From a virus: a DNA stretch of 36,459 bases. The stretch lies in IMG/VR virus record IMGVR_UViG_3300046007_002835, positions 1-36,459 of that record; one strand, written 5' to 3'. The translations under genes and the position numbers were made by a program. The notes under the pieces were generated by a model, which saw only the letters and a program-made list of their open reading frames with translations, had not been told where the DNA came from and ran no database searches. Of this stretch, positions 1 to 36,459 are shown piece after piece (the first letter of the stretch is position 1; each line of letters begins with the position of its first letter).

Positions 1-145
1 CCCAAGCAGCTTCAGGTAAATATCTTTTTTTACCTTTTGACTTTACCTCTTTAGAAGAACCTTTCTTCTTATTTGCATAAGTTCCAGATGTCATCCATTT
101 TTGTGCTGACCAATCTCTTAAACTTTGCTGAGGATCTTTAGCCAT
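1..145 (-). CDS. Small basic protein, DUF5872-like C-terminal half (partial)
   Basis: The 3' end lies outside the window; 48 codons are visible. The start ATG overlaps the stop of the upstream gene as TAATG, so translation is probably coupled. The visible protein is Lys/Ser rich and contains DWSAQKWMTSG near residue 11 and RYLPEAAW near residue 41. From memory, this W-x-x-x-x-W plus RYLPxAAW pattern is typical of the second half of small viral proteins annotated DUF5872. The preceding gene resembles the first half of the same family, so this may be a naturally split pair. Function is unknown; position at the end of the capsid operon suggests a virion or DNA-associated protein. Confidence 0.7.
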   Translation of the reverse strand, partial: MAKDPQQSLRDWSAQKWMTSGTYANKKKGSSKEVKSKGKKRYLPEAAW

Positions 146-345
146 TACTTCTTGGTTTTATAACCACCACCTTTAGACTTATATTCTTTAGCTAAAAGTT
201 GTGCTTTTCTTGCAGACCATTCTCCAGGATCTCCACCCTTAGAACCAGCTTTAATTCTTTCAAACAAAGACTTACGCATACCAGGCTTAGTGTAAACACC
301 AGCCTGGTTAACGCGACTTTTAGTAGTAGATTTCTTTAGTGGCAT
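145..345 (-). CDS. Small basic protein, DUF5872-like N-terminal half
   Basis: 66 aa, strongly basic. It carries GSKGGDPGEWSARKAQLL followed by AKEYKSKGGGY (residues about 34-62), a pattern I associate with the first half of DUF5872-type viral proteins. Both ends are joined to neighbours by TAATG overlaps, so it is read as part of a tight three-gene run with the 124-aa protein upstream and the partial gene downstream. Probably nucleic-acid binding from its charge; this is inference. The family number is from memory and should be confirmed with a profile search. Confidence 0.75.
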   Translation of the reverse strand: MPLKKSTTKSRVNQAGVYTKPGMRKSLFERIKAGSKGGDPGEWSARKAQLLAKEYKSKGGGYKTKK

Positions 346-719
346 TATTTCATTTTTTTAGCACCACCTTTTTTCATCATAGAAGCACCATACATAGCTT
401 TAGGAACTGCAGTTTTAGGAGCTTTAGAAGTTCCACCTGAACGTCCTTTAGCTATTTTAGATGCAGAAACTTTAGCATTCTCTCCAGAGATTACACCTTT
501 AGAGCCAGCTACTTTAGAAGCAGTTACACTTTTATTAGCATTAGTCATTCCACCAGTTTTCATTTTTTTACCAGCTGTAGCACCTACCGGACTTTTTGCA
601 GCTTTGCCAGCCATAGCACCAAATGTAGCACCTGCTGCACCTCCAGCAAGTTTACCAGCTTCATAACCATAATTCATGGCTGAAGTTCCTTTTTTAGATT
701 TTTTCTTTGGAGTTAACAT
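345..719 (-). CDS. Lys/Ala/Gly-rich low-complexity basic protein
   Basis: 124 aa, rich in Lys, Ala, Gly, Ser and Thr with almost no acidic residues. It starts MLTPKKKSKKG, has an Ala/Gly stretch at about residues 22-40 (GKLAGGAAGATFGAMAGKAA) and ends in KKGGAKKMK. The composition suggests a histone-like or virion DNA-binding protein, or a protein held in the capsid, but no family is recognised. The stop overlaps the next start as TAATG. It lies 12 nt downstream of the 341-aa structural candidate in the same direction. Confidence 0.7.
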   Translation of the reverse strand: MLTPKKKSKKGTSAMNYGYEAGKLAGGAAGATFGAMAGKAAKSPVGATAGKKMKTGGMTNANKSVTASKVAGSKGVISGENAKVSASKIAKGRSGGTSKAPKTAVPKAMYGASMMKKGGAKKMK

Positions 720-731
720 TTTATATAATTT

Positions 732-1757
732 TTAAGAGTTCCATAATTTTTCAACAGAAGCTGTAACATCTTTAAGAATATCTTCATTTAAAGGATTCTT
801 AAAGTATTCTACAACATCTGATACATTTCTACCAAGTAAGCTGTTAGACTTAGCATGATAAATATGACCATCTGCCTTACTTATAATATACTTAAAAAAT
901 ACGGAATCTCTAACAATTGATTTAATTTTTAGTGTTTCCATATCCATATTTACTGCATCAATGAAAGATTTAGCTGCTCTTTCTTTATTAGTCTCACCAC
1001 CCTCTCCATTAATGTACATATCCATATTCTCATAGATAATGTCATTTGGTGTTGATTTTCTGTACTGTGTACTATTAAGATCAACAACTTTTGCAATGTA
1101 GAATAGTTTAGTACTATTCTTATCAAATAATTTCTGAAGTTCAGAAAGTGCTTTGTTACGCATTTTCTTGTACTCAGTTCTAACCATCACAGTTTCTTCT
1201 TCTTTATCTAGATAAAACTTAGGTGGTTTTGCTTTTGATCTTGCATCTTCATAACTCTTTGCTATAATTGAAAATGCCCCAGCTTCAATAGCATAAATCT
1301 TAATTCTATCAAAAGGATCTTTTGGATCTAAAAATACTGGCTCATTACCACATTTAATATCAATCTTATTCCAGAAATCTTTATTGTCTGGTTTAAGTAA
1401 TTTAACTTTGTTCCAAAAATCCTTATCCTCAATATCTAAAACATTAGCTGCAAGTTCTCTTTCAAGTTCTGCAACTGCTGTTCTTATTTCTCTAATTTTT
1501 GCTTCTCTTTGATCTGATGGTAATGTTTTAATTTCTGGAGCAAATTCATTAAGCCCAGTAATATATCTTGTTACACCATTTACTTCAAGACAAGCTAATT
1601 GTTCTTGGTGCTTTACACCATCAAACAAAACTTGTTGGTAATTTTCTAATCCCATGTTTGACATTCTGCTGTCAAAGTATGGTCTAATAGCAATAGCTGT
1701 TTTTCTTGCGGTGGCAGCTTTGTTAATTTCCACCATTGTAAATTCTGCGTTTTCCAT
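732..1757 (-). CDS. Putative virion structural protein downstream of major capsid gene
   Basis: 341 aa, soluble, mixed alpha/beta by eye, with a helical stretch at about residues 80-108 and no signal peptide or membrane segment. It follows the capsid gene and its terminator, with its own A-rich leader (AAAACCAACAAAA before ATG). In crAss-like phages the gene after the major capsid protein encodes a conserved virion protein of similar size, and the placement here fits that. No catalytic motif is visible. A decoration or connector role is possible but cannot be decided from sequence alone. Confidence 0.7.
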   Translation of the reverse strand: MENAEFTMVEINKAATARKTAIAIRPYFDSRMSNMGLENYQQVLFDGVKHQEQLACLEVNGVTRYITGLNEFAPEIKTLPSDQREAKIREIRTAVAELERELAANVLDIEDKDFWNKVKLLKPDNKDFWNKIDIKCGNEPVFLDPKDPFDRIKIYAIEAGAFSIIAKSYEDARSKAKPPKFYLDKEEETVMVRTEYKKMRNKALSELQKLFDKNSTKLFYIAKVVDLNSTQYRKSTPNDIIYENMDMYINGEGGETNKERAAKSFIDAVNMDMETLKIKSIVRDSVFFKYIISKADGHIYHAKSNSLLGRNVSDVVEYFKNPLNEDILKDVTASVEKLWNS

Positions 1758-1790
1758 TTTTGTTGGTTTTAAATGTTAATTAAAAATAAG

Positions 1791-1818
1791 TAAAAAGAGG
1801 GAGATTTTACTCTCCCTC
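1791..1818 (-). terminator. Rho-independent terminator after the capsid gene
   Basis: On the minus strand an 8-bp stem GAGGGAGA / TCTCCCTC with a 6-nt loop is followed by a T-run. It lies just after the major capsid gene stop and before the next gene, so it would cap or attenuate the capsid transcript. Confidence 0.9.
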
Positions 1819-1833
1819 TCATACTCTGATCTA

Positions 1834-3453
1834 TTATAGAGAGCCACCAGTGATTGGGTTTCTCATAACAATTTTCAAGACTTTTGTAGGGTCTTTTACC
1901 CAGATAGCTGGCATTGTTTGAGACATCATCACACGGTACCCGTTGAATTGTCCAGAAGACTGGAATCCTTGAGTTCTTCCCATGTAGTCCATAGTACCAT
2001 TTTGGTACCACCACTTCAATTGGTTATCCCAAGAAAGTTTCAACATAAAGATGTTATCATTAGTGTTATCAGTGATATCAAAGATGATAAAGCTGTAAGA
2101 AGATAATGGGAAACCATCAATGATTGGGTTCTCAATATCATTTGTATGAACATTGTCAAATGCTGGGTTAAGAACAAACTTAACATTTGCCAAGAATGGA
2201 ATTACATATGAAGTATAAGCAAATCCAAAGTTCAAGTCCATACCTTTACCAGTGATAGCACCAATATCAGCAGCCTGAATTAACAAACCTGAAGAGATAG
2301 CTTCTTGCTTGATGGCCTCATTAACCATACGCATACCACCCATACCAGTTTGTACAATAAGAGATCTTTTTGGATCTGGTCCTTGGAACTCAACCTTACC
2401 ATTGAAGAAGTTATAGATTTCTCCACGGAATAAGTCAAGAGTAAAGTTATTTTTGTTGTATACTCTTTTGAACGCATTGTTCAATTGTTGCCAAAGTCCA
2501 ACAGATAATCTGATATCATCTGGACCATCTTGCTTAACTTTACCTCCTTGTCCCCACATTAAGTAAGTCTCAATGTCAGTTGCAATTTTAGAAAGGTGAG
2601 CTGCTTCCATGTTTGTCAAGAAAGTTCTAGACAAATCTCCGTTATCAAATGCTTTTTTAACAGCATCTTTACCCATAACTTTTACCATATCCTCTAAAGA
2701 TGTGATAGATGGATCAGTAACATTTTTGTCAAATGTTCTCCAGATCTCTGTTACAGGAATAGTACCATCTGCATTCATACCACCTTTGATCATTAAGTCT
2801 GCTCTAGAAGAGATAGAATAATGTACGTGAGCTTCAGCACCACCAACAAAGTTGTAGTATTCACGGAAACCAGCTTGTGTAATGATGTCAGAAAATCTTT
2901 CACCATACTCACCTCTTGCAGAACCTTTTCTGAAGAATCTAGTTCCATTAGCTAAATATGCATTGTCTAAGAATCTAGTGTTGTCATTATTTACAAGTTG
3001 AACAGTGTAAATAAATCCATCACCAATTGGAAGAATGTCTTCATCTGTGATGTACAATTCCACACCATTATACTTGTCATAAGTAATAATGTCACCGTGA
3101 CCAAATTCTCTACGGCTTAATTTAATTCTGAAGGTTGTTCCATCAATACCTTTGAAGGTATTTGTTGGCTCAATATCTTCAATTACATATGGAAGATCTG
3201 TAGAGACAGGAGTCTGCCACTTATACTCTCCACGAGCATTATCAACCATAATTACATTTTTGCCACCAAAGCTAGAAAGCTGATAAAGGGGCATTTCTAC
3301 TTTTTGAGCCATAGCCCAAAGGTCTACTGGACCTAAATCCATAGGTTCAGCATCTTTTAACATATTCACTAAGTGATAAGAGTCTACATGCGATGAAGCT
3401 TGGTAGGCTGTATCTCTCAGGAATATCCCATTGTTTAAAATTGGAGTTGCCAT
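1834..3453 (-). CDS. Major capsid protein (HK97-fold, crAss-like)
   Basis: 539 aa, the size expected for crAss-like major capsid proteins. The protein starts MATPILNNGIF, is soluble throughout, has no signal sequence, and shows regular short beta-strand and helix alternation (for example residues 160-230 and 330-420). Context is the main support: portal, scaffold-like gene, this gene, then a structural gene, all on one strand, with a strong terminator directly downstream as expected for a very highly expressed product. The leader is A-rich without a Shine-Dalgarno site. The assignment is by position, size and resemblance, not by a catalytic motif. An alternative would be another abundant virion protein, but no other gene in the block fits better. 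Confidence 0.85.
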   Translation of the reverse strand: MATPILNNGIFLRDTAYQASSHVDSYHLVNMLKDAEPMDLGPVDLWAMAQKVEMPLYQLSSFGGKNVIMVDNARGEYKWQTPVSTDLPYVIEDIEPTNTFKGIDGTTFRIKLSRREFGHGDIITYDKYNGVELYITDEDILPIGDGFIYTVQLVNNDNTRFLDNAYLANGTRFFRKGSARGEYGERFSDIITQAGFREYYNFVGGAEAHVHYSISSRADLMIKGGMNADGTIPVTEIWRTFDKNVTDPSITSLEDMVKVMGKDAVKKAFDNGDLSRTFLTNMEAAHLSKIATDIETYLMWGQGGKVKQDGPDDIRLSVGLWQQLNNAFKRVYNKNNFTLDLFRGEIYNFFNGKVEFQGPDPKRSLIVQTGMGGMRMVNEAIKQEAISSGLLIQAADIGAITGKGMDLNFGFAYTSYVIPFLANVKFVLNPAFDNVHTNDIENPIIDGFPLSSYSFIIFDITDNTNDNIFMLKLSWDNQLKWWYQNGTMDYMGRTQGFQSSGQFNGYRVMMSQTMPAIWVKDPTKVLKIVMRNPITGGSL

Positions 3454-3481
3454 TTTTATATTTGTTTTATTTGTTACTTAA

Positions 3482-4723
3482 TTAAAATCTCTTGAAGAAT
3501 CCACCTCTTGAGATAGTTTTTTGCGGTTTGCTAGTTCTTGTTTTTGAATCATATTCTCTATCATCATTTACAGAAGAAGTAATTTTTCTAGCTTGTTCTG
3601 TCTTTAATTGTCTTACAACTTTTTCTGTAGCTTGCTTACCACCTTGCTCTTTTATCTTTGACTTATATCCATTTGGATCTGCAAGTAACCAAAGTGCCTC
3701 AGCAATTAAATCATGTCTTGGTTCTACAAACTGATATTTCTCTAATAAGTGGCCTAGTAAGTTTGTAGGTTTACCAGATATAGATGGATAATTAGGTTGT
3801 ACTAATCCGGAGTATAACATACTTTGAACTTTCTTATCTAATCTTATTCCACCTATCTCACCATTAACAAGAGTACTATATACATTATCTGTATAAGCTC
3901 TAGCTGCTTCTTCTTGCTGTTGCCTTTTTAATTCTTGTTCAGCAAGTTGTCTAGCAACTATTTCTTCTTGCATTCTATCTAACTTTGGTTTAAACTGATT
4001 AGCCTTTTGTTCAAGTCTATTCATATCTTTCCAGTCATTGATTTCTTCTTCAATTTCTTCTGGAGTACCAAAGCTTGTAGCATATAAATACTGACGTGCA
4101 ATTTCTGCTTGATCATATTCATCAGATGGATCTAGTTGTCTCATCTCTTCTACTTGAGCAAGAGTTCTAAAGAGACCTTTAAGATCTGTACCACCATCTG
4201 CTACATACTTAGCTGCATACTGAAGTTCTTCTGGAAGTGCATTAAAAAACTCTTTTGGAGTATTTTCTCTTACTGCATTTTCTCTTTCCTGGAAGTTTGC
4301 TTCAAATAGTTCACGGAAATCTTTTGTAGTATATTCTTCTAATGGTTTGTCATCATCAAAAGGTACTAAAGATCCTTCCTCAATCATTTTTTGTGCTAAT
4401 TCAGCAAGACCAGATTTATCAATCTTTGGTCTACCCTTATTACCAGCATCTTCTTCTTGAGTAATTAAACTATCTAACTCAGCTATAGTTTCTTCTACTT
4501 CTTCTTTCTTTGCTACTTCTTCTTTAGAAGCAGGCTTGTCAAGGAACGAGGTATCTGTAGTTTCCTTTGAAAATACAGATTTTGGTTTTTCTTCTTCTAC
4601 TGGTAGCATTACATTTTCTGCTCCCGGCATTCCAAACATCTCATCAATATTTACATCTACATTCCCTACCAGTGTAGAGTCCTGTACCTGACCTTTGTCA
4701 GATTTGTTTTCTAATTCTTCCAT
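3482..4723 (-). CDS. Scaffold-like structural protein between portal and capsid
   Basis: 413 aa. Residues 1-120 are very acidic and look disordered (Glu/Asp/Lys rich). A predicted helical coiled-coil segment rich in Gln/Glu/Arg lies at about residues 235-285 (QEEIVARQLAEQELKRQQQ). The C-terminus is basic and ends RGGFFKRF. A disordered acidic region plus long helices and a basic C-terminal tip is typical of capsid assembly scaffolds, and the location between portal and capsid genes fits. crAss-like phages carry an equivalent gene here. Leader AACCAACACAT before ATG. No protease motif was seen. Confidence 0.75.
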   Translation of the reverse strand: MEELENKSDKGQVQDSTLVGNVDVNIDEMFGMPGAENVMLPVEEEKPKSVFSKETTDTSFLDKPASKEEVAKKEEVEETIAELDSLITQEEDAGNKGRPKIDKSGLAELAQKMIEEGSLVPFDDDKPLEEYTTKDFRELFEANFQERENAVRENTPKEFFNALPEELQYAAKYVADGGTDLKGLFRTLAQVEEMRQLDPSDEYDQAEIARQYLYATSFGTPEEIEEEINDWKDMNRLEQKANQFKPKLDRMQEEIVARQLAEQELKRQQQEEAARAYTDNVYSTLVNGEIGGIRLDKKVQSMLYSGLVQPNYPSISGKPTNLLGHLLEKYQFVEPRHDLIAEALWLLADPNGYKSKIKEQGGKQATEKVVRQLKTEQARKITSSVNDDREYDSKTRTSKPQKTISRGGFFKRF

Positions 4724-4814
4724 ATGTGTTGGTTTTGTTTATAATTTAATATAAGAAATAAACTTCAAAAATTTATGATAATAAAATTTATTTTTCGCAC
4801 TATATAGCTAAGTA

Positions 4815-7565
4815 CTATTCTTTTTCTTTATTTTTATTTTTATTATCGTATTTATTTTTGTTTTCTCTGGCTATTTGTAGCTGTTTATCTGCTATTTCTT
4901 TCTGTGCCATGATCTTTTCTCTCTCTATATCCATCTTCTGAGACTGTCTTAAGTTTTCATTAGATTGCTTTTCAATCTGTAAACTTGTTTGTTGCTCATA
5001 AGCTTCTGACTGTCTTATCTCTTTCATAGCATCTGCATAATCAGATATTTGATTTTTATTTACATCTGCCATAGAGCCATAACCTGCTGCTTTAATTTCA
5101 GCAACCAAGATATCTCTTTGTCTATCTTTTTCTTTTTCAGCAGCTTGTGCATCAAGTTTCATCTTCTCAGTTTGCTGCATTGACTGTAATTGCTGTTGTT
5201 GCATTTGCTGTTGTTGCTGTAGTTCTTGTTGTTTTTGTGATGATATTTTTTCTTCAGAAGCTTTAAGAACATTATTAAGCTCTGCAATTGAATCAGATTG
5301 TACTATTCTTCCAAGATCATAAATACTTGCTCCAGTAGTATTATTTTGAATAGCCATTTGTTTTAACTGTTCTAATACAGATCTATGATTAGCAGTTGTA
5401 GAACAATAAATATTTAAATCTCTCATTAAGAGATCTGTACCATTTACTTCAAAGTTTACTTTCTCATCTGCAGAAGTTGTATATGTAAGTCTTGCAGATG
5501 GTTTTGTAGAGTTATAGTATTGTGCCAAGTCAGTTCTCATTTGATGAACTCTTGGCATTAGATAATCACAGTGCTGAATAAAGAATACTTCTGTCTGTGC
5601 ATATGACGCTTGTAAAGCTTGTTCTACTCCGGTAGCTGTAGTTTGAGATAACTGTTGACCCATTCTTTGTGGGTTAACACCTATTACTTCATATGCTTGT
5701 TGCTTAAAGTGATTAGCTAAACTAATTCTTGACATTAATCTTTCTGTCTGAGAAAGATCTAGTTTTTGAAAATGCTGGAAGTTTAATGCATTCTCTGTAT
5801 TTGTAATAGATGTATCCAAAGGTAACATCTGGAAGTTCTTCATTGCAACATATGCTTTAGCATAGTTTCCTTTACCCCAGTCTTCTCCAAGAGAATGTTT
5901 AGGTAGAGTATTCTGATCAAGCATGATAATAGTACCTAGTTCATCTACTAAGATATCTGCAATCTGATTGTTTACAATGTTATATCCAATCTGATATGGC
6001 TTCATTAGATCTATAAGTGCAGTAGACTTAGTATTTCTATCTGAGAACACAGAACCTTCTACTGGTAACTTACAACCATATAAACTTTGATCTCCTTTAA
6101 ATTGGAACTTTAATGCTCCAATTTTATTTTTTTGTACACCAATATATATTGGAGAGAATCCTCCTGGATTATTCATACCCCAGAAAGAAGGAATGTTTGG
6201 ACCAATTTTAATACCACCCCAAACTTCATTAATCCAAATCCAATCTATATGCTCACCTTGTACAAGAGTATCTTTAGTTTTGTTTTTGAATAATCTATTA
6301 TCATATATTGGTTTGTCTGTTACTTCATAATCTTCTGTAACAATTTCATTTGCAACTTCTCCAGTTTCTGAAATCTTTGTAAGGTGACCAACTTTTCTTT
6401 GTGACTTCCAATATGCTGTAGTTACTCTTAATAGATATGCAGTACCTTGATCAAAGTAATCTTCACCTTGTGAAAGTATTTGATTTATAATATCGCCACC
6501 ATCTGTAATTGAGTTTGCAACTGCAGTTGTATACTGTCTATATGCAAGAGAAGGCATATTAACATTCCATTCATGAGATTTTGTGCCGTCATAATATGTA
6601 CCATCATTTTGATATCCACCAACTATATAACCACCAGATCTAATAGGATAGATTGCTTCTAATGCCTTTAATTGTTCTTCAGACATAATATATCCAAACT
6701 TGTCTATTACATCTGATACAGTAAACATATCTATCTTACCTACCCAGTTACCTTGTGATATATATCTTGCATCTGGAGATTTGTGATAGAATGTAACTAC
6801 TGGATTCCAGAGTTCTACCTCATAGTCATCTTCCATCATGTGGAAGTGCCAGAACTCTCTATCTGTAATAAGCATGTCTCTAAAGGCTCTTTCCTCTAGC
6901 TCATCCATTCTAAATCTTTCAACATCTACTTTATGCTGATGATATGCCCACTGCTCTATCATAGATCTATAATCTTTCTTAAAGAAAGATTCTATCTCTG
7001 GTAATGTTTTAAGATTTTCTGGTGATACTTGCTCTTGTACTTCAGGTGCTTGAGGATCTATTCCCTGCTCTATTAATGCAGTAACAATTTTTAACTGTGC
7101 ATCTGCTAAAAGAGTTTCTTCTACCATCTGTCTTTTTTCTTCTAGCATCTCATTATATGAGAACTCATCTACCGCTCTATATGTCAGTTTAGTTGATCTT
7201 TTAGCAAACTCTGCTACTAACACATTAATTACGTTTGGAATAATTGGATAGAACTTTAACTCAAGAGCTGTTGCTTCTTCTCTGGTTAATATTTCTACTA
7301 TATCTCTATATTCATTATTCTCCTCAATTATATAATCTGTTCTATCTATAATTCCCTTTGCAAGTTTATAGTTCTTCATTAGTCTTCTTGCATTTCTTCT
7401 GATTTGCTTAAGACCATTCCATTCTAACCAGTCTAAGTTCCAAGCTGCCCATTCTTCATCTTTATCTTTCTTAGATAAAAACTGTAGAGGCTGGGTAATA
7501 CTACCCATCCTATTTTGTTCTGTTTTAGCTCCTTTTTTTAACTGTAATGCGTTATATACCTGCAT
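4815..7565 (-). CDS. Portal protein
   Basis: 916 aa. It lies directly downstream of the large terminase gene (2-nt gap) and upstream of scaffold and capsid genes, the standard position for the portal. The first 770 residues are a mixed alpha/beta region rich in Tyr/Trp/Asn. Residues about 775-800 are a Gln-rich run and the remainder is a long Lys/Glu/Gln coiled coil ending NKNKNKEKE. The long helical C-terminus would form the portal barrel inside the head, as in podoviruses. The size fits a crAss-like portal. A 91-nt AT-rich gap follows before the scaffold gene and may hold a promoter. Confidence 0.88.
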   Translation of the reverse strand: MQVYNALQLKKGAKTEQNRMGSITQPLQFLSKKDKDEEWAAWNLDWLEWNGLKQIRRNARRLMKNYKLAKGIIDRTDYIIEENNEYRDIVEILTREEATALELKFYPIIPNVINVLVAEFAKRSTKLTYRAVDEFSYNEMLEEKRQMVEETLLADAQLKIVTALIEQGIDPQAPEVQEQVSPENLKTLPEIESFFKKDYRSMIEQWAYHQHKVDVERFRMDELEERAFRDMLITDREFWHFHMMEDDYEVELWNPVVTFYHKSPDARYISQGNWVGKIDMFTVSDVIDKFGYIMSEEQLKALEAIYPIRSGGYIVGGYQNDGTYYDGTKSHEWNVNMPSLAYRQYTTAVANSITDGGDIINQILSQGEDYFDQGTAYLLRVTTAYWKSQRKVGHLTKISETGEVANEIVTEDYEVTDKPIYDNRLFKNKTKDTLVQGEHIDWIWINEVWGGIKIGPNIPSFWGMNNPGGFSPIYIGVQKNKIGALKFQFKGDQSLYGCKLPVEGSVFSDRNTKSTALIDLMKPYQIGYNIVNNQIADILVDELGTIIMLDQNTLPKHSLGEDWGKGNYAKAYVAMKNFQMLPLDTSITNTENALNFQHFQKLDLSQTERLMSRISLANHFKQQAYEVIGVNPQRMGQQLSQTTATGVEQALQASYAQTEVFFIQHCDYLMPRVHQMRTDLAQYYNSTKPSARLTYTTSADEKVNFEVNGTDLLMRDLNIYCSTTANHRSVLEQLKQMAIQNNTTGASIYDLGRIVQSDSIAELNNVLKASEEKISSQKQQELQQQQQMQQQQLQSMQQTEKMKLDAQAAEKEKDRQRDILVAEIKAAGYGSMADVNKNQISDYADAMKEIRQSEAYEQQTSLQIEKQSNENLRQSQKMDIEREKIMAQKEIADKQLQIARENKNKYDNKNKNKEKE

Positions 7566-7567
7566 AG

Positions 7568-9769
7568 TTATTTTATATTTTTAAATGGTGATTTTTTAAA
7601 TACCGAACCATTTGTTAATCTACCGTTATTACCCATGTGCCTAAATGGACTACTATTTAATTTAAACAAATTTTCTGACTTTTGCAAGTTTTTAGCGGCA
7701 TCATCCATTATAGTTCTTCTTGCATATCCCCTATTAGATTGTTGCACTCTCATAAATGCAACTAATGCTGTAAATGCTACAAGTCTATCCACGTTCAGAC
7801 CATCTGTATATTCTTGCATCTCTTTGAGTAACATTGGATCTGGAATTCTTTCTATACCATATTTAGTCTTAACAATTGTACCATCCGGTTTTGTAACTGT
7901 ATCTAACTCCTCCTTACAATATTCAATAGCATAACTTAATAAGTGACCTTTAAATAAATTACCAGTATTTCTCCAACCATACTCTTGGTATACGTTAGTA
8001 TTAGCACCTAGATCCTTTAAAAACATGATCTGACTCTTTGGTACAAGATACCTTTGTTTTTTCTTAGATATCATGTATTGTATAAATAAAGAGATGTTAC
8101 TTTCTATTAGTGCCCAGGCATTATACCATTCTATTATTAGCTCTAACTTCTGATGTGTTTTATTTATATCATCATATCTACCACACCATGATGCAACAAT
8201 TTTATCTTGTTCTATATATGTTTCTGTTTCTACACCCGTATGTCTAGTTACTTGTATAGGGGCTTTCATTACAAATATAGAACACAATGAATCTGATGTA
8301 GTTGTCTTACCTTCTGATACAGGGTCAATAGAAGCATAATACTGTCCGAACTCTGGATCCTTAACCGGTCTTTCCCATACAACAAGAGTACCTGTTTTAT
8401 CTTCTAATTTTTTAGATACGGGAAACTGCATGATGGGCAGCTTATTAGTTTCCTTAACTTTTGGCTTTCCATTCTCATCATAGAATATATCTAAGAATTC
8501 ATATGCATATTCTTTCTCATCTATTCTTCTCTGCTGTGCTGCTACCAGATGTGTTGGGAATACAGAGACTGATCTATGTGCAAATGCTTCTTCAATATTT
8601 CTAGGGTGCTGAGATATTCTTAACTGGTAGTCTTCTGGAGATAAATCTTTCTTCCACTGTTCAAATTGATTCTCAAGTGCAACTAATGCTTCTTCTACAA
8701 GTGAATTACCATATTGATCTATATGTGGTGGCATAGACCATTGCTCAGGAATAAACAATCCTGAGAGACCTTCTGTTCCTTTGCTATCTATCAAGTTTGT
8801 TTCTACCGCATAGATATCTTTAGATGTAGGGTTTAGAATCATATCCTTAAGGGGATTACACTGAGATAAATCTCCTACTGATCCTGCAGCTATAAACATA
8901 CCAGTAGTAATTAAACCAGATCTCATTGCTGGCCTCATATACTCATATGTTTGATCCATCTTTGGTGCAATACCAGCCTCCTCATGGAAGAAGAATTTTA
9001 CTGGACCCCCTACACCATTTGTAGGATCTTTCTCAAATGACATGCCCTGCATTGTACCTTTGAGACCTACTTCATTTTTTCTATCTCCCTTTCTTACTTC
9101 AATCTTTTGCTGCCACATCATTACCTTATGTGGTGTCATTGGTCTATACCATGCGGTATGCTCATTTAAGAAAGCAGCATATTCATCTAAGAACTTCCAT
9201 GAACCTTTCTCATTTATATAGTCTTTAAGACTTGCTCCTATCTTTAAAGTAACCCCAGATTCAAACCAAATCTGATTTAATAGTTTGGCCATGTGAAAAT
9301 AAGAAGATGCTATCTGTCTTTTTTTTAGAATAGCTACATGCTTATAGTTGAGCTCTGCCAATAGTTCATAGAGGGCCATGTGATACTGGGCGTCACGTAT
9401 TTTAGCAAAGTCAAAAATTTGTTGTTCTTTATCAAATATTGGTAAGAAGTTAAGCCACATGTAGTAATCTCTTGTAAGGTACCAGGTGTTTTCTCCTGAC
9501 TTATAGATAACTCCTCTTCTACATCTAAGTTTTTGATCATCCCAGTAATTGATAAAATCTTTGGATTTAAAGGGTGCGTCACAATAGTATCCATTGTCTC
9601 TAAACTTTCTTGATTCTGTATTAAATAGTAAGCTAGTTTCATCAAATTTATATTTACCGGGTTCATCAAAAATATCTCTTACAAACTTAGAAAATTCCTC
9701 TCTTGAGGAAAAGTCTGTAATAGTCCAATTTCCATTATCATAGGTTGGTATATTTTCAAATATTTCCAT
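7568..9769 (-). CDS. terL: Terminase large subunit (ATPase-nuclease)
   Basis: 733 aa. It pumps DNA into the capsid and cuts it. The ATPase part shows a degenerate Walker A-like segment at residues 149-156 (KKRQIASS) and a Walker B with catalytic acids at 257-265 (VKFFFHEEA). The RNase H-like nuclease part shows motif I at 478-488 (YASIDPVSEGK, acid D482), motif II ESN at 556-558, and a late acid in LNVDRLVAF. Length and motif order match crAss-like TerL. The start overlaps the stop of the 171-aa gene as TAATG, so the two are coupled, and the portal follows after 2 nt. Confidence 0.93.
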   Translation of the reverse strand: MEIFENIPTYDNGNWTITDFSSREEFSKFVRDIFDEPGKYKFDETSLLFNTESRKFRDNGYYCDAPFKSKDFINYWDDQKLRCRRGVIYKSGENTWYLTRDYYMWLNFLPIFDKEQQIFDFAKIRDAQYHMALYELLAELNYKHVAILKKRQIASSYFHMAKLLNQIWFESGVTLKIGASLKDYINEKGSWKFLDEYAAFLNEHTAWYRPMTPHKVMMWQQKIEVRKGDRKNEVGLKGTMQGMSFEKDPTNGVGGPVKFFFHEEAGIAPKMDQTYEYMRPAMRSGLITTGMFIAAGSVGDLSQCNPLKDMILNPTSKDIYAVETNLIDSKGTEGLSGLFIPEQWSMPPHIDQYGNSLVEEALVALENQFEQWKKDLSPEDYQLRISQHPRNIEEAFAHRSVSVFPTHLVAAQQRRIDEKEYAYEFLDIFYDENGKPKVKETNKLPIMQFPVSKKLEDKTGTLVVWERPVKDPEFGQYYASIDPVSEGKTTTSDSLCSIFVMKAPIQVTRHTGVETETYIEQDKIVASWCGRYDDINKTHQKLELIIEWYNAWALIESNISLFIQYMISKKKQRYLVPKSQIMFLKDLGANTNVYQEYGWRNTGNLFKGHLLSYAIEYCKEELDTVTKPDGTIVKTKYGIERIPDPMLLKEMQEYTDGLNVDRLVAFTALVAFMRVQQSNRGYARRTIMDDAAKNLQKSENLFKLNSSPFRHMGNNGRLTNGSVFKKSPFKNIK

Positions 9770-10284
9770 TACTGATCATATGCCATTCCAATACCACCTC
9801 TTACTCTACTAGATTGTTCTTCCTGTAGATCTTTATATGCACCTTTAAATGATGCTCTAATCTGTTCAAAGTTTTTAGCTGCAGCTACCAGAGAGTTAAT
9901 ATTACCATCTCTACCATGTGAGATAGGTGTAGTCTCCATATACTTAGCTAATCTGTCTAACATGGATGCAATACCTTTATATGCTCTAGATGTAGGTGTT
10001 TCATACATTCTTTGGCAAAACTGTAAGGCTATAAATATATCCTGATCTTCTGTAGAGAACTCAGCATCTATCTGTTCAAGTATAAGTGACTCTTTATCTA
10101 CTTCTGGTGTATAAAAGAATGGGTTCAAGTCTGGGTTAGGGCAAGTCATATAAAACAAGTATTGATATATCTTGATATAATTATCAGGATAATTATCCAT
10201 AACATCTTTTAATGCCTTTAATGTATAGCAATGTTCTGTTGGAATTACTTTACCATTCTGTATGTCAAATAGTTTTACAATCAT
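9769..10284 (-). CDS. Conserved packaging-block protein upstream of TerL
   Basis: 171 aa, mostly helical in the C-terminal two thirds, with SRAYKGIASMLDRLAKYM at about residues 98-115 and a Gly-rich end (RVRGGIGMAYDQ). It starts within the ATGA overlap with the nuclease gene and ends in a TAATG overlap with TerL. The location is where many phages keep the small terminase subunit, and a helical protein of this size could fill that role. No helix-turn-helix is evident, so this stays a hypothesis. Confidence 0.8.
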   Translation of the reverse strand: MIVKLFDIQNGKVIPTEHCYTLKALKDVMDNYPDNYIKIYQYLFYMTCPNPDLNPFFYTPEVDKESLILEQIDAEFSTEDQDIFIALQFCQRMYETPTSRAYKGIASMLDRLAKYMETTPISHGRDGNINSLVAAAKNFEQIRASFKGAYKDLQEEQSSRVRGGIGMAYDQ

Positions 10285-11114
10285 TTCTTTTTAATATTGT
10301 TTCTATTATCATGTAAATAATGCATAATAGCTGTTACTTCATCTTTTAAATATGGTATTTCCATTTGAACTACATCTTTAACAATTGGATCACCATTATC
10401 ATCATAGCTTGTTAAAGGATACCCATATCTATCTTCCCCCTCTGTTTCAAATAGTATATGATGAATAAACATTCTTCCGGGTTGCAATTTAGGATTATGT
10501 TTTAGTATCATATACATGTAGATACTTAACTGTAAGCTGTAGTGATTAAAATTACAATCATCTAAGTTAGATATAGGAGGGAGTAATTTTTCAGAAACTC
10601 CCTCCCAATCTTTGTAAGATTCAGTCTTAATCTCTTTATTAGTTTTGTAATCAATAATATTTACTCTACCATTAACTACTTCTACGAGATCTGACTGACC
10701 ACAGATGCCTGCTGATTTAAGATAAACCATATGCTCTGGATACACGCCTGGTTCTAATTTTTGTGAAGGTGCTGTCTTAATTCCATTTGCTAAATCATTA
10801 GGTTTAAACACTGGAACTGTAACACCTTCTCTTTCTATTGAAGCTAAAGAACATAAGTCAGCCTCTCTTTGATTATGATAAAATGTACCAAGAGTAACTG
10901 CTCTTTCTGATTCTGCATTCCAAATAGATATAATATCTTTTGGTGAAAAACCAAACCACTTAGATCTCTTATTCTTACAAACCTTTTTTGCTACTTTTTC
11001 AGCATCAAAAGGTTTTTTAAAATGAGATACAAGTGTAGTAACACTTATCCAATTAATCTCTGAGCCGTCATTGCTTTTATAGCTATGATCCTTGGCATTA
11101 AATACTATACTCAT
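10281..11114 (-). CDS. PD-(D/E)XK nuclease (RecB/Cas4-like)
   Basis: 277 aa. The RecB-type pattern is readable: GTFYHNQREAD at residues 76-86 (H80, E84), YPEHMVY with E127, GQSDLVEV with D142, then IIDYKTNK with D155 and K157, which together make the D-x(n)-D-x-K metal-binding core. This superfamily cuts DNA. In crAss-like phages a PD-(D/E)XK gene commonly sits near the packaging genes, and a role in processing replicated DNA for packaging or recombination is likely. It is joined to both neighbours by 4-nt ATGA overlaps. Confidence 0.9.
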   Translation of the reverse strand: MSIVFNAKDHSYKSNDGSEINWISVTTLVSHFKKPFDAEKVAKKVCKNKRSKWFGFSPKDIISIWNAESERAVTLGTFYHNQREADLCSLASIEREGVTVPVFKPNDLANGIKTAPSQKLEPGVYPEHMVYLKSAGICGQSDLVEVVNGRVNIIDYKTNKEIKTESYKDWEGVSEKLLPPISNLDDCNFNHYSLQLSIYMYMILKHNPKLQPGRMFIHHILFETEGEDRYGYPLTSYDDNGDPIVKDVVQMEIPYLKDEVTAIMHYLHDNRNNIKKK

Positions 11115-11404
11115 AGTTTTTCTAATTCTTCTTCTTGTTCTTCAGTAATAATAGCTTGCCATTTACCTAATGGACATTCTGATGATAAAGATCTAGTTTT
11201 AAAGGCTAGTGAACATCCACACTCATTACAGCATGGAGCCGTTCCTTTTACAGCACACTTTTTACCTTTATGTTGACATTCATCACAAATATCATATCTG
11301 AGTCTAGATATTTCTTCTACTGTCTCATCTCTAATAACAGAGTTTTTAATACCCTCAAATATTTGTGATCTATTTTGCCAGATTAGATTAAGTACATTTT
11401 TCAT
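11111..11404 (-). CDS. Cys-rich zinc-ribbon-like phage protein
   Basis: 97 aa. The middle holds seven closely spaced Cys (RYDICDECQ, KKCAV, PCCNECGCS) followed by a conserved-looking CPLGKW. This arrangement, with a CGC knuckle and a terminal CPLGKW, resembles small zinc-binding proteins found in many phages (possibly DUF6171; number from memory). The N-terminal 30 residues look helical. It probably binds a metal and nucleic acid or protein. It overlaps the neighbours by 4 nt on each side within the packaging operon. Confidence 0.85.
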   Translation of the reverse strand: MKNVLNLIWQNRSQIFEGIKNSVIRDETVEEISRLRYDICDECQHKGKKCAVKGTAPCCNECGCSLAFKTRSLSSECPLGKWQAIITEEQEEELEKL

Positions 11405-11763
11405 TTATTCTTGTTTTTAAAAAAAGCTTCTCTTTTTTCTGTTTGATCTTGAATCTTAAGATTTAATTTCAATAGTAGTTCTAATTTATTTTCTAGTGCT
11501 TTCTTATTATGATAAGCTTTAAATGTAGATGTGTCATGTTCTTTTAATATTCTTGATATCTTTTCTATTGATCCATATACCATCTTTGGTTTTGAAACAA
11601 AATGACCAAGACCCTCTATGTTTATTCTAGGATATTCTAAATTAGATAATAAACTTCTGACATCTTTGTAATAAAACTCTACTAAGTCTTCTACTAAATC
11701 CTTATCAATATTTAATTCTTCTGCAACTTCTTGATATATTCTTTTAGGCTTTCTGGGATTCAT
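11401..11763 (-). CDS. IHF/HU-like DNA-bending protein
   Basis: 120 aa. The helical N-terminus (IYQEVAEELNIDKDLVEDLVEFYYKDVRSLL) followed by a beta segment with INIEGLGHFVSKPK is the HU/IHF dimerisation fold and arm entry, in the variant form seen in crAss-like phages. A Lys-rich helical tail follows. IHF-like proteins bend DNA and could act in packaging, nucleoid shaping or regulation. IHF-like genes placed before TerL are typical of Crassvirales, which supports the taxonomic call. Start overlaps the upstream gene by 20 nt. Confidence 0.85.
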   Translation of the reverse strand: MNPRKPKRIYQEVAEELNIDKDLVEDLVEFYYKDVRSLLSNLEYPRINIEGLGHFVSKPKMVYGSIEKISRILKEHDTSTFKAYHNKKALENKLELLLKLNLKIQDQTEKREAFFKNKNK

Positions 11764-12121
11764 CTCCTAAAAATTTATAGTCTAATAAAATAGTACCTGT
11801 TGTCTGAATTTTTAAACTTGGATTTATCCGAATTAATTTTTTGTTTTCCTCATCTTTAACAACTAAGTTTGTTTTCTCAGCTTTATTTATACAGTTTCTC
11901 ACAGTTTGTGGAGACTTGAAAATAGGCTCTTCTTCTGAAGATGCATCATAACAAAAATGTGTTAATTCTATTGGCTCATTAAAACTTAGTAAGGTCAAGC
12001 AGTTAAGGTCAGAGTCACTTAAGTTGATTCTATTAATATAGCAGTGGGTAAGTATTTGAAACTTAACCACATCCCACTTAGGCATTCTTACACGCTTCTG
12101 TACTTGATTTACTATAGCCAT
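11744..12121 (-). CDS. Winged-helix-like protein of the packaging block
   Basis: 125 aa. The C-terminal half reads as a winged helix: a recognition-type helix around IFKSPQTVRNCINKAEKTNL (about residues 66-85), then a two-strand wing (LVVKDEENKKLIRINP). The N-terminal half is helical and contains several Cys. It starts 2 nt after the upstream gene and overlaps the IHF-like gene by 20 nt. It may bind DNA as a regulator or help TerL recognise the genome; no direct evidence separates these. Confidence 0.75.
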   Translation of the reverse strand: MAIVNQVQKRVRMPKWDVVKFQILTHCYINRINLSDSDLNCLTLLSFNEPIELTHFCYDASSEEEPIFKSPQTVRNCINKAEKTNLVVKDEENKKLIRINPSLKIQTTGTILLDYKFLGDESQKA

Positions 12122-12123
12122 GA

Positions 12124-12423
12124 CTAGCCTCTTTTAAGCTTTCTCTTTCCTTGATCTGCTGTATTAGACTCTTTATCAATATCAAAATCTGAACCTCTTT
12201 CTTCATCTGCTTCTTCTTGTTGAGGAGCCATCATCATAGCATACTGATATTGAATACTAGATCTTTTAAATCTTGCTTCATCAATTTTTAAAAGCATTTC
12301 TTCATAATCTAATTGTGCTCTTAAATAAGGCATAGAAGTTTGATAAAACTCTAGCATTTTTTCTTTTTGCTCTTCTAACTGTTCAGGAGTTAGTTGCATT
12401 TCTGGTTGTTGGTTTGTTTCCAT
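12124..12423 (-). CDS. Small helical acidic protein, first gene of packaging operon
   Basis: 99 aa. The N-terminus is Gln/Glu rich (METNQQPEMQLTPEQLEEQ), the centre is a helix with Tyr and Met (residues 25-65) and the C-terminus is acidic then basic (ending GKRKLKRG). It is the first gene after the putative promoter at 12450-12483, so it probably heads the packaging/capsid transcript. No family is firmly recognised. Similar short helical proteins accompany the IHF-like gene in crAss-like phages as far as I recall. Confidence 0.75.
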   Translation of the reverse strand: METNQQPEMQLTPEQLEEQKEKMLEFYQTSMPYLRAQLDYEEMLLKIDEARFKRSSIQYQYAMMMAPQQEEADEERGSDFDIDKESNTADQGKRKLKRG

Positions 12424-12449
12424 AAGACTTTAATTTATATTAGTTTACA

Positions 12450-12483
12450 CAAATATATATATAAAAAGTTTAAATAAAACAAG
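12450..12483 (-). promoter_or_regulatory. Candidate Bacteroidetes-type promoter for packaging operon
   Basis: On the minus strand CTTG (12483-12480) is followed after 22 nt by TATATTTG (12457-12450), which matches the Bacteroidetes -7 element TAnnTTTG. The spacing is slightly longer than the usual 19 nt. It lies 27 nt upstream of the 99-aa gene and downstream of the lysis-cassette terminator, where a new transcript would need to begin. Confidence 0.5.
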
Positions 12484-12489
12484 TTTAAA

Positions 12490-12521
12490 TAAAAAAATCC
12501 AGGCATACTATATACCTGGAT
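12490..12521 (-). terminator. Rho-independent terminator after lysis cassette
   Basis: On the minus strand an 11-bp stem with one wobble (ATCCAGGTATA / TATGCCTGGAT, loop TAG) is followed by seven T. It would end the fibre/lysis transcript before the packaging operon. Confidence 0.9.
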
Positions 12522-12549
12522 CACCTTACTTAGAGAAGTTTAAGTAATA

Positions 12550-12708
12550 TTATCTATTCTTAATGGTAAGATTTAATATAGTAAGTAAGTAAAAGTTTCT
12601 AGATATATCCATTTCAAAAGAAAAAATATCTAATGATGATAATCTTATTCTTATCATTATTTTATCCCACTGTTTTGTGGATGATTTCCAAGAGTTTCTA
12701 AATTTCAT
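12550..12708 (-). CDS. Small basic protein downstream of amidase
   Basis: 52 aa, starting MKFRNSWKSSTKQWDK and ending ILNLTIKNR. The start lies 1 nt beyond the amidase stop, so it is tightly linked to the lysis cassette, and the terminator follows 30 nt after its stop. The sequence has a basic N-terminus and a hydrophobic C-terminal half (SRNFYLLTILNLTI). It may be a small membrane-associated lysis accessory, but no family is certain. The tight spacing and sensible composition argue that it is real. Confidence 0.55.
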   Translation of the reverse strand: MKFRNSWKSSTKQWDKIMIRIRLSSLDIFSFEMDISRNFYLLTILNLTIKNR

Positions 12709-12709
12709 T

Positions 12710-13357
12710 TTATAGGTTTTTTAACATTTCTATTACTTTAGGATCTGGATACATATCACTCTTATCCTTTCTTACTGAATTATGTGTATATATTCCAGGA
12801 ACTCCCTTAAAAGCTTCTCTATCTATTGCCCAGATTTCTGATCTGTAAGTCTTAGGAATATCATATGTTTCACATAAGTATTCTACTAATTGTCTTAAAG
12901 ATTCAATCTGTGCATCTGAATATTTGTACCAATATTTGGTACCTTTAAATGGTGTCTCAAGAGTTGTTACATTCTCTGGTTTAACCACACCATTTACATA
13001 GTTATAGTATTTACCATTGCGGAATTTTAATGGTCCCCAATTACAAACTTCTATGCCTACAGAAAGTTTATTTAAGTTTTGATATTTTGCACCGTTCTTA
13101 ATAAAGTCTTCTGAATCTATTCCTAAATGCCAAGCCCAATGTTTAGATGAGAAGCATTGTACAATGTCTCCATTTTCACCAATAACAAATGCAGTTGCTA
13201 TTCTTGTATCATTACTATTCCAGTACCGTGATACAGCTACTGCATTGCCTCCACCCGCTGTATGATGCAGATAGATTTGTGTCTTTTTAGACTCTTCAGC
13301 ATAGAACTGATCTTTATCTAATCTTGCTTGAACAATTTTACTAATATCTAGTTTCAT
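12710..13357 (-). CDS. N-acetylmuramoyl-L-alanine amidase (endolysin)
   Basis: 215 aa, Amidase_2 type. It cleaves the amide bond between muramic acid and the peptide stem of peptidoglycan, in the periplasm. Visible signature: IYLHHTAGG (Zn ligand H31), the substrate-groove segment SVGIEVCNWG at about residue 100, and the second Zn site in YTHNSVRKDKSDMYPDP (H192, with D201 or D205). No signal peptide is present, so export depends on the holin. Start overlaps the holin stop by 1 nt. Together with holin and u-spanin this forms a complete Gram-negative lysis cassette. Confidence 0.93.
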   Translation of the reverse strand: MKLDISKIVQARLDKDQFYAEESKKTQIYLHHTAGGGNAVAVSRYWNSNDTRIATAFVIGENGDIVQCFSSKHWAWHLGIDSEDFIKNGAKYQNLNKLSVGIEVCNWGPLKFRNGKYYNYVNGVVKPENVTTLETPFKGTKYWYKYSDAQIESLRQLVEYLCETYDIPKTYRSEIWAIDREAFKGVPGIYTHNSVRKDKSDMYPDPKVIEMLKNL

Positions 13358-13854
13358 TAGTTCTTGATGTCTTTGTAAGTGTCTGATGCGTCTTTTAGAC
13401 CTTTTCTTAATTTCTTTACAGTATCACATGTTTTTTTAAGAACATTGTTACCTGTAATATCAAACCAGTTTTCATTAATAGATGCAAGTTCTATAATTGA
13501 GAATATACCAAGTAAAATATTAGTAAGAATAGCAGGCACTCCTATAACAAAATCAAAATTTAAAAACTTTAGCAGTCCATTGATAAATGGAGTTAATGCA
13601 TAATAGTCTAAAGGAAAAACTACTCCTGCAGTAATATAATATCCTAAAGCTTTATATACATATCCTTGTCTAAGTATTCTTGACTTAAATACCTCTCTAT
13701 ATTTTCTATTAGTTTCTTTAGCAATTTTCTTAAGAGAAATTAATTTAACTACAGTATCTACAAAGATAATTAGCATTAGAACAAGAGCCATTAGCTCTAT
13801 TGGTGCAAAGAATGATGTGATTGACAAGGTTACAAGAGTTAATTTTGTTTTCAT
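13357..13854 (-). CDS. Holin (phage holin family, multi-pass)
   Basis: 165 aa with three or so hydrophobic segments: residues about 7-38 (LSITSFFAPIELMALVLMLI), about 70-90 (ALGYYITAGVVFPLDY) and about 100-125 (VIGVPAILTNILLGIFSIIE), then a basic cytoplasmic tail. The pattern resembles the family 4 holins common in Bacteroidetes phages. It permeabilises the inner membrane to release the amidase encoded directly downstream. Start overlaps the u-spanin stop as ATGA. Confidence 0.85.
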   Translation of the reverse strand: MKTKLTLVTLSITSFFAPIELMALVLMLIIFVDTVVKLISLKKIAKETNRKYREVFKSRILRQGYVYKALGYYITAGVVFPLDYYALTPFINGLLKFLNFDFVIGVPAILTNILLGIFSIIELASINENWFDITGNNVLKKTCDTVKKLRKGLKDASDTYKDIKN

Positions 13855-14339
13855 ATTGCAGGTATTTGAGCTTTAATCAGACGATATATAATATATAATA
13901 TAATAATTATTAACCATATACCGCCAATCCATGCCAGGAAGTTTACCCAACCCGGGATATATTTTATCTTTTCAGGCTTTAATGTTTTAGTTACTACTTG
14001 TGTTTTATAAACTGTATTACCAGGTACAAGTTTATAAATAGTATCTGTCTTAGCAATTACTTTGTATTTATTGTTCTTTATTCTAGCTTGGAGCTTAAGT
14101 ATTGTTCCATCTTTTTCAGATAGTCTAGAAGCATAAACATTACCAAGAGAATCACAAAATAAAGTATCTTCTATAAATACAGTTTCTCCTGGAATTTCTA
14201 TTGTGGTATCTTTATATTGTATTACTGTAACTGTACTATCTTTTTGAGTACATAGTGGACAGTATTTAGCTAATTTTTTTTCTATTGAGCAACTTGTAAC
14301 TATTACAATCAGTAATAAAAAAAATAAAAACTTTTTCAT
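13851..14339 (-). CDS. Unimolecular spanin (u-spanin) candidate
   Basis: 162 aa. Residues 1-17 form a lipoprotein signal ending in the lipobox VTSC (acylated Cys17). Residues about 18-128 are a periplasmic, beta-rich stretch with many Thr/Lys/Val. Residues about 131-155 (FLAWIGGIWLIIIILYIIY) form a C-terminal membrane segment. An outer-membrane lipid anchor plus an inner-membrane C-terminal anchor in one chain is the hallmark of u-spanins, which fuse the two membranes in the last step of lysis. Position next to holin and amidase fits. An ordinary lipoprotein would lack the C-terminal membrane segment. Confidence 0.8.
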   Translation of the reverse strand: MKKFLFFLLLIVIVTSCSIEKKLAKYCPLCTQKDSTVTVIQYKDTTIEIPGETVFIEDTLFCDSLGNVYASRLSEKDGTILKLQARIKNNKYKVIAKTDTIYKLVPGNTVYKTQVVTKTLKPEKIKYIPGWVNFLAWIGGIWLIIIILYIIYRLIKAQIPAI

Positions 14340-14624
14340 TTATACAGTGTGTATAATAAATGCAACAACACCAACACCGTCATAAACAATATTTTGAGAT
14401 ATCAATTGACTATTGGGATTAGATACAAATAAAGCTTGAATTTGAGCAGCTAATCCAAGAGCTGTAACATCTGTAAAAGTGCTTATTGTTAAATTACTAA
14501 ATGTGTTTTTAGTATTAATTTCTGATAATTCATTACAAGCACAATCTAAACCTTTAAGTGATTGTAATTGATATGGAAAGTTATTTCCTTTATTTCCATA
14601 ATCTTTTAAATTTCCTACTGACAT
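14340..14624 (-). CDS. Short fibre/decoration protein with shared N-terminal anchor
   Basis: 94 aa. The first 17 residues (MSVGNLKDYGNKGNNFP) are identical to those of the next upstream gene, followed by similar QLxxLxGLD. The remainder is different and probably one small beta/alpha domain. The shared N-terminus looks like an attachment module that docks alternative proteins onto the same virion site. Stop lies directly before the u-spanin start. Confidence 0.8.
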   Translation of the reverse strand: MSVGNLKDYGNKGNNFPYQLQSLKGLDCACNELSEINTKNTFSNLTISTFTDVTALGLAAQIQALFVSNPNSQLISQNIVYDGVGVVAFIIHTV

Positions 14625-14642
14625 AATTTCTATTTATTTTAA

Positions 14643-15962
14643 TTATCTACTTACTTCTTCCCAGTCTACTGAAGCATAAGCTCCTAAAGTTCCTCCTATA
14701 GTATCAATAGCCATTTCAATTACTATTTCAAACGCTGTTCCTGTAAATGTATTTCTTTCTAGTTGAGTAGCAAATAAAGCTTCTTTTAATATGTTAATAC
14801 TTGGAGAACCTTGGTTAGAAGAGTTTACATATCCTTGTGCTAATACTCTACCCCCTGCAGCTGATGTTCCTGTTAAATTATATTCAACAGAAGAATCAAC
14901 TCCAGCAGAAACCCAAGCTCCACCAGTTATTGTAGCTCCCTGAATAACTCTCCATGCATAGTTTTTACCGTTACCTAAACCTAATATTGAAACAGCAGTA
15001 AGAATAGCAATACCATCTAATCTAGTAGATTTTAATCTAATGCCTACCATAGGGTAAAATGTTCCAGCAGCAGCAAATGTTCTAGGTGTTGTAATTGGTG
15101 TACCAACAGCTTGTTGTCCACCTCTAAGTTCATATCCTCCTTCTGAAATAGCTGTAGAGCAAACTTGTTTTAATGTACTACTATTTGCTGTAACTCCAGT
15201 GTTTGTTATCTCATATCTAAGTGGAAGAGATGCAGTAGTGATATAAGTTGATGTAATAAGGTTAGCATGATTAAATTTATGGCATAATAAAAATACACCA
15301 TCTATAATAAAGCCAACTCTTACTGTTCCTTCACCCAACCACTCAATATCTATAAATAATATTTGTGCTTTAGTAATATCCAGAACTACACCAGAAGGAC
15401 CATTACCATCTAAAGTATCTACATTCCAAGCAGATTGATTTACTACAGATTCAGTAACTATACCAGTAACTATACTTCTTTCTACAAAACTTAATGTTTG
15501 ATTATTTAACTGAAGATATATTCCATTATCAGTTCCAAAATAACCAACTCTTTGTCTTAAGTTAGTTTGAGCAGGAGCCATCACAAATGTATTAAAAACT
15601 AAAAGTGATTTTCCAGGTTGATAGGAAAACACTTTTAAAGTTTCTCTTAATACTTGTGAACCATTTGTAGTATTTACATTTAAGTTTACTAATCCTTCAT
15701 CAGCACTAAAAACGGCAGAACCCCCACTAGCAGTAGATGTTGCCCACAAACCATTATCTTTATATCTATGAGATGAATCAAATAATGTCAAAGGACTAGA
15801 AACTCTTTGCCTTCCAAAGGCATCAATAGCCATTGAATTGGCATTTGTAATGTTACCGGTTACTATACTACTATTAATAGTATCTAACCCTTGCAACATT
15901 TTCAATTGCCAAGGAAAATTATTCCCTTTATTCCCGTAATCTTTTAGGTTGCCTACTGACAT
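14643..15962 (-). CDS. Head or tail fibre protein with shared N-terminal anchor
   Basis: 439 aa. The N-terminal 17 residues match the 94-aa protein downstream. The body is beta-rich, dominated by Thr/Ser/Asn/Gly/Val, with no Cys-rich or enzymatic motif, as expected for a trimeric fibre or lectin-like shaft domain. The segment AFGRQRVSSPLTLFDSSH (about residues 48-65) resembles the start of a domain seen in other Bacteroidetes phage fibres (recollection only). It would be carried on the outside of the virion and may bind glycans. Confidence 0.75.
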   Translation of the reverse strand: MSVGNLKDYGNKGNNFPWQLKMLQGLDTINSSIVTGNITNANSMAIDAFGRQRVSSPLTLFDSSHRYKDNGLWATSTASGGSAVFSADEGLVNLNVNTTNGSQVLRETLKVFSYQPGKSLLVFNTFVMAPAQTNLRQRVGYFGTDNGIYLQLNNQTLSFVERSIVTGIVTESVVNQSAWNVDTLDGNGPSGVVLDITKAQILFIDIEWLGEGTVRVGFIIDGVFLLCHKFNHANLITSTYITTASLPLRYEITNTGVTANSSTLKQVCSTAISEGGYELRGGQQAVGTPITTPRTFAAAGTFYPMVGIRLKSTRLDGIAILTAVSILGLGNGKNYAWRVIQGATITGGAWVSAGVDSSVEYNLTGTSAAGGRVLAQGYVNSSNQGSPSINILKEALFATQLERNTFTGTAFEIVIEMAIDTIGGTLGAYASVDWEEVSR

Positions 15963-16037
15963 GATTATGTGTTTTTATAGATTATTAAATATATTGCCGG
16001 GACAATAAATGCCCCGACAAAAGTATTTTAACATCTA

Positions 16038-16508
16038 TTAGTTAATAATCATAAAGTGTACTTTAACTATATTGTTTAATGCAGCATTTCCACCATTTGC
16101 TATAACAACCTTGAATGATCCAGCAGCAATATCAGATACACCAACTACAGGAATTCCTGTTGCAGCTTCATCATATTGCACACTTACTAAAATGCGTGAT
16201 GTAGCAGTTATGTTTGAGTTGTTTACTGTAAAAAATGTTTTAGCATTTGCAGCTAATGTAGAAGATACAGTAGTTATTACACCGTTTAATGTATCCAATG
16301 TTACAGCCGTTGTAATAGAAGTTAACTGAGTTACAGTACCTGTATTATACAAAGATTGTAAAGGTCCTGCATTTACTGCTAATGGTAACCAAGCATCATC
16401 TCTAGTTACATCTTTTGATCCAATTGCCAATAGATTAGGAACATCTGTTGGAAGAGTTTCTCTATAGTTTCCTGCTTTAATCCAGGAGATAAAATTTAAA
16501 ACATCCAT
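16038..16508 (-). CDS. Small fibre/decoration protein, MDxLNFISWI family
   Basis: 156 aa. It begins MDVLNFISWIKAG, nearly the same as the next upstream gene (MDILNFISWIRGR), and both continue with a PxxLLPVAL/NLLAIG-type segment and a RDDxxL motif (about residues 33-42). The C-terminal 100 residues form a Thr/Val/Ala-rich beta domain. This is the second N-terminal anchor type in the fibre block. A weak hairpin with CGGG/CCCG lies in the gap before the next gene. Confidence 0.75.
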   Translation of the reverse strand: MDVLNFISWIKAGNYRETLPTDVPNLLAIGSKDVTRDDAWLPLAVNAGPLQSLYNTGTVTQLTSITTAVTLDTLNGVITTVSSTLAANAKTFFTVNNSNITATSRILVSVQYDEAATGIPVVGVSDIAAGSFKVVIANGGNAALNNIVKVHFMIIN

Positions 16509-16533
16509 GACTTTTTGTTTTTATATATTATTA

Positions 16534-17517
16534 TTAAATTCTTACAACTGATAAATATCTAGCTCCAATTTGGTCTGTTGCACTTGATTGAACTGTAACT
16601 ACAACATATATGTTTTGAGTCCAATCAATTGTTCCAACTGACATACCATTATCAAATATACTTGAATTATATGTAGCTGCATTTGCTCCAATTCCAGAAT
16701 CTGAAAAGCCATCACTTGGAAGACCCAATGGTAAAAATTGTAAAGTTGATCCTGAAAAGAAAATATCTTTTTCAATTTTTACAATTTTTTGACCTGAGCC
16801 ATTAGTTGCTGTATCAACTTCAGCAATTAATGTTGCTCCTGCAGTAAAATAATCAATTCCTTGAAAAGGAACATTATTTGAAACATACACTCTTACAACC
16901 ATAGTGTTTGCAGATGCTATTTTTTGTAAAGCAGTTTTAATTGCAAAAATTGGTCTAATAGAATTATTAAAAGTATTAGCCGGTATTGTTGAAAAAGAAA
17001 CAACTGTATTAAATGGTGAAGATGCTGAAACTAATCCTGATGGTACTGCGCTAAAATTAGGATTTGAACTTCCTGCAGGTCCAACAGGACCTTGGATTCC
17101 TTGAGGACCTTGGGGACCAGTGGCTCCTTGAGAAGCTAATAAAGCCCAATTTAAAGGATCTGTAGCAGGGTTTGTAGGAGATGGTCCAACAGGATTAATA
17201 CAAAAATATGATGCTCCACCAAAACCTACTGCATCATTTAATACATAAACTCCAGCTGCTGACCATGATCCTTGCCAGTTAAGCCCTGCTGGTCCTACTG
17301 GTCCTGGTACACCTTGAGGTCCAATTGGTCCTTGTGCACCAGCTGGTATATTTGCTGCAACTTGTGTTGTAAAATTTTGTACAGAAATTGCACCTGTTAA
17401 ATATTCATCATCTCTTCTATCATCTTGAAGAGCTACAGGTAGTAATGTTTTATTAGGATCAACAGAGTTAACCACTCTACGTCCTCTAATCCAAGAGATA
17501 AAATTTAAAATGTCCAT
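16534..17517 (-). CDS. Collagen-like tail/head fibre with carbohydrate-binding-like module
   Basis: 327 aa. Order: the MDILNFISWI anchor (1-45); a collagen-like G-x-y run at about 60-78 (AQGPIGPQGVPGPVGPAG); a CBM5/12-like module at about 81-128 (WQGSWSAAGVYVLNDAV ... YFCI ... WALLA); a second collagen-like run at 131-149; and a beta-rich C-terminal head of about 170 residues. Collagen triplets make trimeric stalks in phage fibres, and modules of the W-x-x-W ... Y-x-x-N-D-x-V type bind polysaccharide or chitin-like glycans. It is probably a surface-exposed adhesion fibre. Confidence 0.85.
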   Translation of the reverse strand: MDILNFISWIRGRRVVNSVDPNKTLLPVALQDDRRDDEYLTGAISVQNFTTQVAANIPAGAQGPIGPQGVPGPVGPAGLNWQGSWSAAGVYVLNDAVGFGGASYFCINPVGPSPTNPATDPLNWALLASQGATGPQGPQGIQGPVGPAGSSNPNFSAVPSGLVSASSPFNTVVSFSTIPANTFNNSIRPIFAIKTALQKIASANTMVVRVYVSNNVPFQGIDYFTAGATLIAEVDTATNGSGQKIVKIEKDIFFSGSTLQFLPLGLPSDGFSDSGIGANAATYNSSIFDNGMSVGTIDWTQNIYVVVTVQSSATDQIGARYLSVVRI

Positions 17518-17579
17518 TTCTAAATAATTATATACATTATATCTATAATATAATGAAAATTATTTAGATAACAAATTAA

Positions 17580-17714
17580 TTAAGATATTATATCCCCAAT
17601 TTCTAATATGTCAGAAATGATATAAGTTGTTTCTGAAAGCATGTATAGATTTTCTTCTTCTATACTTATAATATTTTCTACCTTATTATCTACTATTATT
17701 GCTACTCTTAACAT
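17580..17714 (-). CDS. 44-aa acidic protein coupled to the adhesin gene
   Basis: A short ORF of 44 codons whose ATG overlaps the adhesin stop as TAATG. It begins MLRVAIIVDNKVENI and ends DILEIGDIIS. It is acidic and Ile-rich, with a beta-strand look. The overlap, the lack of any other gene in this interval and the sensible composition support it as real. It may be a chaperone or small partner of the adhesin. No family is recognised. Confidence 0.5.
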   Translation of the reverse strand: MLRVAIIVDNKVENIISIEEENLYMLSETTYIISDILEIGDIIS

Positions 17715-19519
17715 TAGAAGTAAGTTATAATTATACAAAACCCATTTCCTCCAGTTCCTCCACCACCTGAGTTTGCACCATTTGTAGATGCACCACCACC
17801 AGCACCACCAGCACCAGGTCCACCGTTACCACCTTTTCCACCAGCTATTGTGCCCGCAGCATCTCCTGAATTTCCACCACTACCACCAGTTGAGAAAAAC
17901 AATCCGGAAGGGCTATTAGTTATTAAACTGCCATTATTACCACTTGCACCTACAGTTCCAGATACAGTAACACTTGCTATTATTTGAGCTGTAGCAAGAC
18001 CTGTTAAGTTCATACCTCCACCAGTATTAGTAGCATTTACTGTGCTAAGACCTCCTCCTTGTCCACCAGCCATTAATGGTCTAGATATATAAGTTGTTGT
18101 ACCTCCAGAAAAGTTAGCTGGTCCAACAGAACCAGTACCAAAAATTGATGTAGTATAAATTACACCAAACATTATTGAGTTACCAATACCAGAGCTACCT
18201 TGTGATGCTGCAGTTCCACCTAATCCACCAAATCCATTTCCAGTACTAAGTTTTGCTGTAGTAGAAACACCTGTTCCTCCAAAGAAAGATGGTGCTCCTG
18301 TTCCTCCTGCTGCACCATTAGTATCATTGACTCCTATAGCTGAAGCACCTGTTCCACCAACACCAATCCAAACATTTTCTGTAGACCCTAAGTTGTTTGC
18401 ATTTATTTTAGCAATGTTAAAAGAACCAGAAGACCCACCCCCACCGCCATATCTAGCTGTACTTGCTGCACCTCTTCTACCTGAAGCACCTCCACCACCT
18501 CCTCCAACTAAATAAATTTCAACATATTTTGCATTAGCAGGTTTTGTCCATACACCACTAGATAAGAAAATTTGAGTATCTATTAGTGATTCTGTTGATG
18601 TATAATTAGGAATATTTAAAGTAGAACCTGTAAGTGTAGCTGCACCTGACGTACCTGTAGTAGTTAAACTAAGTATTGGCTGATATGTGCTTGCTGCTGT
18701 TGCTGATGTAAGATAAGGTAATAAAGCAGATGATGTTATATAACCAGCAGGGTTAGCATTATCATAGGGTGTATAACCAAGAGCAGTAGTAATATCAAAA
18801 GCTGTAATTCCTGAAATATAACCTGAAGGGTTGCTGCTATCATAGGGAACATACCCTAAAGCACTAGTAACCATTGATCCTGATATGGCATTTAAGTAAC
18901 CAGCTGGGTTACTAGAATCATATGGTGTGTATCCTAGTGCAGTTGTTACATCTAAACTTGTTATACCTGTGATATATCCATTAGGATTTGTAAGTGGATA
19001 ATAAGTACTAGCTGCTACAGCAGAAGTTAAATAACCTGAGAGAGCTGCACTTGTAATGTATCCAGCTGGATTAGTACTGTTATATGGTGTAAACCCTAAT
19101 GCGGTTGTTACCATTAAACTAGTTATTCCAGAAATATATCCAGAAGGATTAGTTAAAGGATAGTATGTACTTGCTGCAGTAGCAGAAGTTAAATATGGTG
19201 TTAGTGCAGTAGAATTAATATATCCCGCTGGATTGGCTGAGTCATATGGTGTATATCCAAGAGCACTGGTAACCATAGACCCAGATATAGCGTTTAAATA
19301 ACCTGCAGGATTTGAACTTAATGGATAATAGTACATATTATATGTAGATACTCCTAAATTCCAATCTACTCCTGGGTTAGGATAAGTACCATAAAGGTCC
19401 CCACCTGCTGGTCCAGTAGGAGATCCACCACCTCCACCAGTAGTTTTTGGTTTACCATCAGGACCAGTTATCTCAATCCCACCACCAAATACATTACCAT
19501 TACTATCTATTACTTGCAT
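17714..19519 (-). CDS. Receptor-binding tail fibre with repeat stalk and poly-glycine adhesin tip
   Basis: 601 aa. The N-terminus (MQVIDSNGNVFGGGIEITGP) is followed by a Gly-rich linker and GDLYGTYPNPGV. Residues about 60-275 hold repeats of the ALGYTPYDSxNPAGYI and TSATAASTYYPLTNP types, known from tail-fibre shafts. A module starting WTKPANAKYVEIYLVGGGGGG (near residue 322) opens a domain full of poly-Gly runs to the end, where GGGTGGNG leads into FCIIITYF. Glycine-rich tips of this type form polyglycine-II sandwiches in phage adhesins and contact the host receptor. Glycine-loop variation would change host range. Confidence 0.88.
   Translation of the reverse strand: MQVIDSNGNVFGGGIEITGPDGKPKTTGGGGGSPTGPAGGDLYGTYPNPGVDWNLGVSTYNMYYYPLSSNPAGYLNAISGSMVTSALGYTPYDSANPAGYINSTALTPYLTSATAASTYYPLTNPSGYISGITSLMVTTALGFTPYNSTNPAGYITSAALSGYLTSAVAASTYYPLTNPNGYITGITSLDVTTALGYTPYDSSNPAGYLNAISGSMVTSALGYVPYDSSNPSGYISGITAFDITTALGYTPYDNANPAGYITSSALLPYLTSATAASTYQPILSLTTTGTSGAATLTGSTLNIPNYTSTESLIDTQIFLSSGVWTKPANAKYVEIYLVGGGGGGASGRRGAASTARYGGGGGSSGSFNIAKINANNLGSTENVWIGVGGTGASAIGVNDTNGAAGGTGAPSFFGGTGVSTTAKLSTGNGFGGLGGTAASQGSSGIGNSIMFGVIYTTSIFGTGSVGPANFSGGTTTYISRPLMAGGQGGGLSTVNATNTGGGMNLTGLATAQIIASVTVSGTVGASGNNGSLITNSPSGLFFSTGGSGGNSGDAAGTIAGGKGGNGGPGAGGAGGGASTNGANSGGGGTGGNGFCIIITYF
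18700..19340 (-). repeat. Internal repeats in the tail-fibre shaft
   Basis: Several imperfect copies, roughly 70-240 bp apart, encode the ALGYTPYDS..NPAGYI and AASTYYPLTNP blocks. Two copies of NPAGYLNAISGSMVTSALGY are identical at protein level while their codons differ, so the repeats are old or held by selection rather than freshly duplicated. Confidence 0.8.
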
Positions 19520-19521
19520 AT

Positions 19522-19830
19522 CTATTGAGCATAATCTGTACCGTAAACATAGTATGATGTTCCTACTATATCACTATATACAATTAATTGATCTCCTGGG
19601 TTTAGGGCATATATGGTATTATCAGTAACTGAATCCCCAGCAGATAGATTAAATTCATATATTGTTTCAGTAGATGCTGTTAAAGCATCATATCTAGTTA
19701 AGGTAAGTATGTAAGCTGCTGGATTATAAAACTTTAATAATGTTATTTTAGTAGATAAGGGTCCGGCTATACCAGTATATATTACTGTACCTAAAACACT
19801 TACTTGACCCTGATTTATAATTTCTGCCAT
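19522..19830 (-). CDS. Small beta-rich virion-type protein upstream of adhesin
   Basis: 102 aa, rich in Thr/Tyr/Leu/Ile, with alternating polar-hydrophobic strands (TVIYTGIAGPLSTKITLLKFYNP, then YILTLTRYD). It ends 2 nt before the adhesin start, with overlapping-type coupling. It lies just downstream of a terminator, so it probably begins a new fibre transcript. The single beta-sandwich look suggests a fibre adaptor or decoration protein; no known family is certain. Confidence 0.75.
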   Translation of the reverse strand: MAEIINQGQVSVLGTVIYTGIAGPLSTKITLLKFYNPAAYILTLTRYDALTASTETIYEFNLSAGDSVTDNTIYALNPGDQLIVYSDIVGTSYYVYGTDYAQ

Positions 19831-19842
19831 AAACTAATATAC

Positions 19843-19872
19843 AAAAAAATCCCCAGCTTTGCAACTGGGGAT
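19843..19872 (-). terminator. Strong rho-independent terminator before fibre operon
   Basis: On the minus strand ATCCCCAG / CTGGGGAT (8 bp, loop TTGCAAAG) is followed by seven T. It separates the accessory block (19911-23070) from the fibre genes. Confidence 0.93.
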
Positions 19873-19910
19873 TATAGCCTGAAGTAAACCATTGGAAAGA
19901 AGAGAACAGG

Positions 19911-20102
19911 CTAAAGTAGTAGGCCAATGGTAAATGCAAAAAACAACATAAAGAATACACAGACTATTGCCAGTTTAATACTATCTTCATCTGATACATA
20001 TTCTTTTTTGAGTTTGTCATATGCAGGTTTATACATCACATGTGCAACCATCCATAATATTGCTATTGCAGATAATAACATTATGATAGATAAAACCTTC
20101 AT
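19911..20102 (-). CDS. Small membrane protein with two transmembrane segments
   Basis: 63 aa. Hydrophobic segments lie at residues 3-23 (VLSIIMLLSAIAILWMVAHV) and about 43-63 (LAIVCVFFMLFFAFTIGLLL), joined by a Lys/Glu/Asp loop. The start overlaps the upstream stop as TAATG. It lies just before the terminator at 19843. It would sit in the inner membrane, with the charged loop in cytoplasm or periplasm. Function unknown; superinfection exclusion is one possibility for such proteins. Confidence 0.7.
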   Translation of the reverse strand: MKVLSIIMLLSAIAILWMVAHVMYKPAYDKLKKEYVSDEDSIKLAIVCVFFMLFFAFTIGLLL

Positions 20103-20356
20103 TACTTCATATTTAATAGCTTCTCAACAATTAATTGAGCAGCTGTAATTTGGCCAATTGCTTGATCAAATAATAAACTCTTTACTGGAGATTTAGATTG
20201 GTTATAATTTTCTTTTAACATCTCAGCTATCTTAGAAATTGATCTTCTTATTTCTAAAATTTCTTCTGTTTCTGTAAATTCTTCTTTATCTAAACCAACT
20301 AAGATATCTCCAAAAGAATAGATCTTAGTTTCTTTAAAAGCTACTTGCTCACTCAT
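20102..20356 (-). CDS. Hypothetical helical protein
   Basis: 84 aa, acidic N-terminal half (EEFTETEEILEIRRSISKIAEML) and helical C-terminal half (FDQAIGQITAAQLIVEKLLNMK). It overlaps both neighbours (ATGA and TAATG), so it is translated in the same block as the DUF3310-like and membrane proteins. No recognised family. Confidence 0.7.
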   Translation of the reverse strand: MSEQVAFKETKIYSFGDILVGLDKEEFTETEEILEIRRSISKIAEMLKENYNQSKSPVKSLLFDQAIGQITAAQLIVEKLLNMK

Positions 20357-20661
20357 AATCTATCAATTCTTCTTTGTAAATATACTAAAGCTTTTTGTAA
20401 ATCCTCTTTCTTACTAGAAGTTTTTTTACCCGCTCTTGCTAAATATTTTATAACATTCCCCAGATAGAAATCTTCATCTAAACCCCAAGCTTCTAATACA
20501 TTAAATACTTCATAAGTATTCCCTGCACCACCATAATACTTAGGCCTATCAAGATTTATAATTCTATCTTTTAATGGTATCTCTTTAGATATTATTCTAT
20601 CAAAAGGTGTACTCATTTTACTTTGATAGAGATCTTCTGATTCTTGTGTAAAGTTTACCAT
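20353..20661 (-). CDS. DUF3310-like protein (nucleotide kinase-like annotation)
   Basis: 102 aa. It shows the DUF3310 pattern: RPKYYGG (about 39-45), a helix EVFNVLEAWGL, then NVIKYLARAGKKTSSKKEDLQKALVYLQRRI. The family is widespread in phages and is often labelled nucleotide kinase by transfer, but the biochemical role is poorly established. The compact helical domain fits a MazG-like fold. It overlaps the GroES-like gene by 7 nt. Confidence 0.85.
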   Translation of the reverse strand: MVNFTQESEDLYQSKMSTPFDRIISKEIPLKDRIINLDRPKYYGGAGNTYEVFNVLEAWGLDEDFYLGNVIKYLARAGKKTSSKKEDLQKALVYLQRRIDRL

Positions 20662-20930
20662 ACAATTGCAATATCTCTTTCAGCAACCATTAACTTCATT
20701 CCATCCTCAAGCTCTACTGCTTCAGATGCTTGTAACCCGGTAATTCCCATGTACACTTTATCCCCCACCTTTACACTTGATACTTCATCCCCTACTGCAT
20801 AAACTTCTAGTTTAGTCCATGTCTTTCTCATATCCATTTCAAGTGCAAGCTTGTCAGCTTCACTTAATTCAAATGGAGATTCTTTTACTTCTGGTTTATT
20901 TAATAAAACCCTTTTTCCTTTTAGTTGCAT
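20655..20930 (-). CDS. GroES/Cpn10-like co-chaperonin
   Basis: 91 aa from the ATG at 20930. MQLKGKRVLLNKPE matches the N-terminal strand of Cpn10, then VGDEVSSVKVGDKVYMG (about residues 55-71) and the closing strand KLMVAERDIAIVW match the GroES core. A longer reading in the same frame to a TTG at 21035 adds 35 residues that do not look like Cpn10. The internal ATG is preceded by AAAACCAATACA, like other starts here, so I chose it. Phage co-chaperonins (T4 gp31 is the known example) adapt host GroEL to fold the capsid protein. Confidence 0.75.
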   Translation of the reverse strand: MQLKGKRVLLNKPEVKESPFELSEADKLALEMDMRKTWTKLEVYAVGDEVSSVKVGDKVYMGITGLQASEAVELEDGMKLMVAERDIAIVW

Positions 20931-21050
20931 TGTATTGGTTTTTAATTTTTCAAATAATTCTCTAGCTTGCAAGTTGTCTTCTGCAAGAGTAGTAGCCTTT
21001 TCCCAAAGTACTTTTTCTTCTAGAGTCACAGACAAATATAAATAAAAAAT

Positions 21051-21188
21051 TTATTTACCTTGTCCTCTATATAACTTTTTATAATTCTTGCTTGCTTTAA
21101 GTTTGCTAATTTTAGTTTTAGCATGTACTCCTGGACGGGATACTTTTACTGCAACTATTTTTTTTGGAGCTTCTTTTATTTTTGCCAT
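21051..21188 (-). CDS. 45-aa Lys-rich conserved small phage protein
   Basis: The ORF reads MAKIKEAPKKIVAVKV, then SRPGVHAKTKISKLKASKN, then YKKLYRGQGK. The pattern RPGVHxKTK...SKNYKKxYxGQG is one I associate with very small, very basic proteins in Bacteroidetes phages. Net charge is high and positive, suggesting RNA or DNA binding. It sits between the 210-aa gene and the GroES-like gene in the same direction. It is too short for standard gene calling but the pattern is convincing. Confidence 0.7.
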   Translation of the reverse strand: MAKIKEAPKKIVAVKVSRPGVHAKTKISKLKASKNYKKLYRGQGK

Positions 21189-21223
21189 GATATAAATAAT
21201 TAAGTACTATATAATATACTCAA

Positions 21224-21856
21224 TTATTCGTTATCATAAAACATTCTTTCTGAATCTTCTGTATGCCACTTATCAAATCCCTCACAGTTATAGTAATCTT
21301 TATTAACTAAGTAATCTGGTTTTTCAGGGAATGGTTTAGTTACAAAACTTGGTTCAGACCACTTGATTCTATTATTTGGTTGTAATGCTATCTGCCCATT
21401 ATCTAATAAAATCACATGATGACTCTTGTGTTCTAGTGGGTCTTCAGCTAAAGATATGTCAGTATTAATATCTCCGCTACCCCAGTTTATTGTTGCATAG
21501 TAACTACCTGGGTAGAACTTGTGATCTTTCATATATACTTCTACTGGTGCATCATACAAATATGATAGATGTAACAAAGTAAAGTTATAAGAGAAACAAT
21601 TCCATATCTGTAGAAAGTGAAATGGTAGATCTGGATCTGGTAACTCTGGCTTAGTTAGTAGGGCATGACTTGGTAACTTGTCTCTAAGTACGCCATTCTC
21701 TAACAATACCTGGAACAATGCAGCTTGTCCTGGTAGACATCTTACAGATATAATTACCCCCGGGGTAAATTCTCCATGACCTTTTGTACCTTGGTACATG
21801 TACTCATTCCTAACAAATACCTTGAGAGGAAAGAAGTTGTGTTCTATGTATGCCAT
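21224..21856 (-). CDS. Hypothetical protein, 210 aa
   Basis: A soluble protein rich in aromatic residues and Pro/His, with no signal peptide. It starts MAYIEHNFFPLKVFVRNEYMY. The middle, residues about 40-90, carries conserved-looking LPGQAALFQVLLENG and LPSHALLTKPE. It is coupled by TAATG to the metalloprotease-like gene upstream. The C-terminal 50 residues are rich in Tyr/Asp/Glu/Lys. I do not recognise a family. The fold may be beta-rich. It is consistent with an accessory protein made with the small cytoplasmic block. Confidence 0.8.
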   Translation of the reverse strand: MAYIEHNFFPLKVFVRNEYMYQGTKGHGEFTPGVIISVRCLPGQAALFQVLLENGVLRDKLPSHALLTKPELPDPDLPFHFLQIWNCFSYNFTLLHLSYLYDAPVEVYMKDHKFYPGSYYATINWGSGDINTDISLAEDPLEHKSHHVILLDNGQIALQPNNRIKWSEPSFVTKPFPEKPDYLVNKDYYNCEGFDKWHTEDSERMFYDNE

Positions 21857-22299
21857 TATTTCTTAAAGAAGTTTTTCTTTGGTTGTTCCTTTGTACTGAA
21901 TCCTAGCTTTTCAATTATCTTGTTTGCTTCATCTTCAGCAAAGGTAATAGCTTCTTCTTCTTTATCCTTGATATTCCAGTTATTTAATAAAAGACTCATA
22001 TGCATAGTTTCATGCATAACAGCTGTGGCTTTCTCTGTAAGAGAGTATTTCTTAAATGTCCCTAGATTAATAAATAGAAAAGGTTTGTATGGAGCTTTTG
22101 CTGTTAGTTTTTTATCAGCAGGATCATAGTTAGTAAAACCATAAATATAAACCCCATTGCCAACAGTTTTATCTACTTCTTCAGCTTGAGCATCTTTACG
22201 GTTTAACCCGTGCATTTCTGTAACGTCATAGTAATCAAATATCTCAGTAGCATTATTACCAGCTATTAAGATATATTTACCCATATCATACTCTTTCAT
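21856..22299 (-). CDS. Zincin-like metalloprotease-type protein (HExxH)
   Basis: 147 aa (or 142 aa if the second Met, at residue 6 in MGKYILIAGNN, is used). It contains VMHETMHMSLLLNNW, an HExxH zinc motif at residues 96-100. The third ligand could be a Glu in KEEEAITFAEDEANKI (residues 113-128). No signal peptide, so it acts in the cytoplasm or after lysis. Many phage HExxH proteins are host-protein or prohead proteases, but the substrate here is unknown. It is followed by the 210-aa gene in a TAATG overlap. Confidence 0.65.
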   Translation of the reverse strand: MKEYDMGKYILIAGNNATEIFDYYDVTEMHGLNRKDAQAEEVDKTVGNGVYIYGFTNYDPADKKLTAKAPYKPFLFINLGTFKKYSLTEKATAVMHETMHMSLLLNNWNIKDKEEEAITFAEDEANKIIEKLGFSTKEQPKKNFFKK

Positions 22300-22309
22300 A
22301 ATACTAGTT

Positions 22310-22915
22310 TTAGATATCTGTAGACTCTAGCAAAGTATAAGAAAACTTATTGCCATGTATCTTAGCTGCCCTTTTACATATGGACATAAACTCATTAAAG
22401 TCTTTTACTCTTTTAAACACTTGACATCCCTCACTCCAATTCTCTACCCATGTACTATCAGTACCTGCTTTGTGGATGTTTATTCCAAACATGCCGGTAT
22501 CTTTTACCTTTTCATCAAACACTAAATCTTTATTAGCATCTCTCCATACAGTAACATTACCTAGTCTCTGGCATAATGCATCATATTTACCCTGGTGTTT
22601 ATCAACCATCCATGTTGATCTATACTGTCCAGGTACTAATCTTGCTACACCTTTAGCATTGTGGAATTGTTGTACACCTTTTTTGCCCGGGTCTGTAGTT
22701 GCATTCCAGCAGAAAAAGTTCCAGTTACCTAAGCTATCCTTAAATGTAATAGTAATACAATCATCAAATACATTGGTTACTTTTCTATAAACTGCGGGAG
22801 AATTATTGCGGACACCCACAACATTAACATCATACCCTTTATTAGCAGCATCTTCAAACCACTTATAACCTTTAGCTTTTACAGCACGTTCTATTTGCTC
22901 TCTAGTATAACACAT
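22310..22915 (-). CDS. YkuD/L,D-transpeptidase-like protein
   Basis: 201 aa. The C-terminal third has FGINIHKAG (H148) and, 13 residues on, WSEGCQVF (S161, C164), matching the H ... S-x-G-C catalytic arrangement of YkuD-type cysteine transpeptidases. No signal peptide is visible. YkuD enzymes act on peptidoglycan peptides, but a related fold could also be a phage peptidase of unknown target. The first 100 residues look like an extra domain. It is outside the lysis cassette and next to the early-gene switch, so it may modify the wall during infection rather than in lysis. Confidence 0.6.
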   Translation of the reverse strand: MCYTREQIERAVKAKGYKWFEDAANKGYDVNVVGVRNNSPAVYRKVTNVFDDCITITFKDSLGNWNFFCWNATTDPGKKGVQQFHNAKGVARLVPGQYRSTWMVDKHQGKYDALCQRLGNVTVWRDANKDLVFDEKVKDTGMFGINIHKAGTDSTWVENWSEGCQVFKRVKDFNEFMSICKRAAKIHGNKFSYTLLESTDI

Positions 22916-22938
22916 ATCCTTTTACTTTAATATACAAA

Positions 22939-23070
22939 TTATTTCCGGATACTAGTCTTACTATAAGCATCACACTTCTGAGTAGACTTACATCCCGTCA
23001 TAAGATACCCTATAGCCAAACCTATGCATATACCAAATACACATAAGCAAAATACTTTCCATTTTTCCAT
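22939..23070 (-). CDS. 43-aa small lipoprotein with CDAY motif
   Basis: The ORF reads MEKWKVFCLCVFGICIGLAI, then GYLMTGCKSTQKCDAYSKTSIRK. A hydrophobic leader ends in a lipobox (L-M-T-G-C, Cys27), and the mature part starts CKSTQKCDAYS. The same C-(K/S)-S-x-x-x-CDAY layout occurs in the plus-strand gene at 26742. It is the first gene after the minus-strand promoter/attenuator. It is probably an outer- or inner-membrane-anchored peptide on the host; function unknown. Such tiny CDAY lipoproteins are frequent in Bacteroidetes as far as I recall. Confidence 0.75.
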   Translation of the reverse strand: MEKWKVFCLCVFGICIGLAIGYLMTGCKSTQKCDAYSKTSIRK

Positions 23071-23091
23071 ACAACAAATATAATAAAATAA

Positions 23092-23123
23092 CAAAGGTCC
23101 GGGCTTTCAACTCCAGACCTTTG
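23092..23123 (-). terminator. Early terminator or attenuator hairpin in minus-strand leader
   Basis: CAAAGGTC / GACCTTTG (8 bp, about 16-nt interior) on the minus strand is followed by a T-rich tail (TTATTTTATTATATTT). It lies between the promoter at 23154-23184 and the first minus-strand gene, so it would stop most transcripts unless overcome. Confidence 0.75.
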
Positions 23124-23153
23124 TACCAGTATTAACCAAATAATATAGCATGA

Positions 23154-23184
23154 CAAATATACAACTGTATTTTAATATTCCAAA
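23154..23184 (-). promoter_or_regulatory. Consensus Bacteroidetes promoter (host sigma) for minus strand
   Basis: On the minus strand TTTG (23184-23181), then exactly 19 nt, then TATATTTG (23161-23154). This matches the published Bacteroidetes vegetative-sigma consensus TTTG-N19-TAnnTTTG without mismatch. It faces the accessory block on the minus strand. A start about 7 nt downstream would give a leader of roughly 55 nt ending in the hairpin at 23092-23123. Confidence 0.75.
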
Positions 23185-23219
23185 CCGGTGGTAAAAATAT
23201 TTTGTTTTAGAGATTGTTA

Positions 23220-23275
23220 GGGACCCCTAGTAGCCAGACCCCCCCACCTGCCGCGCTTGGTGCTACCCCCTACTT
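23220..23275. other. GC-rich C-tract island in the divergent intergenic region
   Basis: In an otherwise AT-rich genome this stretch holds CCCCTAG, seven consecutive C, GCCGCGC and CCCCC. The minus strand therefore has G-runs that could form a G-quadruplex. GTAGC (23230-23234) and GCTAC (23262-23266) can also close a stem. It sits where the two coding directions part, so a replication-origin, transcription-start or regulatory role is possible; nothing decides among them. Confidence 0.45.
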
Positions 23276-23379
23276 CTTTCTACTAGACATGTTGAATTGT
23301 AGAATAATTTGTAAATGTTTTACAGCTGGAAGTTTCTGGTACTTCTTTCTACAGATGTTGAATCATTAAAATTTTTATC

Positions 23380-23610
23380 ATGAAAAAGTTACTTGTTACT
23401 GTTATGTTCTTTGCTGTTTTGTTTGGTGTACCAATGATGTTTTATTGGGTAGTGTTCTATATATTATATATGGGCTTTGCGGTAGATGTTGTTATTAGCT
23501 TCTTGATATCTCTTATGGGTAGTGTGACCATGTTTCTTGGACTTGTTAAGGTTGCTGAGAAGTTAGTTAATAAGGGTTTGGATATATACATTATTGATAT
23601 GAGAAGATAA
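23380..23610 (+). CDS. Early membrane protein, 76 aa
   Basis: Two membrane segments: residues 4-30 (LLVTVMFFAVLFGVPMMFYW) and about 34-56 (AVDVVISFLISLMGSVTMFL), then a basic tail KLVNKGLDIYIIDMRR. It is the first protein gene on the plus strand, preceded by an early-promoter-like copy at 23340 and followed directly by a terminator hairpin, so it is a single-gene unit. Function unknown; early phage membrane proteins often block superinfection or disturb host membrane functions. Confidence 0.75.
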   Translation: MKKLLVTVMFFAVLFGVPMMFYWVVFYILYMGFAVDVVISFLISLMGSVTMFLGLVKVAEKLVNKGLDIYIIDMRR

Positions 23611-23630
23611 GGGCTTTGCCCTTTCTTCTT
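23609..23630 (+). terminator. Terminator overlapping the stop of the 76-aa gene
   Basis: AAGGGC, loop TTT, GCCCTT, then TTCTTCTT. The hairpin begins at the stop codon and is followed by the next promoter-like copy at 23632. Confidence 0.8.
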
Positions 23631-23652
23631 GTACTTCTTCTTACTTGTTTAG

Positions 23653-23755
23653 AATATAACAAGGAATGTTTCCTGGGGGAGCAAGGCCAGCCGTGGCTAC
23701 TGCTTAATATACCTACGAGAGGAAGTCCTACGGAAACACTTGTTATATTTTTTTT
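23653..23755 (+). ncRNA. Structured small RNA A (about 95-100 nt)
   Basis: No ORF. The ends form an 11-bp helix AATATAACAAG (23653-23663) with CTTGTTATATT (23739-23749), then a GAA bulge, then a 7-bp helix TGTTTCC (23667-23673) with GGAAACA (23732-23738). Inside are GCCA-GCCG-TGGC nested in AGCA/TGCT, and an AGG-AAGT-CCT hairpin. A T-run follows the outer helix, so folding and termination coincide. It follows the promoter-like copy at 23632. Family unknown; it shares the CAAGGAATGT 5' motif with RNA B. Confidence 0.7.
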
Positions 23756-23796
23756 ATACTTCTTCTTACTTGTGTTAAACTATTAAACTATTTATT

Positions 23797-23946
23797 ATGA
23801 AAGATTTTGTTAACTATTTGATTGCTGTTGTATCTATGGGTTGTATAACAGGTTTACTTGTTTCTATGGGATCTCAGATCTTATTAGCTATGGGAATTAT
23901 GTCTTTATTTTGGGCAGGTATGTTTGCGCCAATGTTAAGGGGATAA
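23797..23946 (+). CDS. Micro membrane protein, 49 aa
   Basis: ORF MKDFVNYLIAVVSMGCITGL, then LVSMGSQILLAMGIMSLFWA, then GMFAPMLRG. Nearly the whole chain is hydrophobic, with two likely membrane passes. It has its own promoter-like copy (23757), an AT-rich leader, and a terminator hairpin that overlaps its stop codon, so it forms a single-gene unit. Function unknown. Too short for routine calling, but the unit architecture supports it. Confidence 0.65.
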   Translation: MKDFVNYLIAVVSMGCITGLLVSMGSQILLAMGIMSLFWAGMFAPMLRG

Positions 23947-23956
23947 TTCCCCTTTT
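23937..23956 (+). terminator. Terminator overlapping the 49-aa gene stop
   Basis: AAGGGGA / TTCCCCTT with the TAA stop in the loop, then TTTAT. Next promoter-like copy starts at 23958. Confidence 0.75.
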
Positions 23957-23998
23957 ATACTTCTTTGTACTTATTAAGAACCAATAAAATTTTATGCT

Positions 23999-24073
23999 AT
24001 GGGAACTGTAACTTATGTTATTATCAATGGAGTTTTAACTGTTAAGTCTTGGGTAAAGAACCCCAATGCTTAA
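23999..24073 (+). CDS. 24-aa micropeptide
   Basis: ORF MGTVTYVIINGVLTVKSWVK then NPNA. It is the only open frame in a complete unit of promoter-like copy (23958), leader and GNRA-loop terminator (24085-24110). The peptide is beta-strand-like and basic. It may be a real micropeptide or the spacer of a small RNA; the Met-Gly start and the leader ACCAATAAAATTTT favour translation. Confidence 0.4.
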   Translation: MGTVTYVIINGVLTVKSWVKNPNA

Positions 24074-24084
24074 TGGTTTAAGTT

Positions 24085-24110
24085 AAGGGAGAGCAATCTC
24101 CCTTTTCTTT
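24085..24110 (+). terminator. Terminator with GCAA tetraloop
   Basis: AAGGGAGA, loop GCAA, TCTCCCTT, then TTCTTTT. Perfect 8-bp stem closing a GNRA loop; ends the micropeptide unit. Confidence 0.93.
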
Positions 24111-24153
24111 TGTACTTATTTATACATATTAGAAACCAATAAATTATTTACTT

Positions 24154-24321
24154 ATGGAAGAGACAAGATTAGTTATGACTTGGGAAGAATACAAGTTACT
24201 ATTAGATGTATTAAACCATGTATATCACCAGACAGATTACAAACCATTAAATGATTTGTATATCAAGTTATACATGCAGATGAATGCGCGTAAAGTAGAA
24301 GATATAGAGTTACCCTTTTAA
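24154..24321 (+). CDS. 55-aa protein with SSB-tail-like C-terminus
   Basis: ORF MEETRLVMTWEEYKLLLDVL ... ending KVEDIELPF. The body is an amphipathic helix pair rich in Tyr/Leu/Lys. The last residues, acidic then L-P-F, resemble the C-terminal tip of bacterial SSB (in Bacteroidetes usually DDLPF), which docks repair and replication proteins. It has its own promoter-like copy at 24113 and a terminator overlapping its 3' end. An early peptide that competes with or recruits SSB partners is a reasonable hypothesis. Confidence 0.65.
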   Translation: MEETRLVMTWEEYKLLLDVLNHVYHQTDYKPLNDLYIKLYMQMNARKVEDIELPF

Positions 24322-24334
24322 TAGGGTAATTCTT
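24310..24334 (+). terminator. Terminator overlapping the 55-aa gene end
   Basis: TTACCC / GGGTAA with the stop codon in the loop, followed by TTCTTT. The stem uses the last codons of the gene, and the next promoter-like copy (24327) overlaps the stem's 3' strand. Confidence 0.75.
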
Positions 24335-24344
24335 TCTACTTATT

Positions 24345-24495
24345 TAATAAAAGTTAGCCAAGGAATGTAAAGTGTTTTACCGGTGGAGAAAGTAGACTTT
24401 GGTGCTGATAATCAAGCACTTACAAAAAGCAAGTTTTTACCCAAATTAATACCGCACAAAGCCTTGCTTATTTTGTCCTTCGGACAGCTTTTATT
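24345..24495 (+). ncRNA. Structured small RNA B (about 130-150 nt)
   Basis: No ORF between the promoter-like copies at 24327 and 24497. It contains CAAG (24359-24362), a GAA bulge, TGTAAAGTG (24366-24374) pairing with CACTTACA (24417-24424, one bulged A), and CCTTG at 24462-24466 able to close the CAAGG helix. The 5' motif CAAGGAATGT matches RNA A in sequence and position. It ends in UGUCC-UUC-GGACA followed by CTTTTATT. Probably a paralogue or distant relative of RNA A with an enlarged 3' part. Confidence 0.6.
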
Positions 24496-24543
24496 ATACT
24501 TCTTTTTACTGTTTTAGATTATTAACCTTTTAATTTATTTATT

Positions 24544-24879
24544 ATGTCTAAAATTAATTTTAGTGAAACAAAGTCCTTGGTTGAATTCTTTGGTCAAATA
24601 TCTGCTACTGATTTGCAGGTTTGTCAAAGTAAAAGAACAGGCGGGTTATATGTAGTATTCAAATGTGCTGATGGTACAGAACAGAATGCTATGTTAGCAA
24701 AGTCTATATCTAATATAGATGCTAACAATGCTGCTGATTTGCAAGTATCTTGGATAGAAGGTACTACAGAAACAGGTAACCCATTGGAAGGTTTTATGAT
24801 TCATCCAACAGGTGAGCGTAAAGTTGTATCCAACTTTAGCCTTGCAGACCTTACTGCAAAGGTTGGTGCTATTGGTTAA
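24544..24879 (+). CDS. Early protein, 111 aa, unknown function
   Basis: Soluble protein: a helical N-terminus (SETKSLVEFFGQISATDLQV), then beta strands (GGLYVVFKCADG) and a C-terminal part FSLADLTAKVGAIG. It has its own promoter-like copy (24497) with a TTTATTTATT leader like that of the 158-aa gene at 28685, and a perfect terminator after it, so it is probably produced in large amounts. No family is recognised. The compact size and early, single-gene layout would suit a DNA-binding or host-takeover protein. Confidence 0.8.
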   Translation: MSKINFSETKSLVEFFGQISATDLQVCQSKRTGGLYVVFKCADGTEQNAMLAKSISNIDANNAADLQVSWIEGTTETGNPLEGFMIHPTGERKVVSNFSLADLTAKVGAIG

Positions 24880-24891
24880 TAGTACAACAAG

Positions 24892-24924
24892 AGATAGTGT
24901 CAGAAATGACACTATCTTTTTTTT
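24892..24924 (+). terminator. Perfect 11-bp terminator with GAAA loop
   Basis: AGATAGTGTCA, loop GAAA, TGACACTATCT, then eight T. The 5' strand GATAGTGTCA recurs at the start of RNA C (36121). Confidence 0.97.
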
Positions 24925-25215
24925 ATATTGCCTTCGGCAGCTTTTGTTTTACTTCTTTCTACTTAGTGTGGTAGGATATGTGTAGAGACAAGAACCTGTT
25001 ATATGTATAATTTTTTTTATTTGGCTGTTACTAACCCAAGTTACTGTCAAAATATCTCTTACGCGCGTGTATGTTTGTTTAAATAAGTGATAGTATCTTG
25101 TTTATAGTAAACCTATTACACTATTCTCTACCACTAATAACTCTCTATATTCTATATATAATACTTTAGTATTATAACAAGATTTTATATAGCTAACCCT
25201 TTAATCTTATTACCT
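24925..25215 (+). other. Gene-free leader region with small hairpins
   Basis: No ORF of credible length. It holds a mini-hairpin TGCC-TTC-GGCA (24929-24939) with CTTTTG after it, then the promoter-like copy at 24950, then a short imperfect hairpin (ATATGTGTA with TATATGTAT, all pairs allowing G-U, 24977-25011) followed by AATTTTTTTT. The second piece could be a tiny RNA of about 50 nt. The rest, to 25215, is an AT-rich leader for the 75-aa gene, including GTTTG and TATCTTG resembling a weak Bacteroidetes promoter at about 25068-25094. Confidence 0.45.
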
Positions 25216-25443
25216 ATGCTTAGAACTACTTACTTCCTAATAGGAATGTTATTCTCTTCCTTAGTATATGCTTTATTATTCTCTATAGAAAGAACAGAGG
25301 CAGAGACTCCGGTCAAAGATTTAGACCGGGAATATTATTTAGAAGTTACTGATGATAGTATCTTCTTAGAATCTAGACAAGGACAAATCTACCGTGGTAA
25401 ATACTCAGACTTAGACAGTCTTATTACCGTTGATAACTTGTAA
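25216..25443 (+). CDS. Single-pass membrane protein, 75 aa
   Basis: An N-terminal hydrophobic segment (residues about 6-23, FLIGMLFSSLVYALLFSI) is followed by an acidic, beta-like domain (EYYLEVTDDSIFLESRQGQIYRG). It may be an uncleaved signal anchor with a periplasmic domain. The stop codon touches the 5' helix of the large RNA that follows, so the gene and the RNA may share a transcript. No family recognised. Confidence 0.7.
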   Translation: MLRTTYFLIGMLFSSLVYALLFSIERTEAETPVKDLDREYYLEVTDDSIFLESRQGQIYRGKYSDLDSLITVDNL

Positions 25444-26342
25444 TTAATTGCAATATAGTTTCTAACAGCCAGTAATGGTCATCCGAAGGTAGAGCTATAA
25501 GTTGAGAAGGATATACTTATCTAGGTATTGCAACTAATTATTATATATACTCTCATCCAAGCAGGTAAGGAAATGCTACTAGTAGATTTCGTCAGTCTAC
25601 TACCGTAAGCTCTTAATGGAATGACTACATCCTCAAGGGTTGCAACCTTGTGAGAGTACAGATGGTGTAGAGATTGTAGTATAATGGACGCATTATATGA
25701 GGCTCTATATTCTATACAGGGGTCAGTATAGTCTTAAATTTTGTAACCTGAAGAGGGTTTTATAATACTAATCCTAGCAATGAGATACCCCATTGTTAGG
25801 TATTAATGCACCATTCTCACGTGGATATAAAGACTTCTTATCAGACATTGCCAATGCTTTGTTGTGCCTAACTATAGGTGTAAGATGTGAAACCACAATA
25901 ACTAGTAAAAAAATTAAATGCATTGGCCTGACGCAAACAGGACTAGTTATTCTCCCAAGGGTGAGCAGTTGTAATACTGATCTTATTGTGTAGCTCTTGT
26001 AGCTGTATAGACCGAGTGTACATTACAGTCTATAGTAATCCTGGATTGACAGGTACATCTTAAGTTAAACAGTAGGTATTACAACTGAGTGCAGAGGGGT
26101 ATTCAACTTATAGAAACTTTATTAATACTATCTGTCAGGCAGGGTGATACCCTTGAAATGTTCCTGACTAAATGGGTTTGGAATAACAGCTTACAAGTTG
26201 CCAAGCTCCGTTGCTAATGCCAACTAAAAGGATTAATCACCCAGCATAAAAGCACCTCTGTCACTGGTTACATACAGTTTATCCTTGGTTTTCCCAAAGG
26301 TGCATACACAAGCTTTGTAGTAAGGTTTGCTTGTGTTTTTTA
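25441..26342 (+). ncRNA. Giant structured non-coding RNA (about 900 nt; GOLLD/ROOL-like or new class)
   Basis: No convincing gene on either strand for about 950 nt. Helices read by eye: 25441-25455 with 25526-25540; 25549-25555 with 25651-25657; 25773-25782 with 25791-25800 (10 bp); 26006-26012 with 26028-26034; 26047-26052 with 26132-26137; 26252-26257 with 26298-26303. Two crossing pairings: 25850-25857/25920-25927 crosses 25898-25906/25942-25950, and 26188-26192/26203-26207 crosses 26196-26200/26221-26225. It ends in a perfect terminator. Size, phage origin and nearness to a tRNA recall GOLLD and ROOL RNAs, whose consensus I cannot check here. Confidence 0.75.
26306..26342 (+). terminator. 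Terminator of the giant RNA
   Basis: ACACAAGC (26306-26313) with GCTTGTGT (26329-26336), 15-nt loop, followed by TTTTTTATA. Marks the 3' end of the structured region. Confidence 0.93.
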
Positions 26343-26391
26343 TAAACTAATTAACCCATCATATGATTATTAACTATTTAAAATTAAACTT

Positions 26392-26730
26392 ATGAATAAA
26401 ACAGTTCCCTTTGGTATACACCACATTGCTGGTCATACCATAATTAAACTAAATATGAATCTTACTAGTGAAGATGCAGAAGCTATCAGAAATAAATTTG
26501 GATTTGATGTTACACGTATATACTCAAAGCCACAACTTTGTAGAATAGAAGGTGCGCTTAAATGTGAGCCAACTTCTTATAATAATTTAATGTTTGAATT
26601 CTTCCAAAAAGTTGAAGAATATAAAGTAAATGCCAAGATAGAAAAACTGGCAAACAAAAAAGCAGCTTTGCTAGATAGAGCAATTGGTGCTGATAATTTA
26701 TTAATTAATTTAAATGATTTACCCTTTTAA
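26392..26730 (+). CDS. 112-aa protein with SSB-tail-like C-terminus (NDLPF)
   Basis: The N-terminal half contains IHHIAGHTIIKLNMNLTSEDAEAI-type strand/helix pattern and a Cys pair (LCRIEGALKCEP). The C-terminal half is a Lys-rich helix ending ADNLLINLNDLPF. The last residues closely copy the Bacteroidetes SSB tip. This suggests docking on host or phage SSB-binding proteins (RecO, PriA, Pol III chi-type partners are the known SSB ligands). It follows the giant RNA and leads an operon with the lipoprotein at 26742. Confidence 0.75.
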   Translation: MNKTVPFGIHHIAGHTIIKLNMNLTSEDAEAIRNKFGFDVTRIYSKPQLCRIEGALKCEPTSYNNLMFEFFQKVEEYKVNAKIEKLANKKAALLDRAIGADNLLINLNDLPF

Positions 26731-26741
26731 AATTTATGATT

Positions 26742-26879
26742 ATGAAAACAATTACAATTGTATTATTATGGTTTGTATTTATTGGTGTTTTAGCAACTGT
26801 TGTTAGTTGTAGTAGTGCTCATCAATGTGATGCTTATGGTCAACAACAAACACTAAATAACAATAAAAATTTAAGTTGA
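26742..26879 (+). CDS. 45-aa small lipoprotein with CDAY motif
   Basis: A hydrophobic leader (MKTITIVLLWFVFIGVLATV) ends in a lipobox V-V-S-C (Cys23); the mature peptide begins CSSAHQCDAYGQQQ. The CDAY layout matches the 43-aa lipoprotein on the opposite strand at 22939. An alternative ATG lies 6 nt upstream. The stop overlaps the next start as TGATG. It would be a membrane-anchored periplasmic peptide, function unknown. Confidence 0.75.
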   Translation: MKTITIVLLWFVFIGVLATVVSCSSAHQCDAYGQQQTLNNNKNLS

Positions 26880-27124
26880 TGCTATTTAATAAAATTACAA
26901 GTCTTGAAAGACAAAAAAAGGATTTACAATATAAGATTTATGATTTACAATCTTCAAATAAAACTCCCAAAAAAATTATAGAGGAGACAAGAAGATTATA
27001 CCAACAAATAAATTTTATAGATGATGAAATTCAAAATGAAAAAACATCTATTGTCCTTAAAACAGGTATTCTGATTACTGTTCTATTTAGTTTATTTCTA
27101 ATTATTTTAAAATTGATTTTATGA
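26879..27124 (+). CDS. Coiled-coil protein with C-terminal membrane anchor, 81 aa
   Basis: Residues 1-52 are a charged helix (LERQKKDLQYKIYDLQSS and on) and residues about 60-81 a hydrophobic tail (TGILITVLFSLFLIILKLIL), giving a tail-anchored layout. It is coupled to both neighbours (TGATG and ATGA overlaps). It may cluster host membrane proteins or form a complex with the flanking lipoprotein and secreted protein. No family recognised. Confidence 0.7.
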   Translation: MLFNKITSLERQKKDLQYKIYDLQSSNKTPKKIIEETRRLYQQINFIDDEIQNEKTSIVLKTGILITVLFSLFLIILKLIL

Positions 27125-27405
27125 TTATTAAATTATTGTCTATATTGATCTTACCCATGTTATTATTATCATTTAATGATGACAAATATGCTGGGCTTAC
27201 TAAATCCGAAATTAAATTTGTAAAAAACATTGAAAGAATGGAAACAGAATCTCTTTCAAAAGTTTATAAAACTGATGAAGGAAAAATAATGTTAGAATTT
27301 GGTAGTATAAAATATTTAGTTAATTCTAATGCAGGTACTGTAGAAACAGTATGGGTTCTAGGTGATGATGATATTACCTGGGAAGAATTAGGTCCAGAAT
27401 ACTAG
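27121..27405 (+). CDS. Secreted/periplasmic protein, 94 aa
   Basis: N-terminal signal sequence MIIKLLSILILPMLLLSFND with probable cleavage after LLLS-F, then a charged soluble domain (DKYAGLTKSEIKFVKNIERM) and a beta-rich end with WVLGDDDITWEELGPEY. It is the third gene in a coupled run (lipoprotein, tail-anchored protein, this one), suggesting an envelope-directed module. tRNA-Arg follows 9 nt after its stop. Confidence 0.7.
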   Translation: MIIKLLSILILPMLLLSFNDDKYAGLTKSEIKFVKNIERMETESLSKVYKTDEGKIMLEFGSIKYLVNSNAGTVETVWVLGDDDITWEELGPEY

Positions 27406-27413
27406 AAAGGTAT

Positions 27414-27487
27414 AGTCCCATAGCTCAAGTGGATAGAGCAACTGCCTTCTAAGCAGTAGGTTACAGGTTCGACTCCTGTTGGGACTA
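27414..27487 (+). tRNA. tRNA-Arg (anticodon UCU)
   Basis: A complete cloverleaf is readable: acceptor AGTCCCA with TGGGACT, D-arm GCTC/GAGC, anticodon arm ACTGC-CTTCTAA-GCAGT with anticodon TCT, T-arm ACAGG-TTCGACT-CCTGT, discriminator A, and no encoded CCA. It reads AGA/AGG, the Arg codons favoured by this AT-rich phage. Confidence 0.97.
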
Positions 27488-27511
27488 CTTCTATTCACTA
27501 AAATTAATTAC

Positions 27512-27730
27512 ATGAAAGACAATAAGCTTATAACATCAGTAATGGGATTTGATCTTGAATGCAAAGTTCTAGATGAAAACAATCAACCAGTAAAACAAGG
27601 ATTTACTACTGTTTACAAATTTAAAGGCGGACCAAACTTTAAAAACAGAATGATTAACAGAAAGTTTTGGACTAATTACAATGAGGGTCTATTGAACAAG
27701 ATTCTAGATTACAGAAAGAATAATGATTAA
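27512..27730 (+). CDS. Hypothetical 72-aa protein
   Basis: The start chosen is the ATG at 27512; a longer frame would run into the tRNA. Sequence starts MKDNKLITSVMGFDLECKVL and ends DYRKNND; it is basic with a beta-strand N-terminal half. It sits 24 nt after the tRNA and overlaps the next gene by 8 nt. A relaxed promoter-like copy lies at the tRNA 3' end. No family recognised. Confidence 0.65.
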   Translation: MKDNKLITSVMGFDLECKVLDENNQPVKQGFTTVYKFKGGPNFKNRMINRKFWTNYNEGLLNKILDYRKNND

Positions 27731-28145
27731 GACACACATACAATTTGATGAAACAGATGTTGCCAAAATACTTGAGAAAGTAATTACTGGTGATAACAAA
27801 GAAGAGATGGTTAAGTTATTGACTCCAATAATATGTGAGGATAATAACAGTGTGGAGTTACTTACTAAAGTATACATTGGTCATCCGCTTCCTAAAGTAA
27901 TACCAGAGGGTTCCTTCTGTCATGTAAACTATGATAATCTTGGATACATATCTAACAATTTAAAACAACTTTATATGGATAATCGAGATAAGAACAATAT
28001 GTTGGTTGGTAAGGTTGGAGAATTCCGTGGTTATCATAAAGACATGTACAAGGTTACATTTAGACTTACTGATATTAATGGAAATACAGTTGAGGATTAC
28101 AGCTACATAAGATCATATCAAATTGAAGTAATTAAGGAGTTTTAA
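27723..28145 (+). CDS. Hypothetical 140-aa protein with SH3-like beta region
   Basis: An acidic helical N-terminal half (ETDVAKILEKVITGDNKEEM) is followed by a conserved-looking PLPKVIPEGSFCHVNYDNLGY and a C-terminal beta barrel-like part (MLVGKVGEFRGYHKDMYKVTF and RLTD ... YSYIRSYQIEVI). The second half resembles small SH3-type barrels. A short hairpin and a strong terminator follow. Function unknown. Confidence 0.75.
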   Translation: MIKTHIQFDETDVAKILEKVITGDNKEEMVKLLTPIICEDNNSVELLTKVYIGHPLPKVIPEGSFCHVNYDNLGYISNNLKQLYMDNRDKNNMLVGKVGEFRGYHKDMYKVTFRLTDINGNTVEDYSYIRSYQIEVIKEF

Positions 28146-28186
28146 GATAGTGTATTCTGTGAATATACTTTTCCAATCCAAATAAC

Positions 28187-28210
28187 AGGGGGTATTATTG
28201 CCCCCTTTTA
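28187..28210 (+). terminator. G5/C5 terminator
   Basis: AGGGGG, loop TATTATTG, CCCCCT, then TTTATT. Preceded at 28148-28170 by a weaker hairpin with AGTGTATTC/GAATATACT. Confidence 0.88.
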
Positions 28211-28294
28211 TTGTTAGCTATATATTGCATTATTTTATTTTCTGTAAGCAGTTTTACTTGATATTATCACGTATTTTTACTACAGCTATAATAG

Positions 28295-28567
28295 ATGCAA
28301 TATCAGTTACCAAATGGAAAGGTTATATACCTAACAATTGAAGAGTATTTAGAACTTACAGATCTAGATATACAATTCTTAATGTCCATTGATTATGGTG
28401 AACACATTATAGATCCTTTTATTGGTTCTGCTGTTGAGAAAAACACCAGAGAAAAATTTATTGATATAGACTTTCTTCCACTAGAAGATTATGACCTTAA
28501 TGATATACCATCAGATGATTGTCCATTTGATGATATCATTGACTTAGAGGATCCACTGGATAACTAA
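28295..28567 (+). CDS. Highly acidic 90-aa protein (DNA-mimic candidate)
   Basis: About 24 Asp/Glu against 4 Lys/Arg, net charge near -20, with acidity concentrated in the last 30 residues (DIPSDDCPFDDIIDLEDPLDN region). It begins MQYQLPNGKVIYLTIEEYLE. It is a single-gene unit flanked by hairpins. Acidic phage proteins of this size are often DNA mimics that block host nucleases, restriction or nucleoid proteins (Ocr is the known example). That is inference from charge; no homology is seen. Confidence 0.75.
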   Translation: MQYQLPNGKVIYLTIEEYLELTDLDIQFLMSIDYGEHIIDPFIGSAVEKNTREKFIDIDFLPLEDYDLNDIPSDDCPFDDIIDLEDPLDN

Positions 28568-28594
28568 TATTGCTAATCGCGATATGCAATATTA
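28565..28594 (+). terminator. Inverted repeat at stop of acidic gene
   Basis: TAATATTGC (28565-28573) and GCAATATTA (28586-28594) are perfect 9-bp inverted repeats starting at the stop codon. There is no T-run, so it may be an RNA stability hairpin or operator rather than a true terminator. A (TATT)n tract follows at about 28648-28671. Confidence 0.5.
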
Positions 28595-28684
28595 ACACTT
28601 ATCACTTAGCTTGAGTAACTAATGATATAGTACAATTCTACTCAAACAATCTATTTATTTATTTATTTATTAAAAACAAGAATT

Positions 28685-29161
28685 ATGAATTCAACAGTTA
28701 AAGTTGTAGCTGATGCTACTACAGGTGCAGTAGTTAGAGTTTCTGAATCTAACCCAGAGTTTGCAAGTGTAAGATTAGAGCAAACACGTATGGTAATTGG
28801 AAACAATAACTTTATTGAAAGAAAAACAGTATCTACTTTGTTGCAAGGTGCTACTGCTGATTTAACAGCTATGGGCTTTTATGCCGGACAAGAGCTACCA
28901 GGTTCTATTGTTATTGAGGAGTCATTGACTGCATTTAACAAGAAAAATCCTGAGCGTGATCTTAAGATTGCTGGAGAAACAGGTATTGTTTGTACTGTAG
29001 GTGGGCAACCAATCTACCGTAGAGCAACTTATTCTACTGCATCTAATGCACAAGACACACTTGTTAAGCATGATAATGTAGAACAATTGCGTTCTGCTTA
29101 TGCACAAACTAGTAATAGTGCAGCACTTAAATCTGCTGCTGGACAAGAGTTCAATATCTAA
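28685..29161 (+). CDS. Early protein, 158 aa, abundant-type unit
   Basis: Soluble, Ala/Thr/Ser-rich, starting MNSTVKVVADATTGAVVRVS, with a basic centre (RLEQTRMVIGNNNFIERKTVS) and an alpha-helical Ala-rich end (ALKSAAGQEFNI). A strong-looking TTTATTTATTTATT leader precedes it and a perfect terminator follows, so it is a single-gene unit likely made at high level. Similar single-gene units occur at 24544. Nucleic-acid binding is plausible from the early position and mixed charge, but no family is recognised. Confidence 0.8.
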   Translation: MNSTVKVVADATTGAVVRVSESNPEFASVRLEQTRMVIGNNNFIERKTVSTLLQGATADLTAMGFYAGQELPGSIVIEESLTAFNKKNPERDLKIAGETGIVCTVGGQPIYRRATYSTASNAQDTLVKHDNVEQLRSAYAQTSNSAALKSAAGQEFNI

Positions 29162-29177
29162 GAACTAGATGAAATAT

Positions 29178-29205
29178 AAATGGGGGTCACTGACCCCCAT
29201 TTTTT
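29178..29205 (+). terminator. Perfect terminator after 158-aa gene
   Basis: AAATGGGGGT and ACCCCCATTT (10 bp, 5-nt loop CACTG), then a T-run. Confidence 0.95.
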
Positions 29206-29224
29206 ATTATTATGATTTATTAAT

Positions 29225-29725
29225 ATGAAAATGTATAAAATGGAAAAGTTAAAACAGGAAATTAGAAGTTATCAGTTAAATGCAGGTAAAACCTACATGC
29301 AATATGAATCAGATGGATACTCTCAATATCAGAATTATCTGTACAAAAGAGCACTATATGGTTTAAATGCACTGACACAAGAAGAACTTGCTTCAATGTG
29401 TAGCAAGAAGAAACAAAGAGTGCTTAATGTGTATAAGCGTGCACAGAAAGTACTTAATGTATTCAAACAAAAGGTTACTATTCAGTATACTAATGAGATA
29501 TTCAAGACTCTATTTCCAAAGAGTCCTTGGACAGATGACATGCTTACATACGTGGAAACAGATGAGAAATTTGTAAACACTTTAACTTTTAAAGATTTAA
29601 ATATATCCAAAAAGGATATTATCACTATCTTTATGTCTGAGGGTATTCTTCCCAAAAACTTTTTAAGTTTAAAAGAAGCACCAGTAACATTACCAAGATT
29701 AAAGAATGAAGTTAAAAGTATGTGA
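29225..29725 (+). CDS. Hypothetical 166-aa basic protein
   Basis: Starts MKMYKMEKLKQEIRSYQLNA, mostly helical and basic, with a Tyr-rich segment (YSQYQNYLYKRALYG) and several Lys-rich helices (KKKQRVLNVYKRAQKVLNVF). It overlaps the NinG-like gene by 20 nt, so both are translated together. The composition suggests nucleic-acid binding or a recombination accessory. No known family. Confidence 0.75.
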   Translation: MKMYKMEKLKQEIRSYQLNAGKTYMQYESDGYSQYQNYLYKRALYGLNALTQEELASMCSKKKQRVLNVYKRAQKVLNVFKQKVTIQYTNEIFKTLFPKSPWTDDMLTYVETDEKFVNTLTFKDLNISKKDIITIFMSEGILPKNFLSLKEAPVTLPRLKNEVKSM

Positions 29726-30110
29726 TGGCTGTCAAAAAGAGACAGTAATATGGAAGAACCATGGGGGATTTAAATACTGTAAATATTGTTGGAGTTGCCA
29801 AAAAGCCATTGATAGTAACAGTGTACAGAAACCAACTGACTATAAAATTCCCCAGGTCTCTTCTAAGCGGAAGAAAAAAGATCTAGAATACTCAAAACTA
29901 AGAAACAGGTTTCTTACAGATTTCAGTCTATGTCAGATTGCAGTAAAAGGTTGTAGTGTTAATGCTACAGATGTACACCATACATATGCTGGTGCTAACA
30001 GAGATGCCTTTTATTTAGTACAAAGCACTTGGCTTGCAGTCTGTAGAAACTGTCATGATTGGATTCATGCTCATCCAAAAGAATCAAGAGCATTTGGCTA
30101 CTTAAAATGA
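29706..30110 (+). CDS. NinG/Rap-like HNH nuclease with zinc ribbon
   Basis: 134 aa. The N-terminus has a zinc-ribbon with C6, C9, C25, C28 (and C31). After a basic linker (KRKKKDL) the C-terminal half is HNH-type: C76, C83, VHH (H91, H92), then AVCRNCHDWIHAH (C113, C116, H117, H121, H123). NinG/Rap proteins are phage recombination nucleases acting on branched DNA; crAss-like phages often carry one. It could instead be a free-standing HNH homing enzyme, but the N-terminal ribbon fits NinG better. Confidence 0.85.
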   Translation: MKLKVCDGCQKETVIWKNHGGFKYCKYCWSCQKAIDSNSVQKPTDYKIPQVSSKRKKKDLEYSKLRNRFLTDFSLCQIAVKGCSVNATDVHHTYAGANRDAFYLVQSTWLAVCRNCHDWIHAHPKESRAFGYLK

Positions 30111-30131
30111 TTTAAAAACAAATTAAAATTT

Positions 30132-30875
30132 ATGATTATGAATATGATTGGAAAAGAACTAAAAGTAAACACAACTACAGATTATTCAAAGTTTGCTGTA
30201 CTACCCATGAACAGAGGTATTGATAGTAAACATGTACAAAAGATGATTGCTAGTATCCGTAAAATGGGAGTACTAAGATGTGTTATCACAACAACCACTA
30301 ATATAATAGAGGGTGAAAATAAAAGATACATTATTGATGGTCAGCATCTTGCTACTGCATTAGAGAGGGAGGAAATGCCTATTCCTTTTATTGATATTAA
30401 TGTAGAATCAGAAGAAGACCTAATAATGAAGATGGCTTATCTAAATAATTCATCTAAATCTTGGGACTTAATGAATTATATTAATTCATGGAAGATGATC
30501 CGGCCAGACTACATGAAGTTATTCAAGTGGAAGAACATGTATGACATAGAAATTACTATGTTAGCTGCAATTGGTATTAATAATGCTAGTATTAAATATA
30601 GTACTCAAAGCATTAAAACAGGTGATTTTAGAATTACTAATCCAAATGCAGAAGATATGTGTAAAGCATTTAATGATATCTTCTTAAAGATTGGTATGTC
30701 TGAGCGGTCAGTAAAGTTTCAGTTTCTCACAGCATTCTTACAAGCTTATGGTAATTATAACCATGAGAAGGTAATTGCTAATCTTGATAAACATCTTAAA
30801 ACTGTAAAGCTTATGATGAATGGAGATGAAACTGCTACTTATATCAGACGTAAAATATTTAATTTACCAAAATAA
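30132..30875 (+). CDS. ParB/sulfiredoxin-like domain protein
   Basis: 247 aa. The N-terminal domain shows the ParB N-terminal pattern: PMNRGIDSKHVQKMIASIRK (residues 25-44), GVLRCVI (46-52), then RYIIDGQHLATALE (65-78), with the DGQH catalytic-type loop at 69-72. The rest is helical, without the typical ParB helix-turn-helix. Phage ParB-like domains can act as CTP-binding or nuclease proteins. Alternative starts lie 6 and 12 nt in. Its stop overlaps the ATG of a truncated helicase remnant as TAATG. Confidence 0.82.
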   Translation: MIMNMIGKELKVNTTTDYSKFAVLPMNRGIDSKHVQKMIASIRKMGVLRCVITTTTNIIEGENKRYIIDGQHLATALEREEMPIPFIDINVESEEDLIMKMAYLNNSSKSWDLMNYINSWKMIRPDYMKLFKWKNMYDIEITMLAAIGINNASIKYSTQSIKTGDFRITNPNAEDMCKAFNDIFLKIGMSERSVKFQFLTAFLQAYGNYNHEKVIANLDKHLKTVKLMMNGDETATYIRRKIFNLPK

Positions 30876-30961
30876 TGGAAAGACAGGAAATACAAGATGA
30901 AGCTCTAAAAGCAACTGAGGGAAAGCAAAGGTGCACCATAGTACTTGGTACAAATTATTAA
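30875..30961 (+). pseudogene. 28-codon remnant of a helicase 5' end
   Basis: The ORF MERQEIQDEALKATEGKQRC then TIVLGTNY ends in TAA. It matches the first 28 residues of the complete helicase at 32052 at 15 positions, including QKDALEASEGKRACTLVLAT-type spacing, and stops exactly where the helicase has its Walker A loop (GVGKT). The ParB-like gene once read directly into this frame by TAATG coupling. It is probably the remains of a resident helicase gene cut by the endonuclease cassette. Confidence 0.8.
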
Positions 30962-30978
30962 CTTTTAAATTAAAATAA

Positions 30979-31206
30979 ATGAAACTATCAGAAATTACAA
31001 GTCAATCAAGAAGGGATTTTTGGGGAACTTATGAATGTGAATTTTGTAACCATGTAGAAAAGAATGTGTCGGGATATGATGACCATTATTTTCATGCAAA
31101 TGTTACACCCCAGATGAAATGTAAAAGTTGTGGAGAATCCACCCTATCTAAAGGTGGTGAAGTCCAACAGGTCCAAACAAAGTATCCAGAGGGATTTCAG
31201 ATTTAA
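30979..31206 (+). CDS. Zinc-ribbon protein, 75 aa
   Basis: Two CxxC knuckles: YECEFCNH (residues 18-25) and MKCKSCGE (residues 49-56), with HYFH between. It starts MKLSEITSQSRRDFWG. A compact zinc ribbon of this type can bind DNA or proteins. It sits between the helicase remnant and the GIY-YIG gene, so it may be cargo of the inserted cassette or an older resident. A small hairpin (AGTCC/GGACT) follows. Confidence 0.75.
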   Translation: MKLSEITSQSRRDFWGTYECEFCNHVEKNVSGYDDHYFHANVTPQMKCKSCGESTLSKGGEVQQVQTKYPEGFQI

Positions 31207-31281
31207 CTAACAGTCCAGGTGCTCACATTTATTAGGGACTAGATTCTTGTAAAATTAATTTATTATTTGTATCTTTATAAT

Positions 31282-32055
31282 ATGAATATAGATAAAGGCT
31301 TTGGATACAAAAAATCTGGTATTTATTGTATCAAAAACATTACAAGTAATAAATTTTATATTGGAAGCAGCACTCATATTTATTATAGACTTAGGAGGCA
31401 TAAATCTGACTTAATAAGACAGAAGCATGCAAATCCTATTCTGCAAAATGCATATAATAAATATGGTGCTGATTCTTTTATAGTTTCAATAATTGAAGAA
31501 TGTTCTGAAGATACAATTCTACAAAGAGAACAGTATTATATTAATACATTAATCCCAGCTTATAATATTACAAAAGAAGTAATTAATAATAGGCCTTCTC
31601 CTGAGTCTAGATTAAAAATATCTAATACCATGAAAGCTAAGGCTAAAGCAGGTATTAGAGTAAATTGCATGAATGAAGCTAAGAGAAAACAAATTGACTT
31701 ATATGACTTTAATTGTAATTTTATAAAAAGATTTGAATCTTATAATGATGCTGGTAGATACCTTAAGGAATTGTATCCAAAATTAACTCCAGATAGTATT
31801 TCTAGTATTATTAAAAGTCGTAGAGGAAGATATAAGGATTACTATCTTATAAAACCTGGATTTAATTGTGACAATAGTGATCCAAGAAATGAGTTTGTAA
31901 ATATTAGACTAACCAATACTATTACAAATACAGAACAAACATTTAAGAGTTTAAAATCTATTATAGAATACCTAGGATGCTCAAAGTCTGCAATCTACCA
32001 ATCAATTAGAAAGAACAGACTTTTGTTGAAAAAATATAAAATTAAAAAACTATGA
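31282..32055 (+). CDS. GIY-YIG homing endonuclease
   Basis: 257 aa from the ATG at 31282; a longer frame uses an upstream TTG. The catalytic domain has SGIYCIKNI (GIY at 13-15), KFYIGSS (YIG at 26-28), and a helix with R34/H41-type residues. Then a NUMOD3-like SPESRLKISNTMKAK and a NUMOD1/HTH-like DNA-binding region (IDLYDFNCNFIKRFESYNDA, later SLKSIIEYLGCSKSAIYQSI). It is a free-standing homing gene. Its stop overlaps the helicase ATG (ATGA). See the 30875 remnant for insertion context. Confidence 0.92.
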   Translation: MNIDKGFGYKKSGIYCIKNITSNKFYIGSSTHIYYRLRRHKSDLIRQKHANPILQNAYNKYGADSFIVSIIEECSEDTILQREQYYINTLIPAYNITKEVINNRPSPESRLKISNTMKAKAKAGIRVNCMNEAKRKQIDLYDFNCNFIKRFESYNDAGRYLKELYPKLTPDSISSIIKSRRGRYKDYYLIKPGFNCDNSDPRNEFVNIRLTNTITNTEQTFKSLKSIIEYLGCSKSAIYQSIRKNRLLLKKYKIKKL

Positions 32056-33146
32056 ATCGTGAAGATATTCAGAAAGATGCTTTAGAAGCATCAGAGGGCA
32101 AGAGAGCCTGTACATTAGTTCTTGCTACAGGTGTAGGCAAAACTCTTGTTGGTCTGAAGCACATGGCAAAATATTACTCTCCATTGCAAAGTATTCTGAT
32201 TGTTGCTCCTAAACTTTCTATCATAAGCTCATGGAGATATGAAGCTGAGAAATTTGGATTAAGTAAAGTGCTTGAGGGTGCTACTTTTTCTACTTATCTG
32301 AGCTTAAATAAACATAATCCTAATGATTATGATGCAGTTTATTTTGATGAAGTTCATAGTTTATTAGATAGTCACAGATCTTTTCTTAATAGTTATGCGG
32401 GTAGAGTACTGGGTTTAACCGGTACTCCACCCAAGCATAAGAACTCTGAGAAAGGTAGATTAGTATCAGAATATTGTCCAGTTGTCTACACTTTTAAGGC
32501 AGATGATGCAATAGAAAATGGTATTATTAATGACTATCAAATAATTGTGCATGAAATTAATCTTGACACTGTCAAGAACTATAAAGTATCAACACAGAAA
32601 GGAAGTTTCATGACATCTGAGTTGCAAAATTATGGTTACTGGGGTACAAGGATTGATACAGGAGCAGGACAACCTCACATACTTAGAGTAATGAGAATGA
32701 AAGCTATGATGGAGTATCCAAGCAAGGAAAGATATGCAAAAGCTCTGTTATCCAGTATAACAAGTAAGTGTATTGTATTTGCTAATACTCAGGAACAAGC
32801 TGATAGAATGTGTGCACATAGCTATCATAGTAACAATCAAGATTCTGAAGAGAATCTACTTGATTTTAAAAATGGTAAGATAAATAAACTTTCATGTGTA
32901 TTGCAATTAAATGAAGGTGTAAACATACCAGGTTTAAAACAGGGTATTATTATGCATGCATATGGTAATGAACGTAAAGCTAGTCAGAGAATAGGAAGAC
33001 TTTTGCGTTTAAATCCAGATGATAAAGCTATTGTACATATACTATGCTATGTAGGTACAGTTGATGAGAAATGGGTCAAGGATGCATTAGAAGACTTTGA
33101 TCAGACTAAAATAGTATGGAGAAGTTATAGTTTGCAACCAACATAA
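32052..33146 (+). CDS. SF2 DNA/RNA helicase (UvsW/type-III-R-like)
   Basis: 364 aa. Motif I (Walker A) GVGKT at 27-31, motif II DEVH at 99-102, motif III TGT at 123-125, and motif VI QRIGRLLR at 312-319, with FANTQEQA and GVNIPGLKQGII as the second RecA domain. It unwinds or remodels DNA (branch migration, replication or origin processing). It starts inside the GIY-YIG stop codon. The 28-codon remnant at 30875 shows that a homologous copy once began upstream. Confidence 0.93.
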   Translation: MNREDIQKDALEASEGKRACTLVLATGVGKTLVGLKHMAKYYSPLQSILIVAPKLSIISSWRYEAEKFGLSKVLEGATFSTYLSLNKHNPNDYDAVYFDEVHSLLDSHRSFLNSYAGRVLGLTGTPPKHKNSEKGRLVSEYCPVVYTFKADDAIENGIINDYQIIVHEINLDTVKNYKVSTQKGSFMTSELQNYGYWGTRIDTGAGQPHILRVMRMKAMMEYPSKERYAKALLSSITSKCIVFANTQEQADRMCAHSYHSNNQDSEENLLDFKNGKINKLSCVLQLNEGVNIPGLKQGIIMHAYGNERKASQRIGRLLRLNPDDKAIVHILCYVGTVDEKWVKDALEDFDQTKIVWRSYSLQPT

Positions 33147-33162
33147 TTCTTATATTTATTAT

Positions 33163-33417
33163 ATGGAAGACTTAGCAACACACAAACTTGTTTTGCATAA
33201 TGATGACAAGAATTCATTTTTATATGTAATTGCTTGTCTTATAAGATTTTGTGAGCACCAACCAACACAAGCAGAGCAATGTGCATTGCTTGTGCATGAG
33301 ATGGGAAGATGCACTGTAAAATCTGGAGACTACTTAAAGATGCTTGAGATTTCAGAATCTTTGCGTAATTTAGATCTTAAAACATCAGTAGAACAATATG
33401 AGGGCAATTTGCATTGA
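33163..33417 (+). CDS. clpS: ClpS-like adaptor
   Basis: 84 aa, the size of core ClpS. It has KLVLHNDDKNSFLYVIACLI (residues 8-27) with the N-D-D triad N13, D14, D15, and QAEQCALLVHEMGRCTVKSG (residues 36-55) with H45 at the N-degron pocket position. ClpS delivers N-end-rule substrates to ClpAP or ClpXP-type proteases and also gates other substrates. A phage copy could redirect host proteolysis. The C-terminus of the next gene's start overlaps by 20 nt. Confidence 0.9.
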   Translation: MEDLATHKLVLHNDDKNSFLYVIACLIRFCEHQPTQAEQCALLVHEMGRCTVKSGDYLKMLEISESLRNLDLKTSVEQYEGNLH

Positions 33418-33673
33418 TGCTTCAAATAAACCAAGTAAGATACCAGATAGTGAGTGGATTGTAGAGGGTGAAGTTTATACTATTACAAGAATAGTAAGGA
33501 TGGGATTACAACAAAACAAGTTTGGTGTTCTATTAAAAGAAATAAAACTATCTACTAGCTCATTCCCTTATGAAGTTTATGATGCTGACAGATTTTTACC
33601 AATTGATTTATTAGCTGAAGCATTTAAAAAAGAAGAAGAAACAGTTAAAGAAGCTGATTTAGAATTAATTTAA
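33398..33673 (+). CDS. Small conserved phage protein, SH3-like, 91 aa
   Basis: Sequence MRAICIDASNKPSKIPDSEW then IVEGEVYTITRIVRMGLQQN leads into a beta barrel-like core and EVYDADRFLPIDLL, with an acidic helical tail (KEEETVKEADLELI). Short proteins with an IxEGxxYT.. and RFxP pattern are common in Bacteroidetes phages in my memory, function unknown. It overlaps the ClpS-like gene by 20 nt and may act with it. Confidence 0.75.
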   Translation: MRAICIDASNKPSKIPDSEWIVEGEVYTITRIVRMGLQQNKFGVLLKEIKLSTSSFPYEVYDADRFLPIDLLAEAFKKEEETVKEADLELI

Positions 33674-33678
33674 ATTTT

Positions 33679-33864
33679 ATGGAAGAGAGACACTGGGTGA
33701 TGTTATACAACATAGCATTGTTGTACATCATAATTGGACAGATGTTTGCTTTATATTTCTGGTATGTATTTGCACAGAACCACGGATTTTTAGCATCAGT
33801 ATTTATTGGACCAATTGTAGGTGAGATCAAAGGTCTCTTGTTCCCATTTTTTATATGGACATGA
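33679..33864 (+). CDS. Small membrane protein, 61 aa
   Basis: Aromatic and hydrophobic along its length (LYNIALLYIIIGQMFALYFW, later SVFIGPIVGEIKGLLFPFFI), probably two membrane passes. It begins MEERHWVM. Its stop overlaps the next start as ATGA at 33861. Function unknown. On the reverse strand this region also gives an ORF of similar size; the plus frame is preferred because of coupling to neighbours. Confidence 0.65.
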   Translation: MEERHWVMLYNIALLYIIIGQMFALYFWYVFAQNHGFLASVFIGPIVGEIKGLLFPFFIWT

Positions 33865-34355
33865 GAGATGATGTATTAGAGCTCTACAAAGTTGCAAATA
33901 AAGATATTGTAGATGTCATTGAGAAGTTTAATCTCACAGCAAAGACCAGAAAAAGAGGTATAGTATATAAAAGATACTATTTATACTATGTACTGACATC
34001 AAAAAGATTTCTTAGTTATAGTATGACCGGTAAGTTTTTTGGTAAAGATCATTCAACCATCTGTCATGGACTTAAGTTACATGATTACTGGTGGAAGAAG
34101 AAAGATATGAATTATCTAACTGAAATCAATCCTGTATATGAGTTACTAAAGAATGAGAGAATAGATGATGGTCTGTTTGGTTTTGAGGTTCAACATCTTG
34201 GTGAGGAAGAAACAAAGGTCATTATAACAGGTAACTTTGATTGGAGAATATTAGAAAAATTGCCCAGTAGGATGGCAAGAGAAGAATTAATTAAAATATT
34301 TAAAGAGTATGGGAAGAATGAAAGAGATCTATATTCAGATAATGAATGCAAATGA
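33861..34355 (+). CDS. DnaA domain IV-like DNA-binding protein
   Basis: 164 aa from the ATGA-coupled ATG at 33861 (two residues longer if 33855 is used). The core near residues 47-80 reads FLSYSMTGKFFGKDHSTICH then GLKLHDYW, matching the DnaA domain IV signature (IG-x-x-FG-x-x-DHT/S-T-x-x-x-A), which binds the DnaA box. Domains I-III are absent. A stand-alone DnaA-like DNA binder may mark the phage origin or interfere with host replication initiation. Related domains occur in other Bacteroidetes phages. Confidence 0.8.
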   Translation: MRDDVLELYKVANKDIVDVIEKFNLTAKTRKRGIVYKRYYLYYVLTSKRFLSYSMTGKFFGKDHSTICHGLKLHDYWWKKKDMNYLTEINPVYELLKNERIDDGLFGFEVQHLGEEETKVIITGNFDWRILEKLPSRMAREELIKIFKEYGKNERDLYSDNECK

Positions 34356-34539
34356 TGGTATACCAGAAGAGATGACCATTCAGGACTTTTTAAAAATGAG
34401 AGATTTAAACATTTATCATTGGAAAGAATATGAAAGAGCGCAAGAAAGAGCCAGATTACAACTTAATAAACAAGAAGATCTGGGAGAGACTACAAAAGAT
34501 TCTGAAGGAGAATCCATCAGAAGAGAAGCAAACAATTAA
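34342..34539 (+). CDS. Hypothetical acidic protein, 65 aa
   Basis: The ATG at 34342 is preferred over an earlier frame start at 34309 since it overlaps the DnaA-like gene by only 14 nt. Starts MNANDGIPEEMTIQDFLKMR; Gln/Glu/Arg-rich helix in the centre (YERAQERARLQLNKQ) and an acidic, Ser/Arg tail. No family recognised. Its end is 12 nt before the next gene. Confidence 0.6.
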   Translation: MNANDGIPEEMTIQDFLKMRDLNIYHWKEYERAQERARLQLNKQEDLGETTKDSEGESIRREANN

Positions 34540-34551
34540 AAAACCAAAAAA

Positions 34552-35004
34552 ATGAAAAGATTATTAGTATTAGCAAATATTAGTTTATTTAGTTTTAGTG
34601 CATTATCACAGTGGGTAGTTGAGAAGATTGATAATGGATTTGATACTCCTTATAAAATTGCATACACTGAAGATGGTCAGAGTGAGTTTTTGAAACTTGA
34701 AAACTACAAGGGTATTGCATTCTATATTGGTGGGGTGTATGTATGTGATGAGTCTGTTACTGTAGATATTTCATTTTTAGTAAATGGAGAGTACAAAAAA
34801 TACAGTGTTACAGGCAGAACATCTGAGAACCGTAAAACCTTATTTATGATAGATGATCTTAATTCAGATTTAAGTTTTTTAGCTGATTTTAAAGCTGCAT
34901 CATCTGTAAGAATAAGAGTTAATGATACTACATGTGATACAGAAATCTATGAATTTAAAATGACAGGTAGTACTGCAGCATACAATTCTATAAGTAATCC
35001 GTGA
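34552..35004 (+). CDS. Secreted beta-rich protein, 150 aa
   Basis: Signal peptide MKRLLVLANISLFSFSALSQ (cleavage probably after ALS), then a soluble domain rich in beta strands with two distant Cys pairs (VYVCDES and DTTCDTE). Similar secreted proteins accompany early genes in Bacteroidetes phages as I recall. It is exported to the periplasm or surface and could interfere with receptors or with superinfecting phage. No enzymatic motif seen. Confidence 0.75.
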   Translation: MKRLLVLANISLFSFSALSQWVVEKIDNGFDTPYKIAYTEDGQSEFLKLENYKGIAFYIGGVYVCDESVTVDISFLVNGEYKKYSVTGRTSENRKTLFMIDDLNSDLSFLADFKAASSVRIRVNDTTCDTEIYEFKMTGSTAAYNSISNP

Positions 35005-35216
35005 AACACTTTATAAAATATCTATTGGTATGGATAAGCCAAAACTTGTCCATACCATTTTGGATGGTGGGGCATATACATCTCTCAGTAAATGTGTATG
35101 AGGACATTCATGAGATACTTATGTCACTGGGAATGAACATTATAGTTGCAATTGGATTTATTATTGATTATAGAGATTCAAGAAAAAGTAGTAATTTAGA
35201 AGAAAAAAATGAGTGA
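35001..35216 (+). CDS. Small membrane protein with GTG start, 71 aa
   Basis: Starts with GTG inside the previous stop (GTGA overlap), giving MKHFIKYLLVWISQNLSIPF, then a second hydrophobic part (SLGMNIIVAIGFIIDY) and a charged tail ending in KNE. The coupling supports the start choice. Two membrane segments are likely. Function unknown; it may partner the secreted protein upstream. Confidence 0.7.
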   Translation: MKHFIKYLLVWISQNLSIPFWMVGHIHLSVNVYEDIHEILMSLGMNIIVAIGFIIDYRDSRKSSNLEEKNE

Positions 35217-35427
35217 TATAACAATGTGCCATGGATTTGAATGTCCAGTAAAAGAAAAGTGTAAAAGATTTACTGCTAAACCTAATGATCATTGGCAAGC
35301 ATATTTCCTAGAGCCACCATATGATAAAACTGATACAAGTTTTACATGTGATTTTTACTGGGGAGATAATGCTGAGGCTGTATGGAAACAGCTAAATGAT
35401 ATTATGGGTATATCTCTACCAGAATAG
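35209..35427 (+). CDS. Small Cys-rich conserved phage protein, 72 aa
   Basis: Sequence starts MSDITMCHGFECPVKEKCKR and contains YFLEPPYDKTDTSFTCDFYW. Four Cys (C7, C12, C18, C47) with a His form a likely metal site. A pattern MCHG-x-x-CP-x-K-x-x-C with a later PPY is one I associate with many Bacteroidetes phages and prophages; its function is unknown. It overlaps the previous gene by 8 nt. Confidence 0.75.
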   Translation: MSDITMCHGFECPVKEKCKRFTAKPNDHWQAYFLEPPYDKTDTSFTCDFYWGDNAEAVWKQLNDIMGISLPE

Positions 35428-35476
35428 TGTTAACCTATAAGACCAAAAGAATAGATAAATTTTAAACCTATAAGCT

Positions 35477-35530
35477 ATGAAACAAACGGCAGAACAAATG
35501 ACAGTGCATCTTAAGGCACTATTTGATTGA
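35477..35530 (+). pseudogene. Truncated 17-codon paralogue of the 35600 gene
   Basis: ORF MKQTAEQMTVHLKALFD then stop. Its first codons (ATGAAACAAACgGCAG) match the start of the 62-aa gene at 35600 (MKQTAVEWLKKEF). It looks like a decayed or recombined copy. A short direct repeat AACCTATAAG lies just upstream. Confidence 0.5.
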
Positions 35531-35599
35531 AGTACACAAGAAAAACCAATGGATGTATAATATAGTGCTATTTACTGCACGAAATAATAAATCAATAAT

Positions 35600-35788
35600 A
35601 TGAAACAAACAGCAGTAGAATGGTTAAAAAAGGAGTTTGAAGATTATGGTTCATCTTCACATTTAAACTTAGATTGGACAACTTTTGATGAATTATGTGA
35701 AAAAGCCAAAGAGATGGAGAAAGAGGAAACCCATGCGGAATATATGAGAGGGTGGAAGGATGGACTAACTAAACAACAAGAACAATGA
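35600..35788 (+). CDS. 62-aa protein, MKQTAVEWL family
   Basis: Sequence MKQTAVEWLKKEFEDYGSSS ... ELCEKAKEMEKEETHAEYMRG ... QQEQ. The MK(Q)TAVEWL start with a later KAKEMEK segment is a widespread small-protein pattern in Bacteroidetes phages and prophages. Helical and acidic. Function unknown. Its last codons form the first copy of the 20-bp repeat used again at 36101 and 36211. Confidence 0.75.
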   Translation: MKQTAVEWLKKEFEDYGSSSHLNLDWTTFDELCEKAKEMEKEETHAEYMRGWKDGLTKQQEQ

Positions 35789-35790
35789 AA
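35771..35790 (+). repeat. 20-bp repeat copy 1 (AAACAACAAGAACAATGAAA)
   Basis: This 20-mer covers the end of the 62-aa gene (KQQEQ stop) and the ATG of the 13-codon ORF. It recurs exactly at 36211 and with ATG changed to ATA at 36101. Confidence 0.9.
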
Positions 35791-35826
35791 CTATATACAG
35801 AAGAAGAAATGAAATTTTTACTATGA
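35785..35826 (+). CDS. 13-codon leader peptide
   Basis: ORF MKLYTEEEMKFLL. The start lies in the AACAATGAAA leader and overlaps the stop of the 62-aa gene as AATGA; the stop overlaps the next start as ATGA. It may be a real coupled leader or a truncated N-terminus. Too short to assign a function. Confidence 0.3.
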   Translation: MKLYTEEEMKFLL

Positions 35827-35996
35827 TTAAATATACAGACAAAAACGGAAAGTCAACAGGTTGGTTGTCAAAAAATCCAACAACTAAGGAATTGGAAAGA
35901 TTAAATATTGACCAACTTTTGATAATAGCAAAAAACAAAAAAGGATTAAAGAAAGTGTTGCTGGATTTTTTGAATGGAGTGGAACTGAAAATTTAA
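35823..35996 (+). CDS. 57-aa basic protein
   Basis: ORF MIKYTDKNGKSTGWLSKNPT, then TKELERLNIDQLLIIAKNKK, then GLKKVLLDFLNGVELKI. Basic and mostly helical after residue 20. The start is inside the 13-codon ORF stop (ATGA). A large hairpin (36017-36067) and a terminator follow, so this is the last gene of its transcript. No family recognised. Confidence 0.6.
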   Translation: MIKYTDKNGKSTGWLSKNPTTKELERLNIDQLLIIAKNKKGLKKVLLDFLNGVELKI

Positions 35997-36016
35997 TTAT
36001 TTTGCTTATTTTAATA

Positions 36017-36067
36017 TGCTATAACACAAAGCTAAATGACGTTTTAATGTATTTTAGCAACTGTTAT
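36017..36067 (+). other. Imperfect two-part hairpin, attC-like
   Basis: ATAACA (36021-36026) and GCTAAA (36031-36036) pair with TTTAGC (36053-36058) and TGTTAT (36062-36067), with unequal internal loops and a 16-nt apical loop. The two-box layout with unpaired bases, ending in GTTATCCG after a small ORF, recalls an integron attC recombination site. GTTATCC departs from the strict GTTRRRY core and the site is short, so it could equally be a plain mRNA hairpin. Confidence 0.3.
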
Positions 36068-36092
36068 CCGCAGTTTTAATGGCGGTTTTTAT
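36068..36092 (+). terminator. Terminator CCGC/GCGG with T-run
   Basis: CCGC (36068-36071), loop AGTTTTAATG, GCGG (36082-36085), then TTTTTATT. Ends the transcript of the 57-aa gene. Confidence 0.7.
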
Positions 36093-36100
36093 TAACAATT

Positions 36101-36120
36101 AAACAACAAGAACAATAAAA
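36101..36120 (+). repeat. 20-bp repeat copy 2 (start codon lost)
   Basis: AAACAACAAGAACAATAAAA. Same as copy 1 and 3 except that ATG reads ATA, so no gene starts here and RNA C follows instead. Confidence 0.9.
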
Positions 36121-36210
36121 GATAGTGTCAGGAGATGGAGTAGATAACCAACACCTCCCCGATTGCATAGTCGTAAGTAGCTGAATACAAAAGCCCTGAC
36201 ACTTTATTTT
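36116..36210 (+). ncRNA. Structured small RNA C between direct repeats
   Basis: No ORF. AGTGTCAGG (36124-36132) and CCTGACACT (36195-36203) form a 9-bp closing helix followed by TTATTTT, a terminator-like tail. Inside are GGAG-A-TGG with CCA-ACAC-CTCC (36131-36158) and CGA/TCG. The core is about 85 nt. Its 5' strand shares GATAGTGTCA with the terminator at 24892. It is bracketed by 20-bp direct repeats at 36101 and 36211, so it may have been copied or inserted as a unit. Confidence 0.55.
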
Positions 36211-36230
36211 AAACAACAAGAACAATGAAA
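36211..36230 (+). repeat. 20-bp repeat copy 3 (leader and start of the last gene)
   Basis: Exact copy of AAACAACAAGAACAATGAAA; here it supplies the A-rich leader and the ATG of the 71-aa gene. Confidence 0.9.
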
Positions 36231-36440
36231 GAAGTAACTAAATACCAATTAAAAATAATTGAAGCACTTAAATTAGGTGCTAGATTACAATCTAATGAGG
36301 GTAAAGACTATAAAACGTGGCTTATTTATCCAAATGGAGATGAGTTAATAGTTAGAAGAGACTCCGCAGAAAAAGTATGTGAGATTTATGACAGGCAATT
36401 AATTTTTGGAGAACATCTTGGTATAAGATGGAGATATTAG
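36225..36440 (+). CDS. Hypothetical 71-aa protein
   Basis: Starts MKEVTKYQLKIIEALKLGAR and ends EHLGIRWRY. It has a basic N-terminal helix followed by a beta segment (WLIYPNGDELIVRRDSAEKV) with balanced charge. A winged-helix-like small domain is possible, but no family is recognised. The ATG is part of the third repeat copy. It is complete inside the window, ending 19 nt before the edge. Confidence 0.7.
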   Translation: MKEVTKYQLKIIEALKLGARLQSNEGKDYKTWLIYPNGDELIVRRDSAEKVCEIYDRQLIFGEHLGIRWRY

Positions 36441-36459
36441 TAACAATTTAAAATTAAAT

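Follow-up and report, generated by a model that had tools for sequence, protein, structure and literature searches.

The gene-free stretch of about 900 bases in the virus record IMGVR_UViG_3300046007_002835 is a chain of separate small structured RNA modules and not one giant RNA. One of these modules, module II, resembles the twister ribozyme and appears to be a form of it that has been overlooked and that is found again in many related phages. Judged from its sequence and by analogy to twister, module II is probably a self-cleaving ribozyme with an extra P4 domain, which would cut the RNA between U25804 and A25805. The window, meaning the whole stretch of DNA that was analyzed, is a linear IMG/VR fragment of 36,459 bases.

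Modules in a gene-free region of a crAss-like phage

The portal, large terminase, and head proteins of the record match PHROG families. The best named match of the portal is Leptolyngbya phage Lbo-JY46 (34%), which is filed only as Caudoviricetes, followed by csAssE-Sib and named Crassvirales such as cr108_1 (23%). The record is a crAss-like virus of bacteria. The structural genes are encoded on the minus strand to ~22.9 kb and the small genes after that on the plus strand, where the RNA-module region is located between a 75-aa ORF that ends at 25443 and a 112-aa ORF that starts at 26392. The preliminary description of this stretch as gene-free is accurate except for a 66-aa TTG-start frame at 25793-25993, the sole listed ORF of at least 50 aa between those two. 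A coding-region reading was rejected, since no sign of coding appears in the listed ORFs or at the 3' ends of module II. Family scans of 10 flanking small proteins returned one HNH-endonuclease-like match in PHROGs and none in Pfam. Homing-endonuclease-like genes (HNH; GIY-YIG) appear downstream of the RNA region at 29706-30110 and 31267-32055 of the window. The features of the region are as follows.

25444..26345, plus strand: gene-free RNA-module region, the feature first described; mosaic conservation in relatives, absent from loci L003 and L005
25448..25533, plus strand: candidate module 0, closed by TTGCAATA/TATTGCAA, recognized in the sequence
25548..25658, plus strand: module I (R2 match at 25546-25660, 71.5 bits; alignment A2; covariation)
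25548-25555/25651-25658, plus strand: P1 of module I, 8 pairs
25557-25565, plus strand: mini-hairpin CC(AAGCA)GG of module I, followed by a hypervariable stem
25634-25638/25646-25650, plus strand: P3 of module I, with loop GUUGCAA at 25639-25645
25662..25800, plus strand: middle module, whose last element, the 10-pair hairpin 25773-25800, immediately precedes the predicted cleavage site
25799..26103, plus strand: module II, long form, twister-like ribozyme candidate (R1 match and long-form domain)
26127..26341 (segment 26127-26345), plus strand: 3' module, ending in the inverted repeat 26306-26313/26329-26336 and T5
27414..27488, plus strand: tRNA-Arg (TCT), ~1.1 kb downstream of the RNA region

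The computed fold of the whole stretch is -237.8 kcal/mol, against -224.3 ± 6.8 kcal/mol for 20 shuffled sequences (z -1.98, 0/20). The stretch is modestly more structured than chance. The 10-bp hairpin singled out at 25773-25800 was confirmed, with 10 pairs including one G-U (z -5.54, 0/200 shuffles), as was the tRNA-Arg gene placed at 27414. This tRNA is the only match in the window to Rfam 15 at gathering score; up to an E of 10, only MicF, SSRC41, and RefA9 appear, all far under their cut-offs. The suggested families GOLLD, ROOL, OLE, and HEARO have no match at gathering score or up to an E of 10 and are thus excluded as far as their models reach. The hatchet model RF02678 has no match in the window, modules I and II included. 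A search of GenBank phage DNA with the whole region provided short matches only (2-3% of the query, E ≥0.1), the best of them outside the RNA stretch. The promoter scan, with 7 found and 7.1 expected, carries no information.

A set of 97 related loci was gathered via two neighboring proteins. In these relatives the RNA region appears mostly as short aligned blocks in constant order with changing spacers, and the complete architecture is seen in none of the 97 loci, some of which are on contigs that end early. Modules are lost, gained, or duplicated (L008/L009; L020/L029), and the 3' module adjoins module I directly in L223. The 5' part of module I is missing from L008 and L009, where module II is shorter. 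The break in module I (8226-8330 in both loci) falls inside TATTGCAAC, which is common to the upstream module, and the loss looks like a deletion between short repeats. The close relative L003, with a neighbor protein that is 97% identical, lacks the array altogether and has at 7460-7600 a short one-hairpin junction of the same flanking genes. A similar short one-hairpin join is found in L005 at 8210-8330 (versus 25430-26400 of the window). The absence of the array from near relatives identifies it as a dispensable cassette, gained or lost, and not essential; L003 and L005 provide a natural empty-site comparison with the window.

These comparisons bear on the proposal that the 900 nt constitute one giant ornate RNA of the GOLLD/ROOL kind, as a new family and perhaps multimeric. 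Its size, phage origin, and stable fold are consistent with such an RNA, as are the tRNA-Arg gene ~1.1 kb downstream and a likely 3' terminator, and the window shares with GOLLD and ROOL the presence of structured phage RNA near a tRNA gene. In passages of PMC12286853, GOLLD and ROOL are each described as one large RNA with a conserved 3' region, located in phages near tRNA genes. In contrast, the window matches neither model and contains small modular units. In the homologues, the nested single molecule of the preliminary description is replaced by short, independent modules that are variably spaced and in places lost or repeated; the conserved units measure ~60-390 nt as parsed, and the predicted cut in module II would halve the stretch. 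With the models unmatched and the modules so rearranged, a giant RNA is very improbable, and the chain of separate modules is the reading followed here.

Where candidate module 0 is present, for example in L002, L008, L009, and L011, its sequence is 98-100% identical, and this near-identity makes covariation uninformative for it. Members of the module I family contain the mini-hairpin CC(AAGCA or AAUUGCA)GG and the hairpin CAAGG(RUUGCAA)CCUUG, whose loop is complementary to that of the mini-hairpin, and the P3 loop may kiss the mini-hairpin loop. From 57 copies of module I, 33 of 47 references were used for alignment A2. Double changes appear at 6 pairs, including one in the pairing between the two loops; shuffles give 0.4 and slid controls no more than 2. 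The high conservation of module I leaves this covariation thin, though consistent. The mini-hairpin has no double change within A2; outside A2, L222 and L116 read CU..AG. Rfam scans of the window and 20 array loci gave no convincing family on module I.

The middle module is 95.5% identical in L303, 89% in L222, L229, and L325, and 80% in L139, and it adjoins module II on the 5' side in L303 and L139. Among 4 sequences, 3 pairs have double changes with a covariation term of 0, and the 3' hairpin is broken in L139. For the 3' module, a full homologue was found at one of 330 loci (L223, 9176-9399, minus strand; 74.7% over 225 nt, E 5e-33), directly after module I, so two full copies are in hand including that of the window; no match was found among GenBank phages. 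Between these two copies, double changes appear at 5 of 39 pairs, 3 of them in the terminal hairpin.

The stretch had been reported to end in a textbook terminator. The inverted repeat of the 3' module has 8 pairs and a 15-nt loop followed by T5, and is omitted by a terminator scan that allows loops of 3-8. The fold of 26296-26345 is weak (z -1.25), with 18 of 200 shuffles as good. In the terminal stem of L223, 3 of 7 aligned pairs are changed on both sides and a T run follows. Because the stem is kept there with other letters together with the T run, the repeat is likely a terminator, if not a textbook one.

Structure and covariation of module II

The structure and conservation of module II were established from 123 parsed short forms and from alignment A1, for which 40 of 61 references drawn from these copies were used. 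The layout is P1, UAA, P2, a P4 hairpin with loop UUCCCAAGG, P2', GAGGG, and P1'. In the short forms the 5' half consists of a variable P1, UAA, UGCAC, a short linker, and a five-pair hairpin with the same loop. The 3' half reads CAGUUG..., an insert, ...CAACUG, A, GUGCA, and GAGGG, then mostly A or G, and the insert between CAGUUG and CAACUG is 4-335 nt as parsed. Long-form copies are outside A1, since parsing demanded a loop close to the head. The elements of the window copy are listed below.

25799..25803, plus strand: 5' strand of P1, pairing with 26099-26103; three of five pairs are G-U (family-wide P1 tests)
25804..25806, plus strand: UAA of loop L1, with predicted cleavage U25804^A25805 (UAA in 113 of 119 copies; analogy to the U-A of twister in passages of PMC6154101 and PMC5408937)
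25807..25811, plus strand: 5' strand of P2, UGCAC, pairing with GUGCA 26089-26093 (strand changes among 123 copies)
25816..25820, plus strand: 5' strand of P4, CUCAC, pairing with GUGAG 25961-25965 (all five P4 pairs covary)
25821..25952, plus strand: extra domain inside P4, GUGGAUAUAAAGACUUCUUA ... UAAGAUGUGAAACCAC, then a variable hairpin (common to other long-form copies)
25953..25960, plus strand: loop L4, UCCCAAGG, whose CCC could pair (T1) with GGG 26096-26098 (invariant in A1)
25966..26087, plus strand: P5-like hypervariable stem, CAGUUGUAAUAC 25966-25977 / GUAUUACAACUG 26076-26087 (six of eleven P5 pairs covary)
26094..26098, plus strand: GAGGG of loop L1 (each base conserved in 117-118 of 119 copies)

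Base-pair covariation among homologues is present in module II as well as in module I. In the 40 natural copies of A1, standard pairs account for 91.6% and double changes appear at 17 of 29 pairs. The covariation score is 0.331, against 0.146 ± 0.009 for shuffled alignments (0/500) and ≤0.102 for slid partners. All five pairs of P1 and all five of P4 have double changes, with P1 paired in only 66% of cells. When the string before UAA was compared with that after GAGGG in 119 copies, a value of 7.07 was obtained, versus 5.93 ± 0.20 after re-pairing (0/200). The P4 hairpin occurs in 22 strand combinations, and the 13 that are fully complementary account for 113 of the 123 copies. In P2, UGCAC/GUGCA is replaced by UGUAC/GUACA in 7 of the 123 copies and by UGUAC/GUGCA, which contains a G-U pair, in 6. 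The CCC of L4 and the GGG of L1 can pair in 99.2% of A1 cells, in columns without variation. Model R1, built from A1, finds the window copy at 25936-26106 with 38.2 bits and an E of 4.1e-8; the window is outside the training set. The module II consensus has just two matches among GenBank phages, at an E of 6.

The long form is found in the window and about twenty other copies. These contain a further P4-loop domain, GUGGAUAURAAGACUUCUUA ... UAAGAUGUGAAACCAC, then a variable hairpin and UCCCAAGG. The domain that spans 25821-25952 in the window also appears in L100, L108, L112, L114, L117, L125, L130, L144, L164, L171, L176, L199, L207, L210, L215, L234, L273, L285, and L308. In the survey for this form, 50 of 74 rows without the second motif were set aside as chance, and among the other 24, L172 and L292 look like chance too. 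The inserted domain is conserved; GUGG/CCAC reads GUAG/CUAC in L117, L176, and L308, and the strands of the hairpin also change in concert.

At paired columns G-U outnumbers A-C by 43 to 16 (p 0.0006, with cells that are not independent), which indicates that the RNA is read in this direction. The next ORF has the same orientation as module II in 116 of 131 cases, and in 45 of 133 a same-strand ORF follows the module at no more than 80 nt. The 3' ends of module II give no sign of a protein frame: 125 of 133 are outside ORFs of at least 60 aa, with the other 8 inside. The 45 nt before the predicted cut have a mean fold z of -1.29 (n 104), versus -0.56 at 400 nt upstream and -0.19 just downstream.

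The same data bear on another possibility, namely that the modules spread between phage genes as DNA elements, whether MITE-like, IS200/IS605-like, or in the form of recombination hairpins. Mosaic insertions and losses would be expected of such elements, and copies do precede different genes, with several per locus in some (four R1 matches in L285). The excess of G-U over A-C and the orientation that follows the genes argue instead for a transcribed RNA. In addition, constant ends enclose interiors of differing sequence, and most records have 1-2 copies. A DNA element is accordingly a highly improbable explanation of the modules.

Comparison of module II with the twister ribozyme

The Rfam twister-P1 consensus reads ccuu-UAA-cgCc-GC-(P3)-cCG-GUCCCAAGCC-CGg-gUAAA-gGcg-GAGGG-aagg. 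Module II shares with twister type P1 (RF03160) the helix order P1-P2-P4 with the termini at P1, the L1 strands UAA and GAGGG, the L4 core UCCCAAG, and P2' and P1'. T1 is possible (CCC/GGG), a U-A is present at the predicted cut, and the phage and ribozyme neighborhood is the same. Passages of PMC6154101 and PMC5408937 place the most conserved twister bases in L1 and L4 and describe a P2 of four pairs followed by an A-G pair, a T1 of three Watson-Crick pairs between L4 and L1, a dispensable P1, and cleavage at U-A with catalysis by the A after the cut and a G. T2 is described in part of PMC5408937 as arising from a conserved GC in L2. A P2 of four pairs is possible in module II if its fifth C serves T2. 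The first G of GAGGG is presumably the catalytic G of twister.

Module II differs from twister type P1 in several respects. A hypervariable stem is located 3' of P4, in the P5 position, instead of P3; the conserved GC of L2 is replaced by CC, opposite GG in L4, and the UAAA is absent. L4 contains one extra U, the long form has a further P4 domain, and the Rfam model is not matched. The CC after P2 could form T2 with the GG of L4. Rfam twister models report no module II at an E of 2 in 20 array loci (19 with an R1 match) and none up to an E of 10 in a 111-nt stretch with a short copy. At an E of 1 they match one of 50 records, and what they match there is a separate twister. The Twister-P1 model also provides sub-cut-off matches in 2 of 14 control genomes. 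Given a shared layout without the GC and UAAA, and silent Rfam models, module II is called twister-like and is not filed under the Rfam family. P5-bearing twisters are rare, at 1% in a passage of PMC6154101. A non-circular twister permutation is not claimed, since an optional P5 is the better description of the stem 3' of P4; PMC10085705 mentions, in one section, a search for missing twister permutations with no promising candidates. Model R1, for which module II was the sole training material, places the L207 twister in register over P1-UAA-P2-GAxGG-P1', a weak cross-match (8.2 bits, E 0.0081 for 91 nt) that is the best of four matches.

These features suggest the following mechanism. The region, read on the plus strand of a crAss-like phage, is a chain of small structured RNA modules. 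P1 and P2 of module II would hold the internal loop UAA//GAGGG, the P4 loop UUCCCAAGG would fold back so that its CCC pairs with the GGG of GAGGG (T1), and its GG would perhaps pair with the CC after P2 (T2). The U-A bond of UAA would then be cut, the first G of GAGGG acting as the base and the A that follows the cut as the acid. In the window P4 contains the extra domain, and the hypervariable stem takes the place of the 3' part of loop L2. The upstream product would be an RNA that contains module I and has the hairpin 25773-25800 near its 3' end, and the downstream product would have the folded ribozyme at its 5' end and the terminator near 26341 at its 3' end. The likely role would be to divide the transcript into units whose ends are protected.

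The main alternative to cleavage is that the modules are structured but non-cleaving (protein-binding, exonuclease-blocking, or sRNA bodies) and that the twister likeness of module II is convergence or an inactive relic. The twister L2 is altered, the Rfam twister models are silent, and the comparably conserved module I resembles no ribozyme that could be named in the analysis. Against this, ~15 specified bases (UAA, UCCCAAG, and GAGGG) occupy twister positions in the same helix order, the two presumed catalytic bases are kept in nearly all copies when a relic would lose them, and known ribozymes are present in some of the same arrays. Non-cleaving RNAs are for these reasons considered unlikely, and a twister-like ribozyme is the preferred assignment.

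If module II is such a ribozyme, the known limits of the twister fold would be widened. The functions of self-cleaving ribozymes in bacteria and phages are not settled, and a passage of a 2016 review (PMC5408937) describes those of hammerhead and twister as largely speculative. The module II family occurs in fixed order with another conserved module, and in some cases with hatchet, which provides a defined place to test phage ribozyme roles, and near relatives with and without the array offer a natural comparison for function. A broader proposal, doubtful at present, is that crAss-like phages contain "ribozyme islands" in which hypervariable RNAs would be cut apart by a so far unseen P5-only twister (with the P4-domain long form), hatchet, and ordinary twister, and in which module I would itself belong to a new class of RNA active in catalysis or processing. 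A diversified payload would then reside in the hypervariable stems, processed and protected by constant ends. Among the open-access papers listed in searches on these ribozymes and phages, no title or abstract opening describes such arrays.

Distribution and neighbors of the modules

Copies of modules I and II occur in many contigs of crAss-like phages; their ends are constant and their interiors hypervariable. The module II family comprises many dozens of copies at least, is missed by Rfam models, and is found mostly in one phage group. When IMG/VR was scanned for exact matches to the two best conserved ends, at least 119 stretches were obtained, and the equivalent scan of GTDB species genomes gave 3, all in MAG contigs. 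These contigs (L306, L307, and L308, labeled Bacteroidales, Rickettsiella, and Neisseriaceae, respectively) carry the module II end, and R1 at an E of 0.1 or better matches two of the three MAG genomes; they are perhaps phage contigs binned with bacteria. Among 31 loci brought by the 75-aa neighbor alone, some of which are copies of one phage, module II is present in 20 and module I in 14.

A set of 50 records was chosen from the loci in hand. Module II was detected by R1 in at least 44 of them, mostly as 1-2 copies, a lower bound because R1 misses some long forms and only part of the candidates was scored in many records. The whole-record search misses the long form of G048, although that of L164 matches in the locus search, and some additional R1 rows are partial antisense P5 matches. 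In an earlier set of 30 records, module II was found in 23. Module I is present in 16 of the 50 records. In the 13 that contain both modules, a module I copy precedes module II on the same strand at a distance of up to ~1 kb; a small number of additional module I copies are found elsewhere. R1 matches none of the three phages Lbo-JY46, csAssE-Sib, and cr108_1. The same portal family is encoded in 42 of the 50 records; the other 8 are mostly short, but G013 is 113 kb. The otherwise open portal frame contains one in-frame stop in G019 (TAG), G020 (TAA), and G025 (TAA), from recoding, an intron, or an assembly error.

Known ribozymes are found next to module II in some arrays. Hatchet (RF02678), a separate element, is above cut-off in 5 of the 50 records. 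In four of these it precedes the closest same-strand module II by 720-958 nt; the fifth has no module II shown, and its contig ends 318 nt later. The twister of L207 (49.4 bits against a cut-off of 67.2, E 2.2e-9) is directly 5' of one of two module II copies. Proximity of self-cleaving ribozymes to one another is noted as a known trend in a passage of PMC10085705, and ten other motifs are mentioned there that gave no cleavage when tested. In L199, tRNA-Leu genes flank module II, and a DUF805b RNA motif (RF02914) appears in L140 at 885-916 with 37.3 bits against a cut-off of 35.6. Recurrent elements CCTGAGCATG..AACTGCTC and CTATCCAGTAAG..CTGG were observed in L011, L012, L014, and L071 (before module II) and in L085 and L014, together with recurrent k-mers such as TATCAAAGTTTTAGGTGTAAAACACA and AAGAATACTTCAGCACAA, which indicates that the arrays contain more than two module types.
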